64,000 nt of DNA from Cryobacterium melibiosiphilum (GTDB lineage Bacteria > Actinomycetota > Actinomycetes > Actinomycetales > Microbacteriaceae). Every line of letters starts with the position of its first letter. The stretch's first letter is position 1. The DNA is taken from NCBI RefSeq assembly GCF_003602235.1, contig NZ_QZVS01000096.1:1-64000 (forward strand), in the 5' to 3' direction. Below are positions 1-64,000 of this stretch, one piece after another. The translations under genes and the position numbers were made by a program. The notes under the pieces were generated by a model. The model made no database searches. It was not told the origin of the DNA and was given only the letters and a program-made list of their open reading frames with translations.

Positions 1-245
1 GCATCGGCCAGCGCGGGCTCGACCAGCAGCGAATCGGTCAACACCGCAGCAGAGAGCCCGGGAACACACAGTGCCGGATCCAGAAGTGCCGGATCGAGCA
101 GGCCCGGATCGAGCAGGCCCGGATCCCCGGCCTGCCATTCAATCGTCAGTGTGTTCTCAATTAGCCACGACGCGTCGGGCGGACGATCGGGCGGCGGGAC
201 CGGACTATCCAGCTCCTCATCTGGCATTTCCCGTGAAATGGTCAT
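1..245 (-). CDS. C-terminally truncated (by window edge) hypothetical protein
   Basis: An open minus-strand frame starts at ATG 243-245 and runs off the left edge with no stop, giving 81 visible residues. The N-terminus is acidic and proline-rich (MTISREMPDEELDSPVPPP), followed by WLIENTLTIEWQ and then a short leucine/aspartate/proline repeat in which LLDP recurs at 5-residue steps. The underlying DNA repeats the word GGATCNNGNA/CAGGCCC. No family was recognised. A second in-frame ATG seven codons in is an alternative start. There is no clear Shine-Dalgarno. Because only the N-terminus is visible, function cannot be inferred. Confidence 0.5.
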   Translation of the reverse strand, partial: MTISREMPDEELDSPVPPPDRPPDASWLIENTLTIEWQAGDPGLLDPGLLDPALLDPALCVPGLSAAVLTDSLLVEPALAD

Positions 246-432
246 AGCTCTATTTTCCCACACCCCACCCCAAAACTCGAGCATTATTCAGGAATTGTGG
301 CAAGAAAATAAGAGCTGTGTACTAGCCGATCCCCTAACAGGCTCGACACGGGTTCGAGTTTACACAGGGGGGGGCGGACAATTCAGTCCGCGTGCCCACG
401 AGGTCGGCGCCATCGATGTTGCTCGATTGGGC

Positions 433-484
433 AAAAAAAGAGCCACTCCCCAAGCAAGCCGCGAAGGCGATGCAAGGGAGTGGC
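433..484 (-). terminator. Intrinsic terminator after the tRNA genes
   Basis: Perfect 9-bp inverted repeat (GCCACTCCC at 442-450, GGGAGTGGC at 476-484). On the minus strand it is followed by seven consecutive T (433-439). It sits two bases beyond the CCA end of tRNA-Phe, so it ends minus-strand tRNA transcription. Confidence 0.85.
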
Positions 485-486
485 GG

Positions 487-562
487 TGGTGGCCCCGACC
501 GGCGTCGATCCGGTGACCTTTCGATTTTCAGTCGAACGCTCTACCAACTGAGCTACAGGGCC
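487..562 (-). tRNA. tRNA-Phe (GAA)
   Basis: The minus strand folds as a complete cloverleaf. The acceptor arm is GGCCCTG paired with CGGGGCC, the D-arm is AGCTCAGTTGGTAGAGC, the anticodon loop is CTGAAAA (anticodon GAA), and the T-loop lies in CGGATCGACGCCG. The 3' CCA is genome-encoded at 487-489. An intrinsic terminator follows directly. Confidence 0.95.
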
Positions 563-605
563 AGAAAGCTGTGCACGCTTTCGCTTGCGACCGCTCTCTA
601 AGACG

Positions 606-633
606 AAAAGCCCTTCCTTTCGAAAGGGCTTTT
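606..633 (-). terminator. Terminator between tRNA-Asp and tRNA-Phe
   Basis: Perfect 10-bp inverted repeat AAAAGCCCTT (606-615) / AAGGGCTTTT (624-633) with an 8-base loop. It has T tracts on both sides, so it could work in either direction. It lies just downstream of tRNA-Asp, which suggests that tRNA-Glu/Asp and tRNA-Phe are partly separate transcripts. Confidence 0.8.
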
Positions 634-640
634 GCCTTTG

Positions 641-714
641 CGACCCTGACCGGACTTGAACCGGCGACCTCCGCCGTGACAGGGCGGCGCGCTAACCAAC
701 TGCGCTACAGGGCC
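641..714 (-). tRNA. tRNA-Asp (GTC)
   Basis: Cloverleaf on the minus strand: acceptor GGCCCTG with CAGGGTC, D-arm AGCGCAGTTGGTTAGCGC, anticodon loop CTGTCAC (GTC), T-arm CCGGTTCAAGTCCGG. The discriminator is G. CCA is not encoded, unlike the neighbouring tRNA-Phe. Confidence 0.95.
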
Positions 715-813
715 AAACTTGGTGCTGGTGATGCGGTGCCTTGCGGCACTTGGTAAGACTATTCTATTTTCTCTCGTGCTGTGTACAGGTGAAGCTGATG
801 CCCATCACTTGCG

Positions 814-886
814 TGACCCCAACGGGATTCGAACCCGTGTTAACGCCGTGAAAGGGCGCCGTCCTAGGCCACTAAACGATGGGGCC
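814..886 (-). tRNA. tRNA-Glu (TTC)
   Basis: Cloverleaf on the minus strand: acceptor GGCCCCA with TGGGGTC, anticodon loop CTTTCAC (anticodon TTC), T-arm CGGGTTCGAATCCCG. CCA is not encoded. It is the first gene of the Glu-Asp-Phe cluster. Confidence 0.95.
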
Positions 887-921
887 GAAGCAGCCACAAA
901 CTGAATGGCTGCCGACGAGTA

Positions 922-951
922 AGCATAAGGGGTGATTCGCCATTTTCCCAA
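922..951 (-). promoter_or_regulatory. Candidate promoter for the tRNA cluster
   Basis: On the minus strand TTGGGA (951-946) is followed after 18 bases by TATGCT (927-922). This is about 35 bases upstream of the tRNA-Glu 5' end, a sensible distance. It rests on match to the general -35/-10 consensus only. Confidence 0.4.
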
Positions 952-1077
952 ATTGAACGCGGATCCGTCGAAAAGATGTCCCACCCGTTGACAGCCACGC
1001 CTGCGAATCAGCGGGGTTCCACCCCCGTGGCGGGTTAGATTCGATGGGTCATTGGGTGAACAGCGCCCGGTTTGTTA

Positions 1078-1106
1078 TTGTGAAAGCTGTTAACAGCGTG
1101 ATAGAT
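1078..1106 (+). promoter_or_regulatory. Candidate promoter with internal palindrome upstream of the hydrolase pair
   Basis: TTGTGA (1078-1083) is followed after 17 bases by ATAGAT (1101-1106). Between the two boxes lies a perfect 12-bp palindrome GCTGTTAACAGC (1086-1097), where a repressor could block polymerase. The promoter boxes are weak matches; the palindrome is exact. The 278 bases between tRNA-Glu and the hydrolase start hold nothing else I could support. I looked for a c-di-AMP riboswitch here and did not see one. Confidence 0.35.
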
Positions 1107-1164
1107 GTGACAAGCGCTTCGCAGTAGCCACAGTTTCCGCAAGCCCAGGCCCGATCGGGGAGTA

Positions 1165-2607
1165 ATGAATCGCACGGCACTCGTGATCGGCCGCGGCCGA
1201 ACCGCCCTCCAACGGTTTCGCGCCCCCGCATCCGACCGTGCGAACCGCACCGCGTTCACCGTCGTCGGCCTCGCCGCGACGCTGGCGTTGCTCACGACCC
1301 TCATCGCCCCGGTGTCGTCCGCCCAGGCCATTGAGTACCCCACCTGGGAAGACCTGCAGAGCGCCAAGGCCAGCACCAGCTCGGCGGCCGGCAAGGTCAC
1401 CGAGATCCAGGGTCTGATCGCTGACCTGCAGGCGCAGGTCGAACAGACCCAGGCCGAGTCCGAGGCTCGTGGCCTCGAGCTCGAGGTCGCCCAGGAGAAA
1501 TATGATGACGCCACCCGCCGGGCGACCGACCTGCAAGCGCAGGCCGATGCAAGCGCCACGGTAGCGGATGCCGCCACCCGCCAGGCCGGCCAGCTCGCCG
1601 CCCAGCTCTACCGCACCGGCGGCACCGACCTCAGCGTGAACCTGTTCCTCGACGGAGACTCGTCGGATCCCGCCGCATCCGGTTCGACCGACGGCACGGA
1701 TGGTGCCGATGCCCTGCTCTCCAAACTGGGCAACATGAGCAAGCTCGTCGAACGTAGTACCGGCGTCTACGAGGAAGCACAGACCGCCCAGAACAGCGCC
1801 CAGGCCCTGGGGGATTCCGCCAAGGAGGCCCAGGCCGAGCGGGAAACCCTGCGCATCGCCGCCGAAGGAGCCCTCGAGGCCGCGCAGGCCGCAGCCGATG
1901 CGGCCGCAGCAGCCCTCGTCGAGTCCGAGGCGAAGAGCGTCGAACTCGCCGCACAGCTCGCTTTTCTGCAGGACGCGGAGGCCACAACATCCGCCGGCTA
2001 TCAGGCCGGAGTCGTCGAGCGCGCCCGCATCGAGGCCGAACGGGTCGAAGCGGAGCGCGTTGCCCGTGAAGCGGCAGCAGCCGCCGCCCGGGCGGCAGCT
2101 GCGGCCGCCGCCGCAGCCCGACCCTCAGGTGGCAGCTCAGGCGGCAGTGCTCCGGGATCCAGCCTCGGTGGTGGCTACACCAGCGGCTCCGGCTGGGGCG
2201 TACCGGCCAGCGGCCGCATCACCGGCGGATATGGGCCTCGCTCCGTGATCTGCGGCGGCGGCAGCTGCAGTGGCGGCTACCACTACGGAACCGACCTCGG
2301 CACCGGCTGCTACGCGCCGATCTATGCCGCCAGCGCCGGAACCGTCACCTACGCCGGTCGCCTCGGCACCTACGGCAACTTCGTGAAGATCGACCACGGC
2401 AACGGTGTGTCGACGGGCTATGCCCACATCGTTGACGGCGGCATCTTCGTTCGCGCCGGCCAGCAGGTCAGTGTCGGCGACAATATCGCCAGTTCGGGAT
2501 CCACCGGAGCATCCACGGCCTGCCACCTGCACTTCGAGGTCTGGCTGAACGGCGTTCGCAGCAACGCCGTGCCGTTCATGGCCGCTCGCGGTGCCAGCCT
2601 TGGATAG
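1165..2607 (+). CDS. Secreted M23 (LytM-type) peptidoglycan endopeptidase with coiled coil
   Basis: 480 residues. A long basic N-terminus leads to a signal peptide that ends at an SSAQA motif near residue 55. Next comes an Ala/Glu/Gln-rich coiled coil (about 60-310) beginning with a YPTWEDLQSAK motif, a Gly/Ser linker, and a C-terminal M23 domain (about 345-480). The zinc ligands are visible in HYGTDLG (HxxxD) and HLHFEV (HxH). The coiled-coil plus M23 layout is that of cell-division amidase activators and murein endopeptidases. The ATG at 1165 follows GGGGAG with short spacing. The 3' end overlaps the next gene by 17 bases, so the two are co-translated. Confidence 0.9.
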   Translation: MNRTALVIGRGRTALQRFRAPASDRANRTAFTVVGLAATLALLTTLIAPVSSAQAIEYPTWEDLQSAKASTSSAAGKVTEIQGLIADLQAQVEQTQAESEARGLELEVAQEKYDDATRRATDLQAQADASATVADAATRQAGQLAAQLYRTGGTDLSVNLFLDGDSSDPAASGSTDGTDGADALLSKLGNMSKLVERSTGVYEEAQTAQNSAQALGDSAKEAQAERETLRIAAEGALEAAQAAADAAAAALVESEAKSVELAAQLAFLQDAEATTSAGYQAGVVERARIEAERVEAERVAREAAAAAARAAAAAAAAARPSGGSSGGSAPGSSLGGGYTSGSGWGVPASGRITGGYGPRSVICGGGSCSGGYHYGTDLGTGCYAPIYAASAGTVTYAGRLGTYGNFVKIDHGNGVSTGYAHIVDGGIFVRAGQQVSVGDNIASSGSTGASTACHLHFEVWLNGVRSNAVPFMAARGASLG

Positions 2608-4063
2608 TCTCTCCACGCACACCGGCAGCGCGGCGACCCCGCCTCGCCAGCGGCCCGCCCGCCGCGTGCGGCATGCGGTTCGCCCGGTCACCGTGTTCTC
2701 CGCTGTCGCCGTGAGCGCCGTGGTTGCCACGTTCGGTCTCACGGTACCGGCCGCCGTCGCGGACGAGGACTACCCGAGCTGGACCGACGTCGAGCAGGCC
2801 AAACTCAACGAGGACACCAAACAGGCCGAAATCGAGAACCTGACGGAGCTGCTCGTCGGCCTGCAGACGACGGCAGCGGATGCTGCCACCGCCTCGCAGA
2901 TCGCCGCCGAGGCGTACCGCATCACCCAGGACGACCTTGACGCCGCGGCCGAGCGCGAGACGAGTCTCACGGCGCAGGCCCAGGCCGCGCAGGCCACCGC
3001 GGACACCTCGAAGCTGCGTGCCGGCCTCATCGCCGCGCACCTCGCCAAAACCGGCGCCCAGAGCCTCTCGCTCAACCTGTTCATGAACTCCAATGGCGCC
3101 GACGACCTGCTGGGACAGCTCGGCACCGCGAGCAAGCTCAGCGAACAGTCGGAGCGCATCTACGCGGAAGCATCCCAAGACGCCAACACCGCCGAGTCCC
3201 TCGCCGACCAGGCTGCCTCTGCCGCGGTCGAACGGGAGCGCCTGACCGAGGAATCCGCGGCCCGATTCGATGAGGCATCCGCTGCCGCCGCGATTACGCA
3301 GACGGCCCTCGAGACCGAGCAGAGAAAATCGCAGGAGCTGTACGAACAGCTCGCCCTGCTCAAAGACACCACCGCCGAGGCCGAGCGGAGCTATCAGACC
3401 GGCCTTGACGCCGCAGCCGCGGCACGGGCCTTCGCCGCGGCCCAGGCCGCGGCCGCCCAGATCGCCGCCCAGGTCGCTCAGCCGCAGGCCCCCACGGAGC
3501 CGAGCGGCTCGGGCAGCAGCGGCTCGGGCAGCAGCGGCTCGGGAAATACGGGCTCGGGTAACACGGGTTCCGGTTCGGGTGGATCGTCCGGCGCCGGAGA
3601 AGCGGCCGCCCCCGAGGCATCCGTTCCCGCGGAGTCGGTTCCGGCACCGACCGTGCCCGAGACGAGCGTTCCTGCCCCGAGCGCGAGCGCGGTCTCGACG
3701 GCCTTGAGCTTTGCCCGCGCACAGCTCGGCGATCGCTATCGTTTCGGTGGCGCCGGCCCCGACGAGTGGGACTGTTCCGGCCTCACCAAGGCGGCATATG
3801 CCGCTGCCGGCATTTATATCGGAACGCACTCGGCGACAAACCAATACAACACCCTGGCCGGCCAGGGCAAGCTCGTCTCCTTCGCCAATGTGCAGGTCGG
3901 CGACCTGCTGTTCTGGGGCAGCCCCGGCAACTATTACCACACCGCCATCTATGTCGGCGGCGGCCAGATTCTCGAGGCACCGAACCCGAGCCAGCGTGTG
4001 CGCGTGCACTCCATCTGGTCGATCGGCGCCGTCGCGCCCTACGTCGGGCGCCCCTCCGCCTGA
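2591..4063 (+). CDS. Secreted NlpC/P60 peptidoglycan hydrolase with coiled coil (RipA-like)
   Basis: 490 residues from a GTG start inside the end of the upstream M23 gene. The signal peptide runs to about residue 57. The mature protein starts with a YPSWTDVEQAK motif and a coiled coil clearly paralogous to that of the M23 neighbour; both contain SLNLFM/SVNLFL followed by a LLGQLG/LLSKLG motif. A Gly/Ser then Pro/Val linker (about 295-370) leads to the NlpC/P60 domain. The catalytic Cys is in WDCSGL and the catalytic His in YYHTAIYVG. It probably cleaves D-Glu-mDAP-type stem-peptide bonds during septum splitting. An intrinsic terminator at 4184-4214 follows. Confidence 0.9.
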   Translation: MPALDSLSTHTGSAATPPRQRPARRVRHAVRPVTVFSAVAVSAVVATFGLTVPAAVADEDYPSWTDVEQAKLNEDTKQAEIENLTELLVGLQTTAADAATASQIAAEAYRITQDDLDAAAERETSLTAQAQAAQATADTSKLRAGLIAAHLAKTGAQSLSLNLFMNSNGADDLLGQLGTASKLSEQSERIYAEASQDANTAESLADQAASAAVERERLTEESAARFDEASAAAAITQTALETEQRKSQELYEQLALLKDTTAEAERSYQTGLDAAAAARAFAAAQAAAAQIAAQVAQPQAPTEPSGSGSSGSGSSGSGNTGSGNTGSGSGGSSGAGEAAAPEASVPAESVPAPTVPETSVPAPSASAVSTALSFARAQLGDRYRFGGAGPDEWDCSGLTKAAYAAAGIYIGTHSATNQYNTLAGQGKLVSFANVQVGDLLFWGSPGNYYHTAIYVGGGQILEAPNPSQRVRVHSIWSIGAVAPYVGRPSA

Positions 4064-4088
4064 CCCGCCCTCTCACGGCTCGGGCGGT

Positions 4089-4143
4089 GAGGTGCGGACT
4101 TCGCGCCTTTGTGGGGCTCGTGAAGGTGCGTTCTCCGCACCTC
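4089..4143. repeat. Intergenic inverted repeat element
   Basis: Perfect 10-bp arms GAGGTGCGGA (4089-4098) and TCCGCACCTC (4134-4143). A third, direct, degenerate copy of the word (GAAGGTGCGTT) sits just before the right arm. It lies between the NlpC stop and the terminator, and could be a second hairpin or a degenerate repeat element. Confidence 0.5.
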
Positions 4144-4183
4144 AACCGGCCGATGGCAGCGGATGCGCGGTGCGGGCGCGAAA

Positions 4184-4214
4184 AAGGCCCCCACCAGTGT
4201 GTGGCGGGGGCCTT
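4184..4214. terminator. Convergent terminator between the hydrolase pair and ppa
   Basis: Perfect 9-bp stem AAGGCCCCC (4184-4192) / GGGGGCCTT (4206-4214) with a 13-base loop, preceded by five A. It is placed between two genes that end towards each other. Confidence 0.75.
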
Positions 4215-4233
4215 CGTGCAGTTCTCAGAGAGG

Positions 4234-4725
4234 TCAGTGACCCTCGGCGAGCAGCTTCGCGATGCCGTCGACGACGATCTGCTCGGCCTCAGCGGCGTCG
4301 CCCCAACCCTCGGTCTTGACCCACTTGTTCGGCTCGAGGTCCTTGTAGTGCTCGAAGAAGTGCTCGATCTCCTTGCGGGTGTACTCGGGAATGTCGAGGA
4401 CATCCTGGATGTGCGCCCAGCGCGGGTCGCCGGCCGGAACGGCGATGACCTTCGCGTCGGAGCCGCCGTCATCGGTCATGTTGAACACGCCGACGGGGCG
4501 AACGGACACGCCCACCCCCGGGAACAACGGGTAGTCGAGCAACACGAGCACGTCGACGGGGTCGCCGTCGAGCCCGAGGGTGTTCTCGAAGTAGCCGTAG
4601 TCGGTCGGGTACATGAAGCTCGTGTAGAGCACCCGGTCGAGGTAGACCCGGCCGGTGCCGTGGTCCACCTCGTACTTGTTGCGGCTCCCGCGAGGGATTT
4701 CGATCACTGCGTCGTATTCGGCCAT
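4234..4725 (-). CDS. ppa: Inorganic pyrophosphatase (family I)
   Basis: 163 residues, normal for the family. Hydrolyses cytosolic pyrophosphate to phosphate and so drives biosynthesis. The family signature is visible: EIPRGSRNKYEVDH near the N-terminus, then YPTDYGYFENTLGLDGDPVDVLVL with the metal-binding acidic residues, and KVIAVPAGDPRW. ATG 4723-4725 is chosen because the protein begins MAEYDAVIEIPRG as in actinobacterial homologues and has GGGAG upstream. Divergent from tilS, with 45 bases between the two starts. Confidence 0.95.
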   Translation of the reverse strand: MAEYDAVIEIPRGSRNKYEVDHGTGRVYLDRVLYTSFMYPTDYGYFENTLGLDGDPVDVLVLLDYPLFPGVGVSVRPVGVFNMTDDGGSDAKVIAVPAGDPRWAHIQDVLDIPEYTRKEIEHFFEHYKDLEPNKWVKTEGWGDAAEAEQIVVDGIAKLLAEGH

Positions 4726-4770
4726 AGCTGTGTTTCTCCCTTGTTTCACGTCTGCGGATAACGTTACTGG

Positions 4771-5808
4771 ATGCAGTATGAACGCCGCCCCCGCTTGACT
4801 CCGGCCATCGCCGACGTGCGGAGGGCCGTGCGCGCCGTGCTTCCGGCCGACGGGCTGGTGCTCGTCGGCCTCAGCGGGGGAGCGGATTCGCTCGCCCTCG
4901 CCGCCGCGACGGCCTTCGAGGCCCACCGTGCGGGCCTGCGCGCGGGCGCCGTGATCGTCGACCACAACCTGCAATCCGGGTCAGCTGCTGTCGCGGCACG
5001 GGCCGCCGGGCAGGCCCGCTTCCTGGGCCTCGACCCGGTTCTCGTGTTGGCCATCGACGTGCCGCCCGGCGCAGACGGCCCGGAGTCCGCCGCCCGAGAT
5101 GCCCGCTACGACGCCTTCACTCGCGCGATCGAACAGACCGGGGCCTGCGCAGTCGTGCTCGGCCATACCCTCGACGATCAGGCCGAGACCGTGCTCCTTG
5201 GCCTCGCGCGGGGGTCGGGGCCGGGCAGCCTGCACGGCATGGCGGCCCGGAGCGGGCCGTGGCTGCGCCCGCTGCTCGGCATCCGTCGCGCCCAGACCCA
5301 CCAATTCTGTCTCGATGTCGGCCTGACCCCCTGGCACGACCCGCAGAACCGCGACCCGCGCTACGCCCGGGTGCGCGCCCGGCAGACCGTGCTTCCGATG
5401 CTCGAGCGCGAACTCGGCCCGGGCATCGCCGAGGCCCTCGCGCGCACCGCCGAGCAGCTGCGCGAAGACGCCGACGCCCTCGACGCCCTCGTGCCCGCCC
5501 TCCTCGCCGCACTTCCTGCCTCGGGGGAGCCGGGCCGGCGGGTTGCCGCAGTCGTTCTGCAGCGCCAACCGGCCGCCCTGCGCCAGCGGATGATCCGCGC
5601 GATCGTGCGGGAATCCTTCGGAATCTCCCTGGACCGCTCGCATACCCTCAGGGTCGCGGCGCTCGTCACCGACTGGCACGGTCAGGGTTCCCTCGACCTC
5701 CCAGGCGTTAGAGTTATACGGCAGGACGGAGACCTCGTGTTCTCCCGTTCTGGACCCGCACCGATCGAAGGACATTTCCGCTCCTATGGAACCCCGCGAC
5801 ATTCCTGA
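4771..5808 (+). CDS. tilS: tRNA(Ile)-lysidine synthetase
   Basis: 345 residues. Modifies C34 of tRNA-Ile(CAU) to lysidine using ATP so that it reads AUA. The N-terminal PP-loop ATPase domain carries SGGADS at about residues 35-40 and the conserved [12 protein letters not shown] motif. The C-terminal part (about 220-345) is shorter than in E. coli, as is usual in actinobacteria. It overlaps hpt by 23 bases, so the pair is co-translated. Confidence 0.92.
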
Positions 5809-6352
5809 AGACCTCACCGAGATTCTGATCAGCGAGGAGCAGATTCGCACCCGCCTGGCCGAGCTCTCCCGCCGCATCGAAGCCGACTACGCCGGTAAAG
5901 ACCTGCTTCTCGTCGGGGTGCTGAAGGGTGCCGTGATGGTGATGGCCGACCTCGCCCGCGAGCTGCACCACCCCATCACGATGGACTGGATGGCCGTGAG
6001 TTCCTACGGGTCGGGCACCGAGTCCAGTGGCGTCGTGCGCATCCTCAAAGACCTCGACACCGACCTGTCGGGCCGCAACGTGCTCATCGTCGAAGACATC
6101 ATCGACTCCGGACTGACCCTCTCGTGGCTGCTGGCCAACCTGAACACGCGAGGCCCGGCATCCGTCGAGATCTGCGCCCTGCTGCGCAAGCCCGAAGCCG
6201 CACGCGTCGAGATCGACGTGAAGTATGTGGGGTTCGAGATTCCGAACAAATTCGTCGTGGGCTACGGTCTCGACTACGACGAGAAGTACCGCAACCTGAA
6301 GTCCGTCGGCATCCTGGCGCCGCACGTCTACACGCCCGTCGCCGCGCAGTAA
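5786..6352 (+). CDS. hpt: Hypoxanthine(-guanine) phosphoribosyltransferase
   Basis: 188 residues. Salvages hypoxanthine/guanine with PRPP. The PRPP-binding signature [14 protein letters not shown] is at about residues 92-105, with the flexible-loop SSYGSGTES and LLRKPEA motifs before and after. The start lies within the tilS 3' end. A tilS-hpt-ftsH order is common in Gram-positive bacteria, which supports the call. Confidence 0.95.
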
Positions 6353-6457
6353 TCCCCGCAGTAATGTCCGCCCCCGCGTGCTGGAGTCACGCCTGAGTTC
6401 TCCTGAGGGCGAACACACGGCCATCGTCCAGTGCCGCCACGCTAGCCTGTGAGGATC

Positions 6458-8464
6458 ATGAACGTCAAGAAGCTTCTTCGCGGCCCCATTCTCTATTTCG
6501 TTCTGGCCATCATCGTGGTCTGGGTGGGGTCGAGCCTGCTCACCATGTCCGGTTTTCGCGAGGTGTCGGTCCAGCAGGGTCTCGAGCTCCTGGAATCGGG
6601 AGACGTCGTCGAGGCCAAGATCGTCGACGGCGACCAGCGCGTCGACCTCACCCTCAGCAAGGCGACTGGCGACCTCGGCACCGAGGTGCAGTTCTACTAC
6701 GTCGCCCCGCGCGGCGAGGAGATCATCCAGGCCGTGACCGCCGCCGATCCCAGGGACGGCTACACCGACGAGGTGCCCCAGCCGAGCTGGATCCTCTCGG
6801 CCCTCGGTTTTCTGCTTCCGCTGCTGCTGATCGGTGCCTTCTTCTGGTTCATGCTCGCGGGCATGCAGGGTGGCGGCAACAAGGTCATGCAGTTCGGCAA
6901 GTCGAAGGCGAAGCTCGTCTCGAAGGAAAGCCCACAGGTAACCTTCGCCGACGTCGCCGGCTCCGACGAGGCCATCGAAGAGCTCGAAGAGATCAAAGAC
7001 TTTTTGAAGGAACCGGCCAAGTTCCAGGCCGTCGGCGCCCGGATCCCCAAGGGCGTGCTGCTTTACGGCCCTCCCGGCACCGGTAAGACCCTGCTCGCCC
7101 GTGCGGTGGCCGGCGAGGCGAACGTGCCCTTCTACGCCATCTCCGGCTCCGACTTCGTCGAGATGTTCGTCGGTGTCGGTGCCAGCCGGGTGCGCGACCT
7201 GTTCCAGCAGGCGAAAGAGAACGCCCCCGCCATCATCTTCATCGACGAGATCGATGCCGTCGGCCGTCACCGCGGCGCAGGTATGGGCGGCGGCCACGAC
7301 GAACGTGAGCAGACCCTCAACCAGCTGCTCGTCGAGATGGACGGCTTCGACGTCAAGGCGAACGTCATCCTGATTGCGGCGACCAACCGTCCCGACATCC
7401 TCGATCCCGCGCTGCTGCGCCCGGGCCGCTTCGACCGCCAGATCGGTGTCGACGCGCCCGACATGCTCGGCCGCAAGCACATCCTCGAGGTGCACTCCAA
7501 GGGCAAGCCGATGGCCCAGGGAGTCGATCTCGAGGTGCTCGCCCGCAAGACGCCCGGCTTCACCGGCGCCGACCTGGCGAACGTGCTCAATGAGGCCGCG
7601 CTGCTGACTGCCCGCTCCAACGCCCAGCTCATCGACAACCGCGCCCTCGACGAGGCCGTCGACCGCGTGATGGCCGGCCCGCAGCGCCGGTCCCGCGTCA
7701 TGCGCGACAAGGAGAAGCTCATCACCGCGTACCACGAGGGCGGCCACGCCCTCGTCGCCACCGCGATGCGCAACACCGACCCCGTCACCAAGATCACGAT
7801 CCTGCCGCGCGGCCGCGCCCTCGGCTACACGATGGTCATGCCGCTCGAAGACCGCTACTCGGTCACCCGCAACGAGCTGCTCGACCAGCTTGCCTACGCG
7901 ATGGGCGGCCGGGTCGCTGAAGAGATCATCTTCCACGACCCGACCACCGGCGCCTCGAACGACATCGAGAAGGCCACCGCCACGGCCCGCAAGATGGTCA
8001 CCGAGTTCGGTATGAGCGCCGCCGTCGGCCCGCTCAAGCTCGGCCAGGGTTCGGGTGAGGTCTTCCTCGGCCGCGACATGGGTCACCAGCGCGACTACTC
8101 GGAGCGTCTGGCCGAACGGGTCGACGCCGAGGTGCGCCAGCTGCTTGAAGACGCCCACGATGAGGCCTACGAGGTGCTCATCAACAACCGTGAGGTGCTC
8201 GACCGGCTCGCCACCGCGCTGCTCGAACACGAAACCCTCGACCAGGTCGCCCTGGCCGAGATCTTCACGGACGTCGAGAAGCTCGCGCCGCGCCCGCAGT
8301 GGCTCTCGAGTGACAAACGCCCCGTCAGCGATGTGCCCCCCATCGAAATGCCGGCACCGAAGGCTCCGATCGACGGCGCCGCCGTCGACGGCGGCATCTC
8401 CAGTGGCGACTCCGCCAAGCCCACCCGAGCGCCGGTACGCCACCCCCGCCCCGCGACCGCCTAG
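6458..8464 (+). CDS. ftsH: ATP-dependent zinc metalloprotease FtsH
   Basis: 668 residues. Membrane-anchored AAA+ protease for quality control of membrane and short-lived proteins. Two N-terminal membrane segments flank an external domain. Walker A GPPGTGKT is at about 204-211, Walker B is [11 protein letters not shown], the second region of homology lies in [19 protein letters not shown], and zinc site HEGGH is near 426. ATG 6458 (MNVKKLLRG) is preferred because the upstream GTG at 6449 would use up the only purine-rich GAGG, though the spacing is short. Seven bases separate it from folE. Confidence 0.95.
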
Positions 8465-8471
8465 GTCACCG

Positions 8472-9050
8472 GTGGCAGTCGACAGGGAACGCGTGGGCCG
8501 TGCCGTGCTCGAAATTCTCGCCGCCATCGGGGAAGACCCCGATCGCGAGGGAATCGCGGAAACTCCGCGGCGGGTAGCGGATGCCTACGCTGAATTCTTC
8601 GGCGGCCTCGACCAGGACCCCCTCGCGCTGCTCGCCGACACGGTTCCGGTCGGGCCCGCCACGGGCGAACTCGTGCTGTTGCGCGACATCGCGTTCCGCT
8701 CGATCTGCGAGCACCACCTGCTGCCCTTCCTCGGCATTGCGCACGTCGCCTACCTTCCGGGCGACCGGGTCGTCGGCCTCGGCCGGCTGCCTGCGGTCGT
8801 GGAGGCCCTCGCAGCCCGTCCGCAGCTTCAGGAACGCCTGACCGAAGAGATCGCCGGCGCACTCGACACCGGCCTCGCCCCGCGCGGCGTGCTCGTAGTG
8901 CTCGACGCGGTGCACGGCTGCGTCGGTACCCGGGGCCCGCGGCAGAGCAACAGTTCCACGGTCACCATGGCCAGCCGCGGTGAGCTCTCCGACCCCGTGC
9001 AGCGCGCCGAGATCATCGCCCTCATCGCCGCGGGACATCAGGCATCATGA
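8472..9050 (+). CDS. folE: GTP cyclohydrolase I
   Basis: 192 residues from GTG 8472. Converts GTP to 7,8-dihydroneopterin triphosphate, the first step of folate synthesis. The zinc-binding CEHHLLPF motif is present, and the second Cys ligand is in the HGCVGTRG region. The N-terminal EDPDREGIAETPRRVADAYAEF stretch is typical. The start is set 7 bases after ftsH; the same frame is open further upstream inside ftsH but is not coding there. folP overlaps the stop by 4 bases. Confidence 0.95.
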   Translation: MAVDRERVGRAVLEILAAIGEDPDREGIAETPRRVADAYAEFFGGLDQDPLALLADTVPVGPATGELVLLRDIAFRSICEHHLLPFLGIAHVAYLPGDRVVGLGRLPAVVEALAARPQLQERLTEEIAGALDTGLAPRGVLVVLDAVHGCVGTRGPRQSNSSTVTMASRGELSDPVQRAEIIALIAAGHQAS

Positions 9051-9859
9051 GCCGCACCCTGATCATGGGCGTGCTGAACGTCACGCCGGACTCCTTCAGT
9101 GACGGGGGCCGCTGGGCGTCGACGGATGCCGCGATCGAGCACGGCCTGCTGCTCGCCGCCCAGGGCGCCGACCTCATCGACGTCGGCGGAGAATCAACCC
9201 GCCCGGGCGCGACCCGGGTGCCGCCCGCCGAAGAACAGTCCCGCGTAGTGCCCGTCATCACGGAACTGGCCCGGCAGGGGCTGCGAATCAGCGTCGACAC
9301 GCTCAACGGCTCGACCGCCCGGGCCGCGGCGGAAGCCGGCGCCGAGATCATCAACGACGTGTCCGGTGGTCTCGCAGACCCGCTGATGGCATCCGTCGCT
9401 GCCGAAACCGGCCTGACCTACGTCGCCATGCACTGGCGCGGCCACGCCCAGCAGATGGATGCCCTCGCCCTGTACGACGACGTCGTCGCCGAGGTGCACG
9501 CCGCCCTTGCCGAGCGCATCGCCGTGCTGACCGCGGCGGGTGTCGCCCGCGACCGCATCGTGCTCGATCCCGGCCTCGGCTTCGCCAAGCTGCCCGAGCA
9601 CAACTGGCGGGTGCTCGCCCACCTCGATGCCCTCGCCGACCTCGGCCTGCCGGTCATGGTCGGCGCCAGCCGCAAGCGGTTTCTCGCCGAGGTCGTGCCC
9701 GACGGCGCCCCGGTCACGGACCGGGACCTCGCGACGGCCGTCGTCAGCGTGCTCTCCGCCCAGGCCGGCGCCTGGGCGGTGCGCGTGCACGACGTACCCG
9801 GCACCCGCACAGCACTGAACGTGCTCGACCGGCTCGGGTCGACCAGAATGGTCTCATGA
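9047..9859 (+). CDS. folP: Dihydropteroate synthase
   Basis: 270 residues. Condenses dihydropterin pyrophosphate with p-aminobenzoate; target of sulfonamides. The TIM-barrel signatures MGVLNVTPDSFSDGG near the N-terminus, DVGGESTRPGA, and VGASRKRF near the C-terminus are intact. The start ATGA overlaps the folE stop and the stop overlaps folB in the same way, so translation is coupled. Confidence 0.96.
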   Translation: MSRTLIMGVLNVTPDSFSDGGRWASTDAAIEHGLLLAAQGADLIDVGGESTRPGATRVPPAEEQSRVVPVITELARQGLRISVDTLNGSTARAAAEAGAEIINDVSGGLADPLMASVAAETGLTYVAMHWRGHAQQMDALALYDDVVAEVHAALAERIAVLTAAGVARDRIVLDPGLGFAKLPEHNWRVLAHLDALADLGLPVMVGASRKRFLAEVVPDGAPVTDRDLATAVVSVLSAQAGAWAVRVHDVPGTRTALNVLDRLGSTRMVS

Positions 9860-10221
9860 GCCTCGACTGCATCACCCTGACCGGGCTGCGCATCAACGCC
9901 CACCACGGCGTCTACGACTTCGAACGGGAAAACGGCCAGGACTTCGTCATCGACGTCACGGTCTGGCTCGACCTGCTGCGCGCGGCCGCGAGCGACGACG
10001 TGACCCAGACCATCCACTACGGCGAACTCGCCGTACAGGTCGCCGACGCCGTGCGCCACAACCCGGTCGACCTGATCGAAACGGTCGCCGAACGCATCGC
10101 CACCGTCGTGCTCGCCCATGCCGCCGCCGAGCGGGTGCGGGTGACCGTGCACAAGCCGCAGGCGCCGATCGAGATCCCCTTCACGGATGTCTCGGTGCAG
10201 ATTGAACGGAGCCGCGCGTGA
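9856..10221 (+). CDS. folB: Dihydroneopterin aldolase
   Basis: 121 residues, normal length. Cleaves dihydroneopterin to hydroxymethyl-dihydropterin. Visible family features are LRINAHHGVYDFERENGQDF and the catalytic lysine in VTVHKPQAPI near the C-terminus. Coupled by 4-base overlaps to folP and folK. Confidence 0.94.
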   Translation: MSLDCITLTGLRINAHHGVYDFERENGQDFVIDVTVWLDLLRAAASDDVTQTIHYGELAVQVADAVRHNPVDLIETVAERIATVVLAHAAAERVRVTVHKPQAPIEIPFTDVSVQIERSRA

Positions 10222-10781
10222 CGGCGCCGGCGGCCGCGTCTGACGCCCGTCCGGTCATTCTCGCTCTCGGCAGCAACCTCGGCGACCGCGCTGCGACCCT
10301 GGTCCAAGCGGTGCAGGACCTCTTCGCGGTCGATGGCCTCGAACTGAGCGCCGTCTCGCCGCTCTGGGAATCGGCTGCCCTGAAACTCGACGGGGTCGAT
10401 GAGGCAGCGCCGCGGTACCTGAACGGCGTCGTCGCCGGCAGCTTTGCGGGCGAGCCGCTCGACCTGCTCGCGGCCGTGAACGCGATTGAAGCCGAGCACG
10501 GCCGGGTGCGCGCCGAACGCTGGGGCGACCGCACCCTCGACATCGACATCGTCGTGATCGGCGATCTGGTGCAGACGGATGCCCGACTCACGCTGCCGCA
10601 TCCGCTCGCCCATACCCGTGATTTCGTGCTGGCCCCGTGGCTCGACGTTGACCCCGACGCCGTGCTGCCCGGCCGCGGCCCGATACAAGACCTGCTGGCC
10701 GCGACCGAGCGCAGTGCCGTGCGCTACGCCGACACACGCCTCGATTCGAGCGCGGATACCGCCGCCGAGGCCACGCGGTGA
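10218..10781 (+). CDS. folK: Hydroxymethyl-dihydropterin pyrophosphokinase
   Basis: 187 residues. Transfers pyrophosphate from ATP to hydroxymethyl-dihydropterin. Motifs: LALGSNLGDRAATL, then RWGDRTLDIDIV, then LPHPLAHTRDFVLAPW. It begins inside the folB stop (GTGA overlap) and ends in the next start. Confidence 0.95.
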   Translation: MTAPAAASDARPVILALGSNLGDRAATLVQAVQDLFAVDGLELSAVSPLWESAALKLDGVDEAAPRYLNGVVAGSFAGEPLDLLAAVNAIEAEHGRVRAERWGDRTLDIDIVVIGDLVQTDARLTLPHPLAHTRDFVLAPWLDVDPDAVLPGRGPIQDLLAATERSAVRYADTRLDSSADTAAEATR

Positions 10782-11248
10782 AGCGCAGCCGGCCGACACC
10801 GCTGATCGCCCTCGGCCTGCTGGGCTTCGTGCTCGGGCTGCTCGTCGAGATCGCGGCCGCCGCATCGGGGCGGGCGATCATCGTTCCGCCCGTGACGCTT
10901 CCGCTCACGCTGATCGTGGTGGGCATCGTCGTGGTGATTCTGGCTTGGCCGATCCGGCAGGTGACCCGCGGCCGAGGCCGCCGACTCGTCGACCCGTTTC
11001 GGGCGATGCGCGTCGCGGTGCTCGCCAAGGCGTCGAGCCTCAGCGGATCGCTCGTGCTCGGTGCCGGACTCGGAATCGTGGCGTTCATCCTGACGCGCTC
11101 GGTCGTCCCGGCGGTAGCATTATTGTGGCTGGCCATCGCAACAGCGTTCGGGGCCGGAATCCTGCTGGTGGGGGGCCTGGTCGCCGAAAAGTTCTGCACC
11201 CTGCCGCCGGACGACGACGAAAGCCAGCCGGGAGGCGAACGTGCCTAA
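10778..11248 (+). CDS. DUF3180 family membrane protein
   Basis: 156 residues with four predicted membrane segments (about 8-28, 36-60, 85-105, 110-135) and a short acidic tail. The position directly after folK is the usual actinobacterial location of DUF3180. Function is unknown in the literature I can recall; no catalytic motif is visible. Overlaps folK by 4 bases and the next gene by 8. Confidence 0.8.
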   Translation: MKRSRPTPLIALGLLGFVLGLLVEIAAAASGRAIIVPPVTLPLTLIVVGIVVVILAWPIRQVTRGRGRRLVDPFRAMRVAVLAKASSLSGSLVLGAGLGIVAFILTRSVVPAVALLWLAIATAFGAGILLVGGLVAEKFCTLPPDDDESQPGGERA

Positions 11249-11858
11249 TCCACCATTTGACGCCGCACAGTACGACGAAGTGCCCTTCGACTCCGAACCG
11301 GCTCCCGAGCCGACTCGGCTGCCCGAGCCGACGCTTTCGGAGCAGCCGGTTTCGGGGCAGCCGCTGTCTGAGCCGCGGCCGCCGCGCCTCGACCTCGACG
11401 GCGAATGGCAACGAGTGTCGCCCCGCTACGTTGTCGTCGAAATCGTCGGCACGATCATCTTCGGGCTCGTCGTCTGCATCGGCGCTGCACTGCTCTGGCT
11501 GCTGGCCGACCAGACCTGGGCGCTCTGGGTGGGAGCCGCGATGCTGCTCATTACGGTGCTGAACCTGATCTTCGAACCGCGCCGGGTGCGTTCGATCGGA
11601 TATCAGTTGCGCGCGGACGACCTGCTCTTTCGCCGTGGCATCCTCTTTCAACGTTTTGTGGCCGTGCCGTATGGCCGCATGCAGCTCGTCGACATCACCC
11701 GCGGGCCGGTAGCCCGCTGGCTGGGGCTCGCGGACCTCAAATTCGTGACCGCCGCCGCGACGACCGCCGTGTCGATCCCGGGACTGCGTGAAGCCGACGC
11801 CGAGAACCTGCGCGACCGGCTTGTCGAGCTGGCCGAGAGCCGCCGGGCCGGACTGTGA
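11241..11858 (+). CDS. Membrane PH-domain protein (YdbS-like)
   Basis: 205 residues. A Pro/Glu-rich cytosolic N-terminus (about 1-50) precedes two membrane segments (about 68-90 and 92-112) and one bacterial PH domain with the motif RRGILFQRFVAVPYGRMQLVDI. This is the small partner of a YdbS/YdbT-like pair with the next gene. In Bacillus such pairs affect resistance to some bacteriocins; the role here is inferred only as membrane-related. Confidence 0.8.
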   Translation: MPNPPFDAAQYDEVPFDSEPAPEPTRLPEPTLSEQPVSGQPLSEPRPPRLDLDGEWQRVSPRYVVVEIVGTIIFGLVVCIGAALLWLLADQTWALWVGAAMLLITVLNLIFEPRRVRSIGYQLRADDLLFRRGILFQRFVAVPYGRMQLVDITRGPVARWLGLADLKFVTAAATTAVSIPGLREADAENLRDRLVELAESRRAGL

Positions 11859-13744
11859 CCGACCCGGCAGCGTCGGCACACGCCGCGTCGGCGGATGCAG
11901 CGTCGGCACACGCCGCGTCGGCGGATGCAGCGGTGGCTGCCAAGCCGGCGCCGCCGAGCCTGCGCCCGCAGGCGCCGCTCACCGACGGGGAGTGGCACCG
12001 GCTGCACCCGGCCACCCCGCTGTTGCGTGGCGGAATCTTCGTGGTCGCCATCCTCGGTTTCGTCATCACGAACCTGCGCGAACGCCTCGTCGAGTTCTTC
12101 TTCGGGGAACCGCACTTCGAGGGCGACCCGCTCGACGAGATCGTGCGCCGGGGCGCCGTCGGTTGGGCGCTGCTGATCATCGCGGCCGTGCTCATCATCA
12201 TCCTGCTGGCCTTCTACGTGTCCTGGCGCATGCACACGTTCCGCGTCGGGGCCGACGCTGTCGAGGTGCGCAGCGGCATCCTCTTTCGCAGTCACCGCAA
12301 GGCCCGCCTCGACCGCATCCAGGGCGTGAACCTCATGCGGCCGTTCATTCCGCGGCTGTTCGGCGCCGCCCGGCTCGAGGTCAGCGTCGGCGGGCAGGAC
12401 GGCTCGGTTCAGCTCGCCTATCTGCGCGGCGACCTGGCCGATGACCTGCGCCGGGACATCCTGCGACTCGCCTCGGGCATCCGCCAGGCTGCGGCGACGG
12501 ATGCCGCGGCCCCGCCCGACGAGTCGGCCTCCGGCCCCGCGGGCGCTCATGATGCGGCGCACCCACGGTCCGCCGCCGGCTTCGGCGACCTCGCCTCCGC
12601 TCGCATGCACGAGTTCATGGCGCCCGAACTCGACCCCGACGCCGCGCCGCCGGAGTCGGTCGTGCGCATTCCGGTCGGCCGGCTGATCGGCTCGATCGTG
12701 CTGAGCGGCTTCACCGTCTTTCTGCTGGCGGCCGTGGTCGCCCTCATCATCGGCGTGGTCAACGGCGGCAGCGGCTGGCTGCTGTTCGCCATTCTGCCCG
12801 GCATCATCGGCAGCGTCGGCTACTACTGGTCCCGCATCACGAAATCGCTGCGCTACAGCATCTCGAGCACGAGCGACGGCGTGCGTGTCGGGTTCGGCCT
12901 GTTGTCGACCAGCAGCGAGACCCTGCCGCCCGGGCGCATCCACGCCATCGGGGTGTCCCAACCGCTGCTCTGGCGGCCCTTCGGCTGGTGGCAGGTGCAG
13001 ATCAACAAGGCAGGCCAATCCGTGATGCAGGGCGCCGGGGGCGCGGCGAGCACCCTGATGCTGCCGGTCGGCACCGTGACCGACGTAGAACGCGTGCTCG
13101 AACTGCTGCTGCCCGGGTTCTCGACCCCGGAGCAGCGCCACCTCGTGCAGCAGGGCATGGCTGGCGCCGGCAGCGACGCGGATGCCCGCAGCGCGGTGGC
13201 CGACGGCAGCCCCTTGACCGACGGCGGCCCGGTCGGGCTCGGCGACGGCCGGGGTGACGGATTCACCAACGCGCCCCGCCGTGCCCGCTTTCTGCGCCCG
13301 TTCTCGTGGCGCCGCACCGGCTACGCCGTCTCCGGGGGAGTCGCGCTGCTGCGCCACGGCGTCATCTCCCGCGACCTGATCCTCGTTCCGCTCGCCCGGT
13401 TGCAGAGCGTCGGCATCGACCAAGGCGCGATCAAGCGGCGCCTCGGCCTCGCATCCGCTCGCCTGCACACCGTGATGGGTCCCGTGACGGCGCAGCTCAG
13501 CGTGCTCGACTCTGACGAAGCCAAGCGGATGTTCGCCCGCATCTCCGCGGACGCGGCCGCCTTCGCCGCGACGGACACCAGCCACCGCTGGAACCAGCCC
13601 ACGGTGCTGAGCGCCCCGGCTGCACCGATCCCCACGGCTGGCCCGACCCCCGCGACTGGCCCGACCCCCACGGCTGGCCCGACCCCCGCGACTGGCCCGA
13701 CCCCCACGGCAGGCCCAACCCCCATGACAGGAATGGCCGAATGA
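11855..13744 (+). CDS. Membrane PH-domain protein (YdbT-like)
   Basis: 629 residues. Three PH-type domains are visible (RSGILFRSHRKARLDRIQGV; TSSETLPPGRIHAIGVSQPLL; RHGVISRDLILVPLARLQSV), with paired membrane segments before them, as in YdbT. Both ends carry low-complexity repeats: an Ala/Ser/His/Asp repeat at residues about 5-25 and a Pro/Thr/Ala/Gly repeat at about 590-625. These are encoded by DNA tandem repeats annotated separately. Overlaps both neighbours by 4 bases. Confidence 0.8.
   Translation: MTDPAASAHAASADAASAHAASADAAVAAKPAPPSLRPQAPLTDGEWHRLHPATPLLRGGIFVVAILGFVITNLRERLVEFFFGEPHFEGDPLDEIVRRGAVGWALLIIAAVLIIILLAFYVSWRMHTFRVGADAVEVRSGILFRSHRKARLDRIQGVNLMRPFIPRLFGAARLEVSVGGQDGSVQLAYLRGDLADDLRRDILRLASGIRQAAATDAAAPPDESASGPAGAHDAAHPRSAAGFGDLASARMHEFMAPELDPDAAPPESVVRIPVGRLIGSIVLSGFTVFLLAAVVALIIGVVNGGSGWLLFAILPGIIGSVGYYWSRITKSLRYSISSTSDGVRVGFGLLSTSSETLPPGRIHAIGVSQPLLWRPFGWWQVQINKAGQSVMQGAGGAASTLMLPVGTVTDVERVLELLLPGFSTPEQRHLVQQGMAGAGSDADARSAVADGSPLTDGGPVGLGDGRGDGFTNAPRRARFLRPFSWRRTGYAVSGGVALLRHGVISRDLILVPLARLQSVGIDQGAIKRRLGLASARLHTVMGPVTAQLSVLDSDEAKRMFARISADAAAFAATDTSHRWNQPTVLSAPAAPIPTAGPTPATGPTPTAGPTPATGPTPTAGPTPMTGMAE
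11867..11926 (+). repeat. 30-bp perfect tandem duplication
   Basis: Two identical 30-bp units (11867-11896 and 11897-11926), followed by the first bases of a third, within the 5' end of the YdbT-like gene. In frame, so it adds residues of the ASAHAASADA type without disruption. Confidence 0.9.
13630..13719 (+). repeat. 18/36-bp tandem repeats at the end of the YdbT-like gene
   Basis: Five consecutive 18-bp units, alternating in two types so that the true period is 36 bp (13630-13665, 13666-13701, then a diverged half unit to 13719). They encode alternating PTAGPT and PATGPT. Confidence 0.9.
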
Positions 13745-14496
13745 CCTCTCGCCCCGGACGCCTCGGCGTCGGCATCATCGGCGCGGGTCGCGTCGGCCCG
13801 ATCCTCGGCGCGGCCCTGGCCGGCGCCGGCCACGCCCTCGTCGGCATCTCCGCGATCTCGCAGGCCAGCCGCGACCGCGCCGAGGCGATTCTGCCCAACG
13901 TTCCCATTCTGACCGTTCCCGAAATCGTCGAGCGCAGCGAACTCGTCATTATCTGCGTTCCCGACGACGCCCTCGACAGCCTCGTCACCGGCCTCGCCGC
14001 GACCCACACCTGGCAGGCCGGCCAGCTCGTCATGCACACCTCGGCCCGGTTCGGAACGGATGTTCTCGCCCCCGCCCTGCTCGGGGGTGCGATTCCGCTC
14101 GCCATCCACCCGGCAATGGCCTTCACGGGCACGAGCCTCGACCTGGCCCGCCTCGCCGACAGCTACTTCGCCGTGACCGCGCCGACGCCGGTGCTGCCGA
14201 TCGGGCAGGCCCTCGTGGTGGAAATGGGCGGCGAACCACTCATCGTGGCCGAGCGCGATCGCGCCGCCTACGCGGAAGCGATCGAGACCGCGACCACCTT
14301 TTCCACCTCGATTGTGGAACAATCGACACGGTTGCTCGCCGGAATCGGCATCGAGAGTCCCGGTGCGGTGCTCGGCCCGCTCGTGCGTTCCGCCGTCGAA
14401 AACGCCCTGCAGCGCACCAGCCCTGAACCGCTCGACGTCGACGTCGCCGCCCTCGACTATTCCGCACCGCCCCGCACCGACCCGGAGGACGAATGA
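13741..14496 (+). CDS. Rossmann-fold oxidoreductase-like protein with DUF2520
   Basis: 251 residues. The N-terminal NAD(P)-binding fold has GIIGAGRVG at about residues 11-19; the C-terminal half is the helical DUF2520 region with AIHPAMAFTG at the junction. It lies between the PH genes and panC with 4-base overlaps on both sides, as Rv3603c lies beside panC in mycobacteria. A role in pantoate supply has been proposed from such context, but nothing here proves it. Confidence 0.8.
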   Translation: MTSRPGRLGVGIIGAGRVGPILGAALAGAGHALVGISAISQASRDRAEAILPNVPILTVPEIVERSELVIICVPDDALDSLVTGLAATHTWQAGQLVMHTSARFGTDVLAPALLGGAIPLAIHPAMAFTGTSLDLARLADSYFAVTAPTPVLPIGQALVVEMGGEPLIVAERDRAAYAEAIETATTFSTSIVEQSTRLLAGIGIESPGAVLGPLVRSAVENALQRTSPEPLDVDVAALDYSAPPRTDPEDE

Positions 14497-15449
14497 CCGT
14501 GCTCACCCGGCCAGAACTGATTGGCTCCATCACCGACCTGCGCGCTGCGCTCGACCGCGCCCGCGCCGCCGCGCGCTCCCGTGTTCGCGGTGACGGTCAC
14601 GCCGGCCGCGTCGTGCTGGTCCCGACCATGGGCGCCCTGCACGCCGGGCATCTCTCGCTCGTGCGTCGCGCCCGCGCACTCGGCGACATCGTCGTCGTCT
14701 CGATCTTCGTCAACCCCCTGCAGTTCGGCGTCGGCGAAGACCTCGACGCCTACCCGCGCACCGTGGAGGCCGACATGGCCCTGCTCGCCGATCTCGGCGT
14801 GGACTACGTGTTCGTGCCGACGGCCACCGAGATGTACCCGGCCGGGGCCGGCGAAACCCGCGTCGTCGCCGGCCCGGTCGGCTCGCTGCTCGAGGGCGCC
14901 GCACGCCCCGGACACTTCGACGGCATGCTCACCGTCGTCTCGAAGCTCATCAACATCGTCGGGCCCGACACGGTGATGTTCGGCCAGAAAGACGCCCAGC
15001 AGGTCTTCCTCGTGCAGAGCATGATCGCCGACCTCAACGTGCGCGTCGCGATCGAGGTCGCCCCCATCGTGCGGGAACCCAGCGGCCTCGCGCTCTCCAG
15101 CCGCAACCGCTACCTCGCAGCCGACGAGGTCGAGGCGGCGGTGACCCTGTCGGCCGGGCTCGCCGCGGCATCCGTCGCCGCAGCACTGGGAACCGCGGAT
15201 GCCGCGGCCGCCATCGAGACCGCACGCGCGATCATCGCCGCCCGCCCGCTGGTTAAACTGGACTATCTCGTTGTCGTGCACCCGCAGACGTTCCTGCCCG
15301 TTGAGGCCCAGTACCACGGCCCGGCCCGCATGCTCGTGGCCGCGCTCGTGGGCCACACCCGCCTCATCGACAACGTGCCCCTCGACCTGAACCCCACAGC
15401 ACGCCCCGAAGCACGCCCCGAAGCACGCTCCACAGCACAGGAAATCTGA
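14493..15449 (+). CDS. panC: Pantothenate synthetase
   Basis: 318 residues. Joins pantoate and beta-alanine using ATP. Motifs: PTMGALHAGHLSLV (ATP-binding HxGH), FVNPLQFGVGEDLDAYPR, and the KMSKS-like region around LSSRNRYL. The last about 18 residues are an added Arg/Pro/Glu/Ala repeat encoded by 12-bp units, so the protein is slightly longer than usual. It ends 8 bases before lysS. Confidence 0.94.
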   Translation: MTVLTRPELIGSITDLRAALDRARAAARSRVRGDGHAGRVVLVPTMGALHAGHLSLVRRARALGDIVVVSIFVNPLQFGVGEDLDAYPRTVEADMALLADLGVDYVFVPTATEMYPAGAGETRVVAGPVGSLLEGAARPGHFDGMLTVVSKLINIVGPDTVMFGQKDAQQVFLVQSMIADLNVRVAIEVAPIVREPSGLALSSRNRYLAADEVEAAVTLSAGLAAASVAAALGTADAAAAIETARAIIAARPLVKLDYLVVVHPQTFLPVEAQYHGPARMLVAALVGHTRLIDNVPLDLNPTARPEARPEARSTAQEI

Positions 15450-15457
15450 GAAACGTT

Positions 15458-17002
15458 ATGAGCACGAACCCCTCCGCCCCCGCCGAGCTGACCGACAGCG
15501 CCCTGGCCTTCGCCGGCCTGAGCGATTCGGAGGTCAGCGAGCAGCAGGCCGTGCGCCTCGGCAAGCGTGACCGCCTCAACGCCGCCGCGGCCACGCCCGG
15601 TGGTGGCGCCTACCCGGTCTCCGTTCCCGTGACCCACACGATCCCGGCCGTGCGCGCCGAATTCGGCACCCTCGAAGCGGATGCCGTCACTGGCGTCACC
15701 GTCGGCGTCGCCGGCCGCGTGGTCTTCCTGCGCAACACCGGCAAGCTCTGCTTCGCCAGTCTGCAGTCCGGCGACGGCACTCGCATCCAGGCCATGGTGA
15801 GCCTTGCCGCCGTGGGCGCGGACTCCCTCGCCGAATGGAAGGACCTCGTCGACCTCGGCGATCACCTGTTCGTGACGGGCGAGGTCATCTCAAGCCGCCG
15901 CGGCGAGCTCTCGATCATGGCCACCGACTGGCAGATCGCCGCCAAGGCCCTGCTGCCGTTGCCGAACCTGCACAGCGAGCTGAGCGAAGAGACCCGCGTG
16001 CGCAGCCGCTACCTCGACCTGATCAACCGCGAACAGGCCCGCCGCACCGTCGTTCAGCGCTCGCAGACCGTCGCGAGCCTGCGCAAGACGTTCACCGACC
16101 TCGAGTTTCTCGAGATCGAGACGCCGATGCTGCAGACCATGCACGGCGGGGCATCCGCTCGCCCGTTCGCGACGCACTCCAACGCCTTCGACACCGAACT
16201 GTTCTTGCGCATCGCGCCCGAGCTGTTCCTCAAGCGTGCCGTCGTCGGCGGCATCGACCGGGTCTACGAGATCAACCGCAACTTTCGCAACGAGGGCGCC
16301 GACTCGACGCACTCGCCCGAGTTCGCGATGCTCGAGGCCTATGAGGCGTACGGTGACTACAACTCGATCGCCGACCTCACGCAGAAGCTGATTCAGAACG
16401 CGGCGATGGCGATCGCCGGGTCGCACGTGGTGACCTGGGCCGACGACACCGAGTTCGACCTCGGCGGCGACTGGGACCGCATCAGCATGTACGAGAGCCT
16501 CTCCGCCGCCGTGCACCGCGAGATCTCGCCCGCTACGCCGCTCGCCGAGCTGCAGGAGCTGGCGACCCGCGAGGGCCTCGAACTCGACCACCCGATCCAC
16601 GGCAAGTACGTCGAAGAGCTCTGGGAGCACTTCGTGAAAGACGGCCTCGTGCGCCCCACCTTCGTGATGGACTTTCCGATCGACACCAGCCCGCTCGTGC
16701 GCGGCCACCGTTCGATCGCCGGCGTCGTCGAGAAGTGGGACCTGTACATTCGCGGTTTCGAGCTCGCCACCGGGTACTCCGAGCTCGTCGACCCGGTCAT
16801 CCAGCGTGAACGTTTCGTCGAGCAGGCGAGCCTCGCCGCCGACGGCGACCCCGAGGCCATGCGCCTCGACGAGGAGTTCTTGCGGGCCCTCGAATACGGC
16901 ATGCCGCCGACCGGTGGCATGGGCATGGGCATCGACCGCCTGCTGATGGCCCTGACCGGCCTCGGCATTCGCGAGACGATCCTGTTTCCTCTGGTGAAGT
17001 AG
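15458..17002 (+). CDS. lysS: Lysyl-tRNA synthetase, class II
   Basis: 514 residues. The N-terminal OB-fold anticodon-binding domain spans about 60-160. The class II catalytic core has motif 2 around YEINRNFRNEG and motif 3 around GMGMGIDRLLMAL at the C-terminus. This is class II, not the class I LysRS of some actinobacteria. The ATG at 15458 follows a GAGAAA stretch and the panC stop. Confidence 0.95.
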   Translation: MSTNPSAPAELTDSALAFAGLSDSEVSEQQAVRLGKRDRLNAAAATPGGGAYPVSVPVTHTIPAVRAEFGTLEADAVTGVTVGVAGRVVFLRNTGKLCFASLQSGDGTRIQAMVSLAAVGADSLAEWKDLVDLGDHLFVTGEVISSRRGELSIMATDWQIAAKALLPLPNLHSELSEETRVRSRYLDLINREQARRTVVQRSQTVASLRKTFTDLEFLEIETPMLQTMHGGASARPFATHSNAFDTELFLRIAPELFLKRAVVGGIDRVYEINRNFRNEGADSTHSPEFAMLEAYEAYGDYNSIADLTQKLIQNAAMAIAGSHVVTWADDTEFDLGGDWDRISMYESLSAAVHREISPATPLAELQELATREGLELDHPIHGKYVEELWEHFVKDGLVRPTFVMDFPIDTSPLVRGHRSIAGVVEKWDLYIRGFELATGYSELVDPVIQRERFVEQASLAADGDPEAMRLDEEFLRALEYGMPPTGGMGMGIDRLLMALTGLGIRETILFPLVK

Positions 17003-17026
17003 CTCGGCTGCCATGAGCACGGGCCG

Positions 17027-17173
17027 ATGAGTTACCTCCCACCCGGCGAGCTCGACCCCGACAGGGGCGGGCGGAAGCCGCCGTCGATGAACCGGATCGC
17101 CATCTGGGTCATCGCCGGCGGCATCGGAGTGTATTTCGTGGGCACAGGCCTCTACGGGCTGCTGACGAGCTAG
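17027..17173 (+). CDS. Small single-pass membrane protein downstream of lysS
   Basis: 48 codons from ATG 17027 to TAG 17171-17173. A Pro/Gly/Asp-rich cytosolic start (MSYLPPGELDPDRGG) is followed by one membrane segment (about 23-46, IAIWVIAGGIGVYFVGTGL). Third positions are strongly G/C and the frame is uninterrupted, like a real gene. It starts 24 bases after lysS and probably shares its transcript. Function unknown. Confidence 0.65.
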   Translation: MSYLPPGELDPDRGGRKPPSMNRIAIWVIAGGIGVYFVGTGLYGLLTS

Positions 17174-17202
17174 CCGCGCGCCGCGCCATCCGCTCGCCCG
17201 CG

Positions 17203-17286
17203 TGGCGCAGGGAGGACGTTTCGCTCCCGCGTCGGCTGGGGGAGGATGATTTGACTGTTTTTGCGCGTTCTGTCCTCCCTTGGCGA
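17203..17286 (+). repeat. 84-bp palindromic intergenic repeat, copy A
   Basis: It has outer arms TGGCGCAGGGAGGAC and GTCCTCCCTTGGCGA and an internal direct word GGGGAGGATGATTTG. It aligns without gaps, over exactly 84 bases, with copies at 18265-18348 (51 identities, hand count) and 41524-41607 read on the minus strand (62 identities). It lies upstream of the DUF559 gene. Confidence 0.8.
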
Positions 17287-17383
17287 CGGGCGCCGTTCCT
17301 CCACAGCCCCGCCCGCGGGCGGCTTATACACAAAACGCTCGGGTGCCGCCACGAAACCGGCCTGCTTCAGCGATGCTCGACCC

Positions 17384-18241
17384 ATGAATCGTTCACTCGC
17401 TCAGGATCTGGCCCGATTCGGTAATTTGGCCACCCGCTCGCAATTGCGAACTCTCGGCTATACCGACCGTGACCTGCGTCGGGCAATGGCAGCCCAGGAG
17501 TTGTGGCCACTTGGACGCTCCTGGCTTGCCCACCGCGGCGTCGACCATGATGCCCTGCGGGCCGTGGCCCTGCATGGCCGGCTCGCGGCAGAATCCTCTC
17601 TGGCGAATCACGGCGTCTGGGTCACTCGCCCCACCGGCTTGTGGATCGGAACAGCACTCCACTCGGGTCACGCTCCGGCCACCGGTGCAAACGAGCACCG
17701 GATCTGGGTGAATGAACGCTTCCCGCGCGACACAGACGTTCGCTGGCGGATGTCGGTGCCCGACTCGCTGCTGCAATTCGCCGCTCTCGGGGAGGGTTGC
17801 GACGTGGTCGCGTCGATGGACAGCGCGCTCAATAAGGGGTTGGTGACACCGGCCGAACTTGAACGGGTGATCGCTGCGGTGCCGCGGCGTCTGCGCCGGC
17901 TGCTGGGACGCGTGGACGGCCGCGCTCAATCGGGGCTGGAAACCCTGCTGCGCCTGGCCGCCGAAGCCGAGGGCTGGAATGTGCGGATCCAGGTGGTGAT
18001 CTCCGGGGTCGGCCGCGTCGACGTACTCATCGACGGCTGGCTCGTCATCGAACTCGACGGGGCCCGGTGGCACGACGACGAGCAATCCAGAGATGAGGAC
18101 AGCCGCCGCGATGCCGAACTCACCCTGCTTGGCTATCGGTACCACCGCTTTCGGTCGCGCCAGGTGCTGGAGGAGATGCCGCTGTGCCTGGCGGTCATCC
18201 GCACCATTCTGGCGAGCGGGCGGCCCCTAGTGGCCGCGTGA
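17384..18241 (+). CDS. AbiEi-like winged-helix protein with C-terminal DUF559 (Vsr-like nuclease) domain
   Basis: 285 residues from ATG 17384. The N-terminal about 80 residues (LARFGNLATRSQLRTLGYTDRDLRRA) resemble the winged helix of AbiEi-type antitoxins. The C-terminal about 100 residues are DUF559, a Vsr/PD-(D/E)XK-like fold, with VDVLIDGWLVIELDGARWHD as the core (acidic residues and the E-x-D segment). Such genes are numerous in Microbacteriaceae; their role is not established. An earlier in-frame start at 17261 is rejected because it would lie over the repeat. The gene stands between two direct copies of the 84-bp repeat. Confidence 0.8.
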   Translation: MNRSLAQDLARFGNLATRSQLRTLGYTDRDLRRAMAAQELWPLGRSWLAHRGVDHDALRAVALHGRLAAESSLANHGVWVTRPTGLWIGTALHSGHAPATGANEHRIWVNERFPRDTDVRWRMSVPDSLLQFAALGEGCDVVASMDSALNKGLVTPAELERVIAAVPRRLRRLLGRVDGRAQSGLETLLRLAAEAEGWNVRIQVVISGVGRVDVLIDGWLVIELDGARWHDDEQSRDEDSRRDAELTLLGYRYHRFRSRQVLEEMPLCLAVIRTILASGRPLVAA

Positions 18242-18264
18242 GCGCATCCGTTGCCGCAGCCGTG

Positions 18265-18348
18265 TGGCAAGCGGAGGACGATTTGCTCGAGCGTCGGCGC
18301 AGGGAGGGCATTTTGACGAGAAGCGGGTGTCGCTTCCTCCCTGCGGTG
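18265..18348 (+). repeat. 84-bp palindromic intergenic repeat, copy B
   Basis: Same length and orientation as copy A, starting 24 bases after the DUF559 stop. It keeps GCGGAGGACGATTTG at the left, AGGGAGGGCATTTTGAC in the middle and TTCCTCCCTGCGG at the right. It also contains GACGAGAAGCGGGTG, close to the arms of the second repeat type seen at 30624 and 39140. Confidence 0.75.
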
Positions 18349-18387
18349 CGGGTGTCAACTCCCAGCGCAACCCCGTATTCTGGAACC

Positions 18388-18582
18388 ATGGTTGAGAACT
18401 TTTGGGCGAACGCGGCATGGTCGGTCATTCCCACGATTCTGCTGGGGCTGACGTTCTGGTACGTGCTGCGCTCGATCATTCGGGCCGACCGCACCGAGCG
18501 CAAGGTGTACGCCAAGATCGAAGCCGAAGAGCGCGCGCGCCTCGGCCTGGACGCTCCCGGCCTCGACACACCCGCCACATAA
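18388..18582 (+). CDS. Small membrane protein upstream of cardiolipin synthase
   Basis: 64 residues from ATG 18388. One membrane segment (about 8-30, AWSVIPTILLGLTFWYVL) is followed by a charged Arg/Glu-rich cytosolic tail. It ends 6 bases before the cardiolipin synthase gene, so they are probably one operon. No family function is known to me. Confidence 0.7.
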   Translation: MVENFWANAAWSVIPTILLGLTFWYVLRSIIRADRTERKVYAKIEAEERARLGLDAPGLDTPAT

Positions 18583-18588
18583 TTCCGC

Positions 18589-20052
18589 ATGCCGGCCCTT
18601 GACGGTTCGACCTTCCTCGTTCTAGCCGCCTTTGTCGTCGACTTCATCGTTCGTGTCATCGCCGTCATCGTCGTGCCGCGCAATCGCCGACCGATGTCGG
18701 GCATGGCCTGGCTGCTGACGATCTTCTTCATCCCGTACCTGGGTGTCTTTCTCTTTATGCTGATCGGCTACCGCACGCTGCCCAAGAAGCGGCTGGCCCA
18801 GCAGCAACTCATCAACCGGTTTATTCTGGAGAGCACCGAGGGCGTCGAGTTGGTACGCCACGAAGAAGTGTGGCCGGGCTGGCTGGAATCGGTGGTCGAG
18901 CTCAACCGCAACCTCGGCGCGATGCCGCTTGTCGGCGATAACACCGCGACCCTGCTCGGCGACTACCAGGGCAGCTTCGACGCCATGATCGCCGACATCG
19001 ACCGCGCCGAACGCTACGTGCACGTCGAGTTCTATATCCTCTCCCTCGACCCGACCACCAAGCCGTTCTTCGACGCCCTCGAGAACGCGGTGAAGCGCGG
19101 GGTCAGTGTGCGGGTGCTGATGGACCACATCCAGTCGATGCGCAAGCCCGGATACAAGGAGACCAAAGCGCGGCTGACCGCCTCCGGCGTGAAGTGGGAA
19201 CTCATGCTGCCGGTGCAGCCGTTCAAGGGCAAGTGGCAGCGCCCGGACCTGCGCAACCACCGCAAACTGCTCGTCGTCGACGGGCTCGTGGGGTTCATGG
19301 GCTCGCAGAACATCATCGACCGCTCCTACAACATGCGCCGCAACATCCGCCTGGGGCTGCAGTGGAAAGACTTCATGACCCGCCTCGAGGGCCCGATCGT
19401 CTCGGGTCTCAACGCGATCTTCATCACCGACTGGTACAGCGAGACCAACGACATGCTGATCCGCGACATCGAGCCTGTGCATCCGCGGCCGCTGACCGAC
19501 GGCCTGGACTGCCAGGTCGTGCCGAGTGGGCCCGGATTCAAGGGCGAGAACAACCTGCGCCTGTTCCTCGCGCTGCTGTACTACGCGCAGGAGCGCATCA
19601 TCATCACGAGCCCGTATTTCGTGCCGGACGAGTCGATGATGTACGCGATCACCACGGCGACCCAGCGCGGTCTGCACGTGGAGCTCTTCGTCTCCGAGAT
19701 CGGCGACCAGGCCGTGGTTTACCACGCGCAGCGCTCATACTACGAGGAGCTGCTGCGCGCCGGGGTGCACATCTACATGTACAAGGCGCCATACATTCTG
19801 CACGCCAAGCACTTCACGATCGACGACGAGGTCGCCGTGGTCGGCTCGAGCAACATGGACCAGCGCTCCTTCAGCCTCAACATGGAGGTCTCGCTGATGG
19901 TGCGCGGCCACACCTTCGTCGAGCGCCTGCGCGCCATGGAAGACGAGAACCGGGCCAACAGCCGAGAGCTCACCCTCGAGGAGTGGATGAAGCAGCCGCT
20001 GCGCTCCACGATCCTCGACAACCTCGCCCGGCTCACGTCGGCCGTGCAGTAG
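18589..20052 (+). CDS. cls: Cardiolipin synthase (phospholipase D type)
   Basis: 487 residues. Makes cardiolipin in the membrane. Two N-terminal membrane segments (about 5-25 and 38-60) are followed by two PLD domains with HKD motifs: HRKLLVVDGLVGFMGSQN near 223 and HAKHFTIDDEVAVVGSSNMD near 404. The length matches bacterial Cls. The last 20 bases overlap the 3' end of the convergent XRE gene. Confidence 0.92.
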   Translation: MPALDGSTFLVLAAFVVDFIVRVIAVIVVPRNRRPMSGMAWLLTIFFIPYLGVFLFMLIGYRTLPKKRLAQQQLINRFILESTEGVELVRHEEVWPGWLESVVELNRNLGAMPLVGDNTATLLGDYQGSFDAMIADIDRAERYVHVEFYILSLDPTTKPFFDALENAVKRGVSVRVLMDHIQSMRKPGYKETKARLTASGVKWELMLPVQPFKGKWQRPDLRNHRKLLVVDGLVGFMGSQNIIDRSYNMRRNIRLGLQWKDFMTRLEGPIVSGLNAIFITDWYSETNDMLIRDIEPVHPRPLTDGLDCQVVPSGPGFKGENNLRLFLALLYYAQERIIITSPYFVPDESMMYAITTATQRGLHVELFVSEIGDQAVVYHAQRSYYEELLRAGVHIYMYKAPYILHAKHFTIDDEVAVVGSSNMDQRSFSLNMEVSLMVRGHTFVERLRAMEDENRANSRELTLEEWMKQPLRSTILDNLARLTSAVQ

Positions 20053-20266
20053 CCCCGGTCGTCAGTAGGTCCCCGACCTCACAGTCGAGCGCCGTGCAAA
20101 TGGCTTCGAGCGTCGAAAAGCGGATGGCCCGGGCTCGGTCGTTCTTGAGTACCGACAGGTTCACGACACTCACCCCGACCAGCTCGCTGAGTCGGGTCAG
20201 GGTCAGCCCGCGTTCGGCGAGCAGCTCGTCGAGGCGGCAGTGAACCGTGCTGCCTGCTTCGGGCAC
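20033..20266 (-). CDS. XRE-family HTH regulator (YozG-like)
   Basis: 77 residues from a GTG start that shares one base with the stop of the upstream membrane gene. Nearly the whole protein is a Cro/CI helix-turn-helix (LDELLAERGLTLTRLSELVG ... FSTLEAICTALDCEVGDLL). Such tiny regulators pair with DUF2975 membrane proteins. The repeated TGCTTATCGATATG words upstream of the pair are its likely operators (inference). Confidence 0.85.
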   Translation of the reverse strand: MPEAGSTVHCRLDELLAERGLTLTRLSELVGVSVVNLSVLKNDRARAIRFSTLEAICTALDCEVGDLLTTGATARPT

Positions 20267-20898
20267 TATACGAGCCCCTCGGTGTCGCGCTGCAGGCGGT
20301 TTCCGACCTCGAAGACCATCGCCACCAGCAGAATCACGAAGCCCACCAACACCGGTGTCGGATCGACCTGAAACCCCAGGGGCCAAAACCCGCCGGGGGA
20401 GACCGTGTCGAGTTCCGTGCTGGCGACCATCAGGCCGAACCCGCCCAACGCCCCGCCCAGCGTCGACCCGAGCACCAGCACCGCGCCCACCGACGTGGCC
20501 ATCCACGAGACCGACTGGTCAAACGCGCGGCGCCGCAGCAGCTTCCAGCACAGGTGTGCCACGGCGGCGCAGATCAGGGCAGTCGTCACCATCGCGACCA
20601 CGTTGCTGAGGGCCCACAGGAAGATGGGCAGGGAGCTCAGGCCGGAGATCAGAACGGATGCGCTCGAGAACGTTCCCTCGACCAGCTGCGCGGTGCCGGC
20701 ATCCGCTTCGGCTGGCAGCGGAGCGTCGATCAGCAGGCTGAGGGGAATGCGGTCGGAGGTCAACCCGGTGATCAGGTGGACCAGGCCGAGAGTGAGGTTG
20801 ATCACGGCGACCAGGATGGCCGCGCCGAGGAAGGTCCAGAGGATGGGGCGTTCGAGCCGGGCATCCAGGCGCTTCAGCCGAGCGTAGGTGGTGGACAT
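20266..20898 (-). CDS. DUF2975-like four-helix membrane protein
   Basis: 210 residues with four membrane segments (about 20-42, 85-108, 133-158, 178-198), the usual layout of DUF2975 proteins. It is translationally coupled (one-base overlap) to the XRE regulator that follows. The family call rests on topology and partner. Function unknown; such pairs may act as membrane-linked regulatory modules. The start MSTTYARLKRLDARLERP has GAGGGGA upstream, a good ribosome site. Confidence 0.65.
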   Translation of the reverse strand: MSTTYARLKRLDARLERPILWTFLGAAILVAVINLTLGLVHLITGLTSDRIPLSLLIDAPLPAEADAGTAQLVEGTFSSASVLISGLSSLPIFLWALSNVVAMVTTALICAAVAHLCWKLLRRRAFDQSVSWMATSVGAVLVLGSTLGGALGGFGLMVASTELDTVSPGGFWPLGFQVDPTPVLVGFVILLVAMVFEVGNRLQRDTEGLV

Positions 20899-20936
20899 GT
20901 GATCCCCTCATCGTCGTAATGTCTGTAGAGCCATAA

Positions 20937-20974
20937 TGCTTATCGATATGGTTAACATATTGCTTATCGATATG
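20937..20974 (-). promoter_or_regulatory. Direct-repeat operator of the DUF2975/XRE pair
   Basis: The 14-bp word TGCTTATCGATATG occurs twice exactly (20937-20950 and 20961-20974), 24 bp apart centre to centre, with GTTAACATAT between. It begins 39 bases upstream of the membrane gene start, in unusually AT-rich DNA. It is likely a promoter with two operator sites for the small HTH protein. Confidence 0.5.
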
Positions 20975-21120
20975 TCGCACAAGCCCGCGTGCCCCGACGG
21001 GGGTACCCGGGCGCAGCATCCGTCACGCCCACGGCGAACAACGACCATCTCGTGCCGAAGGATCGTTACTCTCGATGTATCGGCACCATATAACTGCCCT
21101 GGCGCCAGAGGAGCGATCAC

Positions 21121-23646
21121 ATGTTTGAGAGATTTACCGACCGAGCTCGTCGTGTCGTCGTTTTGGCCCAGGAAGAGGCCAAGATGCTCAACCACAACTA
21201 CATCGGGACCGAGCACATTCTGCTCGGCCTGATCCACGAGGGTGAAGGCGTCGCCGCCAAGGCTCTGGAGAGCCTCGGCATCTCCCTCGATGCCGTGCGC
21301 GAACAGGTGCAAGACATCATCGGCCAGGGTCAGCAGCAGCCGACCGGCCACATTCCCTTCACGCCGCGCGCGAAGAAGGTCCTCGAGCTCAGCCTGCGCG
21401 AAGCGCTGCAGCTCGGCCACAACTACATCGGCACCGAGCACATCCTGCTCGGCCTGATCCGCGAGGGCGAGGGCGTTGCCGCCCAGGTTCTCGTGAAGCT
21501 CGGCGCCGACCTCAACCGGGTGCGCCAGCAGGTCATCCAGCTGCTCTCGGGTTACCAGGGCAAGGAGCAGGTGCAGGTCGGAGCGAACGAGCAGGTTGCC
21601 GGCGCCGCCGGAAGCCAGATTCTCGACCAGTTCGGCCGCAACCTCACGCAGTCCGCCCGGGACAACAAGCTCGACCCGGTCATTGGCCGGGAGAAGGAAA
21701 TCGAGCGGGTCATGCAGATCCTGTCTCGACGTACCAAAAACAATCCCGTGCTGATCGGTGAGCCCGGAGTCGGAAAGACGGCCGTTGTCGAGGGCCTCGC
21801 CCAGGCCATCGTCAAGGGTGATGTCCCCGAGACGCTGAAGGACAAGCAGCTGTACTCGCTCGACCTCGGTTCGCTCATCGCTGGCAGCCGCTACCGCGGT
21901 GACTTCGAAGAGCGCCTGAAAAAGGTCACCAAGGAGATCCGTACCCGCGGCGACATCATCGTCTTCATCGACGAGATCCACACCCTCGTGGGTGCCGGAG
22001 CCGCCGAGGGCGCCATCGACGCCGCATCCATTCTGAAGCCGCTGCTCGCCCGTGGTGAGCTGCAGACGATCGGTGCGACCACCCTCGACGAGTACCGCAA
22101 GCACTTCGAGAAGGATGCCGCCCTCGAGCGCCGCTTCCAGCCCATCCAGGTGAACGAGCCGTCGCTGCCGCACACCATCAACATCCTCAAGGGCCTGCGC
22201 GACCGGTACGAAGCGCACCACAAGGTGTCCATCACGGATGGCGCCCTCGTCGCCGCGGCGAACCTCGCCGACCGCTACGTGTCCGACCGCTTCCTGCCCG
22301 ACAAGGCCATCGACCTGATCGACGAGGCCGGCGCCCGCCTGCGCCTGTCGATCCTGTCGAGCCCGCCCGAGCTGCGCGAATTCGACGACAAGATCTCCGT
22401 GGTGCGTGCCGCCAAGGAGACCGCCATCGAGGAGCAAGACTTCGAGAAGGCCGCGGGCCTGCGCGACGAGGAGAAGAACCTCCTCGGCGAGCGTCTGCGC
22501 CTCGAGAAGAAGTGGAAGTCCGGCGACGTCAAGACGACCGCGGTCGTCGACGAGGGCCTGATCGCCGAAGTGCTCGCCCAGGCGACCGGCATCCCGGTCT
22601 TCAAACTCACCGAAGAAGAGTCCTCGCGCCTCGTCTTCATGGAGAAGGCACTGCACCAGCGCGTCATCGGTCAGGAAGAGGCCATCTCGGCGCTCGCCAA
22701 GACCATCCGTCGCACCCGTGCCGGCCTGAAGGACCCGAAGCGTCCGAGCGGTTCCTTCGTCTTCGCCGGCCCGACCGGCGTCGGCAAGACCGAGCTCGCC
22801 AAGGCGCTCGCCGAGTTCCTGTTCGACGACGAAGCCGCACTGATCGCCCTCGACATGAGCGAGTACGGCGAGAAGCACACCGTCTCGCGCCTGTTCGGTG
22901 CTCCCCCCGGATTCGTCGGCTTCGAAGAGGGCGGCCAGCTCACCGAGAAGGTACGCCGCAAGCCGTTCTCCGTGGTGCTGTTCGACGAGATCGAGAAGGC
23001 CCACCCGGACATCTTCAACTCCCTCCTGCAGATTCTGGAAGAGGGCCGGTTGACGGACGGCCAGGGTCGTGTTGTCGACTTCAAGAACACCGTGATCATC
23101 ATGACGACCAACCTCGGTACCAAGGACATCTCCGGCGGACCGGTCGGGTTCCAGATCGAGGGCGACACCTCGACCGGGTACGACCGCATGGCCGGCAAGG
23201 TGAAAGACGAGCTGAAGAAGCACTTCAAGCCCGAGTTCCTCAACCGCGTTGACGAGATCATCGTCTTCCCGCAGCTGACGAAGCCCGAGCTGCTGCAGAT
23301 CGTCGACCTGTTCATCAAGCGACTCGGCGACCGCCTGCTCGACCGCGACATGACCATCGAGCTGACCCTCGCGGCCAAGGAGCGCCTCATCGAGGTCGGG
23401 TTCGACCCCGCCCTCGGTGCCCGCCCCCTGCGCCGCGCGGTGCAGCACGAGATCGAGGACCGCCTGTCGGAGAACATCCTGCACGGCGAGCTCAACGCGG
23501 GCGACCACGTTCACGTCGACTTCGTCAATGCGGAGTTCGTGTTCACCACGACCCAGCGCGCCGACGCCGTCTCGGTCGGCGTCAACGCCGGCGCGAGCAT
23601 CGGCACGGGCGCGGGCACGCCCGACCTCGCGATCACGAGCGACTAA
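21121..23646 (+). CDS. clpC: ClpC-type AAA+ unfoldase
   Basis: 841 residues. Unfolds substrates for the ClpP protease. Two N-terminal Clp_N repeats (1-145, each with [13 protein letters not shown]) precede AAA domain 1 (Walker A GEPGVGKT near 214), a UVR-type middle domain (around [19 protein letters not shown]), and AAA domain 2 (GPTGVGKT near 550). It is monocistronic, with a strong terminator after it. The 222 bases upstream hold the divergent DUF2975 promoter and a palindrome CTGGCGCCAG close to the start. Confidence 0.96.
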
Positions 23647-23663
23647 GCACCAGAAACACCGAG

Positions 23664-23698
23664 AACGGGCCCGGCAGATCTTGCCGGGCCCGTTTTTT
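23664..23698 (+). terminator. Intrinsic terminator of clpC
   Basis: Perfect 13-bp stem AACGGGCCCGGCA (23664-23676) / TGCCGGGCCCGTT (23682-23694), 5-base loop, and a run of six T (23693-23698). Confidence 0.95.
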
Positions 23699-23741
23699 GC
23701 GCCCGTGATTACCCACCGAAGCGGATGTCTAAACTGGGCAA

Positions 23742-24305
23742 ATGACGAAATCGAGCGTTTCCGAGACCGAGCAGGGTGCCAGCGAGCAGGGGCTGGCCGA
23801 TCGGGGCTACACCGTGCGACGTGCGCGCACCGGCGACGTTCCCGGCATCCAGGCCCTCGTCGAACCCCTCGTGCAGCAACGCATCCTGCTCGGCAAGGAC
23901 CGCGTCGTGTTCTACGAGGCGGTGCAGGAATTCCGCGTCGCCGAAGACCCCGACGGAAAACTGATCGGCGTCGGCGCCCTGCACGTGATCTGGGAGGACC
24001 TCGGCGAGGTGCGCACCCTGGCCGTGACCGAAGACTGGCTCGGCAAGGGCGTCGGTCACGTGCTGCTGCGTCGCCTCGAAACGGATGCCCGCGAACTCGG
24101 CCTCACCCGACTGTTCTGCCTCACCTTCGAGGTGCCCTTCTTCAGCCGCAACGGGTTTCGCGACATGGGCACCGAGACCGTCGATCCGGAGGTTTATGCC
24201 GAACTCGTCCGCTCCCACGATGAGGGCGTCGCCGAGTTTCTCGACCTGGCCCGGGTGAAGCCCAACACCCTGGGCAATACCCGCATGGTGAAAGCCCTGT
24301 ACTGA
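23742..24305 (+). CDS. GNAT amino-acid N-acetyltransferase (Rv2747/ArgA-like)
   Basis: 187 residues. After a disordered start, one GNAT domain: YTVRRARTGDVPGIQALVEP, VIWEDLGEVRTLAVTEDWLGKGVGHVLL (acetyl-CoA loop), LTFEVPFFSRNGF. The motif set matches the short actinobacterial enzymes, typified by M. tuberculosis Rv2747, that acetylate glutamate or glutamine for arginine synthesis. Substrate is inferred from family only; no arg genes are nearby. Confidence 0.75.
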   Translation: MTKSSVSETEQGASEQGLADRGYTVRRARTGDVPGIQALVEPLVQQRILLGKDRVVFYEAVQEFRVAEDPDGKLIGVGALHVIWEDLGEVRTLAVTEDWLGKGVGHVLLRRLETDARELGLTRLFCLTFEVPFFSRNGFRDMGTETVDPEVYAELVRSHDEGVAEFLDLARVKPNTLGNTRMVKALY

Positions 24306-24418
24306 GGCTGTTTATCTGTGCTCATGTGAGCAAACTTTTCCTCCGTAACCCAATGGACACCTGGGCTACTTAGTCTCAGAGAGTTGCACCATTAGAGCCA
24401 CTCTCACAGGGGGAACCA

Positions 24419-27400
24419 ATGTCACGACCGCCCAGGAGCGTTTCCACGCTCATTTCCGCAAGCCTTCTCGGGGTGAGCCTGGTGGTCGCCCCGCTGGTCG
24501 CACTGCCGGCGTCGGCCAACACCGATGGCACCGGGGTGATCATCAACGAGGCCTACCTCAGCGGTGGCAGCGCCGGGTCCGCCTACAAGAACAAGTTCGT
24601 CGAGCTCTACAACCCGACGGATGCCGCGATCACCCTCGACGGAACATCCATTCAGTATCGTTCTCCGACGGGAAAAGTGAACCCGACCGGAGTGGTCGAG
24701 CTCACCGGGTCAATCCCCGCAAACGGTTACTTCCTCGTCGGCGGCGGATCGAATGTGGCCACGTCCACCAGTCCCGCCTTGCCTGCCCCGGACGTTGACA
24801 GCAATGCAGGTTGGGGCGGTACCAACGGAACGATCTTCTTCGCTGACCAGACCGACCCGCTCACCGAGCCGGCCGTCGGCAGCCAGATCGACAACCCCCT
24901 GATCATCGACTTGCTCGGCTACGGCTCCTCAAACACCTTCGAAACCGTTGCGGCGTCCTCGCCCAGCGGCACCGGAGACGTGCGATCCTTCAACCGCACC
25001 GACTTCGTCGACAGCGATGACAACTCGGCCGACTTCACCCTCTCGGCCACCATCACGCCGACGAACTCGACGTCAGGCAGCACGCCGGAGCCGACCGGCA
25101 CCCCGACGCCGACCTCCACGAGCACGCCCAGCGCAACGCCGACGTCGACGCCGACCGCCGAGCCGACCGAGACGCCCGCCCCGACCGACGTCACCCCGAT
25201 CGACGCGATCCAGGGAACGACCGACATCAGCCCGTTCGCCGGCCAGGCGGTCAAGACCGTCGGTGTTGTCACGGCCGCCTACCCGGGTGGCGGCTTCAAC
25301 GGCTTCTACATCCAGTCCCCGGACACCGGCGGACCGATCGACCTGGAGACCCACACCGCTTCCGACGGAATCTTCGTCTACGGAACGGCAGCCACCGCAT
25401 CCGTCGCCATCGGCGACTATGTCTCGGTCGTCGGTAAAGTCAGCGAGTACTACAACCTCACCGAGATCTCGGTCGCCTCCGCCTCCGATGTCGAGCAGCT
25501 CGACGACAACGGAATCGTCGACCCGATCGCCGCCACGGTGACTCTGCCCGAAACGGAAGCCGCCCGCGAGTCGCTCGAGGGCATGCTCCTCGCGCCGCAG
25601 GGTGACTTCACCGTCACGAACAACTACACCACCAACCGGTACGCCGAGATCGGTCTCGCCGCCGGCACGACGCCGCTCGTGAACCCCACGGTCACCAACG
25701 TTCCCGGATCCGACGGCTACACGGCCGCGATCGCCGCCAACGCGGCCCGCGCGGTGACGCTCGACGATGGTGCCAGTACCGACTACCTCTACTCTGACGC
25801 TGAGAACACCGCGGTGCCGTACCTCTCCACGACCGAACCGGTGCGCATCGGAGCGGCCGTGACCTTCACGAAGCCCGTCATCTTCGACTACCGCTTCGAG
25901 GTGTGGAAGTTCCAGCCGACCACCGCGCTCGTCGCGGGCAACGCTGACACGGTTCAGCCGGTCACGTTCGAGAACGACCGCACGGATGCCCCCGAGGACG
26001 TGGGCGGCGACATCCGCCTGGCCAGCTTCAACGTTCTCAACTACTTCTCGACCACCGGCGACTCGCTGAACGGCTGCAACTACTACAGCGACCGTGCCGG
26101 CGACCCGACCACCGTCAGCGGAGGCTGCGACGCCCGCGGCGCCGCCGACGCCGAGAACTTCGAGCGCCAGCAGGCCAAGATCGTCGCCGCGATCAACGCC
26201 CTCGATGCCGATGTCGTCTCGCTCGAAGAGATCGAGAACTCGGCCGCCTTCGGCAAGGACCGCGACGACGCACTGCAGAACCTCGTCACCGCGCTCAACG
26301 CCGATGCCGGCAGCGCCGTCTGGGACTTCGCCGGTACCCCCGACGCGCTTCCGACCAGTGAAGACGTGATTCGCACCGCGTTCATCTTCAAGCCCGCCAC
26401 GGTTGAACTGGTCGGGGATTCGGTCATCCTGGCCGAGTCCGAGGCCTTCAACGGCCGCGCCCGCGAGCCGCTCGCCCAGGCGTTCCAGCAGGTCGGCGAC
26501 GACAGCAGCAGCTTTCTCGCCATCGCGAACCACTTCAAGTCCAAGGGCTCCGGCTCGGGCGTCGACGACGACCAGGGCGACGGGCAGGGCAAATCGAACG
26601 CCACCCGCGTCGAACAGGCCGAGGCGCTCGTCGCCTTCGCCGCTGAACTGAAGACCGACACGGGCATCGACCGGGTCTTCCTGATGGGCGACTTCAACGC
26701 CTACGACCTCGAAGACCCGTTGCAGGTGCTGCTCACGGCCGGCTACATCAACCAGGGCGCCACAACCGGCGAATACACCTACGCGTTCGGGGGTACGGTC
26801 GGTTCGCTCGACCACGTCTTCGCCTCGCCCGAAGCGGATGCCGCGGTCAACGATGTCGACGTCTGGAACATCAACTCGGTCGAGTCCGTCGCGCTGGAGT
26901 ACAGCCGGTACAACAACAACCTGACCGACTTCTACACGCCCGACGCGTTCCGCTCCTCGGACCACGACCCGGTCGTGCTCGGTCTGAACCTGTCCAACCG
27001 CACCGACATCAACCTGCTCAACATCAACGATTTCCACGGCCGTATCGATGACAACACGGTGCGCTTCGCGGGAACCATCGATTCGCTGCGCGCCGAGTAC
27101 GGTGACGACGCCACGCTGTTCCTCTCCTCGGGGGACAATATCGGCGCCTCGTTGTTCGCCTCGTCGTCGCAGCTTGACGTTCCGACCATCGATGCCCTCA
27201 ACGCGCTGGGCCTGAAGACCTCCGCCGTGGGTAACCACGAATTCGATCAGGGCTTCGATGACCTGACCGGGCGCGTCACCGACGCGGCGGACTTCTCCCA
27301 CCTGGGCGCGAACGTCTACCTCCAGGGAACCACCACCCCCGCCATGGACGAATACGCGATCTTCGACGTCGACGGGGTGCAGGTTGCCGTCATCGGCGCC

Positions 27401-29458
27401 GTCACCCAGGAGACACCGGCGCTTGTCTCGCCGAACGGCATCGCCTCGCTGAGCTTCGGCGATCCCGTCGAGGCCGTCAACCGCGTGGCCGCGACGCTGA
27501 CCGACGGCAACCCCGCGAACGGTGAAGCGGATGTCATCGTGGCCGAATACCACGAGGGTGCCGGTGCCGGAACGGTCGAGAATGCGACGCTCGCCCAGGA
27601 ACTCGCCCTGACGGACAGCGCCTTCGAGCGCATCGTCAACGACACGTCCGCCGACGTGAGCGCCATCTTCACCGGTCACACGCACAAGCAGTACGCGTGG
27701 GACGCGCAGGTTCCGGGGGCCGCCGATGGCGTGACCCGCCCCGTGCTGCAGACCGGCAGCTACGGTGAAAACGTCGGACAGGTCGTGCTCAGCTACGATC
27801 CCGAGTCGGGCGATACGACGACCGTGGTGAACAAGAACGTCAAGCGTCTCGTCGGAACCCACACTGTGACCGGAACCTCCGCTGAGGTTGCGGCCGCGCA
27901 GAAGGCCGCCGATGCGGCCCTCAACGTGTCGCTGATCGCCGCGTACCCGCGGGTCGAGATTGTCGACGGCATCGTCAAGGCCGCGCTCGAACAGGCGGCA
28001 ATCCTGGGTGATGTTCCCGTGGGTTCGCTCACCGCAGATATCAGCCGGGCGTGCCTCGTGGCCGGCATCGCGACCTGCTCCGAAGACCGTTCGGCCCCGT
28101 CGGCGATGGGCACCCTGGTGGCGAACTCGCTGCGCGAGTCGCTCTCCAGCGACCTCCGTGGTGGTGCCGAGATCGGCATCGTCAACCCCGGTGGCATGCG
28201 CACCGACCTCACCGTCGGCGACGACGGCGTGATCACCTACGCCGACGCCAACGCGGTGCTGCCGTTCCTGAACAACCTGTGGACGACGACCCTGACGGGT
28301 GCGCAGTTCAAGACCGTCCTGGAACAGCAGTGGCAGCGCACGGCTCTCAACGTGGTGCCGAGCCGCCCGTACCTGCAGCTCGGGCTGTCGGACAACGTGA
28401 ACTACACGTTCGACGCCAGCCGCGCCGAGGGTGACCGCATCACGGGAATCTGGGTCGACGGAGTCGCCGTTGACGCAGAGCAGCCCTACCGCATCGGGTC
28501 GTTCAACTTTCTGCTCACGGGAGGCGACAACTTCCACGAGTTCAAGAACGGCACCGCCACGGTCGACTCGGGACTCGTTGACCGGGATGCCTGGATCGAC
28601 TACATCAAGGCCGAGAGCCCGCTCTCGCCGTCATTCGCCGTCAACCAGGCGTCGGTCACTGGAGCGCCGACCATCGCCGTCGCCCCCGGCGACACGGTCA
28701 ACTTCACGGTCGCCGATGTGGACCTCTCCTCGCTCGGGGCTCCGGCCAACACCGAGTTCAGCGTGGAGTGGGTGGGCAGCAGCACCAACCCGGGTTCGGC
28801 ATCCGTCGACGCCTCGGGCGTGTTCCCGGTCAGCGTCACCGTTCCCGCCGACGCGACCGAGAACAGCGTGATTCTGCTGACCTCGGCCGCGACCGGCACC
28901 GTCGTGCGCGTCCCGATCACGGTCGACACGACCGTGATCGCGCCGACCCCGACGCCGACGCCGACGGATGGCACGACCCCGGTCGTGCCGAAGCCGAGCG
29001 CCACCGTGCTGCCGACGATCGCCCCGGTCTCGGCCGCAGCAAGCGTGCTGGTTCCGTCCCTGGAAGACGTGATCGACACCGCCGAGGGCATCGACACCGC
29101 CGGTGAGACCATCACCATCGACGTCGGCGTCGAATATGCCGGCCAGTTCGTGTCGGTCTGGATGCGCTCAGTGCCGGTGAACCTCGGAAGCTGGCTGCAG
29201 GTCAGCGCGCAGGGATTCGTGACCGTCACGATCCCGGCGAACACGGCAGCCGGCACGCACCGCATCATCGTGCAGGATGCGACCGGAGCGGTGATCGGCT
29301 GGACCGAGATCCAGGTCGCTGCCGCGGCATCGTCGACGGCGAGCCTGCCGTCGATGGGCATCGACGCGACGCCCGGGCTCTTCGCCGGAGCGCTGCTGTT
29401 GCTGCTCGGTGCGGTGCTGATGATGCACCGCCGTCGGGGAGGAATCGCACAAATCTAG
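24419..29458 (+). CDS. Surface ExeM/NucH-type nuclease fused to a 5'-nucleotidase
   Basis: 1679 residues. After the signal peptide (cleavage near PASA, residue 33) come: a lamin-tail domain (about 36-200, IINEAYLSGG ... FVELYN); a Thr/Pro linker; an OB-like NucH region (about 260-500); an endonuclease/exonuclease/phosphatase domain (about 515-860; LASFNVLNYF, VSLEEIENS, MGDFNAYDLEDP, SSDHDPVVLGL); a 5'-nucleotidase metallophosphatase (about 862-1130; NDFHGR, SSGDNIGASL, VGNHEFDQG) with its C-terminal domain (about 1180-1400); then Ig-like repeats and a C-terminal membrane segment with an RRR tail. It likely degrades extracellular DNA to nucleosides and phosphate. LPSMG before the helix is at best a weak sortase-like motif. 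Confidence 0.9.
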   Translation: MSRPPRSVSTLISASLLGVSLVVAPLVALPASANTDGTGVIINEAYLSGGSAGSAYKNKFVELYNPTDAAITLDGTSIQYRSPTGKVNPTGVVELTGSIPANGYFLVGGGSNVATSTSPALPAPDVDSNAGWGGTNGTIFFADQTDPLTEPAVGSQIDNPLIIDLLGYGSSNTFETVAASSPSGTGDVRSFNRTDFVDSDDNSADFTLSATITPTNSTSGSTPEPTGTPTPTSTSTPSATPTSTPTAEPTETPAPTDVTPIDAIQGTTDISPFAGQAVKTVGVVTAAYPGGGFNGFYIQSPDTGGPIDLETHTASDGIFVYGTAATASVAIGDYVSVVGKVSEYYNLTEISVASASDVEQLDDNGIVDPIAATVTLPETEAARESLEGMLLAPQGDFTVTNNYTTNRYAEIGLAAGTTPLVNPTVTNVPGSDGYTAAIAANAARAVTLDDGASTDYLYSDAENTAVPYLSTTEPVRIGAAVTFTKPVIFDYRFEVWKFQPTTALVAGNADTVQPVTFENDRTDAPEDVGGDIRLASFNVLNYFSTTGDSLNGCNYYSDRAGDPTTVSGGCDARGAADAENFERQQAKIVAAINALDADVVSLEEIENSAAFGKDRDDALQNLVTALNADAGSAVWDFAGTPDALPTSEDVIRTAFIFKPATVELVGDSVILAESEAFNGRAREPLAQAFQQVGDDSSSFLAIANHFKSKGSGSGVDDDQGDGQGKSNATRVEQAEALVAFAAELKTDTGIDRVFLMGDFNAYDLEDPLQVLLTAGYINQGATTGEYTYAFGGTVGSLDHVFASPEADAAVNDVDVWNINSVESVALEYSRYNNNLTDFYTPDAFRSSDHDPVVLGLNLSNRTDINLLNINDFHGRIDDNTVRFAGTIDSLRAEYGDDATLFLSSGDNIGASLFASSSQLDVPTIDALNALGLKTSAVGNHEFDQGFDDLTGRVTDAADFSHLGANVYLQGTTTPAMDEYAIFDVDGVQVAVIGAVTQETPALVSPNGIASLSFGDPVEAVNRVAATLTDGNPANGEADVIVAEYHEGAGAGTVENATLAQELALTDSAFERIVNDTSADVSAIFTGHTHKQYAWDAQVPGAADGVTRPVLQTGSYGENVGQVVLSYDPESGDTTTVVNKNVKRLVGTHTVTGTSAEVAAAQKAADAALNVSLIAAYPRVEIVDGIVKAALEQAAILGDVPVGSLTADISRACLVAGIATCSEDRSAPSAMGTLVANSLRESLSSDLRGGAEIGIVNPGGMRTDLTVGDDGVITYADANAVLPFLNNLWTTTLTGAQFKTVLEQQWQRTALNVVPSRPYLQLGLSDNVNYTFDASRAEGDRITGIWVDGVAVDAEQPYRIGSFNFLLTGGDNFHEFKNGTATVDSGLVDRDAWIDYIKAESPLSPSFAVNQASVTGAPTIAVAPGDTVNFTVADVDLSSLGAPANTEFSVEWVGSSTNPGSASVDASGVFPVSVTVPADATENSVILLTSAATGTVVRVPITVDTTVIAPTPTPTPTDGTTPVVPKPSATVLPTIAPVSAAASVLVPSLEDVIDTAEGIDTAGETITIDVGVEYAGQFVSVWMRSVPVNLGSWLQVSAQGFVTVTIPANTAAGTHRIIVQDATGAVIGWTEIQVAAAASSTASLPSMGIDATPGLFAGALLLLLGAVLMMHRRRGGIAQI

Positions 29459-29511
29459 CCGACACGCACGCCATTACCGGCGCCGGCGCGGAACGTGAAT
29501 AACCTTGGGGC

Positions 29512-30159
29512 ATGTCGACGATCAAGCATCCGGTCGGCCGCCAGTCCAGCAAGGTGTACCGGCGCCGGCGTCTCGTGGTTGGGATCGGCCTGCTTGCCGT
29601 TCTCGTCATCATCTTCTTTCTCGTGGTTCGGCCCGGGGCCAGCAGCGGGGAGTCCAACTCGGGCTCCCCGGCTGCGGGCTCCGCGGCCGCAACCGATACG
29701 GCGACGGATGCCGCGGCGACCCCGGTCCCCGAGCCATCCGCCGTCGACGGCGCGCCCTGCGATCCCGGCCAGGTGCAGGTTGAAGCCGTGACGGACGCCG
29801 TACGTTACGAGGCCGGGCAGCAGCCGCAGCTCTCGCTCAGCCTGACCAACACGGGCACGAATGCCTGCCTGATCAACGCCGGCACCGCGGCACAGGTGTT
29901 CACCATCACCAGCGGCGCGGAAACCTACTGGACCTCCACCGACTGCCAGAGCGAGTCCTCGGATAGCCAGGTCACTCTCAAGCCCGGCATCGTGGTCAGC
30001 TCCTCGACGCCGATCGCCTGGGACCGCACCCGCAGCGCGGTCGACACCTGCGACGCCGTCACCCGCGACGGCGCCCCGGCCGGCGGCGCCTCCTACAACC
30101 TCAGCGTGACCGTGGACGGCATCACGTCGGCTTCGGCCAAGCAGATTCTGCTCTTCTAA
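29512..30159 (+). CDS. Membrane-anchored extracytoplasmic protein, DUF4232-like
   Basis: 215 residues. A basic N-terminus (KVYRRRRLVV) and one membrane segment (about 22-42) are followed by an Ala/Ser/Thr spacer and an Ig-like domain (about 85-215) with three Cys residues (NACLIN, TDCQSES, VDTCDAV). The domain resembles DUF4232-type folds. Function unknown. The ATG has GGGG just upstream. Confidence 0.6.
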   Translation: MSTIKHPVGRQSSKVYRRRRLVVGIGLLAVLVIIFFLVVRPGASSGESNSGSPAAGSAAATDTATDAAATPVPEPSAVDGAPCDPGQVQVEAVTDAVRYEAGQQPQLSLSLTNTGTNACLINAGTAAQVFTITSGAETYWTSTDCQSESSDSQVTLKPGIVVSSSTPIAWDRTRSAVDTCDAVTRDGAPAGGASYNLSVTVDGITSASAKQILLF

Positions 30160-30216
30160 CTGCGGGCCAGATTCCGCGCCGGGAGCGCCTCCTGATTGAA
30201 TAGGAGGGTGACCGAC

Positions 30217-30624
30217 GTGCCCCCCACCCCACCCACCCATTCCGAAGCCCTCGCCGCGGCGCTCGCCGCCCAGGACGTCGTGGCCGTCGCCTACGCGCTG
30301 CGCAACGACTACATCATCGTGCCGCAGCTCGTCATCGACGGCCAGGGTGAACAGGTGCGCGTCTTTGGCCGCGAGGGCAGCGACAAGCGCATGCTGCTGC
30401 TGTTCTCGTCCGCCGCGAACTACGCGCTGATGCTGCCCGACGACCCCGACCTGCGGGTCATGGTCTGCGACGGGCAGTGGCTGCGCGAGTTTCTGACCGT
30501 GCACGCGAGCACGGTCGAAATGGTGTTTTTCGACATCGCCGGCCCGAACGTCATGCAGGCCGCGCCCGCGGACCTGCTGAAAGCCCTCGGCCCGCTCGAC
30601 GAGATCGCGCCCGACGAGTCGTGA
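30217..30624 (+). CDS. SseB N-terminal-like family protein
   Basis: 135 residues from GTG 30217, chosen because a perfect AGGAGG (30202-30207) stands 9 bases upstream; the TTG at 30196 and the GTG at 30208 are in frame but would overlap it. The sequence IIVPQLVIDGQGEQVRVFGREGSDKRMLLLFSS followed by a short alpha/beta repeat fits SseB-like domains, found in actinobacteria as small stand-alone proteins of unknown role. Confidence 0.6.
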   Translation: MPPTPPTHSEALAAALAAQDVVAVAYALRNDYIIVPQLVIDGQGEQVRVFGREGSDKRMLLLFSSAANYALMLPDDPDLRVMVCDGQWLREFLTVHASTVEMVFFDIAGPNVMQAAPADLLKALGPLDEIAPDES

Positions 30625-30704
30625 CGAAAAGCGGATGATTCGAGTCTCAGCGGCTGAATGCCGGATCAAACGCTGGGTATCTGTCAGCGCATCCGCTTCT
30701 CGTG
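30624..30704. repeat. Intergenic inverted repeat with GAAAAGCGGATG arms
   Basis: Left arm ACGAAAAGCGGATG (30624-30637) and right arm CATCCGCTTCTCGTG (30690-30704) pair with one mismatch over 14 bp, about 80 bp end to end. It fills the gap between the convergent SseB-like gene and radA. The same arm sequence recurs at 39140-39190. Confidence 0.55.
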
Positions 30705-30719
30705 CCGGGTGTGCGGCGA

Positions 30720-32069
30720 CTAGATGCGGCGGCGCCGCGACAACTCCCCGCCGAGCAGCGACAGGTCGGTCGCGACGTCGATCGAGACGATCGATGCGTC
30801 ATAGGTGGTCGTGAAGCCGAGGCGTTGGGCCTCGCTGGCGCGTTGCCGGGCAGCGGATGCCGGCCGCACCTCGCCCGCGAGGCTGATCTCCCCGAACGCC
30901 ACGACGTCGTGCCCGATGATGGCGTCTTTGGCCGCGGAGGCGATGGCCAGGGCGATCGCCAGGTCGGCCGCCGGCTCGGTCAGGCGGATGCCGCCGACCG
31001 TCGACACATACACGTCGCAGTCGGACACCTTGATGCCGGCGCGCACCTCGAGCACGGCGATGATCATGGCGACCCGGCTCGAGTCGACGCCGTTGGTGAC
31101 CCGGCGCGGGTTGGGCGCGTTCGTGGCAGCGACGAGCGCCTGCACTTCGACGGGCATCGCGCGCCGGCCCTCCATGGCGATCGTGACGCAGGTGCCCGGT
31201 ACGGACTTGGCGCCGCGGCTGAGGAACAGCCCACTCGGATCGGGTACCTCGGCGATGCCGTCACCGGTCATCTCGAAGCAGCCCACTTCATCCGTTGAGC
31301 CGTAACGGTTTTTGAGCGCGCGCACGAAGCGCAGTGCGGTCTGCCGATCGCCCTCGAACTGGCAGACGACATCGACGAGGTGTTCGAGCACCCGGGGGCC
31401 CGCGATCGACCCGTCTTTGGTGACGTGGCCGACGAGCATCACGGGCAGGTTGCGGTCTTTGGCGAGGCGGATGAGGGTCGAGGCCACCTCGCGCACCTGG
31501 CTGGGCCCACCCGGGGCCCCCTCGGAGAGTGCGCTCGAGACGGTCTGCACCGAGTCCACAATGAGCAGGTCGGGTTTGATGGCGTCGATCTGGCCGAGGA
31601 TGGTGCCGAGGTCGGTCTCGGCGGCGATGAACAGCAGCGGCTCCAGGGCGCCGGTGCGTTCCGCCCGCAGGCGAATCTGGCTGACCGATTCTTCGGCGCT
31701 GACGTAGAGCACCCGGCTCTTGGCAACAGCGGCTTTGGAGGCGACCTCGAGCAGCAGGGTCGACTTGCCGACACCCGGCTCGCCGCTGAGCAGAATGACC
31801 GAGCCGGGCACGATGCCGCCCCCGAGCACGCGGTCGAATTCGGCGACGCCGGTGGGCCAGTGGGCCGCGGCATCCGTCGCCGCATCGGTGATCGGACGGG
31901 CGATGCTGCCGTCGCGCAGGTGACTGGCGGCGACGGTGCGAATGATGCCGGTTTTCTCGTCGCTGGCCTGAACGGTGCCCCATTGCTGGCACTCGCCGCA
32001 GCGGCCGGCCCATTTCAGGGTGGACCAGCCACACTCGGTGCACCGGAAGGAAGCTGAGGGTTTCGCCAT
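30720..32069 (-). CDS. radA: DNA repair protein RadA
   Basis: 449 residues. A RecA-like branch-migration helicase in recombination. Zinc finger Cys pairs at 10/13 and 24/27; Walker A GEPGVGKST at 96-104; the RadA signature KNRYG at 253-257; and a C-terminal Lon-protease-like domain without the catalytic dyad. Nine bases separate it from the upstream SGNH gene, so the two may be co-transcribed. Confidence 0.96.
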   Translation of the reverse strand: MAKPSASFRCTECGWSTLKWAGRCGECQQWGTVQASDEKTGIIRTVAASHLRDGSIARPITDAATDAAAHWPTGVAEFDRVLGGGIVPGSVILLSGEPGVGKSTLLLEVASKAAVAKSRVLYVSAEESVSQIRLRAERTGALEPLLFIAAETDLGTILGQIDAIKPDLLIVDSVQTVSSALSEGAPGGPSQVREVASTLIRLAKDRNLPVMLVGHVTKDGSIAGPRVLEHLVDVVCQFEGDRQTALRFVRALKNRYGSTDEVGCFEMTGDGIAEVPDPSGLFLSRGAKSVPGTCVTIAMEGRRAMPVEVQALVAATNAPNPRRVTNGVDSSRVAMIIAVLEVRAGIKVSDCDVYVSTVGGIRLTEPAADLAIALAIASAAKDAIIGHDVVAFGEISLAGEVRPASAARQRASEAQRLGFTTTYDASIVSIDVATDLSLLGGELSRRRRI

Positions 32070-32078
32070 GCTGCGAGC

Positions 32079-32885
32079 CTAGCCGCGACCTCCGACAGTC
32101 GAAGAAGCAGACCGGTCGATCGGGGGAAACCGCTGCGCGAGGTCGGCTGTGAGGGAAGGCAAAAAGGCCTCGGCCCAGACCCGGTAGCCGCGGTCATTCG
32201 GGTGGAACATGTCGTTGGCGAACTGGGTGGCGACGCTGCGCAGGCCCTGCCGCTTGGTGATGGCGTGCAGGGGAACCACCGACAGGTCGTGCACGGCGGC
32301 GCGCTGCCGCAGCAGCCGGTTGGCGATCGCGACCTTGCGTTCGTTGTGGGGCAGGTGAAAACACGGCAGGTCGGCCACGAGCGAGTGCTCGGGAAGCGCC
32401 TTGAAGAGGCGACGGATACCGGCGGCGAACACCGCGGCATCCCACTGGGCGATGTCATTGGCGCCGATCGCGACCGTGACGACGTCGGGGGTGAGCTTCT
32501 CGAAGCGCGGCAGCTGGTCGCGCACCGCGAGTTCGACGGTGGCACCCGACACGCTCAGGTTGATCACGCGCACAGTGCGACCGGTCACCAGGCGCATGTG
32601 GTCGGCGAGCAGGCCGACGTAGCCGCGGTTCGGCACGCTCGCGCCGATGCCCTGGGCGGCGCTGTCGCCGATGGCAACGTAGAGCAGTTCGCCCTTGACC
32701 TTGGAGTGGTCGCGCCACCACTGGGAATTCACCGGCAGGGTGTCGTTGAGAATGGCCGCCTGCTCGGCCAGGTGGCGGCGAAAGCTGCGGTAATTGAGGG
32801 CGGCGATGCCGAGGCCCACGGTCGTGGCGAGCGTGGCAGCGGCGGGCAGGGTCAGCGAACGGATGCCTCGGGTCGGGTGAGTCAT
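32079..32885 (-). CDS. SGNH/GDSL-type hydrolase
   Basis: 268 residues with one N-terminal membrane segment (about 11-31). Catalytic blocks are in order: GDSAAQG (Ser near 75), SVSGATV, GAND (141-144), and DMFHPND, where Asp 225 and His 228 complete the triad. An esterase or acyl-hydrolase anchored in the membrane; substrate unknown. Confidence 0.88.
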   Translation of the reverse strand: MTHPTRGIRSLTLPAAATLATTVGLGIAALNYRSFRRHLAEQAAILNDTLPVNSQWWRDHSKVKGELLYVAIGDSAAQGIGASVPNRGYVGLLADHMRLVTGRTVRVINLSVSGATVELAVRDQLPRFEKLTPDVVTVAIGANDIAQWDAAVFAAGIRRLFKALPEHSLVADLPCFHLPHNERKVAIANRLLRQRAAVHDLSVVPLHAITKRQGLRSVATQFANDMFHPNDRGYRVWAEAFLPSLTADLAQRFPPIDRSASSTVGGRG

Positions 32886-32985
32886 TCGACGAATGTACCT
32901 CGATTCGCCGGGCAGCGGTCGCGGTCGAGGCGGGTTTCCGTGCCCGGATTCGCGTCGAGCCTCGGATTCTACTAGGATCGACGGC

Positions 32986-33075
32986 GGTACCGTGTCCGAG
33001 CGGCCGAAGGTGCGACTCTCGAAAAGTCGTGTGGGGGAGACTCCACCGTGGGTTCAAATCCCACCGGTACCGCCA
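32986..33075 (+). tRNA. tRNA-Ser (CGA)
   Basis: A class II tRNA: acceptor GGTACCG with CGGTACC, D-arm CCGAGCGGCCGAAGG, anticodon stem-loop GACTCTCGAAAAGTC (anticodon CGA), long variable arm GTGTGGGGGAGACTCCACC, T-arm GTGGGTTCAAATCCCAC. Discriminator G and genome-encoded CCA (33073-33075). Confidence 0.95.
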
Positions 33076-33081
33076 CCAATC

Positions 33082-33123
33082 AGCCCCCTGCATCCTGGTT
33101 TTTTTACTGGGAAGCGGGGGGCT
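33082..33123 (+). terminator. Terminator of tRNA-Ser
   Basis: Stem AGCCCCC (33082-33088) / GGGGGCT (33117-33123) with a 28-base loop that contains a run of seven T. It lies six bases after the tRNA. Confidence 0.65.
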
Positions 33124-33425
33124 TTGTTGTGCCTGGATGGACGAAGTGCCCACTCTTTGGATCAACGGGGTTCTTGAGATGAGCGCGCCCGGAATGGGTA
33201 GCCGCTACACCCGTTACCGTCGCGGCCACCGAAACGGGGTGCCGGCGTCGCGCTACGGCGCCTCACCGGGAGATTTTTCGTCGGATCCCGCTACCTGGTG
33301 ATCGGCGATGTCGTGAAGCGTCGAGGAAGTTCGTGACGATATCGCGACCCGCGACGTCTCACTGGTAGCCCGTTCGGGCTGGTGTGTGCGCCGGAAATCC
33401 CCGTTGATGGACCCCAAGGAGCGAA
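33124..33425. other. Intergenic stretch between tRNA-Ser and the SDR gene
   Basis: About 300 bases with no credible gene: the open frames here overlap the tRNA or have poor codon use. The only structure I see is a short hairpin AGCCCG-TT-CGGGCT at about 33367-33380 and an AAGGAGCG ribosome site for the next gene. No att-like copy of the tRNA 3' end and no integrase was found. Confidence 0.5.
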
Positions 33426-34316
33426 ATGACAGACAACACCCGCAACGCTGACGATCCCACGACCAAGTACTTCTCGGGCGGCTTTCCCCGGCAAGAACAA
33501 GAGCAGCCCGGCCTCACCTCACTGACCCAGCCGCGCCCAGACCACGGCGAAGCCTCCTACGTGGGCAGCGGCAAGCTTGTCGGCAAACGTGCCCTGATCA
33601 CCGGCGGTGACTCCGGAATTGGTCGAGCCGTCGCCATCGCCTACGCGAGGGAAGGCGCCGACGTCGCCATCTCCTACCTCCCCGACGAGCAAGCGGATGC
33701 CGAGGACACTGCCACCGTAATCCGGGAGAGCGGCCGAACCGCGCTGCTGCTGCCGGGAGATATCCGCGACGAGGAGCACTGCATCTCACTTGTGAATGAG
33801 ACGGTCGAAGCGCTCGGCGGTCTGGACATTCTGGTTCTGAACGCGGCGTATCAGGAGAATCGCGACGGACTCGAGAATCTGCCGACAGAGGAGTTCGACC
33901 GGGTCTTCAAGACGAACCTGTATGCAACCCTGTGGATCGCGCGCACCGCCATTCCCCATCTCACACCGGGATCGTCGATCATCTCCACGTCGTCCATTCA
34001 AGCATCGAGTCCGTCTCCGGCCCTGATCGACTATGCGATGACCAAGGCGGCGCTCGTGGCTTTCACCCAGGCCCTCGCGCAGCAGATGGGCCCGGTGGGG
34101 GTGCGCGTCAATGCGGTGGCGCCTGGGCCGATCTGGACGCCACTGATTCCGGCGACGTCGTGGCCCGACAAGCTGCCCACTTTCGGTCAAAATACCCCGC
34201 TGGGGCGGGCTGGCCAGCCCGCCGAGCTCGCCGCAGCGTACGTGTTTCTGGCCTCAGCCGAAGCGTCATACGTCTCCGGTGCGGTCGTGCCTGTCACGGG
34301 CGGACGCGGCTTCTAG
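33426..34316 (+). CDS. SDR-family oxidoreductase (YhdF/YghA type)
   Basis: 296 residues. A long N-terminal extension (1-50, KYFSGGFPRQEQEQPG) is typical of the YhdF/YghA subgroup. Then the classical SDR fold: GGDSGIG cofactor loop (about 60-66), LVLNAAY, STSSIQASS with the active Ser, and YAMTKAAL with YxxxK. Likely NADP-dependent reduction of aldehydes or ketones under stress; substrate unknown. It ends towards the copper ATPase gene. Confidence 0.85.
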   Translation: MTDNTRNADDPTTKYFSGGFPRQEQEQPGLTSLTQPRPDHGEASYVGSGKLVGKRALITGGDSGIGRAVAIAYAREGADVAISYLPDEQADAEDTATVIRESGRTALLLPGDIRDEEHCISLVNETVEALGGLDILVLNAAYQENRDGLENLPTEEFDRVFKTNLYATLWIARTAIPHLTPGSSIISTSSIQASSPSPALIDYAMTKAALVAFTQALAQQMGPVGVRVNAVAPGPIWTPLIPATSWPDKLPTFGQNTPLGRAGQPAELAAAYVFLASAEASYVSGAVVPVTGGRGF

Positions 34317-34360
34317 GGGCCGGCGGTTGAGCGATGGCCCTTCTCTGGGCACGGATGGGC

Positions 34361-36445
34361 TCAGTCGCTGGCCCCGGGCCGCAGATCGAGGCGGCGCAGC
34401 AGCTGGGCGTTGACGGCCACGACGATCGTGGACACCGACATCAGGAGCGCCCCGATCTCCATCGGCAGCACGAAACCGATCGGCGCCAGCACGCCGGCGG
34501 CGAGCGGCACCGACAACAGGTTGTAGCCGGCGGCCCACCACAGGTTCTGCTTCATCTTGCGGTAGCTTGCCCGTGACAGCTCGATCACGGACAGCACCGA
34601 TCGCGGGTCATCGCTCGCGAGGATGACGCCGGCCGAGGCGATCGCGACGTCGGTTCCGGCGCCGATGGCGATGCCGACATCCGCTTGGGCGAGCGCCGGA
34701 GCGTCATTGACGCCGTCGCCGACCATCGCGACCCGACGCCCTTCGCGTTGCAGCTCGGCGACCTTCTGTGCCTTGTCTTCGGGGTGCACACCGGCGAAGA
34801 CCCGGTCGATGCCGAGCTCGGCGGCCACGGACTGCGCCACGGCCTCGGCGTCGCCGGTGATCATCACGACCTGGATGCCGCGGGCCGTGAGCGCGGTCAC
34901 GGCCTGCCGGGACTCCTCCCGCACCTCGTCGGCGAGGCCGATCGCCCCGACGACTGCGCCGTCACGCAGCACGTGCAGGATGATCGCGCCCTGGCTCGTC
35001 CACGTCTCGGTGACGGCGAGCGGCGAAGCGTCATGGGCCGTCAGCAGGCTTGGCCCGCCGACGCTGAGTGTCGCCCCCGCGACGGTGGCCCTGACGCCGA
35101 CCCCGGCCGCGGTGCTGAAGTCGGTTGCCCGCGGCGCGGTCAGGCCGCGACCCACGGCGGCGGCCACGATGGCCCGGGCCAGCGGATGCTCGCTGTCGGC
35201 CTCCGCGGACGCGGCCCAGGCGAGCAGGTCGGCTTCGTCAACGCCGTCGACGGCCGACACGTGCGACACGGTCGGCTCGCCCTTCGTCAGGGTTCCGGTC
35301 TTGTCGAACAGCACGGCGTCGACGGTGCGCATGCTCTCGAGGGCGAGTCGGTCCTTGATCAGCACCCCGCCCTTGGCCGCACGTTCGGTGGCGATCGACA
35401 CGACCAGCGGGATCGCCAGGCCCAGGGCGTGCGGGCAGGCGATGACCAGAACCGTGATGGTGCGGATGACGGCGTCCTGCGGCTGTCCCAGCAGGGTCCA
35501 GGCGACGGCCGTGATCGCGGCGGCGCCGAGGGCGAACCAGAACAGCCAGCCGGCGGCGGTGTCGGCGATGCGCTGGGCCTTCGACGACGAGCCCTGCGCC
35601 TCGGTGACCAGACGCTGGATGCCGGCGAGGGCGGTGTCGTCGCCGACCGCGGTCACCCGCACCCGCAGGGCCGAGTCGGTCGCAACGGTGCCGGCGACGA
35701 CCTGGTCGCCCGGCGCGCGGGTGACCGGGCGGGATTCGCCGGTGATCATCGACTCGTCGACGTCGGCGGTGCCCTCCACGATGCGGCCGTCGGCGGGAAC
35801 CCGCCCGCCGGGGCGCACCACGACCACGTCACCGAGGGCGAGCTCGGTGGGGGAGACGGTGACCACCTGGTCGCCCTCGACCCGTTCGGCCGTGTCGGGC
35901 AGCAGCGCGGCGAGCGATTCCAGGGCAGTGGATGTCTGCGCCAGCGACCGCATTTCAATCCAGTGCCCGAGCAGCATGATCACGATGAGCAGCGCGAGTT
36001 CCCACCAGAAATCGAGCTCGGCGTCGATGAGGCCGAGGCTCGCAGCCCAAGAGGCGAGGAACGCCACCGTGATCGCCAGCGCGATGAGCAGCATCATGCC
36101 GGGCTTACGGCTGCGGAGCTCCGACACGGCGCCGGTCAGGAACGGGCGCCCGCCCCAGACGTACATCACGGTGCCGAGCACCGGGGAGATCCACGTCAGC
36201 CAGCCCGACATCGGAAGGTCGTAACCGACGAGCATGGAGAACATCGTACTGAAGCCCACCACGGGAACCGCGAGCACCAGCATCACCCAGAACAGGCGGC
36301 GGAACTGGCCGACGTGGTCCATGTGGCCGGAGTGCCCGCCGTGGTCCATGGCGCCGTGGTGCATGGCCCCGTGCTCCATCGACGCATGGTCCATGGCGGC
36401 GTGCTCGCTTGCTGCGGTGTCGGGATCGTGCTGCATGGCTGTCAT
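34361..36445 (-). CDS. copB: Copper-type P1B ATPase with CPH motif (CopB-like)
   Basis: 694 residues from ATG 36445. The N-terminus is a His/Met-rich tail (MDHASMEHGAMHHGAMDHGG) instead of CxxC domains. Eight membrane segments carry a CPH (ACPHALGLAIPLV) instead of the CPC motif, the mark of the IB-3/CopB subgroup exporting copper. Also present are TGES, the phosphorylation site DKTGTLT and the hinge MVGDGVNDAPAL. A longer frame reaching 36481 would overlap the oxidase gene and operator and was rejected. Ten bases after the oxidase stop. Confidence 0.9.
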   Translation of the reverse strand: MTAMQHDPDTAASEHAAMDHASMEHGAMHHGAMDHGGHSGHMDHVGQFRRLFWVMLVLAVPVVGFSTMFSMLVGYDLPMSGWLTWISPVLGTVMYVWGGRPFLTGAVSELRSRKPGMMLLIALAITVAFLASWAASLGLIDAELDFWWELALLIVIMLLGHWIEMRSLAQTSTALESLAALLPDTAERVEGDQVVTVSPTELALGDVVVVRPGGRVPADGRIVEGTADVDESMITGESRPVTRAPGDQVVAGTVATDSALRVRVTAVGDDTALAGIQRLVTEAQGSSSKAQRIADTAAGWLFWFALGAAAITAVAWTLLGQPQDAVIRTITVLVIACPHALGLAIPLVVSIATERAAKGGVLIKDRLALESMRTVDAVLFDKTGTLTKGEPTVSHVSAVDGVDEADLLAWAASAEADSEHPLARAIVAAAVGRGLTAPRATDFSTAAGVGVRATVAGATLSVGGPSLLTAHDASPLAVTETWTSQGAIILHVLRDGAVVGAIGLADEVREESRQAVTALTARGIQVVMITGDAEAVAQSVAAELGIDRVFAGVHPEDKAQKVAELQREGRRVAMVGDGVNDAPALAQADVGIAIGAGTDVAIASAGVILASDDPRSVLSVIELSRASYRKMKQNLWWAAGYNLLSVPLAAGVLAPIGFVLPMEIGALLMSVSTIVVAVNAQLLRRLDLRPGASD

Positions 36446-36455
36446 GACCCCGAGT

Positions 36456-37928
36456 TTATACCCATGGGGGGTATGCATCAATCACTCCCATCATTCCGGA
36501 ATCCTCATGATCCAGAATGTGGCAGTGGTACACACTGCGGCCGCTGAAGTCCTCGAACGCGACGCGTACACGCACCGAACCGTTCGCCGGCACATTGACC
36601 ACGTCCTGCCACTTCACGGTGCGCACCGGCTGGCCGCCTTCTTCGACGATCTGCATCGGCCAGACATGCAGGTGCAGGGGGTGGTCGAGGGTGCTGGTAT
36701 TCGTGAGCAGCCATTCTTCGACGCTGTCGAACTGCACGGTCGTGTCGATGCGGGAGGCATCGAAAACGCGGCCGTTGATGGTGGCGCTCATCATTCCGCC
36801 CCCCATTCCGCCGCCCATCCCCATCGCGAAGACCAGCTCGCGTCGGGCGGACACCGTCGTCGCGCGCAGGTCACGCGGAACCGGCTGAGTGGGGATCTGC
36901 TCCAGGGCCTCACCGGCCTTACCGGCCACGGTTAGCGTGGCCAGATCGACGTCGACTGGGGTCCCTGAGCCGCCACCCATCATGCCACCGGATGCTCCGC
37001 GGTCGAAGGCGAGCGAGCGCAGCACCGCAGTTCCCGCCGAAACAGTCACGAGCAGGTCGGCGCGGTTGCCGGGAGCCAGCACGATTTCCTCCATCTCCTG
37101 GGCGGATTCGAAACGGCCCGAATCGATCGCGAGCAGTGACATCCGCTGCCCGTCGAGACGCAGGCGCAGGTAACGCGAAACGCACGCGTTGACGATGCGC
37201 CAGCGCTCGCGCTCGCCGGGGCGGGCGGCGAGGGTCGGGTTGAGCTGCCCGTTGACGAGCACGAGTTCGCCCTCCCGTCCGGACATGATCTCGTGCGCGG
37301 TGGCCGCCGCAATGTCGCCGACCCCGGTGAAGGTGATGTCCGAAATGACGAGCACGCGTTCCCGGCTGGCGGCGATCGGGACCGGGTCCTCGACGATGAT
37401 GGCGCCGTAGAGGCCACCGAACACCTGATCTGCGACAGACCCGTGCGCGTGCGGGTGGTACCAGTAGACGCCCGGCGGATGATTTGCCGGCAGCACGTAC
37501 TCGTAGTCGAAGGTGTCACCGGCCGCGACCGAGACGAACATGTTGTCCCCATTGTTCTCGGGCGACACGTGCAGGCCGTGCACGTGCAGGTTGCTCGGGT
37601 CGGTCAGGCCATTGCGCAGGCTGACGCTGAGCGTGTCGCCGGCACGCACCCGCAGTGTGGGGCCCGGCACGCCGCCGTTGTAGCTCAGCGCTGACACGTC
37701 CCGGCCGGCGAGGGTGACCTGCTGCCGCGCGGGCGTGAGGGTCGCGGCGAGCCGACCGTTGGTGCTGCGCAGCTCGGCGGGCTCGAGAAAATCCTGCCCG
37801 CCGCCGGGGTCGCCGCTCCCGGAGCCGACTCCGGGGCGTGTCGCCGCGAAAACCGTTCCCCCGATTGCCATGCCGGCGACCCCGATCCCTCCCAGGATCA
37901 GGGCGTTGCGCCGCGTCATCAGCGCCAT
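36456..37928 (-). CDS. Multicopper oxidase (CueO/CopA-like)
   Basis: 490 residues from ATG 37928, with AAGGAG 7 bases upstream. The N-terminus TRRNALILGG plus a hydrophobic stretch suggests a Tat signal. Copper sites: HVHG (115-118), HPHAHG (158-163), HPLHLH (416-421) and HCHILDHEDSGMM (468-480, type 1 site with axial Met). Met/Gly-rich loops (GGMMGGGSG; MGMGGGMGGGMM) fit cuprous oxidase activity. It probably oxidises Cu(I) outside the membrane, working with the ATPase and DUF305 protein. Confidence 0.9.
   Translation of the reverse strand: MALMTRRNALILGGIGVAGMAIGGTVFAATRPGVGSGSGDPGGGQDFLEPAELRSTNGRLAATLTPARQQVTLAGRDVSALSYNGGVPGPTLRVRAGDTLSVSLRNGLTDPSNLHVHGLHVSPENNGDNMFVSVAAGDTFDYEYVLPANHPPGVYWYHPHAHGSVADQVFGGLYGAIIVEDPVPIAASRERVLVISDITFTGVGDIAAATAHEIMSGREGELVLVNGQLNPTLAARPGERERWRIVNACVSRYLRLRLDGQRMSLLAIDSGRFESAQEMEEIVLAPGNRADLLVTVSAGTAVLRSLAFDRGASGGMMGGGSGTPVDVDLATLTVAGKAGEALEQIPTQPVPRDLRATTVSARRELVFAMGMGGGMGGGMMSATINGRVFDASRIDTTVQFDSVEEWLLTNTSTLDHPLHLHVWPMQIVEEGGQPVRTVKWQDVVNVPANGSVRVRVAFEDFSGRSVYHCHILDHEDSGMMGVIDAYPPWV
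36458..36474. promoter_or_regulatory. CsoR-like operator inside the oxidase 3' end
   Basis: ATACCCATGGGGGGTAT: exact 6-bp inverted arms ATACCC/GGGTAT with 5 bases between, resembling CsoR-type TACCCC...GGGGTA sites. It is formed by the last codons of the oxidase and ends 13 bases before the copB start. It could be an internal operator or chance; no csoR gene lies in the window. Confidence 0.45.
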
Positions 37929-38006
37929 GGTTGTGCTCCTTCCTGGCCTCGCAGGGGTGTGGTCGGCCACATCAACATCCGATTCCGCTCGAGCGGGGCG
38001 GCCGGG

Positions 38007-38582
38007 TTAAAGCGTCTCGAGCAGGTCGGCCATGACGGCGATTTCTGCGGTCTGGGTGGTGACGATGCCGGTGGCCATCTTGACCGCGTCCGCGTTCTCC
38101 CCGTCGTCGATCTCGAGCTGGGCCATGGCGACCGCGCCCTCGTGGTGCAGGGTCATCTGCTGCAGAAAGAGACGGCTCGCATCCGTTCCCGAGGCATCCT
38201 GCAGCATGGTCATGTCCTCGGCCGACATCATGCCGTCGGACCCGTGGTCCATGCCGGCCATGCTGTCTTCCTCGGCGTCCCACTCGGTCAGCCAGCCCTG
38301 CATCCGGTCGATTTCGGGCTGCTGCGCGGTCTTGATGTCGGCGGCGAGGTCGACGACGTCCTGGTCGATGCCGTCCTTGGCGAGCAGGTCATCGCTCATC
38401 TCGACGGCCTGCTCGTGGTGCGGGATCATCATCTGCGCGAAGATCACATCGGCGGTGTTGAAGGTCGAGGTCTCACTGGCGGCTGAGGGGGTGGCGGCGG
38501 GGCTGCCGCCGGCGCAGGAGGTCAGGGTGAGGGCGGCCGCCATGGAGAGGGCGGCGAAAAGTGTGGTGCGGGTCGTGAGCAT
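38007..38582 (-). CDS. DUF305 lipoprotein (copper-associated)
   Basis: 191 residues. Lipoprotein signal with lipobox LTSC (Cys about 23), then two DUF305 repeats marked by QMMIPHHEQAVEM and QMTLHHEGAVAMA, which carry the conserved HH pair and Met residues; a His/Met patch (MAGMDHGSDGMM) lies between. DUF305 proteins accompany copper export operons and probably bind copper outside the membrane. It precedes the oxidase in the same direction (78-base gap). Confidence 0.88.
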   Translation of the reverse strand: MLTTRTTLFAALSMAAALTLTSCAGGSPAATPSAASETSTFNTADVIFAQMMIPHHEQAVEMSDDLLAKDGIDQDVVDLAADIKTAQQPEIDRMQGWLTEWDAEEDSMAGMDHGSDGMMSAEDMTMLQDASGTDASRLFLQQMTLHHEGAVAMAQLEIDDGENADAVKMATGIVTTQTAEIAVMADLLETL

Positions 38583-38647
38583 GGTTCATCCATTCGTCGT
38601 GAGTGTTTATCGGTGGCTGAGCGCCGTGGGTACGGCAGGGCCACGGT

Positions 38648-39106
38648 CTAAACGCGACTGATGGAGAGTTGGGTGAGACTCGGTTGGTGGCTCGGCGCAT
38701 CGACCGTGCGCCGGGTCACGCCGAGCGCGGCGCCGCCGGCGTCGAGCAGGCGGCGATAGGACGCCGGACGCCGGGAGAGAAGCACGACGGCCGCGAGGGT
38801 GAGCAGCAGCACACAGGTCAGGGCGAGCAGTGCGCAGTCGAGCATGCCGTCTGTCGAGCCGGAGGCGAGCACCATGACCGCGGGTGCGGCCATGGATACT
38901 GCGGTCATGGACACTGCGGCCATGGATACCGCGGTCACGGCGTCGGCTTCGTCGGTGTGGTGCGCCATCGAGGTCGATGTTGCCGTGGCCGCATGCATCT
39001 CGTGCCCGGTCATCTGGCAGTGCAGGGCGAACACCCCGAGGAGCAGGGCGGCGAGGGCCAGCAGGGCCACCAGGGGGCGTGCCGCGCGCTGCTGCATTCG
39101 TGTCAC
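38648..39106 (-). CDS. DUF6153-like small membrane protein
   Basis: 152 residues from GTG 39106 (ATG 39097 is the alternative). The first membrane segment (about 10-30) is followed by a HCQMTGHEMHAA motif with His/Cys/Met, then a Met/Ala repeat encoded by three 15-bp DNA units (about 38889-38935), then a second membrane segment (about 88-110). It heads the copper block; a metal-related role is inferred from residues and neighbours. Confidence 0.6.
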   Translation of the reverse strand: MTRMQQRAARPLVALLALAALLLGVFALHCQMTGHEMHAATATSTSMAHHTDEADAVTAVSMAAVSMTAVSMAAPAVMVLASGSTDGMLDCALLALTCVLLLTLAAVVLLSRRPASYRRLLDAGGAALGVTRRTVDAPSHQPSLTQLSISRV

Positions 39107-39139
39107 CCCGTCCTAGTCTCCCTCGAACCCTACTCCGTT

Positions 39140-39190
39140 ACGAAAAGAGGATGCAGCGTGCCTGGGGGTCCATTTCATCCGCTTTTCGTG
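39140..39190. repeat. Intergenic hairpin with GAAAAGNGGATG arms
   Basis: ACGAAAAGAGGATG (39140-39153) pairs with CATCCGCTTTTCGTG (39176-39190) with one mismatch, and a further GGTTTTCGTG follows. The arms match those at 30624-30704. It sits in the divergent region between DUF6153 and ohrR, so it is not simply a terminator. Confidence 0.5.
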
Positions 39191-39269
39191 CACGAAGCGC
39201 GATTTCGTGTGGTTTTCGTGCGACCAGATGCTCCGCTTGGCTGGCAATCTACTGATTGCCCACAACTGT

Positions 39270-39281
39270 ATTGTGCACAAT
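39270..39281 (+). promoter_or_regulatory. Candidate OhrR operator
   Basis: Perfect 12-bp palindrome ATTGTGCACAAT, 17 bases upstream of the ohrR GTG start, set in AT-rich DNA with nearby TGTG/CACA words. Position and AT-rich dyad fit autoregulation by a MarR-type OhrR. Confidence 0.55.
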
Positions 39282-39297
39282 GTGTTAGTTTCGGGGT

Positions 39298-39759
39298 GTG
39301 GCCGACAACAGTATTTCCCTCAACACCGAGCAGGTCCCCGTGCTCGACGAGCAGATCTGCTTTGCGCTCTACAGCGCCTCCCGCGCCATCACCGCCCGCT
39401 ACCGCGACCTGCTCGACCCGCTCGGCCTGACCTACCCCCAGTACCTCGTTCTGCTCGTGCTGTGGGAAACCGAGCCGGTCACCGTGAGCCACCTCGGCGA
39501 GCGGCTGCACCTGGACTCGGGCACCCTCTCGCCGCTCTTGCGCCGCATGGAATCGGCCGGCCTGCTCACCCGCAGCCGCCTGCCGCACGACGAGCGCAGC
39601 GTGCAGGTGTCGCTGACCAAACGCGGAAGCATCCTGCGCTACGAGGCGCGCGGCATCACCGACCTCGTCTGCGCCGCCACCGGTGTCGGGCTGGCCGACC
39701 TCCAGGCCCTGCGCGAACAGGTCGCCCTGCTCGACGGCCACGTGCGCGACGCCCTCTAA
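39298..39759 (+). CDS. ohrR: OhrR/MarR-family organic peroxide sensor
   Basis: 153 residues. The OhrR N-terminal block VLDEQICFALYSASRA carries the peroxide-reactive Cys (residue 21). The winged helix follows: VTVSHLGERLHLDSGTLSPLLRRMESAGLL and RLPHDERSVQVSLT. It is followed 42 bases later by an OsmC-family peroxidase, the classical target. Oxidation of Cys 21 would release the repressor. Confidence 0.88.
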   Translation: MADNSISLNTEQVPVLDEQICFALYSASRAITARYRDLLDPLGLTYPQYLVLLVLWETEPVTVSHLGERLHLDSGTLSPLLRRMESAGLLTRSRLPHDERSVQVSLTKRGSILRYEARGITDLVCAATGVGLADLQALREQVALLDGHVRDAL

Positions 39760-39801
39760 CTCCCTCCCTCACCCGCACGACGACAGAACAGGAATCACAC
39801 C

Positions 39802-40251
39802 ATGCCTACACGTACCGCACGCACCGGATGGAACGGCAGCCTCGAGGCCGGCGCCGGCCAGGTTGAACTGACCAGCTCGCAGCTCGCGACCTACGACGTG
39901 TCGTTCCCGAAGCGCACCGCCGAGACGGCCAACGGCTCCACGAGCCCCGAAGAACTGCTTGCCGCCGCGCACTCCGCGTGCTACGCCATGCAGCTCTCCG
40001 CCGTGCTGACCGCAGCCGGCGGCACCGTCGAGGCCCTCGACGTGCAGGCCGACGTCTCGATCGGCGCCGACCCGGCCGGCGGATTCATGCTCACCGGAAT
40101 CCTGCTCACCGTGCGCGGCGAAGTGACCGGCCTCGACAGCGCCGCGTTCCTCGCGGCCGCGACCGAAGCCAAGGGTGGATGCCCGCTCAGCAAGGCCCTG
40201 ACCGGCGTGGAGATCACCCTCGACGCCGAGCTCGTCGCCGAAGCCGCATAA
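39802..40251 (+). CDS. osmC: OsmC-family peroxiredoxin
   Basis: 149 residues. Reduces organic hydroperoxides using the paired Cys at 60 (HSACYAMQ) and 127 (GGCPLSKAL). The N-terminus MPTRTARTGWNGSLEAGAG is OsmC-like rather than Ohr-like, although the gene is next to ohrR. A long perfect palindrome (40282-40331) follows as terminator. Confidence 0.88.
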   Translation: MPTRTARTGWNGSLEAGAGQVELTSSQLATYDVSFPKRTAETANGSTSPEELLAAAHSACYAMQLSAVLTAAGGTVEALDVQADVSIGADPAGGFMLTGILLTVRGEVTGLDSAAFLAAATEAKGGCPLSKALTGVEITLDAELVAEAA

Positions 40252-40281
40252 GCCGCGTCAGCAGGCTTGGCCTGAAACAAG

Positions 40282-40331
40282 CGGATGCCCGCGGCCGAGT
40301 GACGAATTCGTCACTCGGCCGCGGGCATCCG
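40282..40331. terminator. 50-bp perfect palindrome, bidirectional terminator
   Basis: Two exact 25-base arms meet without a loop (centre between 40306 and 40307, GACGAATTCGTC). It separates the convergent osmC and PRISE-reductase genes. There is no T run, so it may form a cruciform/hairpin terminator of another type. The outer bases contain the CGGATGC word. Confidence 0.6.
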
Positions 40332-40335
40332 TCTG

Positions 40336-41451
40336 TTAGTGCGCCAGCGGAGGGATGAGCCCCTCGCGTTCGTAGCGCTCGAACAGCGCCGTGAAACTGT
40401 CGATGGTGCGGTGGAAGCTGGTGAAGCCGGCCAGCCGGCTCTTGCTCACATCGGTCACGACCTCGATCGTGCGGCCGAGGTCGGCGTCGGTGTGCCACCA
40501 GGAGGCGAGGCGGGAGACATCCGCTTCGGTGAGACCGTGCTCGGCGGCGATGCTGGCCCAAACCTCGTCGATGCCCTGCATCTGGTCTTCGAGCGGCTGC
40601 GGAACGGCGCTCGGGCCGACGGGCTCGACGCCGAACTGGGCGGCGAGCTGCGACCACAGGCGGCGCCAGCGAAAAATGTCGCCGTTGACCACGTTGAAGG
40701 CTTCGTCGCGGCCCGCATCGTGGGTGGCGGCCCAGACCATCTGCTCGGCCAGGATGGTGGCGTCGGTGACGTCGGTCAGGCCGTTCCACTGCATCTCACT
40801 GCCGGGAAACACGAACGGGCGGCCCGGTGACCGGCAGATCGAGGCGTAGACGGCGAGCGTGAGGCCCATATTCATGAGGTTGCCGACGGCGTGACCGATC
40901 ATGGTGTGAGAGCGGTGCACCGACCAAGTGAATCCCTGCGCGGCGGCCGCGGCGAAGAGAGCGTCCTCCTGCGCGTAGTAGAAGTTCGGGGCGTCCAGGC
41001 GCGGTTCTTCTTCGCGAAACGGGGTGTCGGGCATGTTGCCCTGGCCGTAGGCCTCGAACGGGCCGAGGTAGTGCTTCAGTCCGGTGACCAGGGCGACGTG
41101 TTCGAGTGGCGCGACGGTGAGGGCGGCGAGCAGGTCGCGCACCATGCCGCCGTTCACGGTGATGTTCTCCTGCTCGGTCGCCTGGCGTGACCATGCGGTG
41201 AAGAAGACGTGAGTGGGGCGTTCGGGCGCCAGCACGCGCCTGAGGTCGTCGGCGGAGCGCAGGTCGGCCGACAGCCAGCGCACGCCCTCGCGGGCCTGGC
41301 CCGGGCGGCGGCTGAGTGCGAGCACGGTCCAGCCGGCGCTGAGCAGTTCATCGGTCACGGCGGAGCCGCTGATGCCGGTCGCGCCGACGACGAGAGCGGT
41401 TCGGTGCGGGGCGGTGGTCGGTGTGGTGGGGGTGTTCTGTGCGGAAGTCAT
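40336..41451 (-). CDS. PRISE-type SDR (progesterone 5-beta-reductase/iridoid synthase-like)
   Basis: 371 residues from ATG 41451. The cofactor loop GATGISG is at about 24-30. The family marks of PRISE enzymes are present: the NFYYAQEDAL motif in place of classic YxxxK, SVHRSHTMIG, and the NVVNGDIFRW region. These NADPH enzymes reduce activated C=C bonds of enones. Substrate here unknown. An in-frame extension to 41724 crosses a repeat element and was rejected. Confidence 0.8.
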   Translation of the reverse strand: MTSAQNTPTTPTTAPHRTALVVGATGISGSAVTDELLSAGWTVLALSRRPGQAREGVRWLSADLRSADDLRRVLAPERPTHVFFTAWSRQATEQENITVNGGMVRDLLAALTVAPLEHVALVTGLKHYLGPFEAYGQGNMPDTPFREEEPRLDAPNFYYAQEDALFAAAAAQGFTWSVHRSHTMIGHAVGNLMNMGLTLAVYASICRSPGRPFVFPGSEMQWNGLTDVTDATILAEQMVWAATHDAGRDEAFNVVNGDIFRWRRLWSQLAAQFGVEPVGPSAVPQPLEDQMQGIDEVWASIAAEHGLTEADVSRLASWWHTDADLGRTIEVVTDVSKSRLAGFTSFHRTIDSFTALFERYEREGLIPPLAH

Positions 41452-41523
41452 TGTCAGGCACAACGCGGCGGGCTCGCGTGCCATTCCCGAGGCCCGGAGC
41501 GCAGCATCCGTCGCGGGATCGTG

Positions 41524-41607
41524 TGGCGAAGGGAGGACTGCACGGTGGAAACGGGCCACATCATCCTCCCCTGGATGACACGTGTGCGAATCGTCCTCCC
41601 TTCGCCA
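41524..41607 (-). repeat. 84-bp palindromic intergenic repeat, copy C
   Basis: Read on the minus strand it aligns to copy A with 62 identities in 84 (hand count). Outer arms TGGCGAAGGGAGGAC and GTCCTCCCTTCGCCA form a perfect 15-bp inverted repeat but for one position, with GGGGAGGATGAT in the middle. It lies alone between the PRISE gene and a lipoprotein gene, with no DUF559 gene nearby. Confidence 0.8.
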
Positions 41608-41620
41608 GGGCCGGCTCAGG

Positions 41621-42253
41621 TCAGGAAGCGGGGCGCAACTGCGGCTGCAGCACGACGACGTTCGCGCCGTACTGCTCGTCGAGCAGGGACTGCACGGTGC
41701 CGTTGTCGAAGAGAACGTCGACAAAGAGATAGCCGTGCGCGATATAGCTGCCGAGGGCCGGGGTCGATTCGGGCAGCGCCAGCTCCGCCTGGATGCGGGT
41801 CAGCTCGGCCTCGTCGGTGCTGCCCGGCTGGCTGCCGTCGCTGCGCGGGTCTTCGATCGGCATGGCGTCGTACAGCGAAAGTGGGATCGGGTCTCTCGTG
41901 GTGGTCAGGCTCGTGCCGTCCCAGGTTCCGAACACGGCGTAGGTGCCCCAGGTCACGTTTGACACGGTCTGCGACTGGTCGACGGATGTCCACTCCCACC
42001 CGATCACCGTCGGCCCACTGCACTGCGGCGGGTACGACTGGGCAATCGGGCCGAGGCAGAGTTCGGGCTCGGCGTCGCCCACCTGGATGACCGTGCCCTG
42101 GCCGATCAGCTCGGTCGTCTCATCCGCTGGGGGAGCGTTGCCGGCCGTGGATCCGTTCGCGCACGCGGTCAGGAGCAGGGCCAGGCCCGCCAGTGCCGCA
42201 ATGCCAGCAGAAACCTGGGAACGACGCCGATTTTCACCCGAAGTTTCTCTCAC
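41621..42253 (-). CDS. Predicted lipoprotein of unknown function
   Basis: 210 residues. Signal with lipobox LTAC (Cys about 31), then a single domain with ELCLGPIAQSYPPQCSGPTVIGWEW, where two Cys may form a disulfide. The phrase CxGP...SxPPQCxGP occurs in small actinobacterial lipoproteins of unknown role. The C-terminal half looks like a beta-rich fold ending VVVLQPQLRP. Confidence 0.6.
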   Translation of the reverse strand: MRETSGENRRRSQVSAGIAALAGLALLLTACANGSTAGNAPPADETTELIGQGTVIQVGDAEPELCLGPIAQSYPPQCSGPTVIGWEWTSVDQSQTVSNVTWGTYAVFGTWDGTSLTTTRDPIPLSLYDAMPIEDPRSDGSQPGSTDEAELTRIQAELALPESTPALGSYIAHGYLFVDVLFDNGTVQSLLDEQYGANVVVLQPQLRPAS

Positions 42254-42285
42254 GGTGCCACCTCTCGTCGACCCGGCTCGGGATA

Positions 42286-43110
42286 TTAACCGAGTGTAGC
42301 GAGACGGGCCAGAACATGCTCGGGTACCGCAGTCGACGGAATCTCGGCGAGGAGGAATTCGCCCGCCGGCGGCTGCTCGACGCTGCTACCCGGCCAGAAG
42401 GCGGGCGGAATCACGACGCCGGCGCGCTCCTCCCCGCCGGACGGCACCGACAGGCGCACGCCGTCGCTGCCGCGCAACCCGAGCGTCCAGCCGTAGTGGT
42501 CTGTCACGTTGCGCACCGGGGAGTAGGTCTCCAGCGGCACCGCAACCGTGGCATCGTCGCCCGGCAGCGGGCGGTCGTCGAGCAGAACGGATGCCAGCGG
42601 CAGCACCGCAAATGCGCGCAGCCAATCCGCGACGTACATCGAGGCGTTCTCGGCGTTGTCCGCGTCGAGACCCGCGGCATGCGTCGCCCCGCTGAAGCCA
42701 TGCGTGCGCGCCAGCCATTGCATGGGGCTGGGAATCTGCAGCACCACCGGTGCTCGCTGGGTCTTGCTGAAGGTGGTCGCAAAATCCACCGCGTCGGCCA
42801 GCAGCTCGGCATCGCCGAGCAGGGTGCGCAGCGCGAAACCGGTGCGGCTCTTTGCGGCCATCGTCTCGCGCAGGGCCGCGTCGGACTGCAGCCGATAGGC
42901 GTAGAACCGGTCGAGGCTGAGCAGCGCCAGGTCGCTCGCGAGCAGCCCCTGGGCCTGCCCGAAAAAATTGCAGTAGGCCATCGGCTCGCCCCACGGCACC
43001 GGCTTGCCCTGCAGCAGGACGGCCTGGGCGTAGTCGTGGGAATCGACGAGCACGGCCCGGGGACGCCCGGTGGGCGGGGCGGCGATCACGGCGGCGAGCG
43101 AGAGGGGCAT
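42286..43110 (-). CDS. Unrecognised 274-residue protein at the end of the ketone carboxylase operon
   Basis: I do not recognise the family. It has no signal peptide. Visible features are VLVDSHDYAQAVLLQGKPVPWGEP near the N-terminus, VVLQIPSPMQWLARTHGFSG and ENASMYVADWLRAFAVLPLASVLLDD, the last reminiscent of a TIM-barrel strand-loop region. Strong G/C third positions show it is a true gene. It follows the alpha-subunit gene by 96 bases in the same direction, so it may serve ketone metabolism. Confidence 0.6.
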   Translation of the reverse strand: MPLSLAAVIAAPPTGRPRAVLVDSHDYAQAVLLQGKPVPWGEPMAYCNFFGQAQGLLASDLALLSLDRFYAYRLQSDAALRETMAAKSRTGFALRTLLGDAELLADAVDFATTFSKTQRAPVVLQIPSPMQWLARTHGFSGATHAAGLDADNAENASMYVADWLRAFAVLPLASVLLDDRPLPGDDATVAVPLETYSPVRNVTDHYGWTLGLRGSDGVRLSVPSGGEERAGVVIPPAFWPGSSVEQPPAGEFLLAEIPSTAVPEHVLARLATLG

Positions 43111-43206
43111 GGGGTCTCCGATATCGATGGGTATAAGCGAGTTGCCGGGGTGCGAGGCCAGTGAGCGGGCCCCGCACCCCGGCGGATGGTACGGCGTGGT
43201 GCGGCC

Positions 43207-45543
43207 CTAGGACTTGTGCACGACCTCCTCGCCGTACTTCTGCTCGAGTTCGCGCACCCGGGCCTCGAGCTTGCTGATCTTCAGCACCCGGCGGTCGGGA
43301 ACCATGATGAGCGGCAGGTCCTCGAGTTTGCCCTTCACCCGTTCGGGTTCGAGGCCGCCCCAGTGGGTGGCGAGCAGCTGCTCGTCGTTGTCCTGGCCCC
43401 AGGATCCGAAGTACAGCAGCTCGGCCGGCGGCTCCTCCGTCACGAACTGCTTGACGAACTCCGCGTAGGGCGTGCCGCGGCTGATGCGGTCGCGGCGCAG
43501 CTGCGCGCGCAGCTCCACGGTCGCCTGCTCGTGAACGACGTAGGTGCCGGGCTCCCAGACCACGCCGTACATCGTCGTGGCGGTGTGGGCGCTGATGCGG
43601 TCGAGCTCGAGGTCGGTCACCACGAGTTCGGGGTCGCGTTCGAGAACGTCGCCGTAACCGCCGCCGGCGCCCTGGGCGATCATGTACAGCTCGCCCTCCT
43701 TGGCCACGTCGAACTGCAGCCCCATGTGCGCGGACTGGTAGTCGCCGCCCTCGAAGGGCTGCTCGTTCATGACGCGTTCCATGGACAGGTCGAACTGTGA
43801 GGGGTCCTTCCTGATCACGTCGTAGATGTTGATGTTCTTGACCATCGCGAGCGGATATACCGGGCAGCCGTAGCCGCCGAACATGCCGGGCACCGAGGAG
43901 AACTTCGACCCACTGGTGACGGTCATGAAACCCCAGCTGGGTGTGCCGCGGGAGGCGACGATCATCTCGTAGCCCATGCCGCCGCGAAACTTGCCGAAGC
44001 CTTGGTTGTCGCGCACCAGGCGCTTGCTGACCAGCTGCAGGAACGGCACCTCTTCCTCCATGACCTCCTGCTCGCCGATGTCGGCCATCGCGCAGAACAG
44101 CGGCGCCACGGCGTCTTCGCCGTCGCGGAACGCCTTCGCGCCGCCGCCCATTCCGTTGAGGTCGGCGCACAGGTTGCCGACCTGTTCGCCGTTCTGCGTG
44201 GTGCCGCCCCAGAGAAAATCGTTGATCTGGTTGAACCAGGGCGCCACGACGTTCGAGTATTTCTGCGGGGACGAGAACTGCATCTTGGCGAACGCCGTCT
44301 GCAGGGCCGAGAACCCGCGGAAGGAGGCCTGCAGCGACTGGCCGACGGGGGCGTCGTAGCCGGCATCCGCCCAGCTGTGCTCCTCGGTGATGACCTCGAT
44401 CGGGCTCAGCGCGCCCGTCGAGCGGGGCAGGTCGGGCCACCAGTACGACAGGATGGCCTGCGCCATGAACGACTTCGTCGAGGCGAGCGGCGAGTTGATG
44501 GCCCGGTTCAGGATTTCCGGGCCGGTCCCGGTGAGGTCGACGATCATCCGCTCACCCGTGATAGTGATCTTGCAGGCGAACTTGATCAGGATGTTCTCTT
44601 TGAGGGTCGAGTCGACGAACTGGTTGAAGGTGACCGTGCCGTCGGGCAGCTCGCCGATGCGGCGCTTCACCTCGGTCTCGACGTCTTCGACGGTGACCCG
44701 CAGCGAGGCCACGAAGGTCTCCTGGCCGACCTCGTCGATGAGGCGGTCGACGGTGTCCATGATGCGGCGCACCGCGCCCATCTTCACCTTGATGTCGGCG
44801 AGCATGAGCTTCGGGTCGCGGGTGGAATGCTGCAGAAAGGTCAGCAGGTCGCGGCGCAGGTGCCCCTTCTCGACGATCTTGATCGGTGAGGCCCGCAGGC
44901 CGTCGTCGAACGGCGTCTCGGAGCCGCTCGGCATACCTCCCGGCTCGCAGGCGCCGTTTTCGCCCTCGTGGATGGTCGCGCCGACCCAGGCGATGATGAC
45001 GCCGCCGCGGATGACGGGCACGAGCATCGACTGGTCGGTGTTGTGCACCATGCCGAAGCGCGAGTCGTTGTGGAAGAAGCCGTCACCCGCGTTGATGCCG
45101 ACGGTCGGTTCGTCCTTCCAGTTCTTCATGATGTAGCGGATGGGGTGGTGCAGCACCGCGGAGAAGGCGATCACCCCGCGGTTGGAGAGGTAGGTGACGT
45201 CGCCCTCGGCGGTGTAGACCGCGCAGGAGAGGTCGGCCCACTTGGCGCCGGGTGCCGCGCCCATGCTCTCGCACATTTCGAAGGCCTCGTCGAGGGCACC
45301 GGCCAGGCGCTTGCGGATGCGGTCGATCTCGAGCGGGTCGATGCCCTGCGCGATGCACTCCTCTTCATACGCGGTGCGCGGCATGATCTCGTGGTGGCGC
45401 ATGATGGCCGGGTCCGGGCCGAGAAAAAGTGTGGTCTCGTCCATGAATTTGTCGACCCACTGCTGTTCCTGGTCGCTCAGCAGCTGGGTTTCGTCGTCGC
45501 CGTCGGGGCCGGCGGGGGTGAACTGGTCGGTTGTCAGTGTCAT
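43207..45543 (-). CDS. acxB: Acetone/ketone carboxylase alpha subunit (hydantoinase B family)
   Basis: 778 residues, matching the length I recall for the Xanthobacter alpha subunit. HyuB-type fold with FSAVLHHPIRYIMKNW, NDSRFGMVHNTDQSMLVPV, and WVGATIHEGENGACEPGGMPSGSETPFDDG. With beta and gamma it carboxylates acetone (or a similar ketone) to acetoacetate using ATP. ATG 45543 is chosen over an upstream TTG because AAAGGAG is 11 bases away. Last recognised subunit in the operon order HyuA-gamma-beta-alpha. Confidence 0.88.
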   Translation of the reverse strand: MTLTTDQFTPAGPDGDDETQLLSDQEQQWVDKFMDETTLFLGPDPAIMRHHEIMPRTAYEEECIAQGIDPLEIDRIRKRLAGALDEAFEMCESMGAAPGAKWADLSCAVYTAEGDVTYLSNRGVIAFSAVLHHPIRYIMKNWKDEPTVGINAGDGFFHNDSRFGMVHNTDQSMLVPVIRGGVIIAWVGATIHEGENGACEPGGMPSGSETPFDDGLRASPIKIVEKGHLRRDLLTFLQHSTRDPKLMLADIKVKMGAVRRIMDTVDRLIDEVGQETFVASLRVTVEDVETEVKRRIGELPDGTVTFNQFVDSTLKENILIKFACKITITGERMIVDLTGTGPEILNRAINSPLASTKSFMAQAILSYWWPDLPRSTGALSPIEVITEEHSWADAGYDAPVGQSLQASFRGFSALQTAFAKMQFSSPQKYSNVVAPWFNQINDFLWGGTTQNGEQVGNLCADLNGMGGGAKAFRDGEDAVAPLFCAMADIGEQEVMEEEVPFLQLVSKRLVRDNQGFGKFRGGMGYEMIVASRGTPSWGFMTVTSGSKFSSVPGMFGGYGCPVYPLAMVKNINIYDVIRKDPSQFDLSMERVMNEQPFEGGDYQSAHMGLQFDVAKEGELYMIAQGAGGGYGDVLERDPELVVTDLELDRISAHTATTMYGVVWEPGTYVVHEQATVELRAQLRRDRISRGTPYAEFVKQFVTEEPPAELLYFGSWGQDNDEQLLATHWGGLEPERVKGKLEDLPLIMVPDRRVLKISKLEARVRELEQKYGEEVVHKS

Positions 45544-45586
45544 TGTTCTCAAGCTCCTTTGCTTGTGTTCGAAGTGAGGGAAACGA

Positions 45587-47713
45587 TCAGGCGCTGAGCA
45601 GCCACACGGCGCCCTGCACGGTCGGCTCGAGCCGCCAGCCCGGTTCGACCAGGTAGGTCGTGTTCTCGGTCGTCACGATCGCCGGACCGTGAATGACGTA
45701 CTCGTGCGTGAGCGCTTCGGCGTCGTAGACGGGCGTGTCGACGGCGCCCGCGATGCCGGTGAAGTGCACCATCCGGCGGGCGACCGGCTCCGGTTCGGTC
45801 TTCTCGCCGCCGGCGAGGATCGACTCGAACTTGATCACCTCGCCCTCGATGTACGACGCCACCCGAATCGTCTGCACCCGGATGCCGGCCTCGGGCGCCT
45901 GGGTGCCCTCGCCATAGCGCTCGCCGAAGATCTCCGAGAACGTCTTGATCAGGTGCAGCACGTCGGCGACCCCGTTGACCCGGTTGATGTCGAACGCGAC
46001 GGCGGTGGTGACGAGCTGGTTGCCGTAGCGCATGTCCATTTCGAGGCGGTAGCGAACATCCGCCCGGTCGTAGCCCTGGCGCACGAGGTCCTCTGCGCCC
46101 TTCGCTTCGAGTTCGGCGATGTAGCCGTTGAGCGCCTCGTACTGGTTGTACAGGCTGCGTTTGATGGCCTCGTAGAGCACGACGTAGGCGCTGCGCTCGT
46201 GGATGTGCAGCGGCCGCATATTGCCGGCGCCGAGGGCGGAGAACACCGAGGCGAACGGGGGAAACAGGATGCGGCTGATGCCGGCGCTCGCCGCGATGCC
46301 GCAGGCGTGCAGTGGGCCGTTGCCGCCGTAGGCGAGCATCGTGTAGTCCTCGATCAGGCCGCCGCGGGAGCGCAGCTCCTTTTCGATTCCAATCGCCATC
46401 TGCTCGTCGACGGTCTTCTTGATGACCTTCGCGACCTCCACCGCGTCGAGGTCGAGCTCGTCGCTGAGAGTCTCGTCGATCACGTAGATCGAGCGCTTCC
46501 GGTTGAGCTTGATGTGCCCGTTGGCGTAGTTGTCGGGGTCGAGATAGCCGAGCACGAGGTCGGCATCCGTCACCGTGGGCCGCAGCCCGCCGCGGTCGTA
46601 GCAGGCCGGACCCGGGTCGCTGCCGGCGGACTCCGGACCGATCTGGATCGCGTGGTGGATGCGGTTGTAGGCCGCGATCGAGCCGCCGCCGGCGCCCAGG
46701 GTGTTCAGGTGGATCATCGGCGCCGAGACCATCCAGCGCCCGATCGTGGGCTGGAAGTCGTAGTGCCGCACGCCGCCCTCGGGTACCAGGCCGATGTCGA
46801 AGGAGGTGCCGCCCATGTCCATCGACACCACGTCGCCGAGCCCGGTCGATTCTGACAGGTGCGAGGCCGCGCCGACGCCGGCGATCGGTCCGGAGTGAAT
46901 CGTCTGCAGGGCATCCGTCGAATTGGGCTGGGCCATGCCGCCGGAGTTGTGGATCACGAGCATCGGTTTCTCGTAGCCGGAGTCGCGCAGGTTGTTCGAG
47001 AGCTGGTTGAGGGCGTGGAACATGGTCTCGTGCAGGAAGGCGTCGACGATCGTGGCCATGGCGCGTACGTATTCGCCCTTGCGGCCGGAGACCTGGCTGC
47101 TCAGCAGCACCGGGATCGACCCGAGCTCGTGCGTGGGGTACTCGTCGAGGATGATCTCGAGGATGCGGTCCTCGTGCACCGAGTTCTCGGTGGCGTTGGT
47201 GAGGGCGACCACGATCGCCTCGGCGCCGTTGTCCACGAGCTCGCGCACCATGGCACGCACGTCGTCGTACATCAGCGGCACGAGCACCTCACCGACGGAG
47301 TCGATGCGTTCTTTCACCGAGCGGATGAGGCGGCGCGGCACGAGCGGGTCGGGCCGCTGGGCGTCGGGCATGTCGCCCTGTTTGACGCCGTCGAGTCCTT
47401 CGCCGTAGCCACGGCCGCGGGAGAGCGGGATGGTGTCCTCGAATCCGTGGGTGACGATCGCGGCGACCCGGGGGCCCTTGCCCTCGATCAGGGCATTGGT
47501 GCCGAGGGTCGTCGCGTAGCGCACCGAGTCGACCTCGCGCAGGGCGGTGTCACGGCTGATGCCGGCCCGTTCGCAGGCCCGGTCGAGGGCCTCGTTGAAG
47601 CCGAGGGCCAGGTTGTGGTGGGTGGTGAGGGCCTTCGATTCGATGTACTTGTCGTCCCAGACGAAGAAGCAATCGCTGAAGGTGCCGCCGATGTCTACCG
47701 AGATACGTTTCAC
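45587..47713 (-). CDS. acxA: Acetone/ketone carboxylase beta subunit (hydantoinase A family)
   Basis: 708 residues from GTG 47713, two bases after the gamma stop. HyuA/oxoprolinase-type ATPase: VDIGGTFSDCFF phosphate loop at the start, VRYATTLGTNALIEGKGPR, VVSMDMGGTSFDIGLV, and LAYGGNGPLHACGIA. It would activate the ketone and bicarbonate by phosphoryl transfer. The beta-alpha-gamma set is what separates acetone carboxylases from plain hydantoinases. Confidence 0.88.
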   Translation of the reverse strand: MKRISVDIGGTFSDCFFVWDDKYIESKALTTHHNLALGFNEALDRACERAGISRDTALREVDSVRYATTLGTNALIEGKGPRVAAIVTHGFEDTIPLSRGRGYGEGLDGVKQGDMPDAQRPDPLVPRRLIRSVKERIDSVGEVLVPLMYDDVRAMVRELVDNGAEAIVVALTNATENSVHEDRILEIILDEYPTHELGSIPVLLSSQVSGRKGEYVRAMATIVDAFLHETMFHALNQLSNNLRDSGYEKPMLVIHNSGGMAQPNSTDALQTIHSGPIAGVGAASHLSESTGLGDVVSMDMGGTSFDIGLVPEGGVRHYDFQPTIGRWMVSAPMIHLNTLGAGGGSIAAYNRIHHAIQIGPESAGSDPGPACYDRGGLRPTVTDADLVLGYLDPDNYANGHIKLNRKRSIYVIDETLSDELDLDAVEVAKVIKKTVDEQMAIGIEKELRSRGGLIEDYTMLAYGGNGPLHACGIAASAGISRILFPPFASVFSALGAGNMRPLHIHERSAYVVLYEAIKRSLYNQYEALNGYIAELEAKGAEDLVRQGYDRADVRYRLEMDMRYGNQLVTTAVAFDINRVNGVADVLHLIKTFSEIFGERYGEGTQAPEAGIRVQTIRVASYIEGEVIKFESILAGGEKTEPEPVARRMVHFTGIAGAVDTPVYDAEALTHEYVIHGPAIVTTENTTYLVEPGWRLEPTVQGAVWLLSA

Positions 47714-47715
47714 GG

Positions 47716-48180
47716 TCAGTGCCCTTCGGTCGTGGTGCCGCGGTGGGAGTGGGAGTGGTGGGCGACGGAATCGAACCGGGCACTCAGGTCGGTTTCGGCG
47801 TTCTCGCCGGGACCGTAGTTGACGACCTCTTCGGGGTTGCCGCCGTGGGTTTCCCACTTTTCGCGCAGCGAGTCGATGTCCCAGAGCATGTCGACGGTCG
47901 GCGGATGTCCCGGCGGCAGGTATTCGGCCTCGATCTGGGTGCCGCAGGTGGGGCAGTAGAACTCCAGGATGCGGCAGAAGGTGGGGTCGGGCGAGAACGT
48001 GAACTCGTACTTCTCCGGGTCGATCACCGGCGGATGGATCTCCCGCGGGTCCCGGTCGTAGACGAGGGTGCCCTCCTTGTAATTGCCGCGGGCGTCGCCG
48101 AAGTCGTGGGCGCAGATGCGGCAGATCCAGCGCTCGGTGTCAAGGTCGATGAGCAGATATTCGGTCATGGGGACTCGCAT
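47716..48180 (-). CDS. acxC: Acetone/ketone carboxylase gamma subunit
   Basis: 154 residues. The diagnostic small subunit, with ICRICAHDFGDARGNYKEG and two CxxC pairs (Cys 20/23 and 76/79; FYCPTCGTQ) that bind zinc. The length fits the family. Start 48180 (MRVPMTEY) or 48168; neither has a clear ribosome site. Its presence makes the acetone carboxylase call much firmer than HyuA/HyuB alone. Confidence 0.88.
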   Translation of the reverse strand: MRVPMTEYLLIDLDTERWICRICAHDFGDARGNYKEGTLVYDRDPREIHPPVIDPEKYEFTFSPDPTFCRILEFYCPTCGTQIEAEYLPPGHPPTVDMLWDIDSLREKWETHGGNPEEVVNYGPGENAETDLSARFDSVAHHSHSHRGTTTEGH

Positions 48181-48185
48181 GGTGG

Positions 48186-50081
48186 TTACCGTCCTGATTC
48201 GGGGTTGGGGGTGCTCGCAGTGTCTGAGGCGGTGTCGTTCAGCAGCAGGTCGCCGGCGGTGGAGACGTTCAGGGTCCAGCCCTGCGGAACGCGGGCGGTG
48301 AAGAACGGGCCCTCCACGATGGCGGGGCCGTCAGCGCGGGCGCCGGGCACCTGGTCGTCGAGCTGGAAGACCTCGACGGTGTCGATGCGGTCAGCGGATG
48401 CCCGCACCCGGCGGGTTCCGCTGGCCACGGCGGGGCTGTGTTCGGAGGGGGTACCGCCGTCGAGGTGCGGGTGCGGCAGCCGGTAGGTCGCCGTGAGCAG
48501 CAGCACCTCGTGCTCGTCTTCGACGAGGGTGCTCCAGGCGAGGTCGCAGTCGGCGATGTCGTGACCTTCCTGGAACATGTCGCGCGAGGCATCCGTCAGC
48601 ATCTGCTCGCGGGCGTCGGCGACCGCGGCGGCGGAGAAGCCGGTGATGGTGACCTCGTAGGACTGGGCAATGTCGCTGAAGCTGATGCCGTAGGCCGAGA
48701 ACACCGCGGCCAGGCGCGGCACCAGAACCTGCGTCACCCCGGCAGTGCGGGCGGCGCTGCACGCGTTCATCGGACCGCCGCCGCCGAACGCGGCGAGGGT
48801 GGTGCCGCGGGTCGGGTCGACGAGGTGCGCGAAGCTCTGCGCGAGCCGGTCGGAGTAGGTGCGCTCCATGCGGATCAGGGCCTCGTCGAGGGTGATGCCG
48901 AGCGGCTCGGCGATCGTCGCGGTGATCACGGCCCGGGCGCGGTCGGCGTCGAGGGCCAGTTCCCCGTTCAGGTAGGTGGCCGGGTCGAGCACGCCGAGCA
49001 GCAGGTTGACGTCGGTGATGGTGGCCCGGGTGCCGCCGAACCCGAAGCAGGCCGGGCCGGGAGCGGCGCCGACACTCTCGGGGCCGACGGTGATCTCGCC
49101 GTCCTGCACGGCGATGATCGAGCTGCCGCCGACACCGCTCGAGTGCACGTTGCTCATCTCGTAGGAGATGTCGACGCCCTGGATCGATCCGCGTCGGTCG
49201 ACCGCGATCGTGGAGTCTTCGACCACGCCGACATCGGTCGTCGTGCCGCCGACGTCGATCATCAGCACGCTCGGCAGGCCGTAGGCCTCGGCGAGGGCGC
49301 GGGTGCCTTCGAGGCCGCCGCGGGGCCCGGAGGAATAGGTCTTCAGGGCGACGGACTTGGCGACGCGGGAGGAGGCGCCGTCGTTGCGGTAGATGAGCAG
49401 CGGGTTCTTCATCTTGTAGGCCCGCAGCCGGTGCTCGGCGCTGTAGAGGAAGCGTTCCACGGTGGGGTGCAGGAAGGAATTGAGGATGCCCGACCAGATC
49501 TGGCGCGGCCGGGAGGTGTCGCTCGCGAACTCGCGGGAGAACAGGATCGGCACCGAACCGAGCAGGTGCCGGGGAAAGTTCCTGAGCATCGTGCGCTTGT
49601 ACAGGTGCTCGCGTTCGAGGCTCGACGCGGCCACGACGAGGCGTTCGGCGCCGGCCGTGGTGAGCCGGTTGATCTCGGCGACGAGTTCGCTCGCGAGCTC
49701 GTCGTCGGCGCCGTGCGGGGAGACCACGCTGATGCGGGCACCGACGAGGTCGTCGAACAGGCCGGCCTTGGTCTCGGTTCCGCGCAGGGTCGCCGCGAGC
49801 GTCGGGTCGTCGGTGATGACCCCGATCAGCGGGCCCTTGCGTTCGACCAGGGCGTTGGTGCCCTGCGTCGAGCTGTAACGGATGTGCCGGGTCGAGTGCA
49901 GCAGGTCGGCCAGGTTGGCCTCGCCGTAGAGCAGGACCGAGGCTTTGGTCATGCCGTCGAACAGGCACTGGGACAGGTCGACGGGGGTGGTCAGGGTCTT
50001 CGTGAACGTGAAATCGGTGCCGGTGCCAACCACGATGTCGGTGAGCGTTCCCCCGTTGTCGATGTTGATGAGTCGTTCCAT
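48186..50081 (-). CDS. Additional hydantoinase A/oxoprolinase-family protein heading the operon
   Basis: 631 residues, shorter than the beta subunit and clearly divergent from it. HyuA motifs are present: INIDNGGTLTDIVVG, IRYSSTQGTNALVERKGP, MIDVGGTTTDVGVV, and FGGGGPMNACSAA. It is the first gene, 5 bases before the gamma subunit. Standard acx operons have one HyuA-like gene. A second may widen substrate range or act as a separate ATPase component; this is inference. Confidence 0.8.
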   Translation of the reverse strand: MERLINIDNGGTLTDIVVGTGTDFTFTKTLTTPVDLSQCLFDGMTKASVLLYGEANLADLLHSTRHIRYSSTQGTNALVERKGPLIGVITDDPTLAATLRGTETKAGLFDDLVGARISVVSPHGADDELASELVAEINRLTTAGAERLVVAASSLEREHLYKRTMLRNFPRHLLGSVPILFSREFASDTSRPRQIWSGILNSFLHPTVERFLYSAEHRLRAYKMKNPLLIYRNDGASSRVAKSVALKTYSSGPRGGLEGTRALAEAYGLPSVLMIDVGGTTTDVGVVEDSTIAVDRRGSIQGVDISYEMSNVHSSGVGGSSIIAVQDGEITVGPESVGAAPGPACFGFGGTRATITDVNLLLGVLDPATYLNGELALDADRARAVITATIAEPLGITLDEALIRMERTYSDRLAQSFAHLVDPTRGTTLAAFGGGGPMNACSAARTAGVTQVLVPRLAAVFSAYGISFSDIAQSYEVTITGFSAAAVADAREQMLTDASRDMFQEGHDIADCDLAWSTLVEDEHEVLLLTATYRLPHPHLDGGTPSEHSPAVASGTRRVRASADRIDTVEVFQLDDQVPGARADGPAIVEGPFFTARVPQGWTLNVSTAGDLLLNDTASDTASTPNPESGR

Positions 50082-50093
50082 GAGCGCTCCTTT

Positions 50094-50154
50094 GCGTCAG
50101 GTACTTGCGTCAGGTACTTGCGTCGAGTGGTGTCGCTGGGCGGTGTCGCTGGGC
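50094..50154. repeat. Two adjacent 13-bp tandem duplications in the divergent promoter
   Basis: GCGTCAGGTACTT occurs twice in a row (50094-50119) with the start of a third copy, then GGTGTCGCTGGGC twice in a row (50129-50154). Both have the same 13-bp period although the sequences differ. Confidence 0.85.
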
Positions 50155-50205
50155 CCTGCGAAACGGCCACGAACCTCAGCGTGCGGCCCCGGGCATCCGT
50201 GTCGA

Positions 50206-50222
50206 TGTCCCAGATTGGGACA
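50206..50222. promoter_or_regulatory. Perfect inverted repeat, likely activator site of the ketone carboxylase operon
   Basis: TGTCCCAGATTGGGACA: exact 7-base arms with 3 bases between, 64 bases before the activator start and about 125 before the operon start. The spacing from the operon is typical of an upstream activating sequence for Fis-type regulators. Confidence 0.6.
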
Positions 50223-50285
50223 CCGGTCAGGTAGCGCCGGGCCGGCGTTCCAAGGCATGCTTGCAAGGTCCACAAGGGAGTAGAC

Positions 50286-52115
50286 ATGCCGCACGCCCGT
50301 CTCAAGCGCCTCAAGATCGCCGCCGCGCGCGCGGATTTTCTGCGTGTCGGGCGGGCGCAGGCCGCCGCGGTGCCCGGCGACGCGGTGCCGAGCGTGGTGG
50401 CCGCCTCCTGGCAGCGGTCCTTCACCGCGGGGGTCAACGCGGCGACGGCCCAGGCCGCCTTTCACGCGGACCTCGACATGTCGAGCCGGCTGATGCGATG
50501 TGCCCGGCCGGTGATCGCCCGCCTCGGCGACGAGATGGCGCAGATGCCGCTGAGCATCGTGCTCACCGACAACCGGGCGCGCATCCTCAGCCGCTCGGAG
50601 ACGGACGAGACCATCGCCCGCCAGCTCGATGACGTCTCGCTTGCCCAGGGCTTCAACTATGCCGAGGGCTCGGTGGGCACCAACGGGATCGGAACGGTGC
50701 TGGAGTCGGGCCAGCCACTCTACATCGTGGGTCCGGAACACTTTCACGAGCAGTTGCAGCCGTTCGCGTGCGCGGGAAGCCCGATTCGCGACCCGCTGAC
50801 CGGACGGATCGAGGGCGTGCTCGACATCACCTGCCTGAGCGAATTCGCGAGCCCGCTGATGCACTCCCTGGTGCGTTCGGCCACCCACGACATCGAACAC
50901 AACCTGCTGGCCGACCGCAGCCTGCGCCAGCAGGCCCTGTTCGACACCTTCGTGCGGGTGGATGCGCGCAGCCGCGGCGCCGTGATGGCCGTCGGCGGCA
51001 CGATGGTGATGGGCAACGCCGCCGCGCAGAATCTGTTCGGCGCGGCCGAGCAACGCACGATTCACGAGCACGCCCGCTACCTGATGCTGGGTGTGGGAAC
51101 GGCTTCGGATCGCATCGAACTCTCCAGCGGCCGCTGCGTCTCCCTGCACGGGAAACGGGTTGTCGTGGGCAGCGACGTGGCTGGCATCGTGCTCACCGTG
51201 GAGGTCCTGGCGGAGATCTTGGCGGCACCGACTGTGCCGGCGTCGGCATCGCCGCCCCGGTCGCCGGTGGCTTCGGCGGCGCCGCAGCGTGGCCCGTCAC
51301 TGCTCGGCAAGCGCGCCGTGGAGGGGGTCTCGCGGGCGCTCCTCGCGCGCACCGCCCTGCTCGTCGTCGGCGAGGCCGGCTGCGGAAAGCTGTCGCTCGT
51401 GATCGAGCGCTACCGCCTGGACGTTCCGGACGGACACAGCGTGGTGGTGGCCTGCGCCCAGGCCGACCGGGCCGATCTCGCGGTGGCCCGCGCCGTGCTG
51501 GCGCGCACCGGGCCCGGCGATCGGCCGGGCCCGGTGCTCGTGGTCTTCACCAACATTGACCGGCTGGACACGGCCGGCGTGCTCGAGCTCGAGGCCTTCT
51601 TCGTGCAACTCGCGGCGAGTGCGTGGCCCGTGTCGGTGGCCGCGACGGTAGCTCAGGACTCCGTCAACGCGGATCTTCCGTTTCAGCAGTTGCTCGCCCA
51701 CTTCGGCCAGGCCGTGACCGTGGCTCCGCTGCGGCATCGGATCGACGAGCTGCCCGATCTCGTCGCGGGGCTGCTGCAGGGCCTGCCGCCCCGCCGCGGG
51801 GCGACCCTGAGCCCGGCGGCCCTTCGCCTGGTCTGCCGCTACTCCTGGCCTCGCAACATTCGCGAACTGCGGCAGGCACTCGAGTTCGCGCTGCTGCGCC
51901 GGCCCGTCGGCGAGATTCAGGAGGACGACCTGCCCGGCCACTGCCACAGCGGTGCCGCACGCCTGCTGACCCCACTCGAGACCGGGGAACGCGACCTCAT
52001 CGTGTCGGCACTGAACGACGCGCACGGCAACCGGGTGCACGCCGCCGCGGCCCTCGGCATTGCGCGGTCGTCGCTGTACCGCAAGATCAAGAGCTTCGGG
52101 ATCGACGCGGCGTAG
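50286..52115 (+). CDS. AcoR/AcxR-type transcriptional activator lacking the sigma-54 contact motif
   Basis: 609 residues. An N-terminal GAF-type sensor (about 60-250; NYAEGSVGTNGIGTVLESGQPLYI, the AcoR signature), a degenerate AAA+ domain (about 335-525; GEAGCGKLSLV as Walker A with T lost, VVFTNIDRL in place of Walker B), and a C-terminal Fis-type HTH (NRVHAAAALGIARSSLYRKIK). No GAFTGA loop is present. Divergent from the ketone carboxylase operon and most likely its ligand-dependent activator. Confidence 0.85.
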   Translation: MPHARLKRLKIAAARADFLRVGRAQAAAVPGDAVPSVVAASWQRSFTAGVNAATAQAAFHADLDMSSRLMRCARPVIARLGDEMAQMPLSIVLTDNRARILSRSETDETIARQLDDVSLAQGFNYAEGSVGTNGIGTVLESGQPLYIVGPEHFHEQLQPFACAGSPIRDPLTGRIEGVLDITCLSEFASPLMHSLVRSATHDIEHNLLADRSLRQQALFDTFVRVDARSRGAVMAVGGTMVMGNAAAQNLFGAAEQRTIHEHARYLMLGVGTASDRIELSSGRCVSLHGKRVVVGSDVAGIVLTVEVLAEILAAPTVPASASPPRSPVASAAPQRGPSLLGKRAVEGVSRALLARTALLVVGEAGCGKLSLVIERYRLDVPDGHSVVVACAQADRADLAVARAVLARTGPGDRPGPVLVVFTNIDRLDTAGVLELEAFFVQLAASAWPVSVAATVAQDSVNADLPFQQLLAHFGQAVTVAPLRHRIDELPDLVAGLLQGLPPRRGATLSPAALRLVCRYSWPRNIRELRQALEFALLRRPVGEIQEDDLPGHCHSGAARLLTPLETGERDLIVSALNDAHGNRVHAAAALGIARSSLYRKIKSFGIDAA

Positions 52116-52144
52116 TCATCCGACCGCATTTGCCACCCGCCCGG

Positions 52145-52160
52145 ATACCCCATAGGGTAT
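52145..52160 (+). promoter_or_regulatory. CsoR/CstR-like operator upstream of the membrane/rhodanese genes
   Basis: ATACCCCATAGGGTAT: exact arms ATACCC/GGGTAT with 4 bases between, 42 bases before the membrane-protein start. It resembles sites of the CsoR/CstR repressor family. Given the rhodanese gene, a persulfide-sensing CstR is more likely than a copper sensor (inference). Confidence 0.55.
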
Positions 52161-52202
52161 ACACGTCGGCTCGAACGAGCCGGGTGGAGCGAGGGTGAAT
52201 TC

Positions 52203-52746
52203 GTGAGCATTCTGGTCAGAGACCTCGGAGCCTGGACCGGTCGCCGCTGGCTGCTCGCGGCCGGCACCGCGGCAGCGGCTTTCATCGGTATGGTCGCCGC
52301 CGGCGGTCTGGTCGTGACAGCGGATGCCGCACTCGGCAACCCGAGCGTCGCGGCGTGGTGGGCCCTTCCGGCCGTCGTCGTCGTTTCCGCGCTCGTTGCC
52401 ATGGTCGTCGCCAGCTACGTCAACACGCCCATCGGCGCCGACGCGACGATGTGCGACACCCGCTGGCCCCTGTTCGGCCTGGTCGGGATCTACCTCGCGA
52501 CGGAGCTGCGCTCCCTGGAACCGGTGCTCAGCACCCCGGTTCGCCCCGTCGTGGCGCTCGCCGCGGTCACCCTGCTCGTCTGGGCACTGCGCTCGCGGCT
52601 CGCGAAGGAACACCGCGCGACCGCCGCCCGGGTCGCCGACTCCGATGCCCAGCCGGGGGGAGGTCTGCACCACCTGCCGGCCGCTGTTCGTCCGCGCGGC
52701 GCGGCCCGCCGCATCCGCTCTCACCCCACCAGAAAGCCACCCATGA
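52203..52746 (+). CDS. Membrane protein with probable frameshift in a G6 tract
   Basis: The frame from ATG 52203 encodes four membrane segments (about 15-40, 55-78, 90-108, 115-135) with a TMCDTRWPLFGLVGIY loop. After the G6 run at 52655-52660 the frame runs on without a stop straight into the rhodanese gene, but third-position G/C drops. The +1 frame instead shows clean codon use (GEVCTTCRPLFV...) and stops at TGA 52744-52746, overlapping the next ATG (ATGA). This suggests one G too many, a real frameshift, or slippage. Family not recognised. Confidence 0.6.
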
Positions 52747-53111
52747 AGAAGACCCTCGCCACCCTCGTGCTCGCCCTCACCGCCGTCTTCGGCCTGGCCG
52801 CCTGCGCGCCGACCGCCGACCCGATCGAGGTGACGGCGAACACCGTGGTGATCGACGTGCGCACCGCGGCCGAGTACGACGCCGGACACCTCGAGGGCGC
52901 CGTCAACATCGACGTCGAGTCCGCCGATTTCGACGCCCTGGTCGGGGCGCTGCCGACCGACGGCGAGTACGTGGTCTACTGCGCCAGCGGCAACCGGTCC
53001 TCCGGCGCCGTGCTGCGCATGGCCGACCTCGGCTTCACCGCGGTGACGGATGCCGGCGGCATCTCCGCCGCCGAGTCCGCGACCGGCCTCGCGGTCGTCG
53101 CTGCCCCCTGA
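52743..53111 (+). CDS. Rhodanese-domain lipoprotein
   Basis: 122 residues. Lipoprotein signal MKKTLATLVLALTAVFGLAAC (lipobox Cys 21), then a single rhodanese domain with VIDVRTAAEYDAGHLEGAVN and active-site loop YCASGNRSS (Cys 80). It handles sulfane sulfur outside the membrane. It starts in an ATGA overlap with the presumed end of the membrane gene. The CstR-like operator upstream fits persulfide stress control. Confidence 0.85.
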   Translation: MKKTLATLVLALTAVFGLAACAPTADPIEVTANTVVIDVRTAAEYDAGHLEGAVNIDVESADFDALVGALPTDGEYVVYCASGNRSSGAVLRMADLGFTAVTDAGGISAAESATGLAVVAAP

Positions 53112-53277
53112 CCTGCTGACCCCTGACCCGCTGGGCGCGTTCACGGTCGGCCGCCACTTAGCGCAGCCTGTCCTTCGTGGCGCGCCGGGCGCCCGGTCCC
53201 TAGCATGATGCTGTACAGGCAGTCCAGGGCGTGCTGGGCTTCAGCCGATCGCGGTGCTGCCTGGCTCAAGGAGCATC

Positions 53278-53796
53278 ATGTTTGACGTCTTTTTCGGCCT
53301 CCCCATGCATCCATTCGTCGTGCACGCGACGGAAGTAACGGTGCCCCTGGCCGCGCTGCTCGTCGTGCTCGCGGCCGCCTGGCCACGTTTTCGCCGGTGG
53401 GCCGGGTACTTGCCCCTCGGCGCGGCGCTGGCCGCGCTCGTGCTGGTGCCACTGTCGACGGAGTCGGGCGAGGCGCTCGAGCACCGGGTCGGCGAGAACG
53501 CGCTCATTGAAACGCACTCCGACCTGGCGGAAGGGCTGCTCCCGTGGGTTGCCGGGCTGGTCGTCGTCGCGGCCGCGCTGCTCTGGTTCACCCTTCGTGA
53601 GCGCCGGGCGAAGTCGGCGCGCACGGGCGCAGAAGCCTCCGTGCGGCGCGACCCCAAGTGGATGGCGATCGCCCTGATCGTGCTCGCGCTCGTCGCCGCG
53701 ACCGGAACGACGGTTCAGGCCATCCGTATCGGCCACAGCGGCGCGACGGCGGTCTGGTCCGAGGACATGGGCGCCCCGGCGCCCGCCGGGGACTAG
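53278..53796 (+). CDS. DUF2231 membrane protein
   Basis: 172 residues from ATG 53278 with AAGGAG upstream. Four membrane segments. The DUF2231 start FGLPMHPFVVHATEVTVPLAA is visible; the His residues at the membrane edge may bind haem or a metal. Such proteins often stand near copper and cytochrome genes. Function unresolved. Confidence 0.8.
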   Translation: MFDVFFGLPMHPFVVHATEVTVPLAALLVVLAAAWPRFRRWAGYLPLGAALAALVLVPLSTESGEALEHRVGENALIETHSDLAEGLLPWVAGLVVVAAALLWFTLRERRAKSARTGAEASVRRDPKWMAIALIVLALVAATGTTVQAIRIGHSGATAVWSEDMGAPAPAGD

Positions 53797-53857
53797 GCCG
53801 GCGCGGCCCCGCGCCGATTCGATTCGGGGCGCGGCCGCGCCCGCGCCTCCGTGCGGC

Positions 53858-55060
53858 CTACTGGAAGGCAGAGATGCCGGTGATGGCGCGACCGACGAGC
53901 AGGGTGTTGATCTCGTAGCTGCCCTCGTAGCTGTAGACGGCTTCGGCGTCGGCGAAGACGCGCGCCATGCCGAAATCGGTACTGATGCCGTTGCCGCCGA
54001 GCAGGCCGCGGCCGAGCGCGGCCGATTCGCGCATGCGGGCGCTTCCTGAGGCCTTCGCCATGGCCGCGTGCTCGGGTCGCAGGGTGCCCGCCTGCTGCAG
54101 CTGCGCGATGCGCACCATCGTGCCGAGCGAGGCGGTGGCGTTCTCGAGCATGCGCACGAGCTTGTCCTGCACGAGCTGGAACGAGGCGATCGGCTTGCCG
54201 AACTGGGTGCGCTCGAGGGCATAGCGCAGCGAGTAGTCGTAGGCCGCGAACTGCAGGCCCACGGTCTGCCAGGCCACCCAGACCCGGGAATTGGTCAGCA
54301 GGGCGTTGGTGTCGCAAAAGGCGGATGCCCCGGGCAGCCGATCTGCCTCGCTCACCACGACATCCGCCAGCGTGATCGTGGCGTTCTGCACGATGCGCAG
54401 CGCGATCTTGTTCTCGATTTTCACGGCGTTGAACCCGGCGGTTCGGGAAGCCACGATGAAGCCCTTCACCTGGGCGTCGGCGGTGTCGCGGGCCCAGACC
54501 AGCACGTGGTCGGCGAAGGTGCCGTTGCCGATCCAGCGCTTCACGCCGTTCAGGGTCCACGAGTCGCCCGTGCGCGTCGCCGTGGTCTGCATGTTGCGCG
54601 AGATGTCCGAGCCGTGGTCGGGTTCGGTCAGCGCGAACGCGCCGATCGTGCGCAGGGCGAGGGCATCGGGCAGGTAGCGTTCGCGTTGCTCCGCCGAGCC
54701 GAGCTGGGCGATCGCGGCGGTGAAGAGCTCGCTGTGCACGCCGAGGAAGGTCGACATCGACGTGTCGACGCGGGCGAGCTCGAGGTGCATGAAGCGGTGC
54801 AGAAGGTAACTTTCCCCGGCGGCAGGCATGCCCACGAGGTGCAGGGCGGCGAGCGTGGGCACAACAGCGAACGGAAACTCTCCGCGGTCCCAGTGGTCGG
54901 CGACCAGCGGGCGCACGTCGAGCTCGAAAACCTCGCGGGCCGCGTCGAGTCGCAGGCGTTCGGCGGGCGTGAGCAGGTCTTCATAGCCCAGGAAATCGGC
55001 GGAGTGGAAGCCGGCGGTCGTGCAGTCGGCTGCGACGGCGGCATGCTCCGCAATGCTCAT
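53858..55060 (-). CDS. Acyl-CoA dehydrogenase (glutaryl-CoA dehydrogenase-like)
   Basis: 400 residues. Acyl-CoA dehydrogenase fold throughout: FALTEPDHGSDISRNMQTTATR, GVKRWIGNGTFADHVLVWAR, RTQFGKPIASFQLVQDKL, and the C-terminal catalytic Glu region VYSYEGSYEINTLLVGRAITG. The GTFADHV and SYEG forms are typical of the glutaryl-CoA/short-chain group. Substrate not determined. It is divergent from an Lrp-type regulator. Confidence 0.85.
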   Translation of the reverse strand: MSIAEHAAVAADCTTAGFHSADFLGYEDLLTPAERLRLDAAREVFELDVRPLVADHWDRGEFPFAVVPTLAALHLVGMPAAGESYLLHRFMHLELARVDTSMSTFLGVHSELFTAAIAQLGSAEQRERYLPDALALRTIGAFALTEPDHGSDISRNMQTTATRTGDSWTLNGVKRWIGNGTFADHVLVWARDTADAQVKGFIVASRTAGFNAVKIENKIALRIVQNATITLADVVVSEADRLPGASAFCDTNALLTNSRVWVAWQTVGLQFAAYDYSLRYALERTQFGKPIASFQLVQDKLVRMLENATASLGTMVRIAQLQQAGTLRPEHAAMAKASGSARMRESAALGRGLLGGNGISTDFGMARVFADAEAVYSYEGSYEINTLLVGRAITGISAFQ

Positions 55061-55132
55061 GGGGTCCTCTCTGACCGGTGCTCTCGAGCCTGCGCCATTA
55101 GCATCCGCTGCACAACGTCACGATTTCAATCC

Positions 55133-55145
55133 GTGCAAAGTGCAC
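55133..55145. promoter_or_regulatory. Candidate Lrp/AsnC operator
   Basis: GTGCAAAGTGCAC: perfect 5-base arms around AAG, in the divergent region between the acyl-CoA dehydrogenase and the Lrp-type gene, 37 bases before the regulator start. Confidence 0.45.
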
Positions 55146-55181
55146 GCGTGAACCCCGGCGTGCCGTGCCATACTGCGGTAC

Positions 55182-55658
55182 ATGCCCACCATCGACGCGA
55201 TCGACGCCCGCATTCTGCTCGCCCTCAGTGATGACGCCCGGCTCGCTGGGGTTGAGATCGCCCAGCGCCTCGGGCTCTCACGCAACACCGTGCAGAGCCA
55301 CCTGGCCCGGCTGGAGTCCGGAGGCTTTCTCGCCGCCATCGACCGCCGCGTCATTCCGCGGGCGCTCGGCTATCCGCTGACGGCCTTCGTGTCGGCGCTC
55401 GCCGACCAGCACCGCCTCGCCGAGATCGAGATTGCTCTCACGACGATCCCGGAGGTCGTGGAGGTGCACGGCGTGGCGGGGGAGAGCGACGTGATGATCC
55501 AGATCGTCGCCCGCGACGCCGATGACCTCTACCGCATCGCCGGCGTGATCCTGGCGACCCCGGGCATCCAGCGCACCGAAGTGGCCCTGTCGATGCGGGA
55601 GATGGTCGCCTACCGCACCCGGCCGCTGCTCGAGAAAACCGCGGCCCCGCGCGACTGA
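55182..55658 (+). CDS. Lrp/AsnC-family regulator
   Basis: 158 residues. N-terminal HTH (IDARILLALSDDARLAGVEIAQRLGLSRNTVQSHLARLES) and C-terminal RAM effector domain (AFVSALADQHRLAEIEIALTTIPEVVEVHGVAGESDVMIQIVARD). Divergent from the acyl-CoA dehydrogenase gene, which it probably controls. Confidence 0.88.
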   Translation: MPTIDAIDARILLALSDDARLAGVEIAQRLGLSRNTVQSHLARLESGGFLAAIDRRVIPRALGYPLTAFVSALADQHRLAEIEIALTTIPEVVEVHGVAGESDVMIQIVARDADDLYRIAGVILATPGIQRTEVALSMREMVAYRTRPLLEKTAAPRD

Positions 55659-55693
55659 GGGGTGTCGGGCGCGCCCTCGTTCTTCAAGGGTCT

Positions 55694-55742
55694 TGACACT
55701 GGCCCGTCCTGCGTTTCACAATGTACTAACTAGTACGTACTG
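55694..55742 (+). promoter_or_regulatory. Promoter and overlapping palindromic operators of the quinate/shikimate operon
   Basis: TTGACA (55694-55699), 18 bases, CACAAT (55718-55723). Directly downstream are the perfect palindromes GTACTAACTAGTAC arms 6-2-6 (55724-55737) and AGTACGTACT (55733-55742), which overlap. A TetR-type repressor bound here would block transcription start; the TetR gene ends the operon. Confidence 0.6.
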
Positions 55743-55802
55743 AAGCGCGACTGTGACCACCAACACAGCGACCACGGACACAGTGACCAAGGATATGAAT
55801 CA

Positions 55803-56354
55803 ATGATGATTTCGGATCGAACAGACCTGCCGGACTCCGCGAGCCTGCCCCTCGTGCTCGTCGTGAACGGGCCCAATCTCAACCTGCTGGGCACCCGAGA
55901 GCCGGCCACCTACGGCTCCGAGACGCTCGCCGATGTCGAACAGCGCATCACGGCGGCGTGCGGCCGGCTCGGCCTGCGCGCCGAGTTCGTGCAGAGCAAC
56001 CACGAGGGCGTGCTCATCGACGCGATCCACGCGGCGCGCGGCCGTGCCACGGGTCTCATCATCAACGCCGGCGCCTACACCCACACCTCGGTCGCGCTGC
56101 GCGACGCGATCCTGGCCGTGGAGCTGCCGATGGTCGAGGTTCACCTCACCAATGTGCACGCCCGCGAACCGTTCCGCCATCACTCCTACCTCTCCGACAT
56201 CGCGCAGGCCGTCATTGTCGGTGCCGGGCCGCTCGGCTACGTCTTCGCCCTCGAACTGCTCGCCCGTCGCCGCGCCGCGCCGGGCAGCGCGCCGATTGTG
56301 GCAACGGATGCCGCGGCATCCGCTGCCGACACCGTCACGGCGGCCGTCGCATGA
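55803..56354 (+). CDS. qsuC: 3-dehydroquinate dehydratase, type II (catabolic)
   Basis: 183 residues. Dehydrates dehydroquinate to dehydroshikimate. Type II motifs: [19 protein letters not shown] (Arg/Tyr of the lid), [50 protein letters not shown]. The C-terminus is extended by an Ala/Thr tail. It is first in a qsu-type operon, so catabolic rather than biosynthetic. It overlaps the dehydrogenase by 4 bases. Confidence 0.9.
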
Positions 56355-57253
56355 CCGCGGCCACCAGCTTTCTCGTCGGCCTGATCGGCGAGGGCATCAC
56401 CGCCTCGCTGACTCCGCCGATGCACGAGCGGGAGGGTCGCCACCTCGGGTTCGAGTACGACTACCGCACCCTGGACCTGCTGGAACTCGGCCGGGCGCCG
56501 GGGGATGTCGGTGCCCTGCTCGCGGAGTGCCGTGATGCCGGTTACGCCGCCCTGAACGTGACACACCCCTGCAAGCAGCTCGTCATTCCCTTTCTCGACG
56601 AGCTTGACCCCGCTGCCGAGCACATGGGCGCCGTCAACCTCGTGCTCATTCGCGATGGCCGCTTCCTCGGCCACAACACCGACTGGACCGGCTTTCGCTC
56701 GGCCGTGCTCGCCGGCCTGCCGGACGCTCCCCGTGACCGCATCGTGCAGTTCGGTTCCGGCGGCGCCGGCTCCGCGACCGCCTACGCGCTGCTCACCCTC
56801 GGCGTGGCGCACCTGGTCATCGTCGACGTGTTGCCCGAACGCGCCCAGGCTCTCGTCGACCGCTACGCCCCGCTGTTTCCGGCACAGGAGGTGGTCGCGG
56901 GCACCCCGCAGACGCTCGGTTCCGACCTCGCGACCGCCGACGGAGTCGTGCACGCCACCCCCACCGGCATGAAGGAACACCCCGGCCTGCCCTTCGACGT
57001 GACCGCGCTCGCCGCCACCGCCTGGGTCGCCGACATCGTCTACCGCCCGATCGACACCGAGCTGCTGGCCGCCGCCCGGCGGCGGGGACACCAGGTGCTC
57101 GACGGGGGACGGATGGCGGTGGGCCAGGCCGCGGACAGCATCCGTCTGATCACCGGCCGCGAACCCGACGCCGAGCGGATGCGTGCCCACTTTCTCGAGC
57201 TGCTCGGCGACGACGCGGCCCTCTCGGCCGCGGCCACGGGAGGGCGGGCCTGA
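56351..57253 (+). CDS. qsuD: Quinate/shikimate dehydrogenase
   Basis: 300 residues from ATG 56351 (ATGA overlap); a longer in-frame opening within the dehydratase gene is not coding. AroE-like fold: [18 protein letters not shown] with the catalytic Lys, HNTDWTGF, cofactor loop [17 protein letters not shown], and [10 protein letters not shown]. Asp at the end of strand beta-2 (VIVDVLPER) favours NAD, as in catabolic QsuD. It shares one base with the next start. Confidence 0.88.
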
Positions 57254-59127
57254 TGCGTTCCTCCATCGCGACCGTGTGCATCAGCGGATCACTCGGCGAC
57301 AAGCTCACCGCGATCGCCGATGCGGGATTCGACGGCTACGAACTCTTCGAACTCGACCTCGTGACCAGCCGCCTGTCGCCCGAAGAGGTCGTCTCTCGCT
57401 CGGCCGACCTCGGGCTGTCGATCGACCTCTACCAGCCGTTCCGTGACTTCGAGGGCGTGACATCCGACACGCTCGCGCTCAACCTGCGCCGGGCCGAACA
57501 CAAGTTCGCGCTGATGAACCGGCTCGGCATCGACACCATGCTGCTCTGCTCCAACGTCGGCACCGCGACGCTGCCCGGCGACGCCGTCGCGATCGACCAG
57601 CTCGGCGCGCTCGCCGCCCTCGCCGAGACGAACGGCGTGCGCATCGCCTATGAAGCCCTCGCCTGGGGAAAATTCGTCTCGACCTACGACCACGCCTGGG
57701 ACCTCGTGAAGCAGGTCGACCACCCGGCCCTCGGAGTCTGCCTCGACAGCTTCCACATCCTCTCCCGCGGCAGCGACCTCGAGACGATCGCGACCATCCC
57801 GGGCGAGAAGATCTTCTTCTGCCAGCTGGCGGATGCCCCGCTGATGAACCTCGACGTGCTCAGCTGGAGCCGCCACTACCGCCTGTTTCCGGGGGAGGGC
57901 AGCTGGGACCTCGCCGATTTCGTGGCCCGGATCGTGCACGCCGGCTACCAGGGCCCGCTCTCGCTCGAGGTCTTCAACGACGTCTTCCGGCAGGGCGACC
58001 CCTGGGTCACCGCCCGGGATGCCCGCCGCTCGCTCGTCGTGCTCGAAGACGCCGCCCGCGCGGCCCGGCTGCCGGCCCCGGCCGTCGTCGTTTCGGGCGC
58101 CGCGCCGGCCCCCGCGCTGCTCACGGGCTTGCCGGCCGTCGATGCCAGCCGCGGCTTCAGCTTCATCGAGCTGCAGCCGGGCGCCGGAACCGCCGTCGAC
58201 GTGGCCCTTACCCAGCTCGGGTTCACCCCGCGGGGCCGGCACCAGCGCAAGAACGCCGAACTCTGGTCGCAGAACGAGGTTCACGTGATCGTCAACCACG
58301 ACCTCGCGGGAGTGCAGCCGCGGGTCGCGGCCCTCGGCTTCGAGGTCACCGACGTGCAGCGGGCGTCGGCCCGCGCGGTCGCCCTGCGCTCGCACCTGCT
58401 GCCCCGCGACCGCGCCACCGACGAAGACGTTCTCGACGGCATCCTGGCACCCGACGGCACCGAGGTGTATTTCAGTGAGCGTGACGGCGAAGCGCCGAGC
58501 TGGCTGGGCGAATTCGGCCCCGCCGACCCGGCCGAGGCACCCGCGTCGGCAGCCCTGCCGCCGACCGGCATCACCCACGTCGACCACGTCGCACTCGTGC
58601 AGCCGTGGCAGCGCGCCGATGAGGCCGTGCTCTTCTACCAGAGCATCCTCGGGCTCGTCGTCTCCGACGGCCTCGACCTCGCCGGAGAGGCGGGACTCGT
58701 GCGCAGCCGCAGCCTCGTCACCGCTGACCGCGGCATCCGTCTCGCGCTGAACGTGACGCCGTTGCAGCCGGGGGCGACGGATGTCTACCCCAACCACGTC
58801 GCGCTGCACACCGACGACCTGGTCGCCACGGTCACCGCGCTGCGGGCGCGCGGCGCCCGGTTGCTGCCGATTCCGCAGAACTACTACGACGATCTCGATG
58901 CTCGCCTCGACCTCGGCAGCGAGGTCATCACGACGCTGCGCGCGCATGAGATTCTTTTCGACCGTGACGAGCGCGGCGATTTTCTGCACGTCTACACGAT
59001 GCCGGTCGGCCAGTTCTTCTGCGAGATCGTGCAGCGCACCGGCGACTATGACGGCTACGGAGCGGCCAACGCTCCCGTGCGGCTCGCGGCCCAGCGCGCC
59101 GAGGAACGCCAGCACCACACCGATTAA
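57253..59127 (+). CDS. qsuB: 3-dehydroshikimate dehydratase (QsuB type, two-domain)
   Basis: 624 residues. The N-terminal sugar-isomerase-like TIM barrel (1-280: FDGYELFELDLV, YEALAWGKFVSTYDHAWDLV, CLDSFHILSRG, LSLEVFNDVF) converts dehydroshikimate to protocatechuate. The C-terminal half carries a 4-hydroxyphenylpyruvate-dioxygenase-like VOC fold (about 430-610: THVDHVALVQPWQRADEAVLFYQSILGL), the hallmark of QsuB. The start shares the A of the preceding TGA. Confidence 0.9.
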   Translation: MRSSIATVCISGSLGDKLTAIADAGFDGYELFELDLVTSRLSPEEVVSRSADLGLSIDLYQPFRDFEGVTSDTLALNLRRAEHKFALMNRLGIDTMLLCSNVGTATLPGDAVAIDQLGALAALAETNGVRIAYEALAWGKFVSTYDHAWDLVKQVDHPALGVCLDSFHILSRGSDLETIATIPGEKIFFCQLADAPLMNLDVLSWSRHYRLFPGEGSWDLADFVARIVHAGYQGPLSLEVFNDVFRQGDPWVTARDARRSLVVLEDAARAARLPAPAVVVSGAAPAPALLTGLPAVDASRGFSFIELQPGAGTAVDVALTQLGFTPRGRHQRKNAELWSQNEVHVIVNHDLAGVQPRVAALGFEVTDVQRASARAVALRSHLLPRDRATDEDVLDGILAPDGTEVYFSERDGEAPSWLGEFGPADPAEAPASAALPPTGITHVDHVALVQPWQRADEAVLFYQSILGLVVSDGLDLAGEAGLVRSRSLVTADRGIRLALNVTPLQPGATDVYPNHVALHTDDLVATVTALRARGARLLPIPQNYYDDLDARLDLGSEVITTLRAHEILFDRDERGDFLHVYTMPVGQFFCEIVQRTGDYDGYGAANAPVRLAAQRAEERQHHTD

Positions 59128-59156
59128 CCTCCCCCTCACACAGAACAGGATCAACG

Positions 59157-60524
59157 ATGACTCCTCCTTTGACCGCTCCCGCCCCGGGAAGCGCGCCCAG
59201 CGTCACCCAGGCCAATCCACGCCGCGCGGCGGCCGCCGCCTGGATCGGCAGCGCCCTCGAGTACTACGACTTCTTCATCTACGGCACCGCCGCGGCGCTC
59301 GTCTTCGGCCGGGTCTTCTTTCCCGACAGCAACCCGCTCGCCGGCACCCTGCTCGCCCTGGCCACCTTCGGCGTCGGCTACCTCGCCCGCCCGATCGGCG
59401 CCCTCGTGCTCGGCCACCTCGGCGACACCGTCGGCCGCAAGAAGGTGCTCGTCTTCACGGTGCTGCTGATGGGGATCTCGACCGTGCTGGTGGGCTTCCT
59501 GCCGAGCTACGAACAGATCGGGGTCGCCGCGCCGATCCTGCTGGTCGTGCTGCGCCTGGCCCAGGGCTTCTCGGCCGGCGGCGAACAGGCCGGCGCCAAC
59601 TCGATGTCGATGGAACACGCCCCCGACCACCGCCGGGCGTTCTTCACGAGCTTCACACTCAGCGGAACCCAGGCCGGGCAGATCTTCGCCACCGCGGTAT
59701 TCATTCCGGTCGCGCTGCTGCCCGAGGCCGACCTGCTCAGCTGGGGCTGGCGCATCCCGTTCTGGATCAGCGCCATCGTGATCGTGGTCGCCTTTCTCAT
59801 TCGTCGCACCCTCGACGAGACCCCGGTCTTCACGGCCGAGGTCGCCGGCGGCGCCGTCGCCGAGGTGCCCGTGCGGGTGCTGTTCCGCGACCACTGGCGG
59901 GGAGTGCTGCGCGTGATCGCCGCCGCCCTGATCGCCTCCGTCAGCACGATCTTCACCGTTTACGCCCTGAGCTTCGCCGTGAACACGGTGGGGCTGGACC
60001 GCACCACCATGCTCTGGGTCGGGGTGCTGGCCAACGTGGCCGCGCTCGGCACGATCCCGCTGTGGGCCATGCTCAGTGACCGGGTCGGCCGCAAACCCGT
60101 CTTCATCACGGGGTCGCTCGGCTGCGCGGCGCTGATGTTCGCCTACCTCTACGCCATCTCGATCGCGAACTACCCGCTCATCTTCATCGTGGGTATCGGC
60201 ATGTTCGGCTTCATCTACACGGCCACCTCGGCCGTCTGGCCGGCCTTCTATGCCGAGATGTTCCCCGCCGCCGTGCGGCTCTCGGGCATGGCCATCGGCA
60301 CCCAGATCGGCTTCGCGGTTGCCGGATTCGCGCCGACGATCGCGATCGCCGCGGCCGGGGACGGCCCCAACGCCTGGCTGATCGTGGCCGCCATCACCGC
60401 GGTCATCTGCCTGATCAACGTGATCGCCGTCGCCACCGCCAAGGAGACCTTCCGGGTGCCGATGAACGAGCTCGGGCTGAAGCCCGGGGCAACCGTTCGC
60501 CAATCCGGTTCGGTCAAGGTGTAG
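59157..60524 (+). CDS. qsuA: MHS-family (shikimate/quinate-type) MFS transporter
   Basis: 455 residues, 12 membrane segments. The MHS subfamily signature is visible (WIGSALEYYDFFIYGTAAALVFGRVFFP; GHLGDTVGRKKVLV). It lies 29 bases after the dehydratase gene, so it is the likely uptake system for the operon's substrate, comparable to Corynebacterium QsuA. Substrate is inferred from context. Confidence 0.85.
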   Translation: MTPPLTAPAPGSAPSVTQANPRRAAAAAWIGSALEYYDFFIYGTAAALVFGRVFFPDSNPLAGTLLALATFGVGYLARPIGALVLGHLGDTVGRKKVLVFTVLLMGISTVLVGFLPSYEQIGVAAPILLVVLRLAQGFSAGGEQAGANSMSMEHAPDHRRAFFTSFTLSGTQAGQIFATAVFIPVALLPEADLLSWGWRIPFWISAIVIVVAFLIRRTLDETPVFTAEVAGGAVAEVPVRVLFRDHWRGVLRVIAAALIASVSTIFTVYALSFAVNTVGLDRTTMLWVGVLANVAALGTIPLWAMLSDRVGRKPVFITGSLGCAALMFAYLYAISIANYPLIFIVGIGMFGFIYTATSAVWPAFYAEMFPAAVRLSGMAIGTQIGFAVAGFAPTIAIAAAGDGPNAWLIVAAITAVICLINVIAVATAKETFRVPMNELGLKPGATVRQSGSVKV

Positions 60525-60631
60525 GCGGCACCAGCGGATAGGGTGGGGAACCGGCGAGCACGACGGCCGGCTTCCCCGGCCTGCATTCCAGGTGTGGGAC
60601 GGTAGAACGGCACGAAGGTCGAAGGAGAACC

Positions 60632-61336
60632 ATGAACGCGATCGTCGCGGAGGACGGCCCGCTCCGCCGTGATCCGGAGCGCACGAAGCGCGAGATCCTC
60701 GAGGTCGCCACGGCCGAGTTTTCGGCGAGCGGCTTCGCCGGTGCCCGCGTGGACCGCATCGCGGAGCTGACCCGCACGACCAAGCGCATGATCTATTACT
60801 ACTTCGAATCCAAGGAAGGCCTGTACCTCCAGGTCATGGAGCGGGCGTACGCGCTGATCCGCACCATCGAGCGGCAGCTCGACGTGGCGGGACTGACCCC
60901 GGTCGACGGCCTGCGCGCCGTCGCGGAATTCACCTACGACCACCACACCAGCCATCCAGACTTCATCCGTCTCGTCAACATCGAGAACATCCACCGGGCC
61001 GAGCACATCGGCAAGTCGGCCGTGATCCACGACCTCAACTCGACCGCGATCGACACCCTCGACGACCTGCTGCGCCGCGGAGTCGCGTCGGGCGAGTTTC
61101 GCACCGATATCGACGCCCTCGACCTGCACCTGCTGATCAGCTCCTACTGTTTTTTCCAGGTCGCCAATCGCTATACGTTTCGCACCCTGTTCGGTCGGGA
61201 CATGCTCGAACCCGAGCGGCACTCGTATTACCGCCGGCTGGTCGGCGATATGATCGTGGCGACCATGACTGACCTGGCCCGTCCCGATCTGATTCAGCCG
61301 GCCTCGGGCAGTGACCGGTCGGGGCCGCTCCGCTAG
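60632..61336 (+). CDS. TetR/AcrR-family regulator of the quinate/shikimate operon
   Basis: 234 residues. N-terminal HTH: RTKREILEVATAEFSASGFAGARVDRIAELTRTTKRMIYYYFESKEGLY. The ligand domain has TYDHHTSHPDFIRLVNIENIHR, typical of the group with a TetR_C domain near aromatic-acid genes. 107 bases after the transporter in the same direction. C. glutamicum uses a different regulator family (QsuR), so this is a replacement. Confidence 0.85.
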   Translation: MNAIVAEDGPLRRDPERTKREILEVATAEFSASGFAGARVDRIAELTRTTKRMIYYYFESKEGLYLQVMERAYALIRTIERQLDVAGLTPVDGLRAVAEFTYDHHTSHPDFIRLVNIENIHRAEHIGKSAVIHDLNSTAIDTLDDLLRRGVASGEFRTDIDALDLHLLISSYCFFQVANRYTFRTLFGRDMLEPERHSYYRRLVGDMIVATMTDLARPDLIQPASGSDRSGPLR

Positions 61337-61575
61337 AGACGACGGATGGCGACCGCATCTCGGTTTGCAACTTCGGACTGCGCTCAGGGACGCCTGAGGA
61401 TATTCAGAAGCTGGTGCGCGGCGAGTCGGTGGATCCCGCGCGGATGTACTTTCGGTGCAGCATCCGTCTGGACGCTGCCGGGCAACGACGGTCGTGGCTG
61501 CGTTCCAAAATAATCATCGAAACGGACGAGCGGTTCACGAACAGCGTGCGTCTCAAGCTCTTCAACGTGGAGTGA
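61337..61575 (+). pseudogene. 5'-truncated DUF3237 gene remnant
   Basis: Reading the frame that ends at TGA 61573-61575 gives NFGLRSGTPEDIQKLVRGES, then VDPARMYFRCSIRLDAAG, and FTNSVRLKLFNVE, the C-terminal half of DUF3237 proteins (normally about 150 residues). The frame has no credible start: it emerges directly from the TetR stop. Its last bases overlap the MarR 3' end. A deletion seems to have fused the remnant to the TetR gene end. Confidence 0.6.
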
Positions 61576-62140
61576 CGCCCTCGATGGGTGGGGTCTGGTC
61601 GAAGGCGATGCGGCGCAGCAGTGAGCGCAGTTGCTCGCGCTCGGCCGGGCTGAGATCACGCAGGGAGTCGTCTTCGGCGGCCTGGATGACGGCCGCGGCC
61701 TGCCGGTAGAGTATCCGGCCGGCGGCGGTGGCTACGATCACCTTGGAGCGACGATCGCGCGAGTCCTGCTCGCGGGTCACCGCGCCCCGATTTTCGAGGT
61801 GGTCGACCAAGGCGACGATCTGGCTCGGGTCGAGGCTGAGAAAAGCCGCGAGTTCGCGTTGGGAGGGATTCTGGCCGCTGCAGGCCAGGGACAGAACTGA
61901 ATACGACCGCACGCGCAGGTCGAGTTCGGCGAGCATGGCATTGGCGCGACTTGATCCGATCGACCGAGCCCGCGCGGTCATGAACTCGATCTCGTTGGCC
62001 AGGTCCGTGTCGTGCAGCCGGTCCGGGTCGCGCAGTCGGACCCCGATCGCGTCGGCCGACCCCGGTGAGTCGGCTGCGGCGGCGGTGGTCGCCGGTGAGG
62101 CGGGCACCGTTGCGCCGGGAATGGACTCTGTCATTGTCAT
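61562..62140 (-). CDS. MarR-family regulator
   Basis: 192 residues from ATG 62140 (ATG 62134 is also possible). After a disordered Ala/Pro-rich start, a winged helix: LRVRSYSVLSLACSGQNPSQRELAAFLSLDPSQIVALVDHLENRGAVTREQDSRDRRSKVIVAT. Divergent from the SDR/amidohydrolase pair, with nested palindromes between. Confidence 0.85.
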   Translation of the reverse strand: MTMTESIPGATVPASPATTAAAADSPGSADAIGVRLRDPDRLHDTDLANEIEFMTARARSIGSSRANAMLAELDLRVRSYSVLSLACSGQNPSQRELAAFLSLDPSQIVALVDHLENRGAVTREQDSRDRRSKVIVATAAGRILYRQAAAVIQAAEDDSLRDLSPAEREQLRSLLRRIAFDQTPPIEGVTPR

Positions 62141-62145
62141 AGAAT

Positions 62146-62187
62146 AAACCATACCTTTTTAGTTGACTTTTTCAACGGTATAGGTTT
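62146..62187. promoter_or_regulatory. Nested palindromes in the MarR/SDR divergent promoter
   Basis: Outer arms AAACCATACC (62146-62155) and GGTATAGGTTT (62177-62187), with one extra base, enclose an exact inner palindrome GTTGA-CTTTT-TCAAC (62162-62176). The AT-rich stretch contains possible -35 words TTGACT (plus) and TTGAAA (minus). Likely MarR operator. Confidence 0.55.
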
Positions 62188-62249
62188 TCATGGGTTTTAC
62201 AGCAGCACCAACCCGTGGCACCGACGCCACACCTGAGCTAGGAGTCACA

Positions 62250-63194
62250 ATGACGTTGACCGGCAAAGTACTGAGTGGCAAGGTCGCAATCGTGACCGGT
62301 AGCGGCCGAGGCCTCGGCCTGGCCTATGCGCAGGAACTGGCGCGGCAGGGAGCATCTGTTGTGATCAACGACGTCGACCAGCTGATCGCCGATGACGCCG
62401 TCGCCAGCATCACGAACGCTGGCGGCCAGGCCGTCGCCGTGGTCGCCCCGGTGGGCTCGACCGCCACCGCGCAGCAGCTCGTCGCCCAGGCCGTGGAGAG
62501 CTTCGGCCGCCTCGACATCCTGGTGACCAATGCGGGCGTGCTGCGCGACACCGTGGTCTGGAAGATGACCGACGACGACTTCGACACCGTCATCAACGTA
62601 CACCTGCGTGGCACGTTCACCTGCGTGCGCGAGGCCGCCATCCGCTTTCGCGAACAGGGCGAGGGCGGCCGCATCATCTGCATCGGCTCGCCCACCGGCC
62701 AGCGCGGCAACTTCGGCCAGACCAACTATGCCGCCGCGAAGGCCGGCATCGTGGGCATGGTGCGCACCTGGTCGATGGAACTGGCCCCCGCCAACGTCAC
62801 CGTCAACGCCGTCGTGCCCGTCGCGGCGACCGCGATGACCGACACCGTTCCCTTCTTCAAGGCCTTCAACGACGCCGCGGCCCGCGGCGAGACCATGCCG
62901 CCCTTCGCCCGCCGCGTGCTCGGCTACGGCACCGCCCAGGACGTCGCCGGGGTCGTCGGGTTTCTCGCCTCCGACGCCGCGGCAGGCATCACCGGCCAGG
63001 TCGTCGGTTCCGGCGGCGACCGCATCCAGCTTTGGTCGCACCCCGAGGTCGTCGCGACCGCCTTCGAAACCGGCGGCTGGACCGTCGAAACCCTCAGCGA
63101 AGACTTCTCCTCGCTGTTCGGGGACAAGCTCCAGAGCGTGGGCGAGAAGCTGCCCGAACTGCCCGCCGAGCTGCAGCCCACCGCGGCAAAATAG
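62250..63194 (+). CDS. SDR-family NAD(P)-dependent oxidoreductase (HSD17B4-like)
   Basis: 314 residues from ATG 62250, chosen for the AGGAG 5 bases upstream and MTLTGKVLSGKVAIVTG start; the ATG at 62190 would add 20 unlikely residues. SDR motifs: GSGRGLG cofactor loop, NAGVLRD, IGSPTGQRG (Ser position), NYAAAKAG (YxxxK). The C-terminal extension (about 245-314) is typical of the peroxisomal-enzyme-like group. Two bases separate its stop from the amidohydrolase. Confidence 0.85.
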   Translation: MTLTGKVLSGKVAIVTGSGRGLGLAYAQELARQGASVVINDVDQLIADDAVASITNAGGQAVAVVAPVGSTATAQQLVAQAVESFGRLDILVTNAGVLRDTVVWKMTDDDFDTVINVHLRGTFTCVREAAIRFREQGEGGRIICIGSPTGQRGNFGQTNYAAAKAGIVGMVRTWSMELAPANVTVNAVVPVAATAMTDTVPFFKAFNDAAARGETMPPFARRVLGYGTAQDVAGVVGFLASDAAAGITGQVVGSGGDRIQLWSHPEVVATAFETGGWTVETLSEDFSSLFGDKLQSVGEKLPELPAELQPTAAK

Positions 63195-63196
63195 CC

Positions 63197-64000
63197 ATGG
63201 TCTACGAACTGGGCTTGAACGTTGACGCGCTCACGGCCATCGACACGCACGTGCACATCGAGGTCGGTGACGACGGGCACAACGCCCTGCCGCAGCCGCT
63301 CGTCGACGCCGCGAGCAAATATTTCAAAACGGATGCCCCGCGCCCCGGCCTCGATGAGATCGCTGCGATGTACCGCGAACGCGCGATGGCCGCGGTCGTC
63401 TTCACCGTCGACGCTTCCCGCAGCCTGAATCATCGCCCCAACAGCAGCGAGGAGATCGCGGTCGGCGCCGCGCGCAACAACGACGTGCTGATTCCGTTCG
63501 GCTCCGTCGACCCCACCCGGGGAGCGGATGCCGTGACCCAGGCCCAGCGCCTGGCCGGCGATTTCGGGGTGCGCGGCTTCAAATTCCACCCGACTGTGCA
63601 GAACTTCAACCCGAGCGACGAGCAGTTCTACCCGCTCTGGGCCGCGCTGCAGGACCTCAGGCTGCCGGCGCTCTTCCACACCGGACAGACCGGCATCGGC
63701 TCGGGCCTGCCCGGCGGTTTCGGCCTCAAACTCGGATTGTCCAACCCGATGCTGCTCGACAACGTCGCCGCCGACTTTCCCGCGCTGCCGATCATCATGG
63801 CCCACCCGAGCGTGCCGTGGCAGGACGAAGCCCTCGCCGTCGCCACACACAAACAAAATGTCTACATCGACCTGTCCGGGTGGTCGCCGAAGTACTTTCC
63901 CGAAAACCTCGTGCGCCAGGCCAACTCGTTCCTGCAGGACAAAGTGCTCTTCGGCAGCGACTTTCCCCTGATCAGCCCCGACCGCTGGCTGAAAGACTTC
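63197..64000 (+). CDS. Amidohydrolase-family (amidohydrolase_2) enzyme, cut by window end
   Basis: 268 residues visible from ATG 63197 with no stop. TIM-barrel metal motifs: DTHVHIE near residue 17, GFKFHPTVQNFNPSD, LFHTGQTGIG, IIMAHPSVPWQDEA, FGSDFPLISPDRWLKDF. This group includes aromatic-acid decarboxylases (gamma-resorcylate type) and lactone hydrolases. Coupled to the SDR gene; the pair may handle a cyclic or aromatic substrate sensed by the MarR protein. Confidence 0.8.
   Translation, partial: MVYELGLNVDALTAIDTHVHIEVGDDGHNALPQPLVDAASKYFKTDAPRPGLDEIAAMYRERAMAAVVFTVDASRSLNHRPNSSEEIAVGAARNNDVLIPFGSVDPTRGADAVTQAQRLAGDFGVRGFKFHPTVQNFNPSDEQFYPLWAALQDLRLPALFHTGQTGIGSGLPGGFGLKLGLSNPMLLDNVAADFPALPIIMAHPSVPWQDEALAVATHKQNVYIDLSGWSPKYFPENLVRQANSFLQDKVLFGSDFPLISPDRWLKDF

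Follow-up and report, generated by a model that had tools for sequence, protein, structure and literature searches.

The window analysed here, 64,000 nucleotides of DNA from Cryobacterium melibiosiphilum, carries an intergenic insert between two small open reading frames, sm1 (17027..17173) and sm2 (18388..18582), in which a DUF559 nuclease gene is bracketed by two copies of a repeated element. Both small open reading frames, the gene and the two copies lie on the plus strand. The gene (DUF559/MTES_1575, with an AbiEi-like winged helix-turn-helix, wHTH; 17384..18241, 285 amino acids) starts with an ATG where the aligned orthologs begin and is a stand-alone open reading frame, not part of an intron or intein. 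Copy A (17203..17286) lies upstream of it and begins 29 bases past the sm1 stop, and copy B (18265..18348) lies downstream and ends 39 bases before sm2. The initial annotation had placed A and B at these coordinates, in the same orientation and with 51 identities over 84 ungapped bases (61% identity), all of which proved exact on recount. It had called the repeat palindromic; the inverted arm is real, but the description is incomplete, since two direct words 30 bp apart are also present. The element is a GGAGGAC-GATTTG-like word that occurs twice at 30 bp spacing, plus one inverted copy near the end. In copy A these are the plus-strand words D1 (GGAGGACGTTTCG, 17211..17223) and D2 (GGAGGATGATTTG, 17241..17253, 30 bp past D1) and the minus-strand arm D3 (17272..17279, GTCCTCCC in plus-strand letters). 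Copy B has D1 (GGAGGACGATTTG, 18273..18285) and D2 (GGAGGGCATTTTG, 18303..18315) on the plus strand and D3 (18335..18341, TCCTCCC in plus-strand letters) on the minus strand.

A third copy, C, which the initial annotation had missed, lies on the minus strand between two minus-strand genes (41526..41607) and adjoins no DUF559 gene. Its identity to A is 74% (E 1.6e-8). When both window strands were scanned without gaps at 42 or more identities, A was matched by B (51) and C (62) alone, while the best matches of B beyond A, B and C reached 42 identities. Single-strand folding is strong for C (z -3.7) and unremarkable for A (z -1.9) and B (z -0.4); covariation over 39 copies is what supports the arms. 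A scan of 16950-18650 called no Sigma70-type promoter or intrinsic terminator, and an Rfam scan of the window at gathering thresholds returned four tRNAs only and no intron family. Elsewhere in the window, at 13321-14322, an improbable reverse-strand open reading frame reads as a GVGPVAGVGPAV repeat; the DNA there seems to be a short tandem repeat.

The protein passes the Pfam gathering cut-off for DUF559 (PF04480; 29.9 bits against 20.6) as well as that for MTES_1575. AbiEi_4 stays below the cut-off, and there is also a weak MraZ match. The earlier description as a DUF559 gene with an AbiEi wHTH thus holds, its first half by Pfam and its second, sub-threshold in Pfam, by the superposition of residues 2-53 (17387..17542, plus strand) on AbiEi 6y8q (Z 7.3, rmsd 1.6, 52 residues). 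Residues 181-282 (17924..18229, plus strand) form a predicted Vsr-like nuclease domain. The model of this region resembles 3hrl (Z 12.5), I-Bth0305I (3r3p, Z 12.1) and Vsr (1cw0, Z 10.1), and the sequence profile agrees for 3hrl and 3r3p (E 0.0028 for the latter). Foldseek alone found nothing at E <= 0.001, its ranks 1-4 being taken by these nucleases; the predicted structure has a mean pLDDT of 69 and a pTM of 0.58. Among the residues invariant across the 29 aligned homologues are E186, D213, E223, D225 and H230. As modelled, the protein is predicted to join an AbiEi-like DNA-binding domain to a PD-(D/E)XK nuclease of the Vsr/homing-endonuclease kind. A Y1 transposase match was found neither in the window protein nor among the Pfam families matched by the 29 homologues, and the Pfam matches together with the Vsr-like model rule out a RAYT-type HUH transposase.

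A subfamily homologue is present in 244 of 398 Microbacteriaceae genomes at E <= 1e-25, which bears out the earlier statement that DUF559 genes are common in this family. We know of no settled role for them. The window protein has no NCBIfam match and is unmatched in plasmid and phage collections (tblastn, E 1e-5). One role to be considered is in defence or as a toxin, with the palindromes serving to mark self DNA or to hold the nuclease inactive. Of three homologues scanned, one is matched by PADLOC AbiEi models (best E 5.7e-7); the window protein, however, has no PADLOC match, and neither an AbiEii-like partner nor a methylase lies beside the gene, whose neighbours are lysS, two small open reading frames without a Pfam match, and cls. 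We consider this role very improbable.

How far the element is dispersed was followed in 57 genomes of the genus. BLAST with copy A alone found copies in the window genome (G000) only; the element family came into view via its word pattern and then a covariance model, R1, built from 11 copies of the window genome and applied at E <= 0.01. R1 matched 24 sites in the window genome, of which 11, including copy A (94.6 bits), are its own training rows. Beyond these it matched 18 sites in the sister species Cryobacterium frigoriphilum (G012), 10 in G055, 6 in C. tagatosivorans (G054), 2 in Glaciibacter superstes (G052) and 1 in G024, and none in the remaining 51 genomes. Two window-genome matches, L078 on contig C58 and L079 on contig C69, have the same element and the same surrounding gene calls and are probably an assembly duplicate. 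Most dispersed copies lie away from DUF559 genes. Only 2 of 24 copies in the window genome (by coordinates) and 1 of 18 in C. frigoriphilum adjoin one, which speaks against a simple form of the interpretation in the initial annotation. Gene context was read for all but one of the 21 matches beyond the window, from home-made, heuristic gene calls based on codon usage; none of the 20 lies inside a called gene, and 10 are in convergent, 6 in tandem and 4 in divergent position, or 3 divergent among the 19 distinct sites once the duplicate is set aside.

Another possibility is that the elements are operators of the wHTH, with autorepression at A and the dispersed copies forming a regulon or chromosome-binding sites, and with a nuclease domain that acts elsewhere or under stress only. 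The AbiEi-like wHTH would suit such a role, since AbiEi is reported to bind multiple inverted repeats (PMC7319586), and three like words per element suggest cooperative binding. The preponderance of convergent and tandem sites in the heuristic calls speaks against it, as do the position of copy B downstream of the gene and a presence that varies between sister species, and the gain of whole 84-bp units at unrelated sites would be left without explanation. Overall, a purely regulatory role is possible but rather unlikely.

The presence of the element follows that of the gene. An ortholog (E < 1e-48) occurs in the window genome, C. frigoriphilum, G. superstes, C. tagatosivorans and G055 (121 residues, at the same place), and the element is found in all five of these genomes versus 1 of the 52 without the ortholog, namely G024 with its single weak match (E 4e-4). 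Most of the 52 own other DUF559-type genes, so the element is linked to the ortholog and not to DUF559 at large. The initial annotation had named a lack of enrichment near DUF559 genes, or equal density in genomes lacking them, as refuting; checked for this repeat type, these conditions gave the co-occurrence counts above. Among 41 lysS-cls loci that were read, out of 56 other genomes, the ortholog lies between sm1 and sm2 in C. frigoriphilum, G. superstes, C. tagatosivorans and G055 only. A Cls tree covering 39 of the 57 genomes requires 3 changes for the element-bearing ones, with a minimum of 2 imposed by well supported branches; one clade can therefore not account for the co-occurrence. 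Joint loss of gene and element from a common ancestor is possible. In G055 (L144:636-1100) the ortholog breaks off some 120 residues in and passes into an element-like palindrome.

Compared with genomes that lack it, the A-gene-B unit is extra DNA: at nine empty loci, some 15-40 bases separate the sm1 stop from the sm2 start. The sm1-sm2 spot is an insertion hot spot, which holds inserts without DUF559 in G029, G048, G013, G040 and G024 (L132, L134, L135, L138 and L139); some lysS-cls inserts look SGNH-hydrolase-like or ROK-like by eye.

Covariation of the arms was measured over 39 copies, that is 21 of the 24 in the window genome (without the duplicate, one partial copy and one not extracted) and all 18 in C. 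frigoriphilum. Changes on both sides occur in 57 cells of the D1-D3 helix and in 51 of the D2-D3 helix, compared with 6-16 and 3-23 when the arms are slid, while two of five covariation measures (double-change pairs and further pair types) do not exceed shuffles. The arm type differs between the sister species: the window genome has 12 GGAGG-type, 5 CAGG-type and 4 other copies, versus 0, 13 and 5 in C. frigoriphilum (p 8e-5), and the gene-adjacent arm is GGAGG in the former and GCAGG in the latter. With gene-adjacent copies removed, GGAGG-type copies make up 10 of 19 versus 0 of 17 (p 4e-4). The recovery of other arm types runs counter to the training bias of R1. A match to the gene-adjacent type is also seen in G055 (CAGG in all 7 copies seen of 10), in C. 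tagatosivorans (right arm CCGG in 6 of 6 copies, left arms mixed) and in G. superstes, where the sole non-adjacent copy has GAGG and the second R1 match is the gene-adjacent copy itself. CAGG may be the old arm type, common to C. frigoriphilum, G055 and some copies of the window genome, and arm matching hence rests mainly on the window genome and C. tagatosivorans. In the sister proteins, 4 of 11 residues of the recognition helix (28-38) differ, a change that is suggestive only (p 0.057, in a region chosen afterwards). Judged by the predicted fold and the arm matching, the protein likely binds the arms.

Comparison with a related genome for empty sites, as suggested in the initial annotation, was informative for B and C. 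Over 253 kb of contig C61 of the window genome and the first 200 kb of contig C85 of C. frigoriphilum, copy C has an empty site with both flanks intact, copy B is missing from the matching site, and A and a copy at 140829 are common to both species. Around the empty site of C the two BLAST flanks have an overlap of 7 bp, and the aligned sequence is without clear duplication. Either gain or loss of copies would produce these differences. Eight of 12 orthologous site pairs were used; B/L093, L072/L103, L073/L097 and L080/L106 were dropped for a neighbouring site or a one-sided or distant flank match, and among the eight, L075/L090 matches in one flank only and L085/L099 via more distant flanks. 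In the counterpart of L073 in C. frigoriphilum (L097:679-2996), about 94 bases lie between the flanks, perhaps a decayed element, and another copy lies 1 kb away. In four of the eight pairs the interiors rank first to each other, as expected for vertical descent. One of these pairs, L076/L095, has switched arms while its interior stays nearest to the ortholog, an arrangement that the operator explanation would accommodate.

In two other pairs, A/L093 and L071/L094, the flanks match, all arms are switched and the interior is no nearer to the ortholog than to other copies. Such sites would be expected if the protein were a free-standing homing endonuclease that drives itself by cutting old elements, which are then repaired from newer ones and overwritten in place. 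The similarity of the nuclease domain to I-Bth0305I, second only to 3hrl in Z score, would fit as well. L082/L100 and L084/L104, however, keep their arm type and still rank only 5-15 of 38, so a low interior rank is not specific to switched sites. Half of the tested pairs are vertical, and the gene is bracketed by complete elements rather than splitting a site. We regard homing-like drive as unlikely, and overwriting of old copies is only hinted at by these interiors.

The bracketed layout was then sought at other DUF559 genes by aligning 400 bp from each side of the gene, with a threshold of 38 (the 99th percentile of mismatched pairs). Among 70 Microbacteriaceae loci, the best 70 rows of the family homologue search, 36 reach this score, versus 1 of 168 control segments; 33 lie above the 99th percentile of mismatched flank pairs and 27 rank first. 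Among 20 further genus loci, scored against this preset threshold, 12 pass versus 7 of 628 tiles. The controls are tiles of like length from few genomes and are not gene-bounded, and the loci within each set are partly related and hence not independent. A word-count statistic (k=9, at least 4 occurrences) separates loci and controls less well (26/70 versus 2/168). Searched loci kept the contig strand and were not turned to the gene, which leaves the two-flank comparison unaffected. Below the threshold stay 34 of the 70 and 8 of the 20 loci. Across loci, the link between this DUF559 subfamily and cognate palindromes is well supported, but it does not hold at every locus.

Within the window genome, the six DUF559 genes have flank scores of 40 (the window gene), 117, 87, 67, 35 and 21, some of them obtained with other slice lengths; four pass, the gene at 35 (contig C68) shares a visible word and the gene at 21 (C48) fails. 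Two matches to PF18741 only, within large open reading frames, have no flank similarity. At the ortholog locus the bracket is less complete elsewhere. C. frigoriphilum has the upstream element only, C. tagatosivorans a clear upstream and G. superstes a clear downstream element, and G055 a truncated gene followed by an element; end-to-end scores in these four genomes are 20-26, below the threshold and no better than those of other inserts, as five non-DUF559 inserts at the lysS-cls site score at most 26. In the phylum, 19 of 396 genomes match at E <= 1e-15, 13 of them outside Microbacteriaceae. Of the 30 loci returned, 28 were scored (the two of the window genome were left out): the threshold of 38 is reached by 8 of the 11 that belong to Microbacteriaceae and by 6 of the 17 from elsewhere. 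Of these six, L309 is C-rich low-complexity DNA; L299 (G161) of this set and L216 of the first set represent a single gene. Two further flanks caught the eye: upstream of a DUF559 gene in G276 (L172) the arm word forms a tandem array of CCTCTGCTCGCGACGCTT-like units, and downstream of a distant DUF559 gene in Corynebacterium striatum (L152) there are CCTCACCATTTG-like words in both orientations.

The arm letters vary from locus to locus. At a Mycetocola manganoxydans gene (G141; protein 48% identical), the bracket is tripartite with very different letters, CAACAGGTGCAAAA-like words being 30 bp apart. The REP/RAYT-like layout noticed at the outset is real and recurs, with different arm sequences, at DUF559 genes in further genera. 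Two such arm codes, whose words were picked after inspection of these loci, are themselves dispersed. CAACAGG-N23-CAACAGG occurs at 10 places in M. manganoxydans, 6 each in G253 and G314 and one each in G335, G350 and the window genome, and is absent from 18 of 24 genomes; the reversed pattern has 2 matches in total. Two of its places bracket a DUF559 gene in both M. manganoxydans and G314, and one lies just upstream of such a gene in G253. The word CATAAAACAGGAGTTCG (at most 2 mismatches; two such arms per element) has 17 matches each in G158 and G084, flanking a DUF559 gene on either side in both, and none in 12 other genomes, with 3 matches of the reversed pattern.

These data also bear on whether the link to DUF559 could be fortuitous, the elements being mobilised by another enzyme or acting as bidirectional terminators. 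A position at convergent gene ends is typical of REP palindromes (PMC3733652). Yet both locus sets are enriched in flank similarity (36/70 versus 1/168 and 12/20 versus 7/628), the arms of dispersed copies follow the type found next to the gene, and the terminator scan called nothing at either A or B. We consider such an explanation most improbable.

What emerges looks like an undescribed nuclease-and-repeat partnership. We give about even chances to the reading that A, the gene and B form a repeat-nuclease-repeat unit, one instance of a layout common in this DUF559 subfamily, in which the arms are the binding target of the protein and the nuclease domain promotes the spread of the unit and its short copies. 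That the protein cuts at the arms and thereby spreads the elements is the best, but unproven, reading. The AbiEi-like wHTH would read the repeated word, and the Vsr/I-Bth0305I-like domain would nick or cut at or near the element. Since PD-(D/E)XK nucleases would not be expected to religate DNA strands, host repair must be invoked; it would then copy the element, or occasionally the unit as a whole, to other sites. The short copies may be non-autonomous derivatives that depend on the gene in the way proposed for REPs and RAYTs, though with a different chemistry. The 61% identity of A and B argues against recent movement, as it is unlike the ends of a recently moved transposon. More tentatively, and with somewhat less than even confidence, we propose a class of self-spreading or self-converting elements, frequent in Microbacteriaceae and also present in certain other Actinomycetota. 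Its tripartite palindromes would be mobilised by their own protein, an AbiEi-wHTH fused to a Vsr/homing-type nuclease, with no HUH, DDE, tyrosine or serine recombinase belonging to the unit, and the arm code of each gene would change with binding specificity. Many DUF559 genes appear to have a candidate recognition sequence alongside, which turns the question of their role into tests of binding, cutting and movement. If the mobility reading is true, RAYT transposases are not the only enzyme class from which bacterial palindromic repeats can arise, and the natural protein-arm pairs would be a ready data set for a recognition code.

Comparison with known systems places the unit close to, but outside, several of them. 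Like a REPtron (REP plus RAYT) and the related TIRtrons, it has a gene bracketed by palindromes, copies dispersed intergenically and mostly at gene ends, and a repeat and protein that differ together between genomes; RAYTs are described in PMC3733652 as working by HUH chemistry. The enzyme here, in contrast, is an AbiEi-wHTH with a Vsr-like PD-(D/E)XK domain and not an HUH/Y1 transposase, and the element has 84 bp with three words whereas a REP is a hairpin of 20-40 bp tagged GTAG; the consensus of the 39 copies has no GTAG at either end. Copies number in the tens, against usually more than 100 REPs per genome (PMC2817692). Because the enzyme and the tag both differ, we do not class the element as a REPtron despite its layout. 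With AbiEi, the antitoxin of the AbiE type IV toxin-antitoxin system, the protein shares the N-terminal wHTH fold (6y8q over residues 2-53), but it has a C-terminal nuclease domain and no AbiEii toxin gene was found alongside. Vsr, I-Bth0305I (3r3p) and the DUF559 protein VsrA of Caulobacter share the predicted nuclease fold and the conserved acidic and histidine residues; unlike these, the gene described here is not in an intron, has a wHTH and is accompanied by cognate palindromes. MITEs and CGTC-tagged REPs are likewise short dispersed palindromes, and the latter are reported to be without a dedicated transposase (PMC3733652), while here there is a candidate partner gene and no clear target duplication at copy C. 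Within open-access PMC, the matches listed contained no account of DUF559 with palindromic repeats. None of the families compared takes the unit in; the layout itself has a known analogue.
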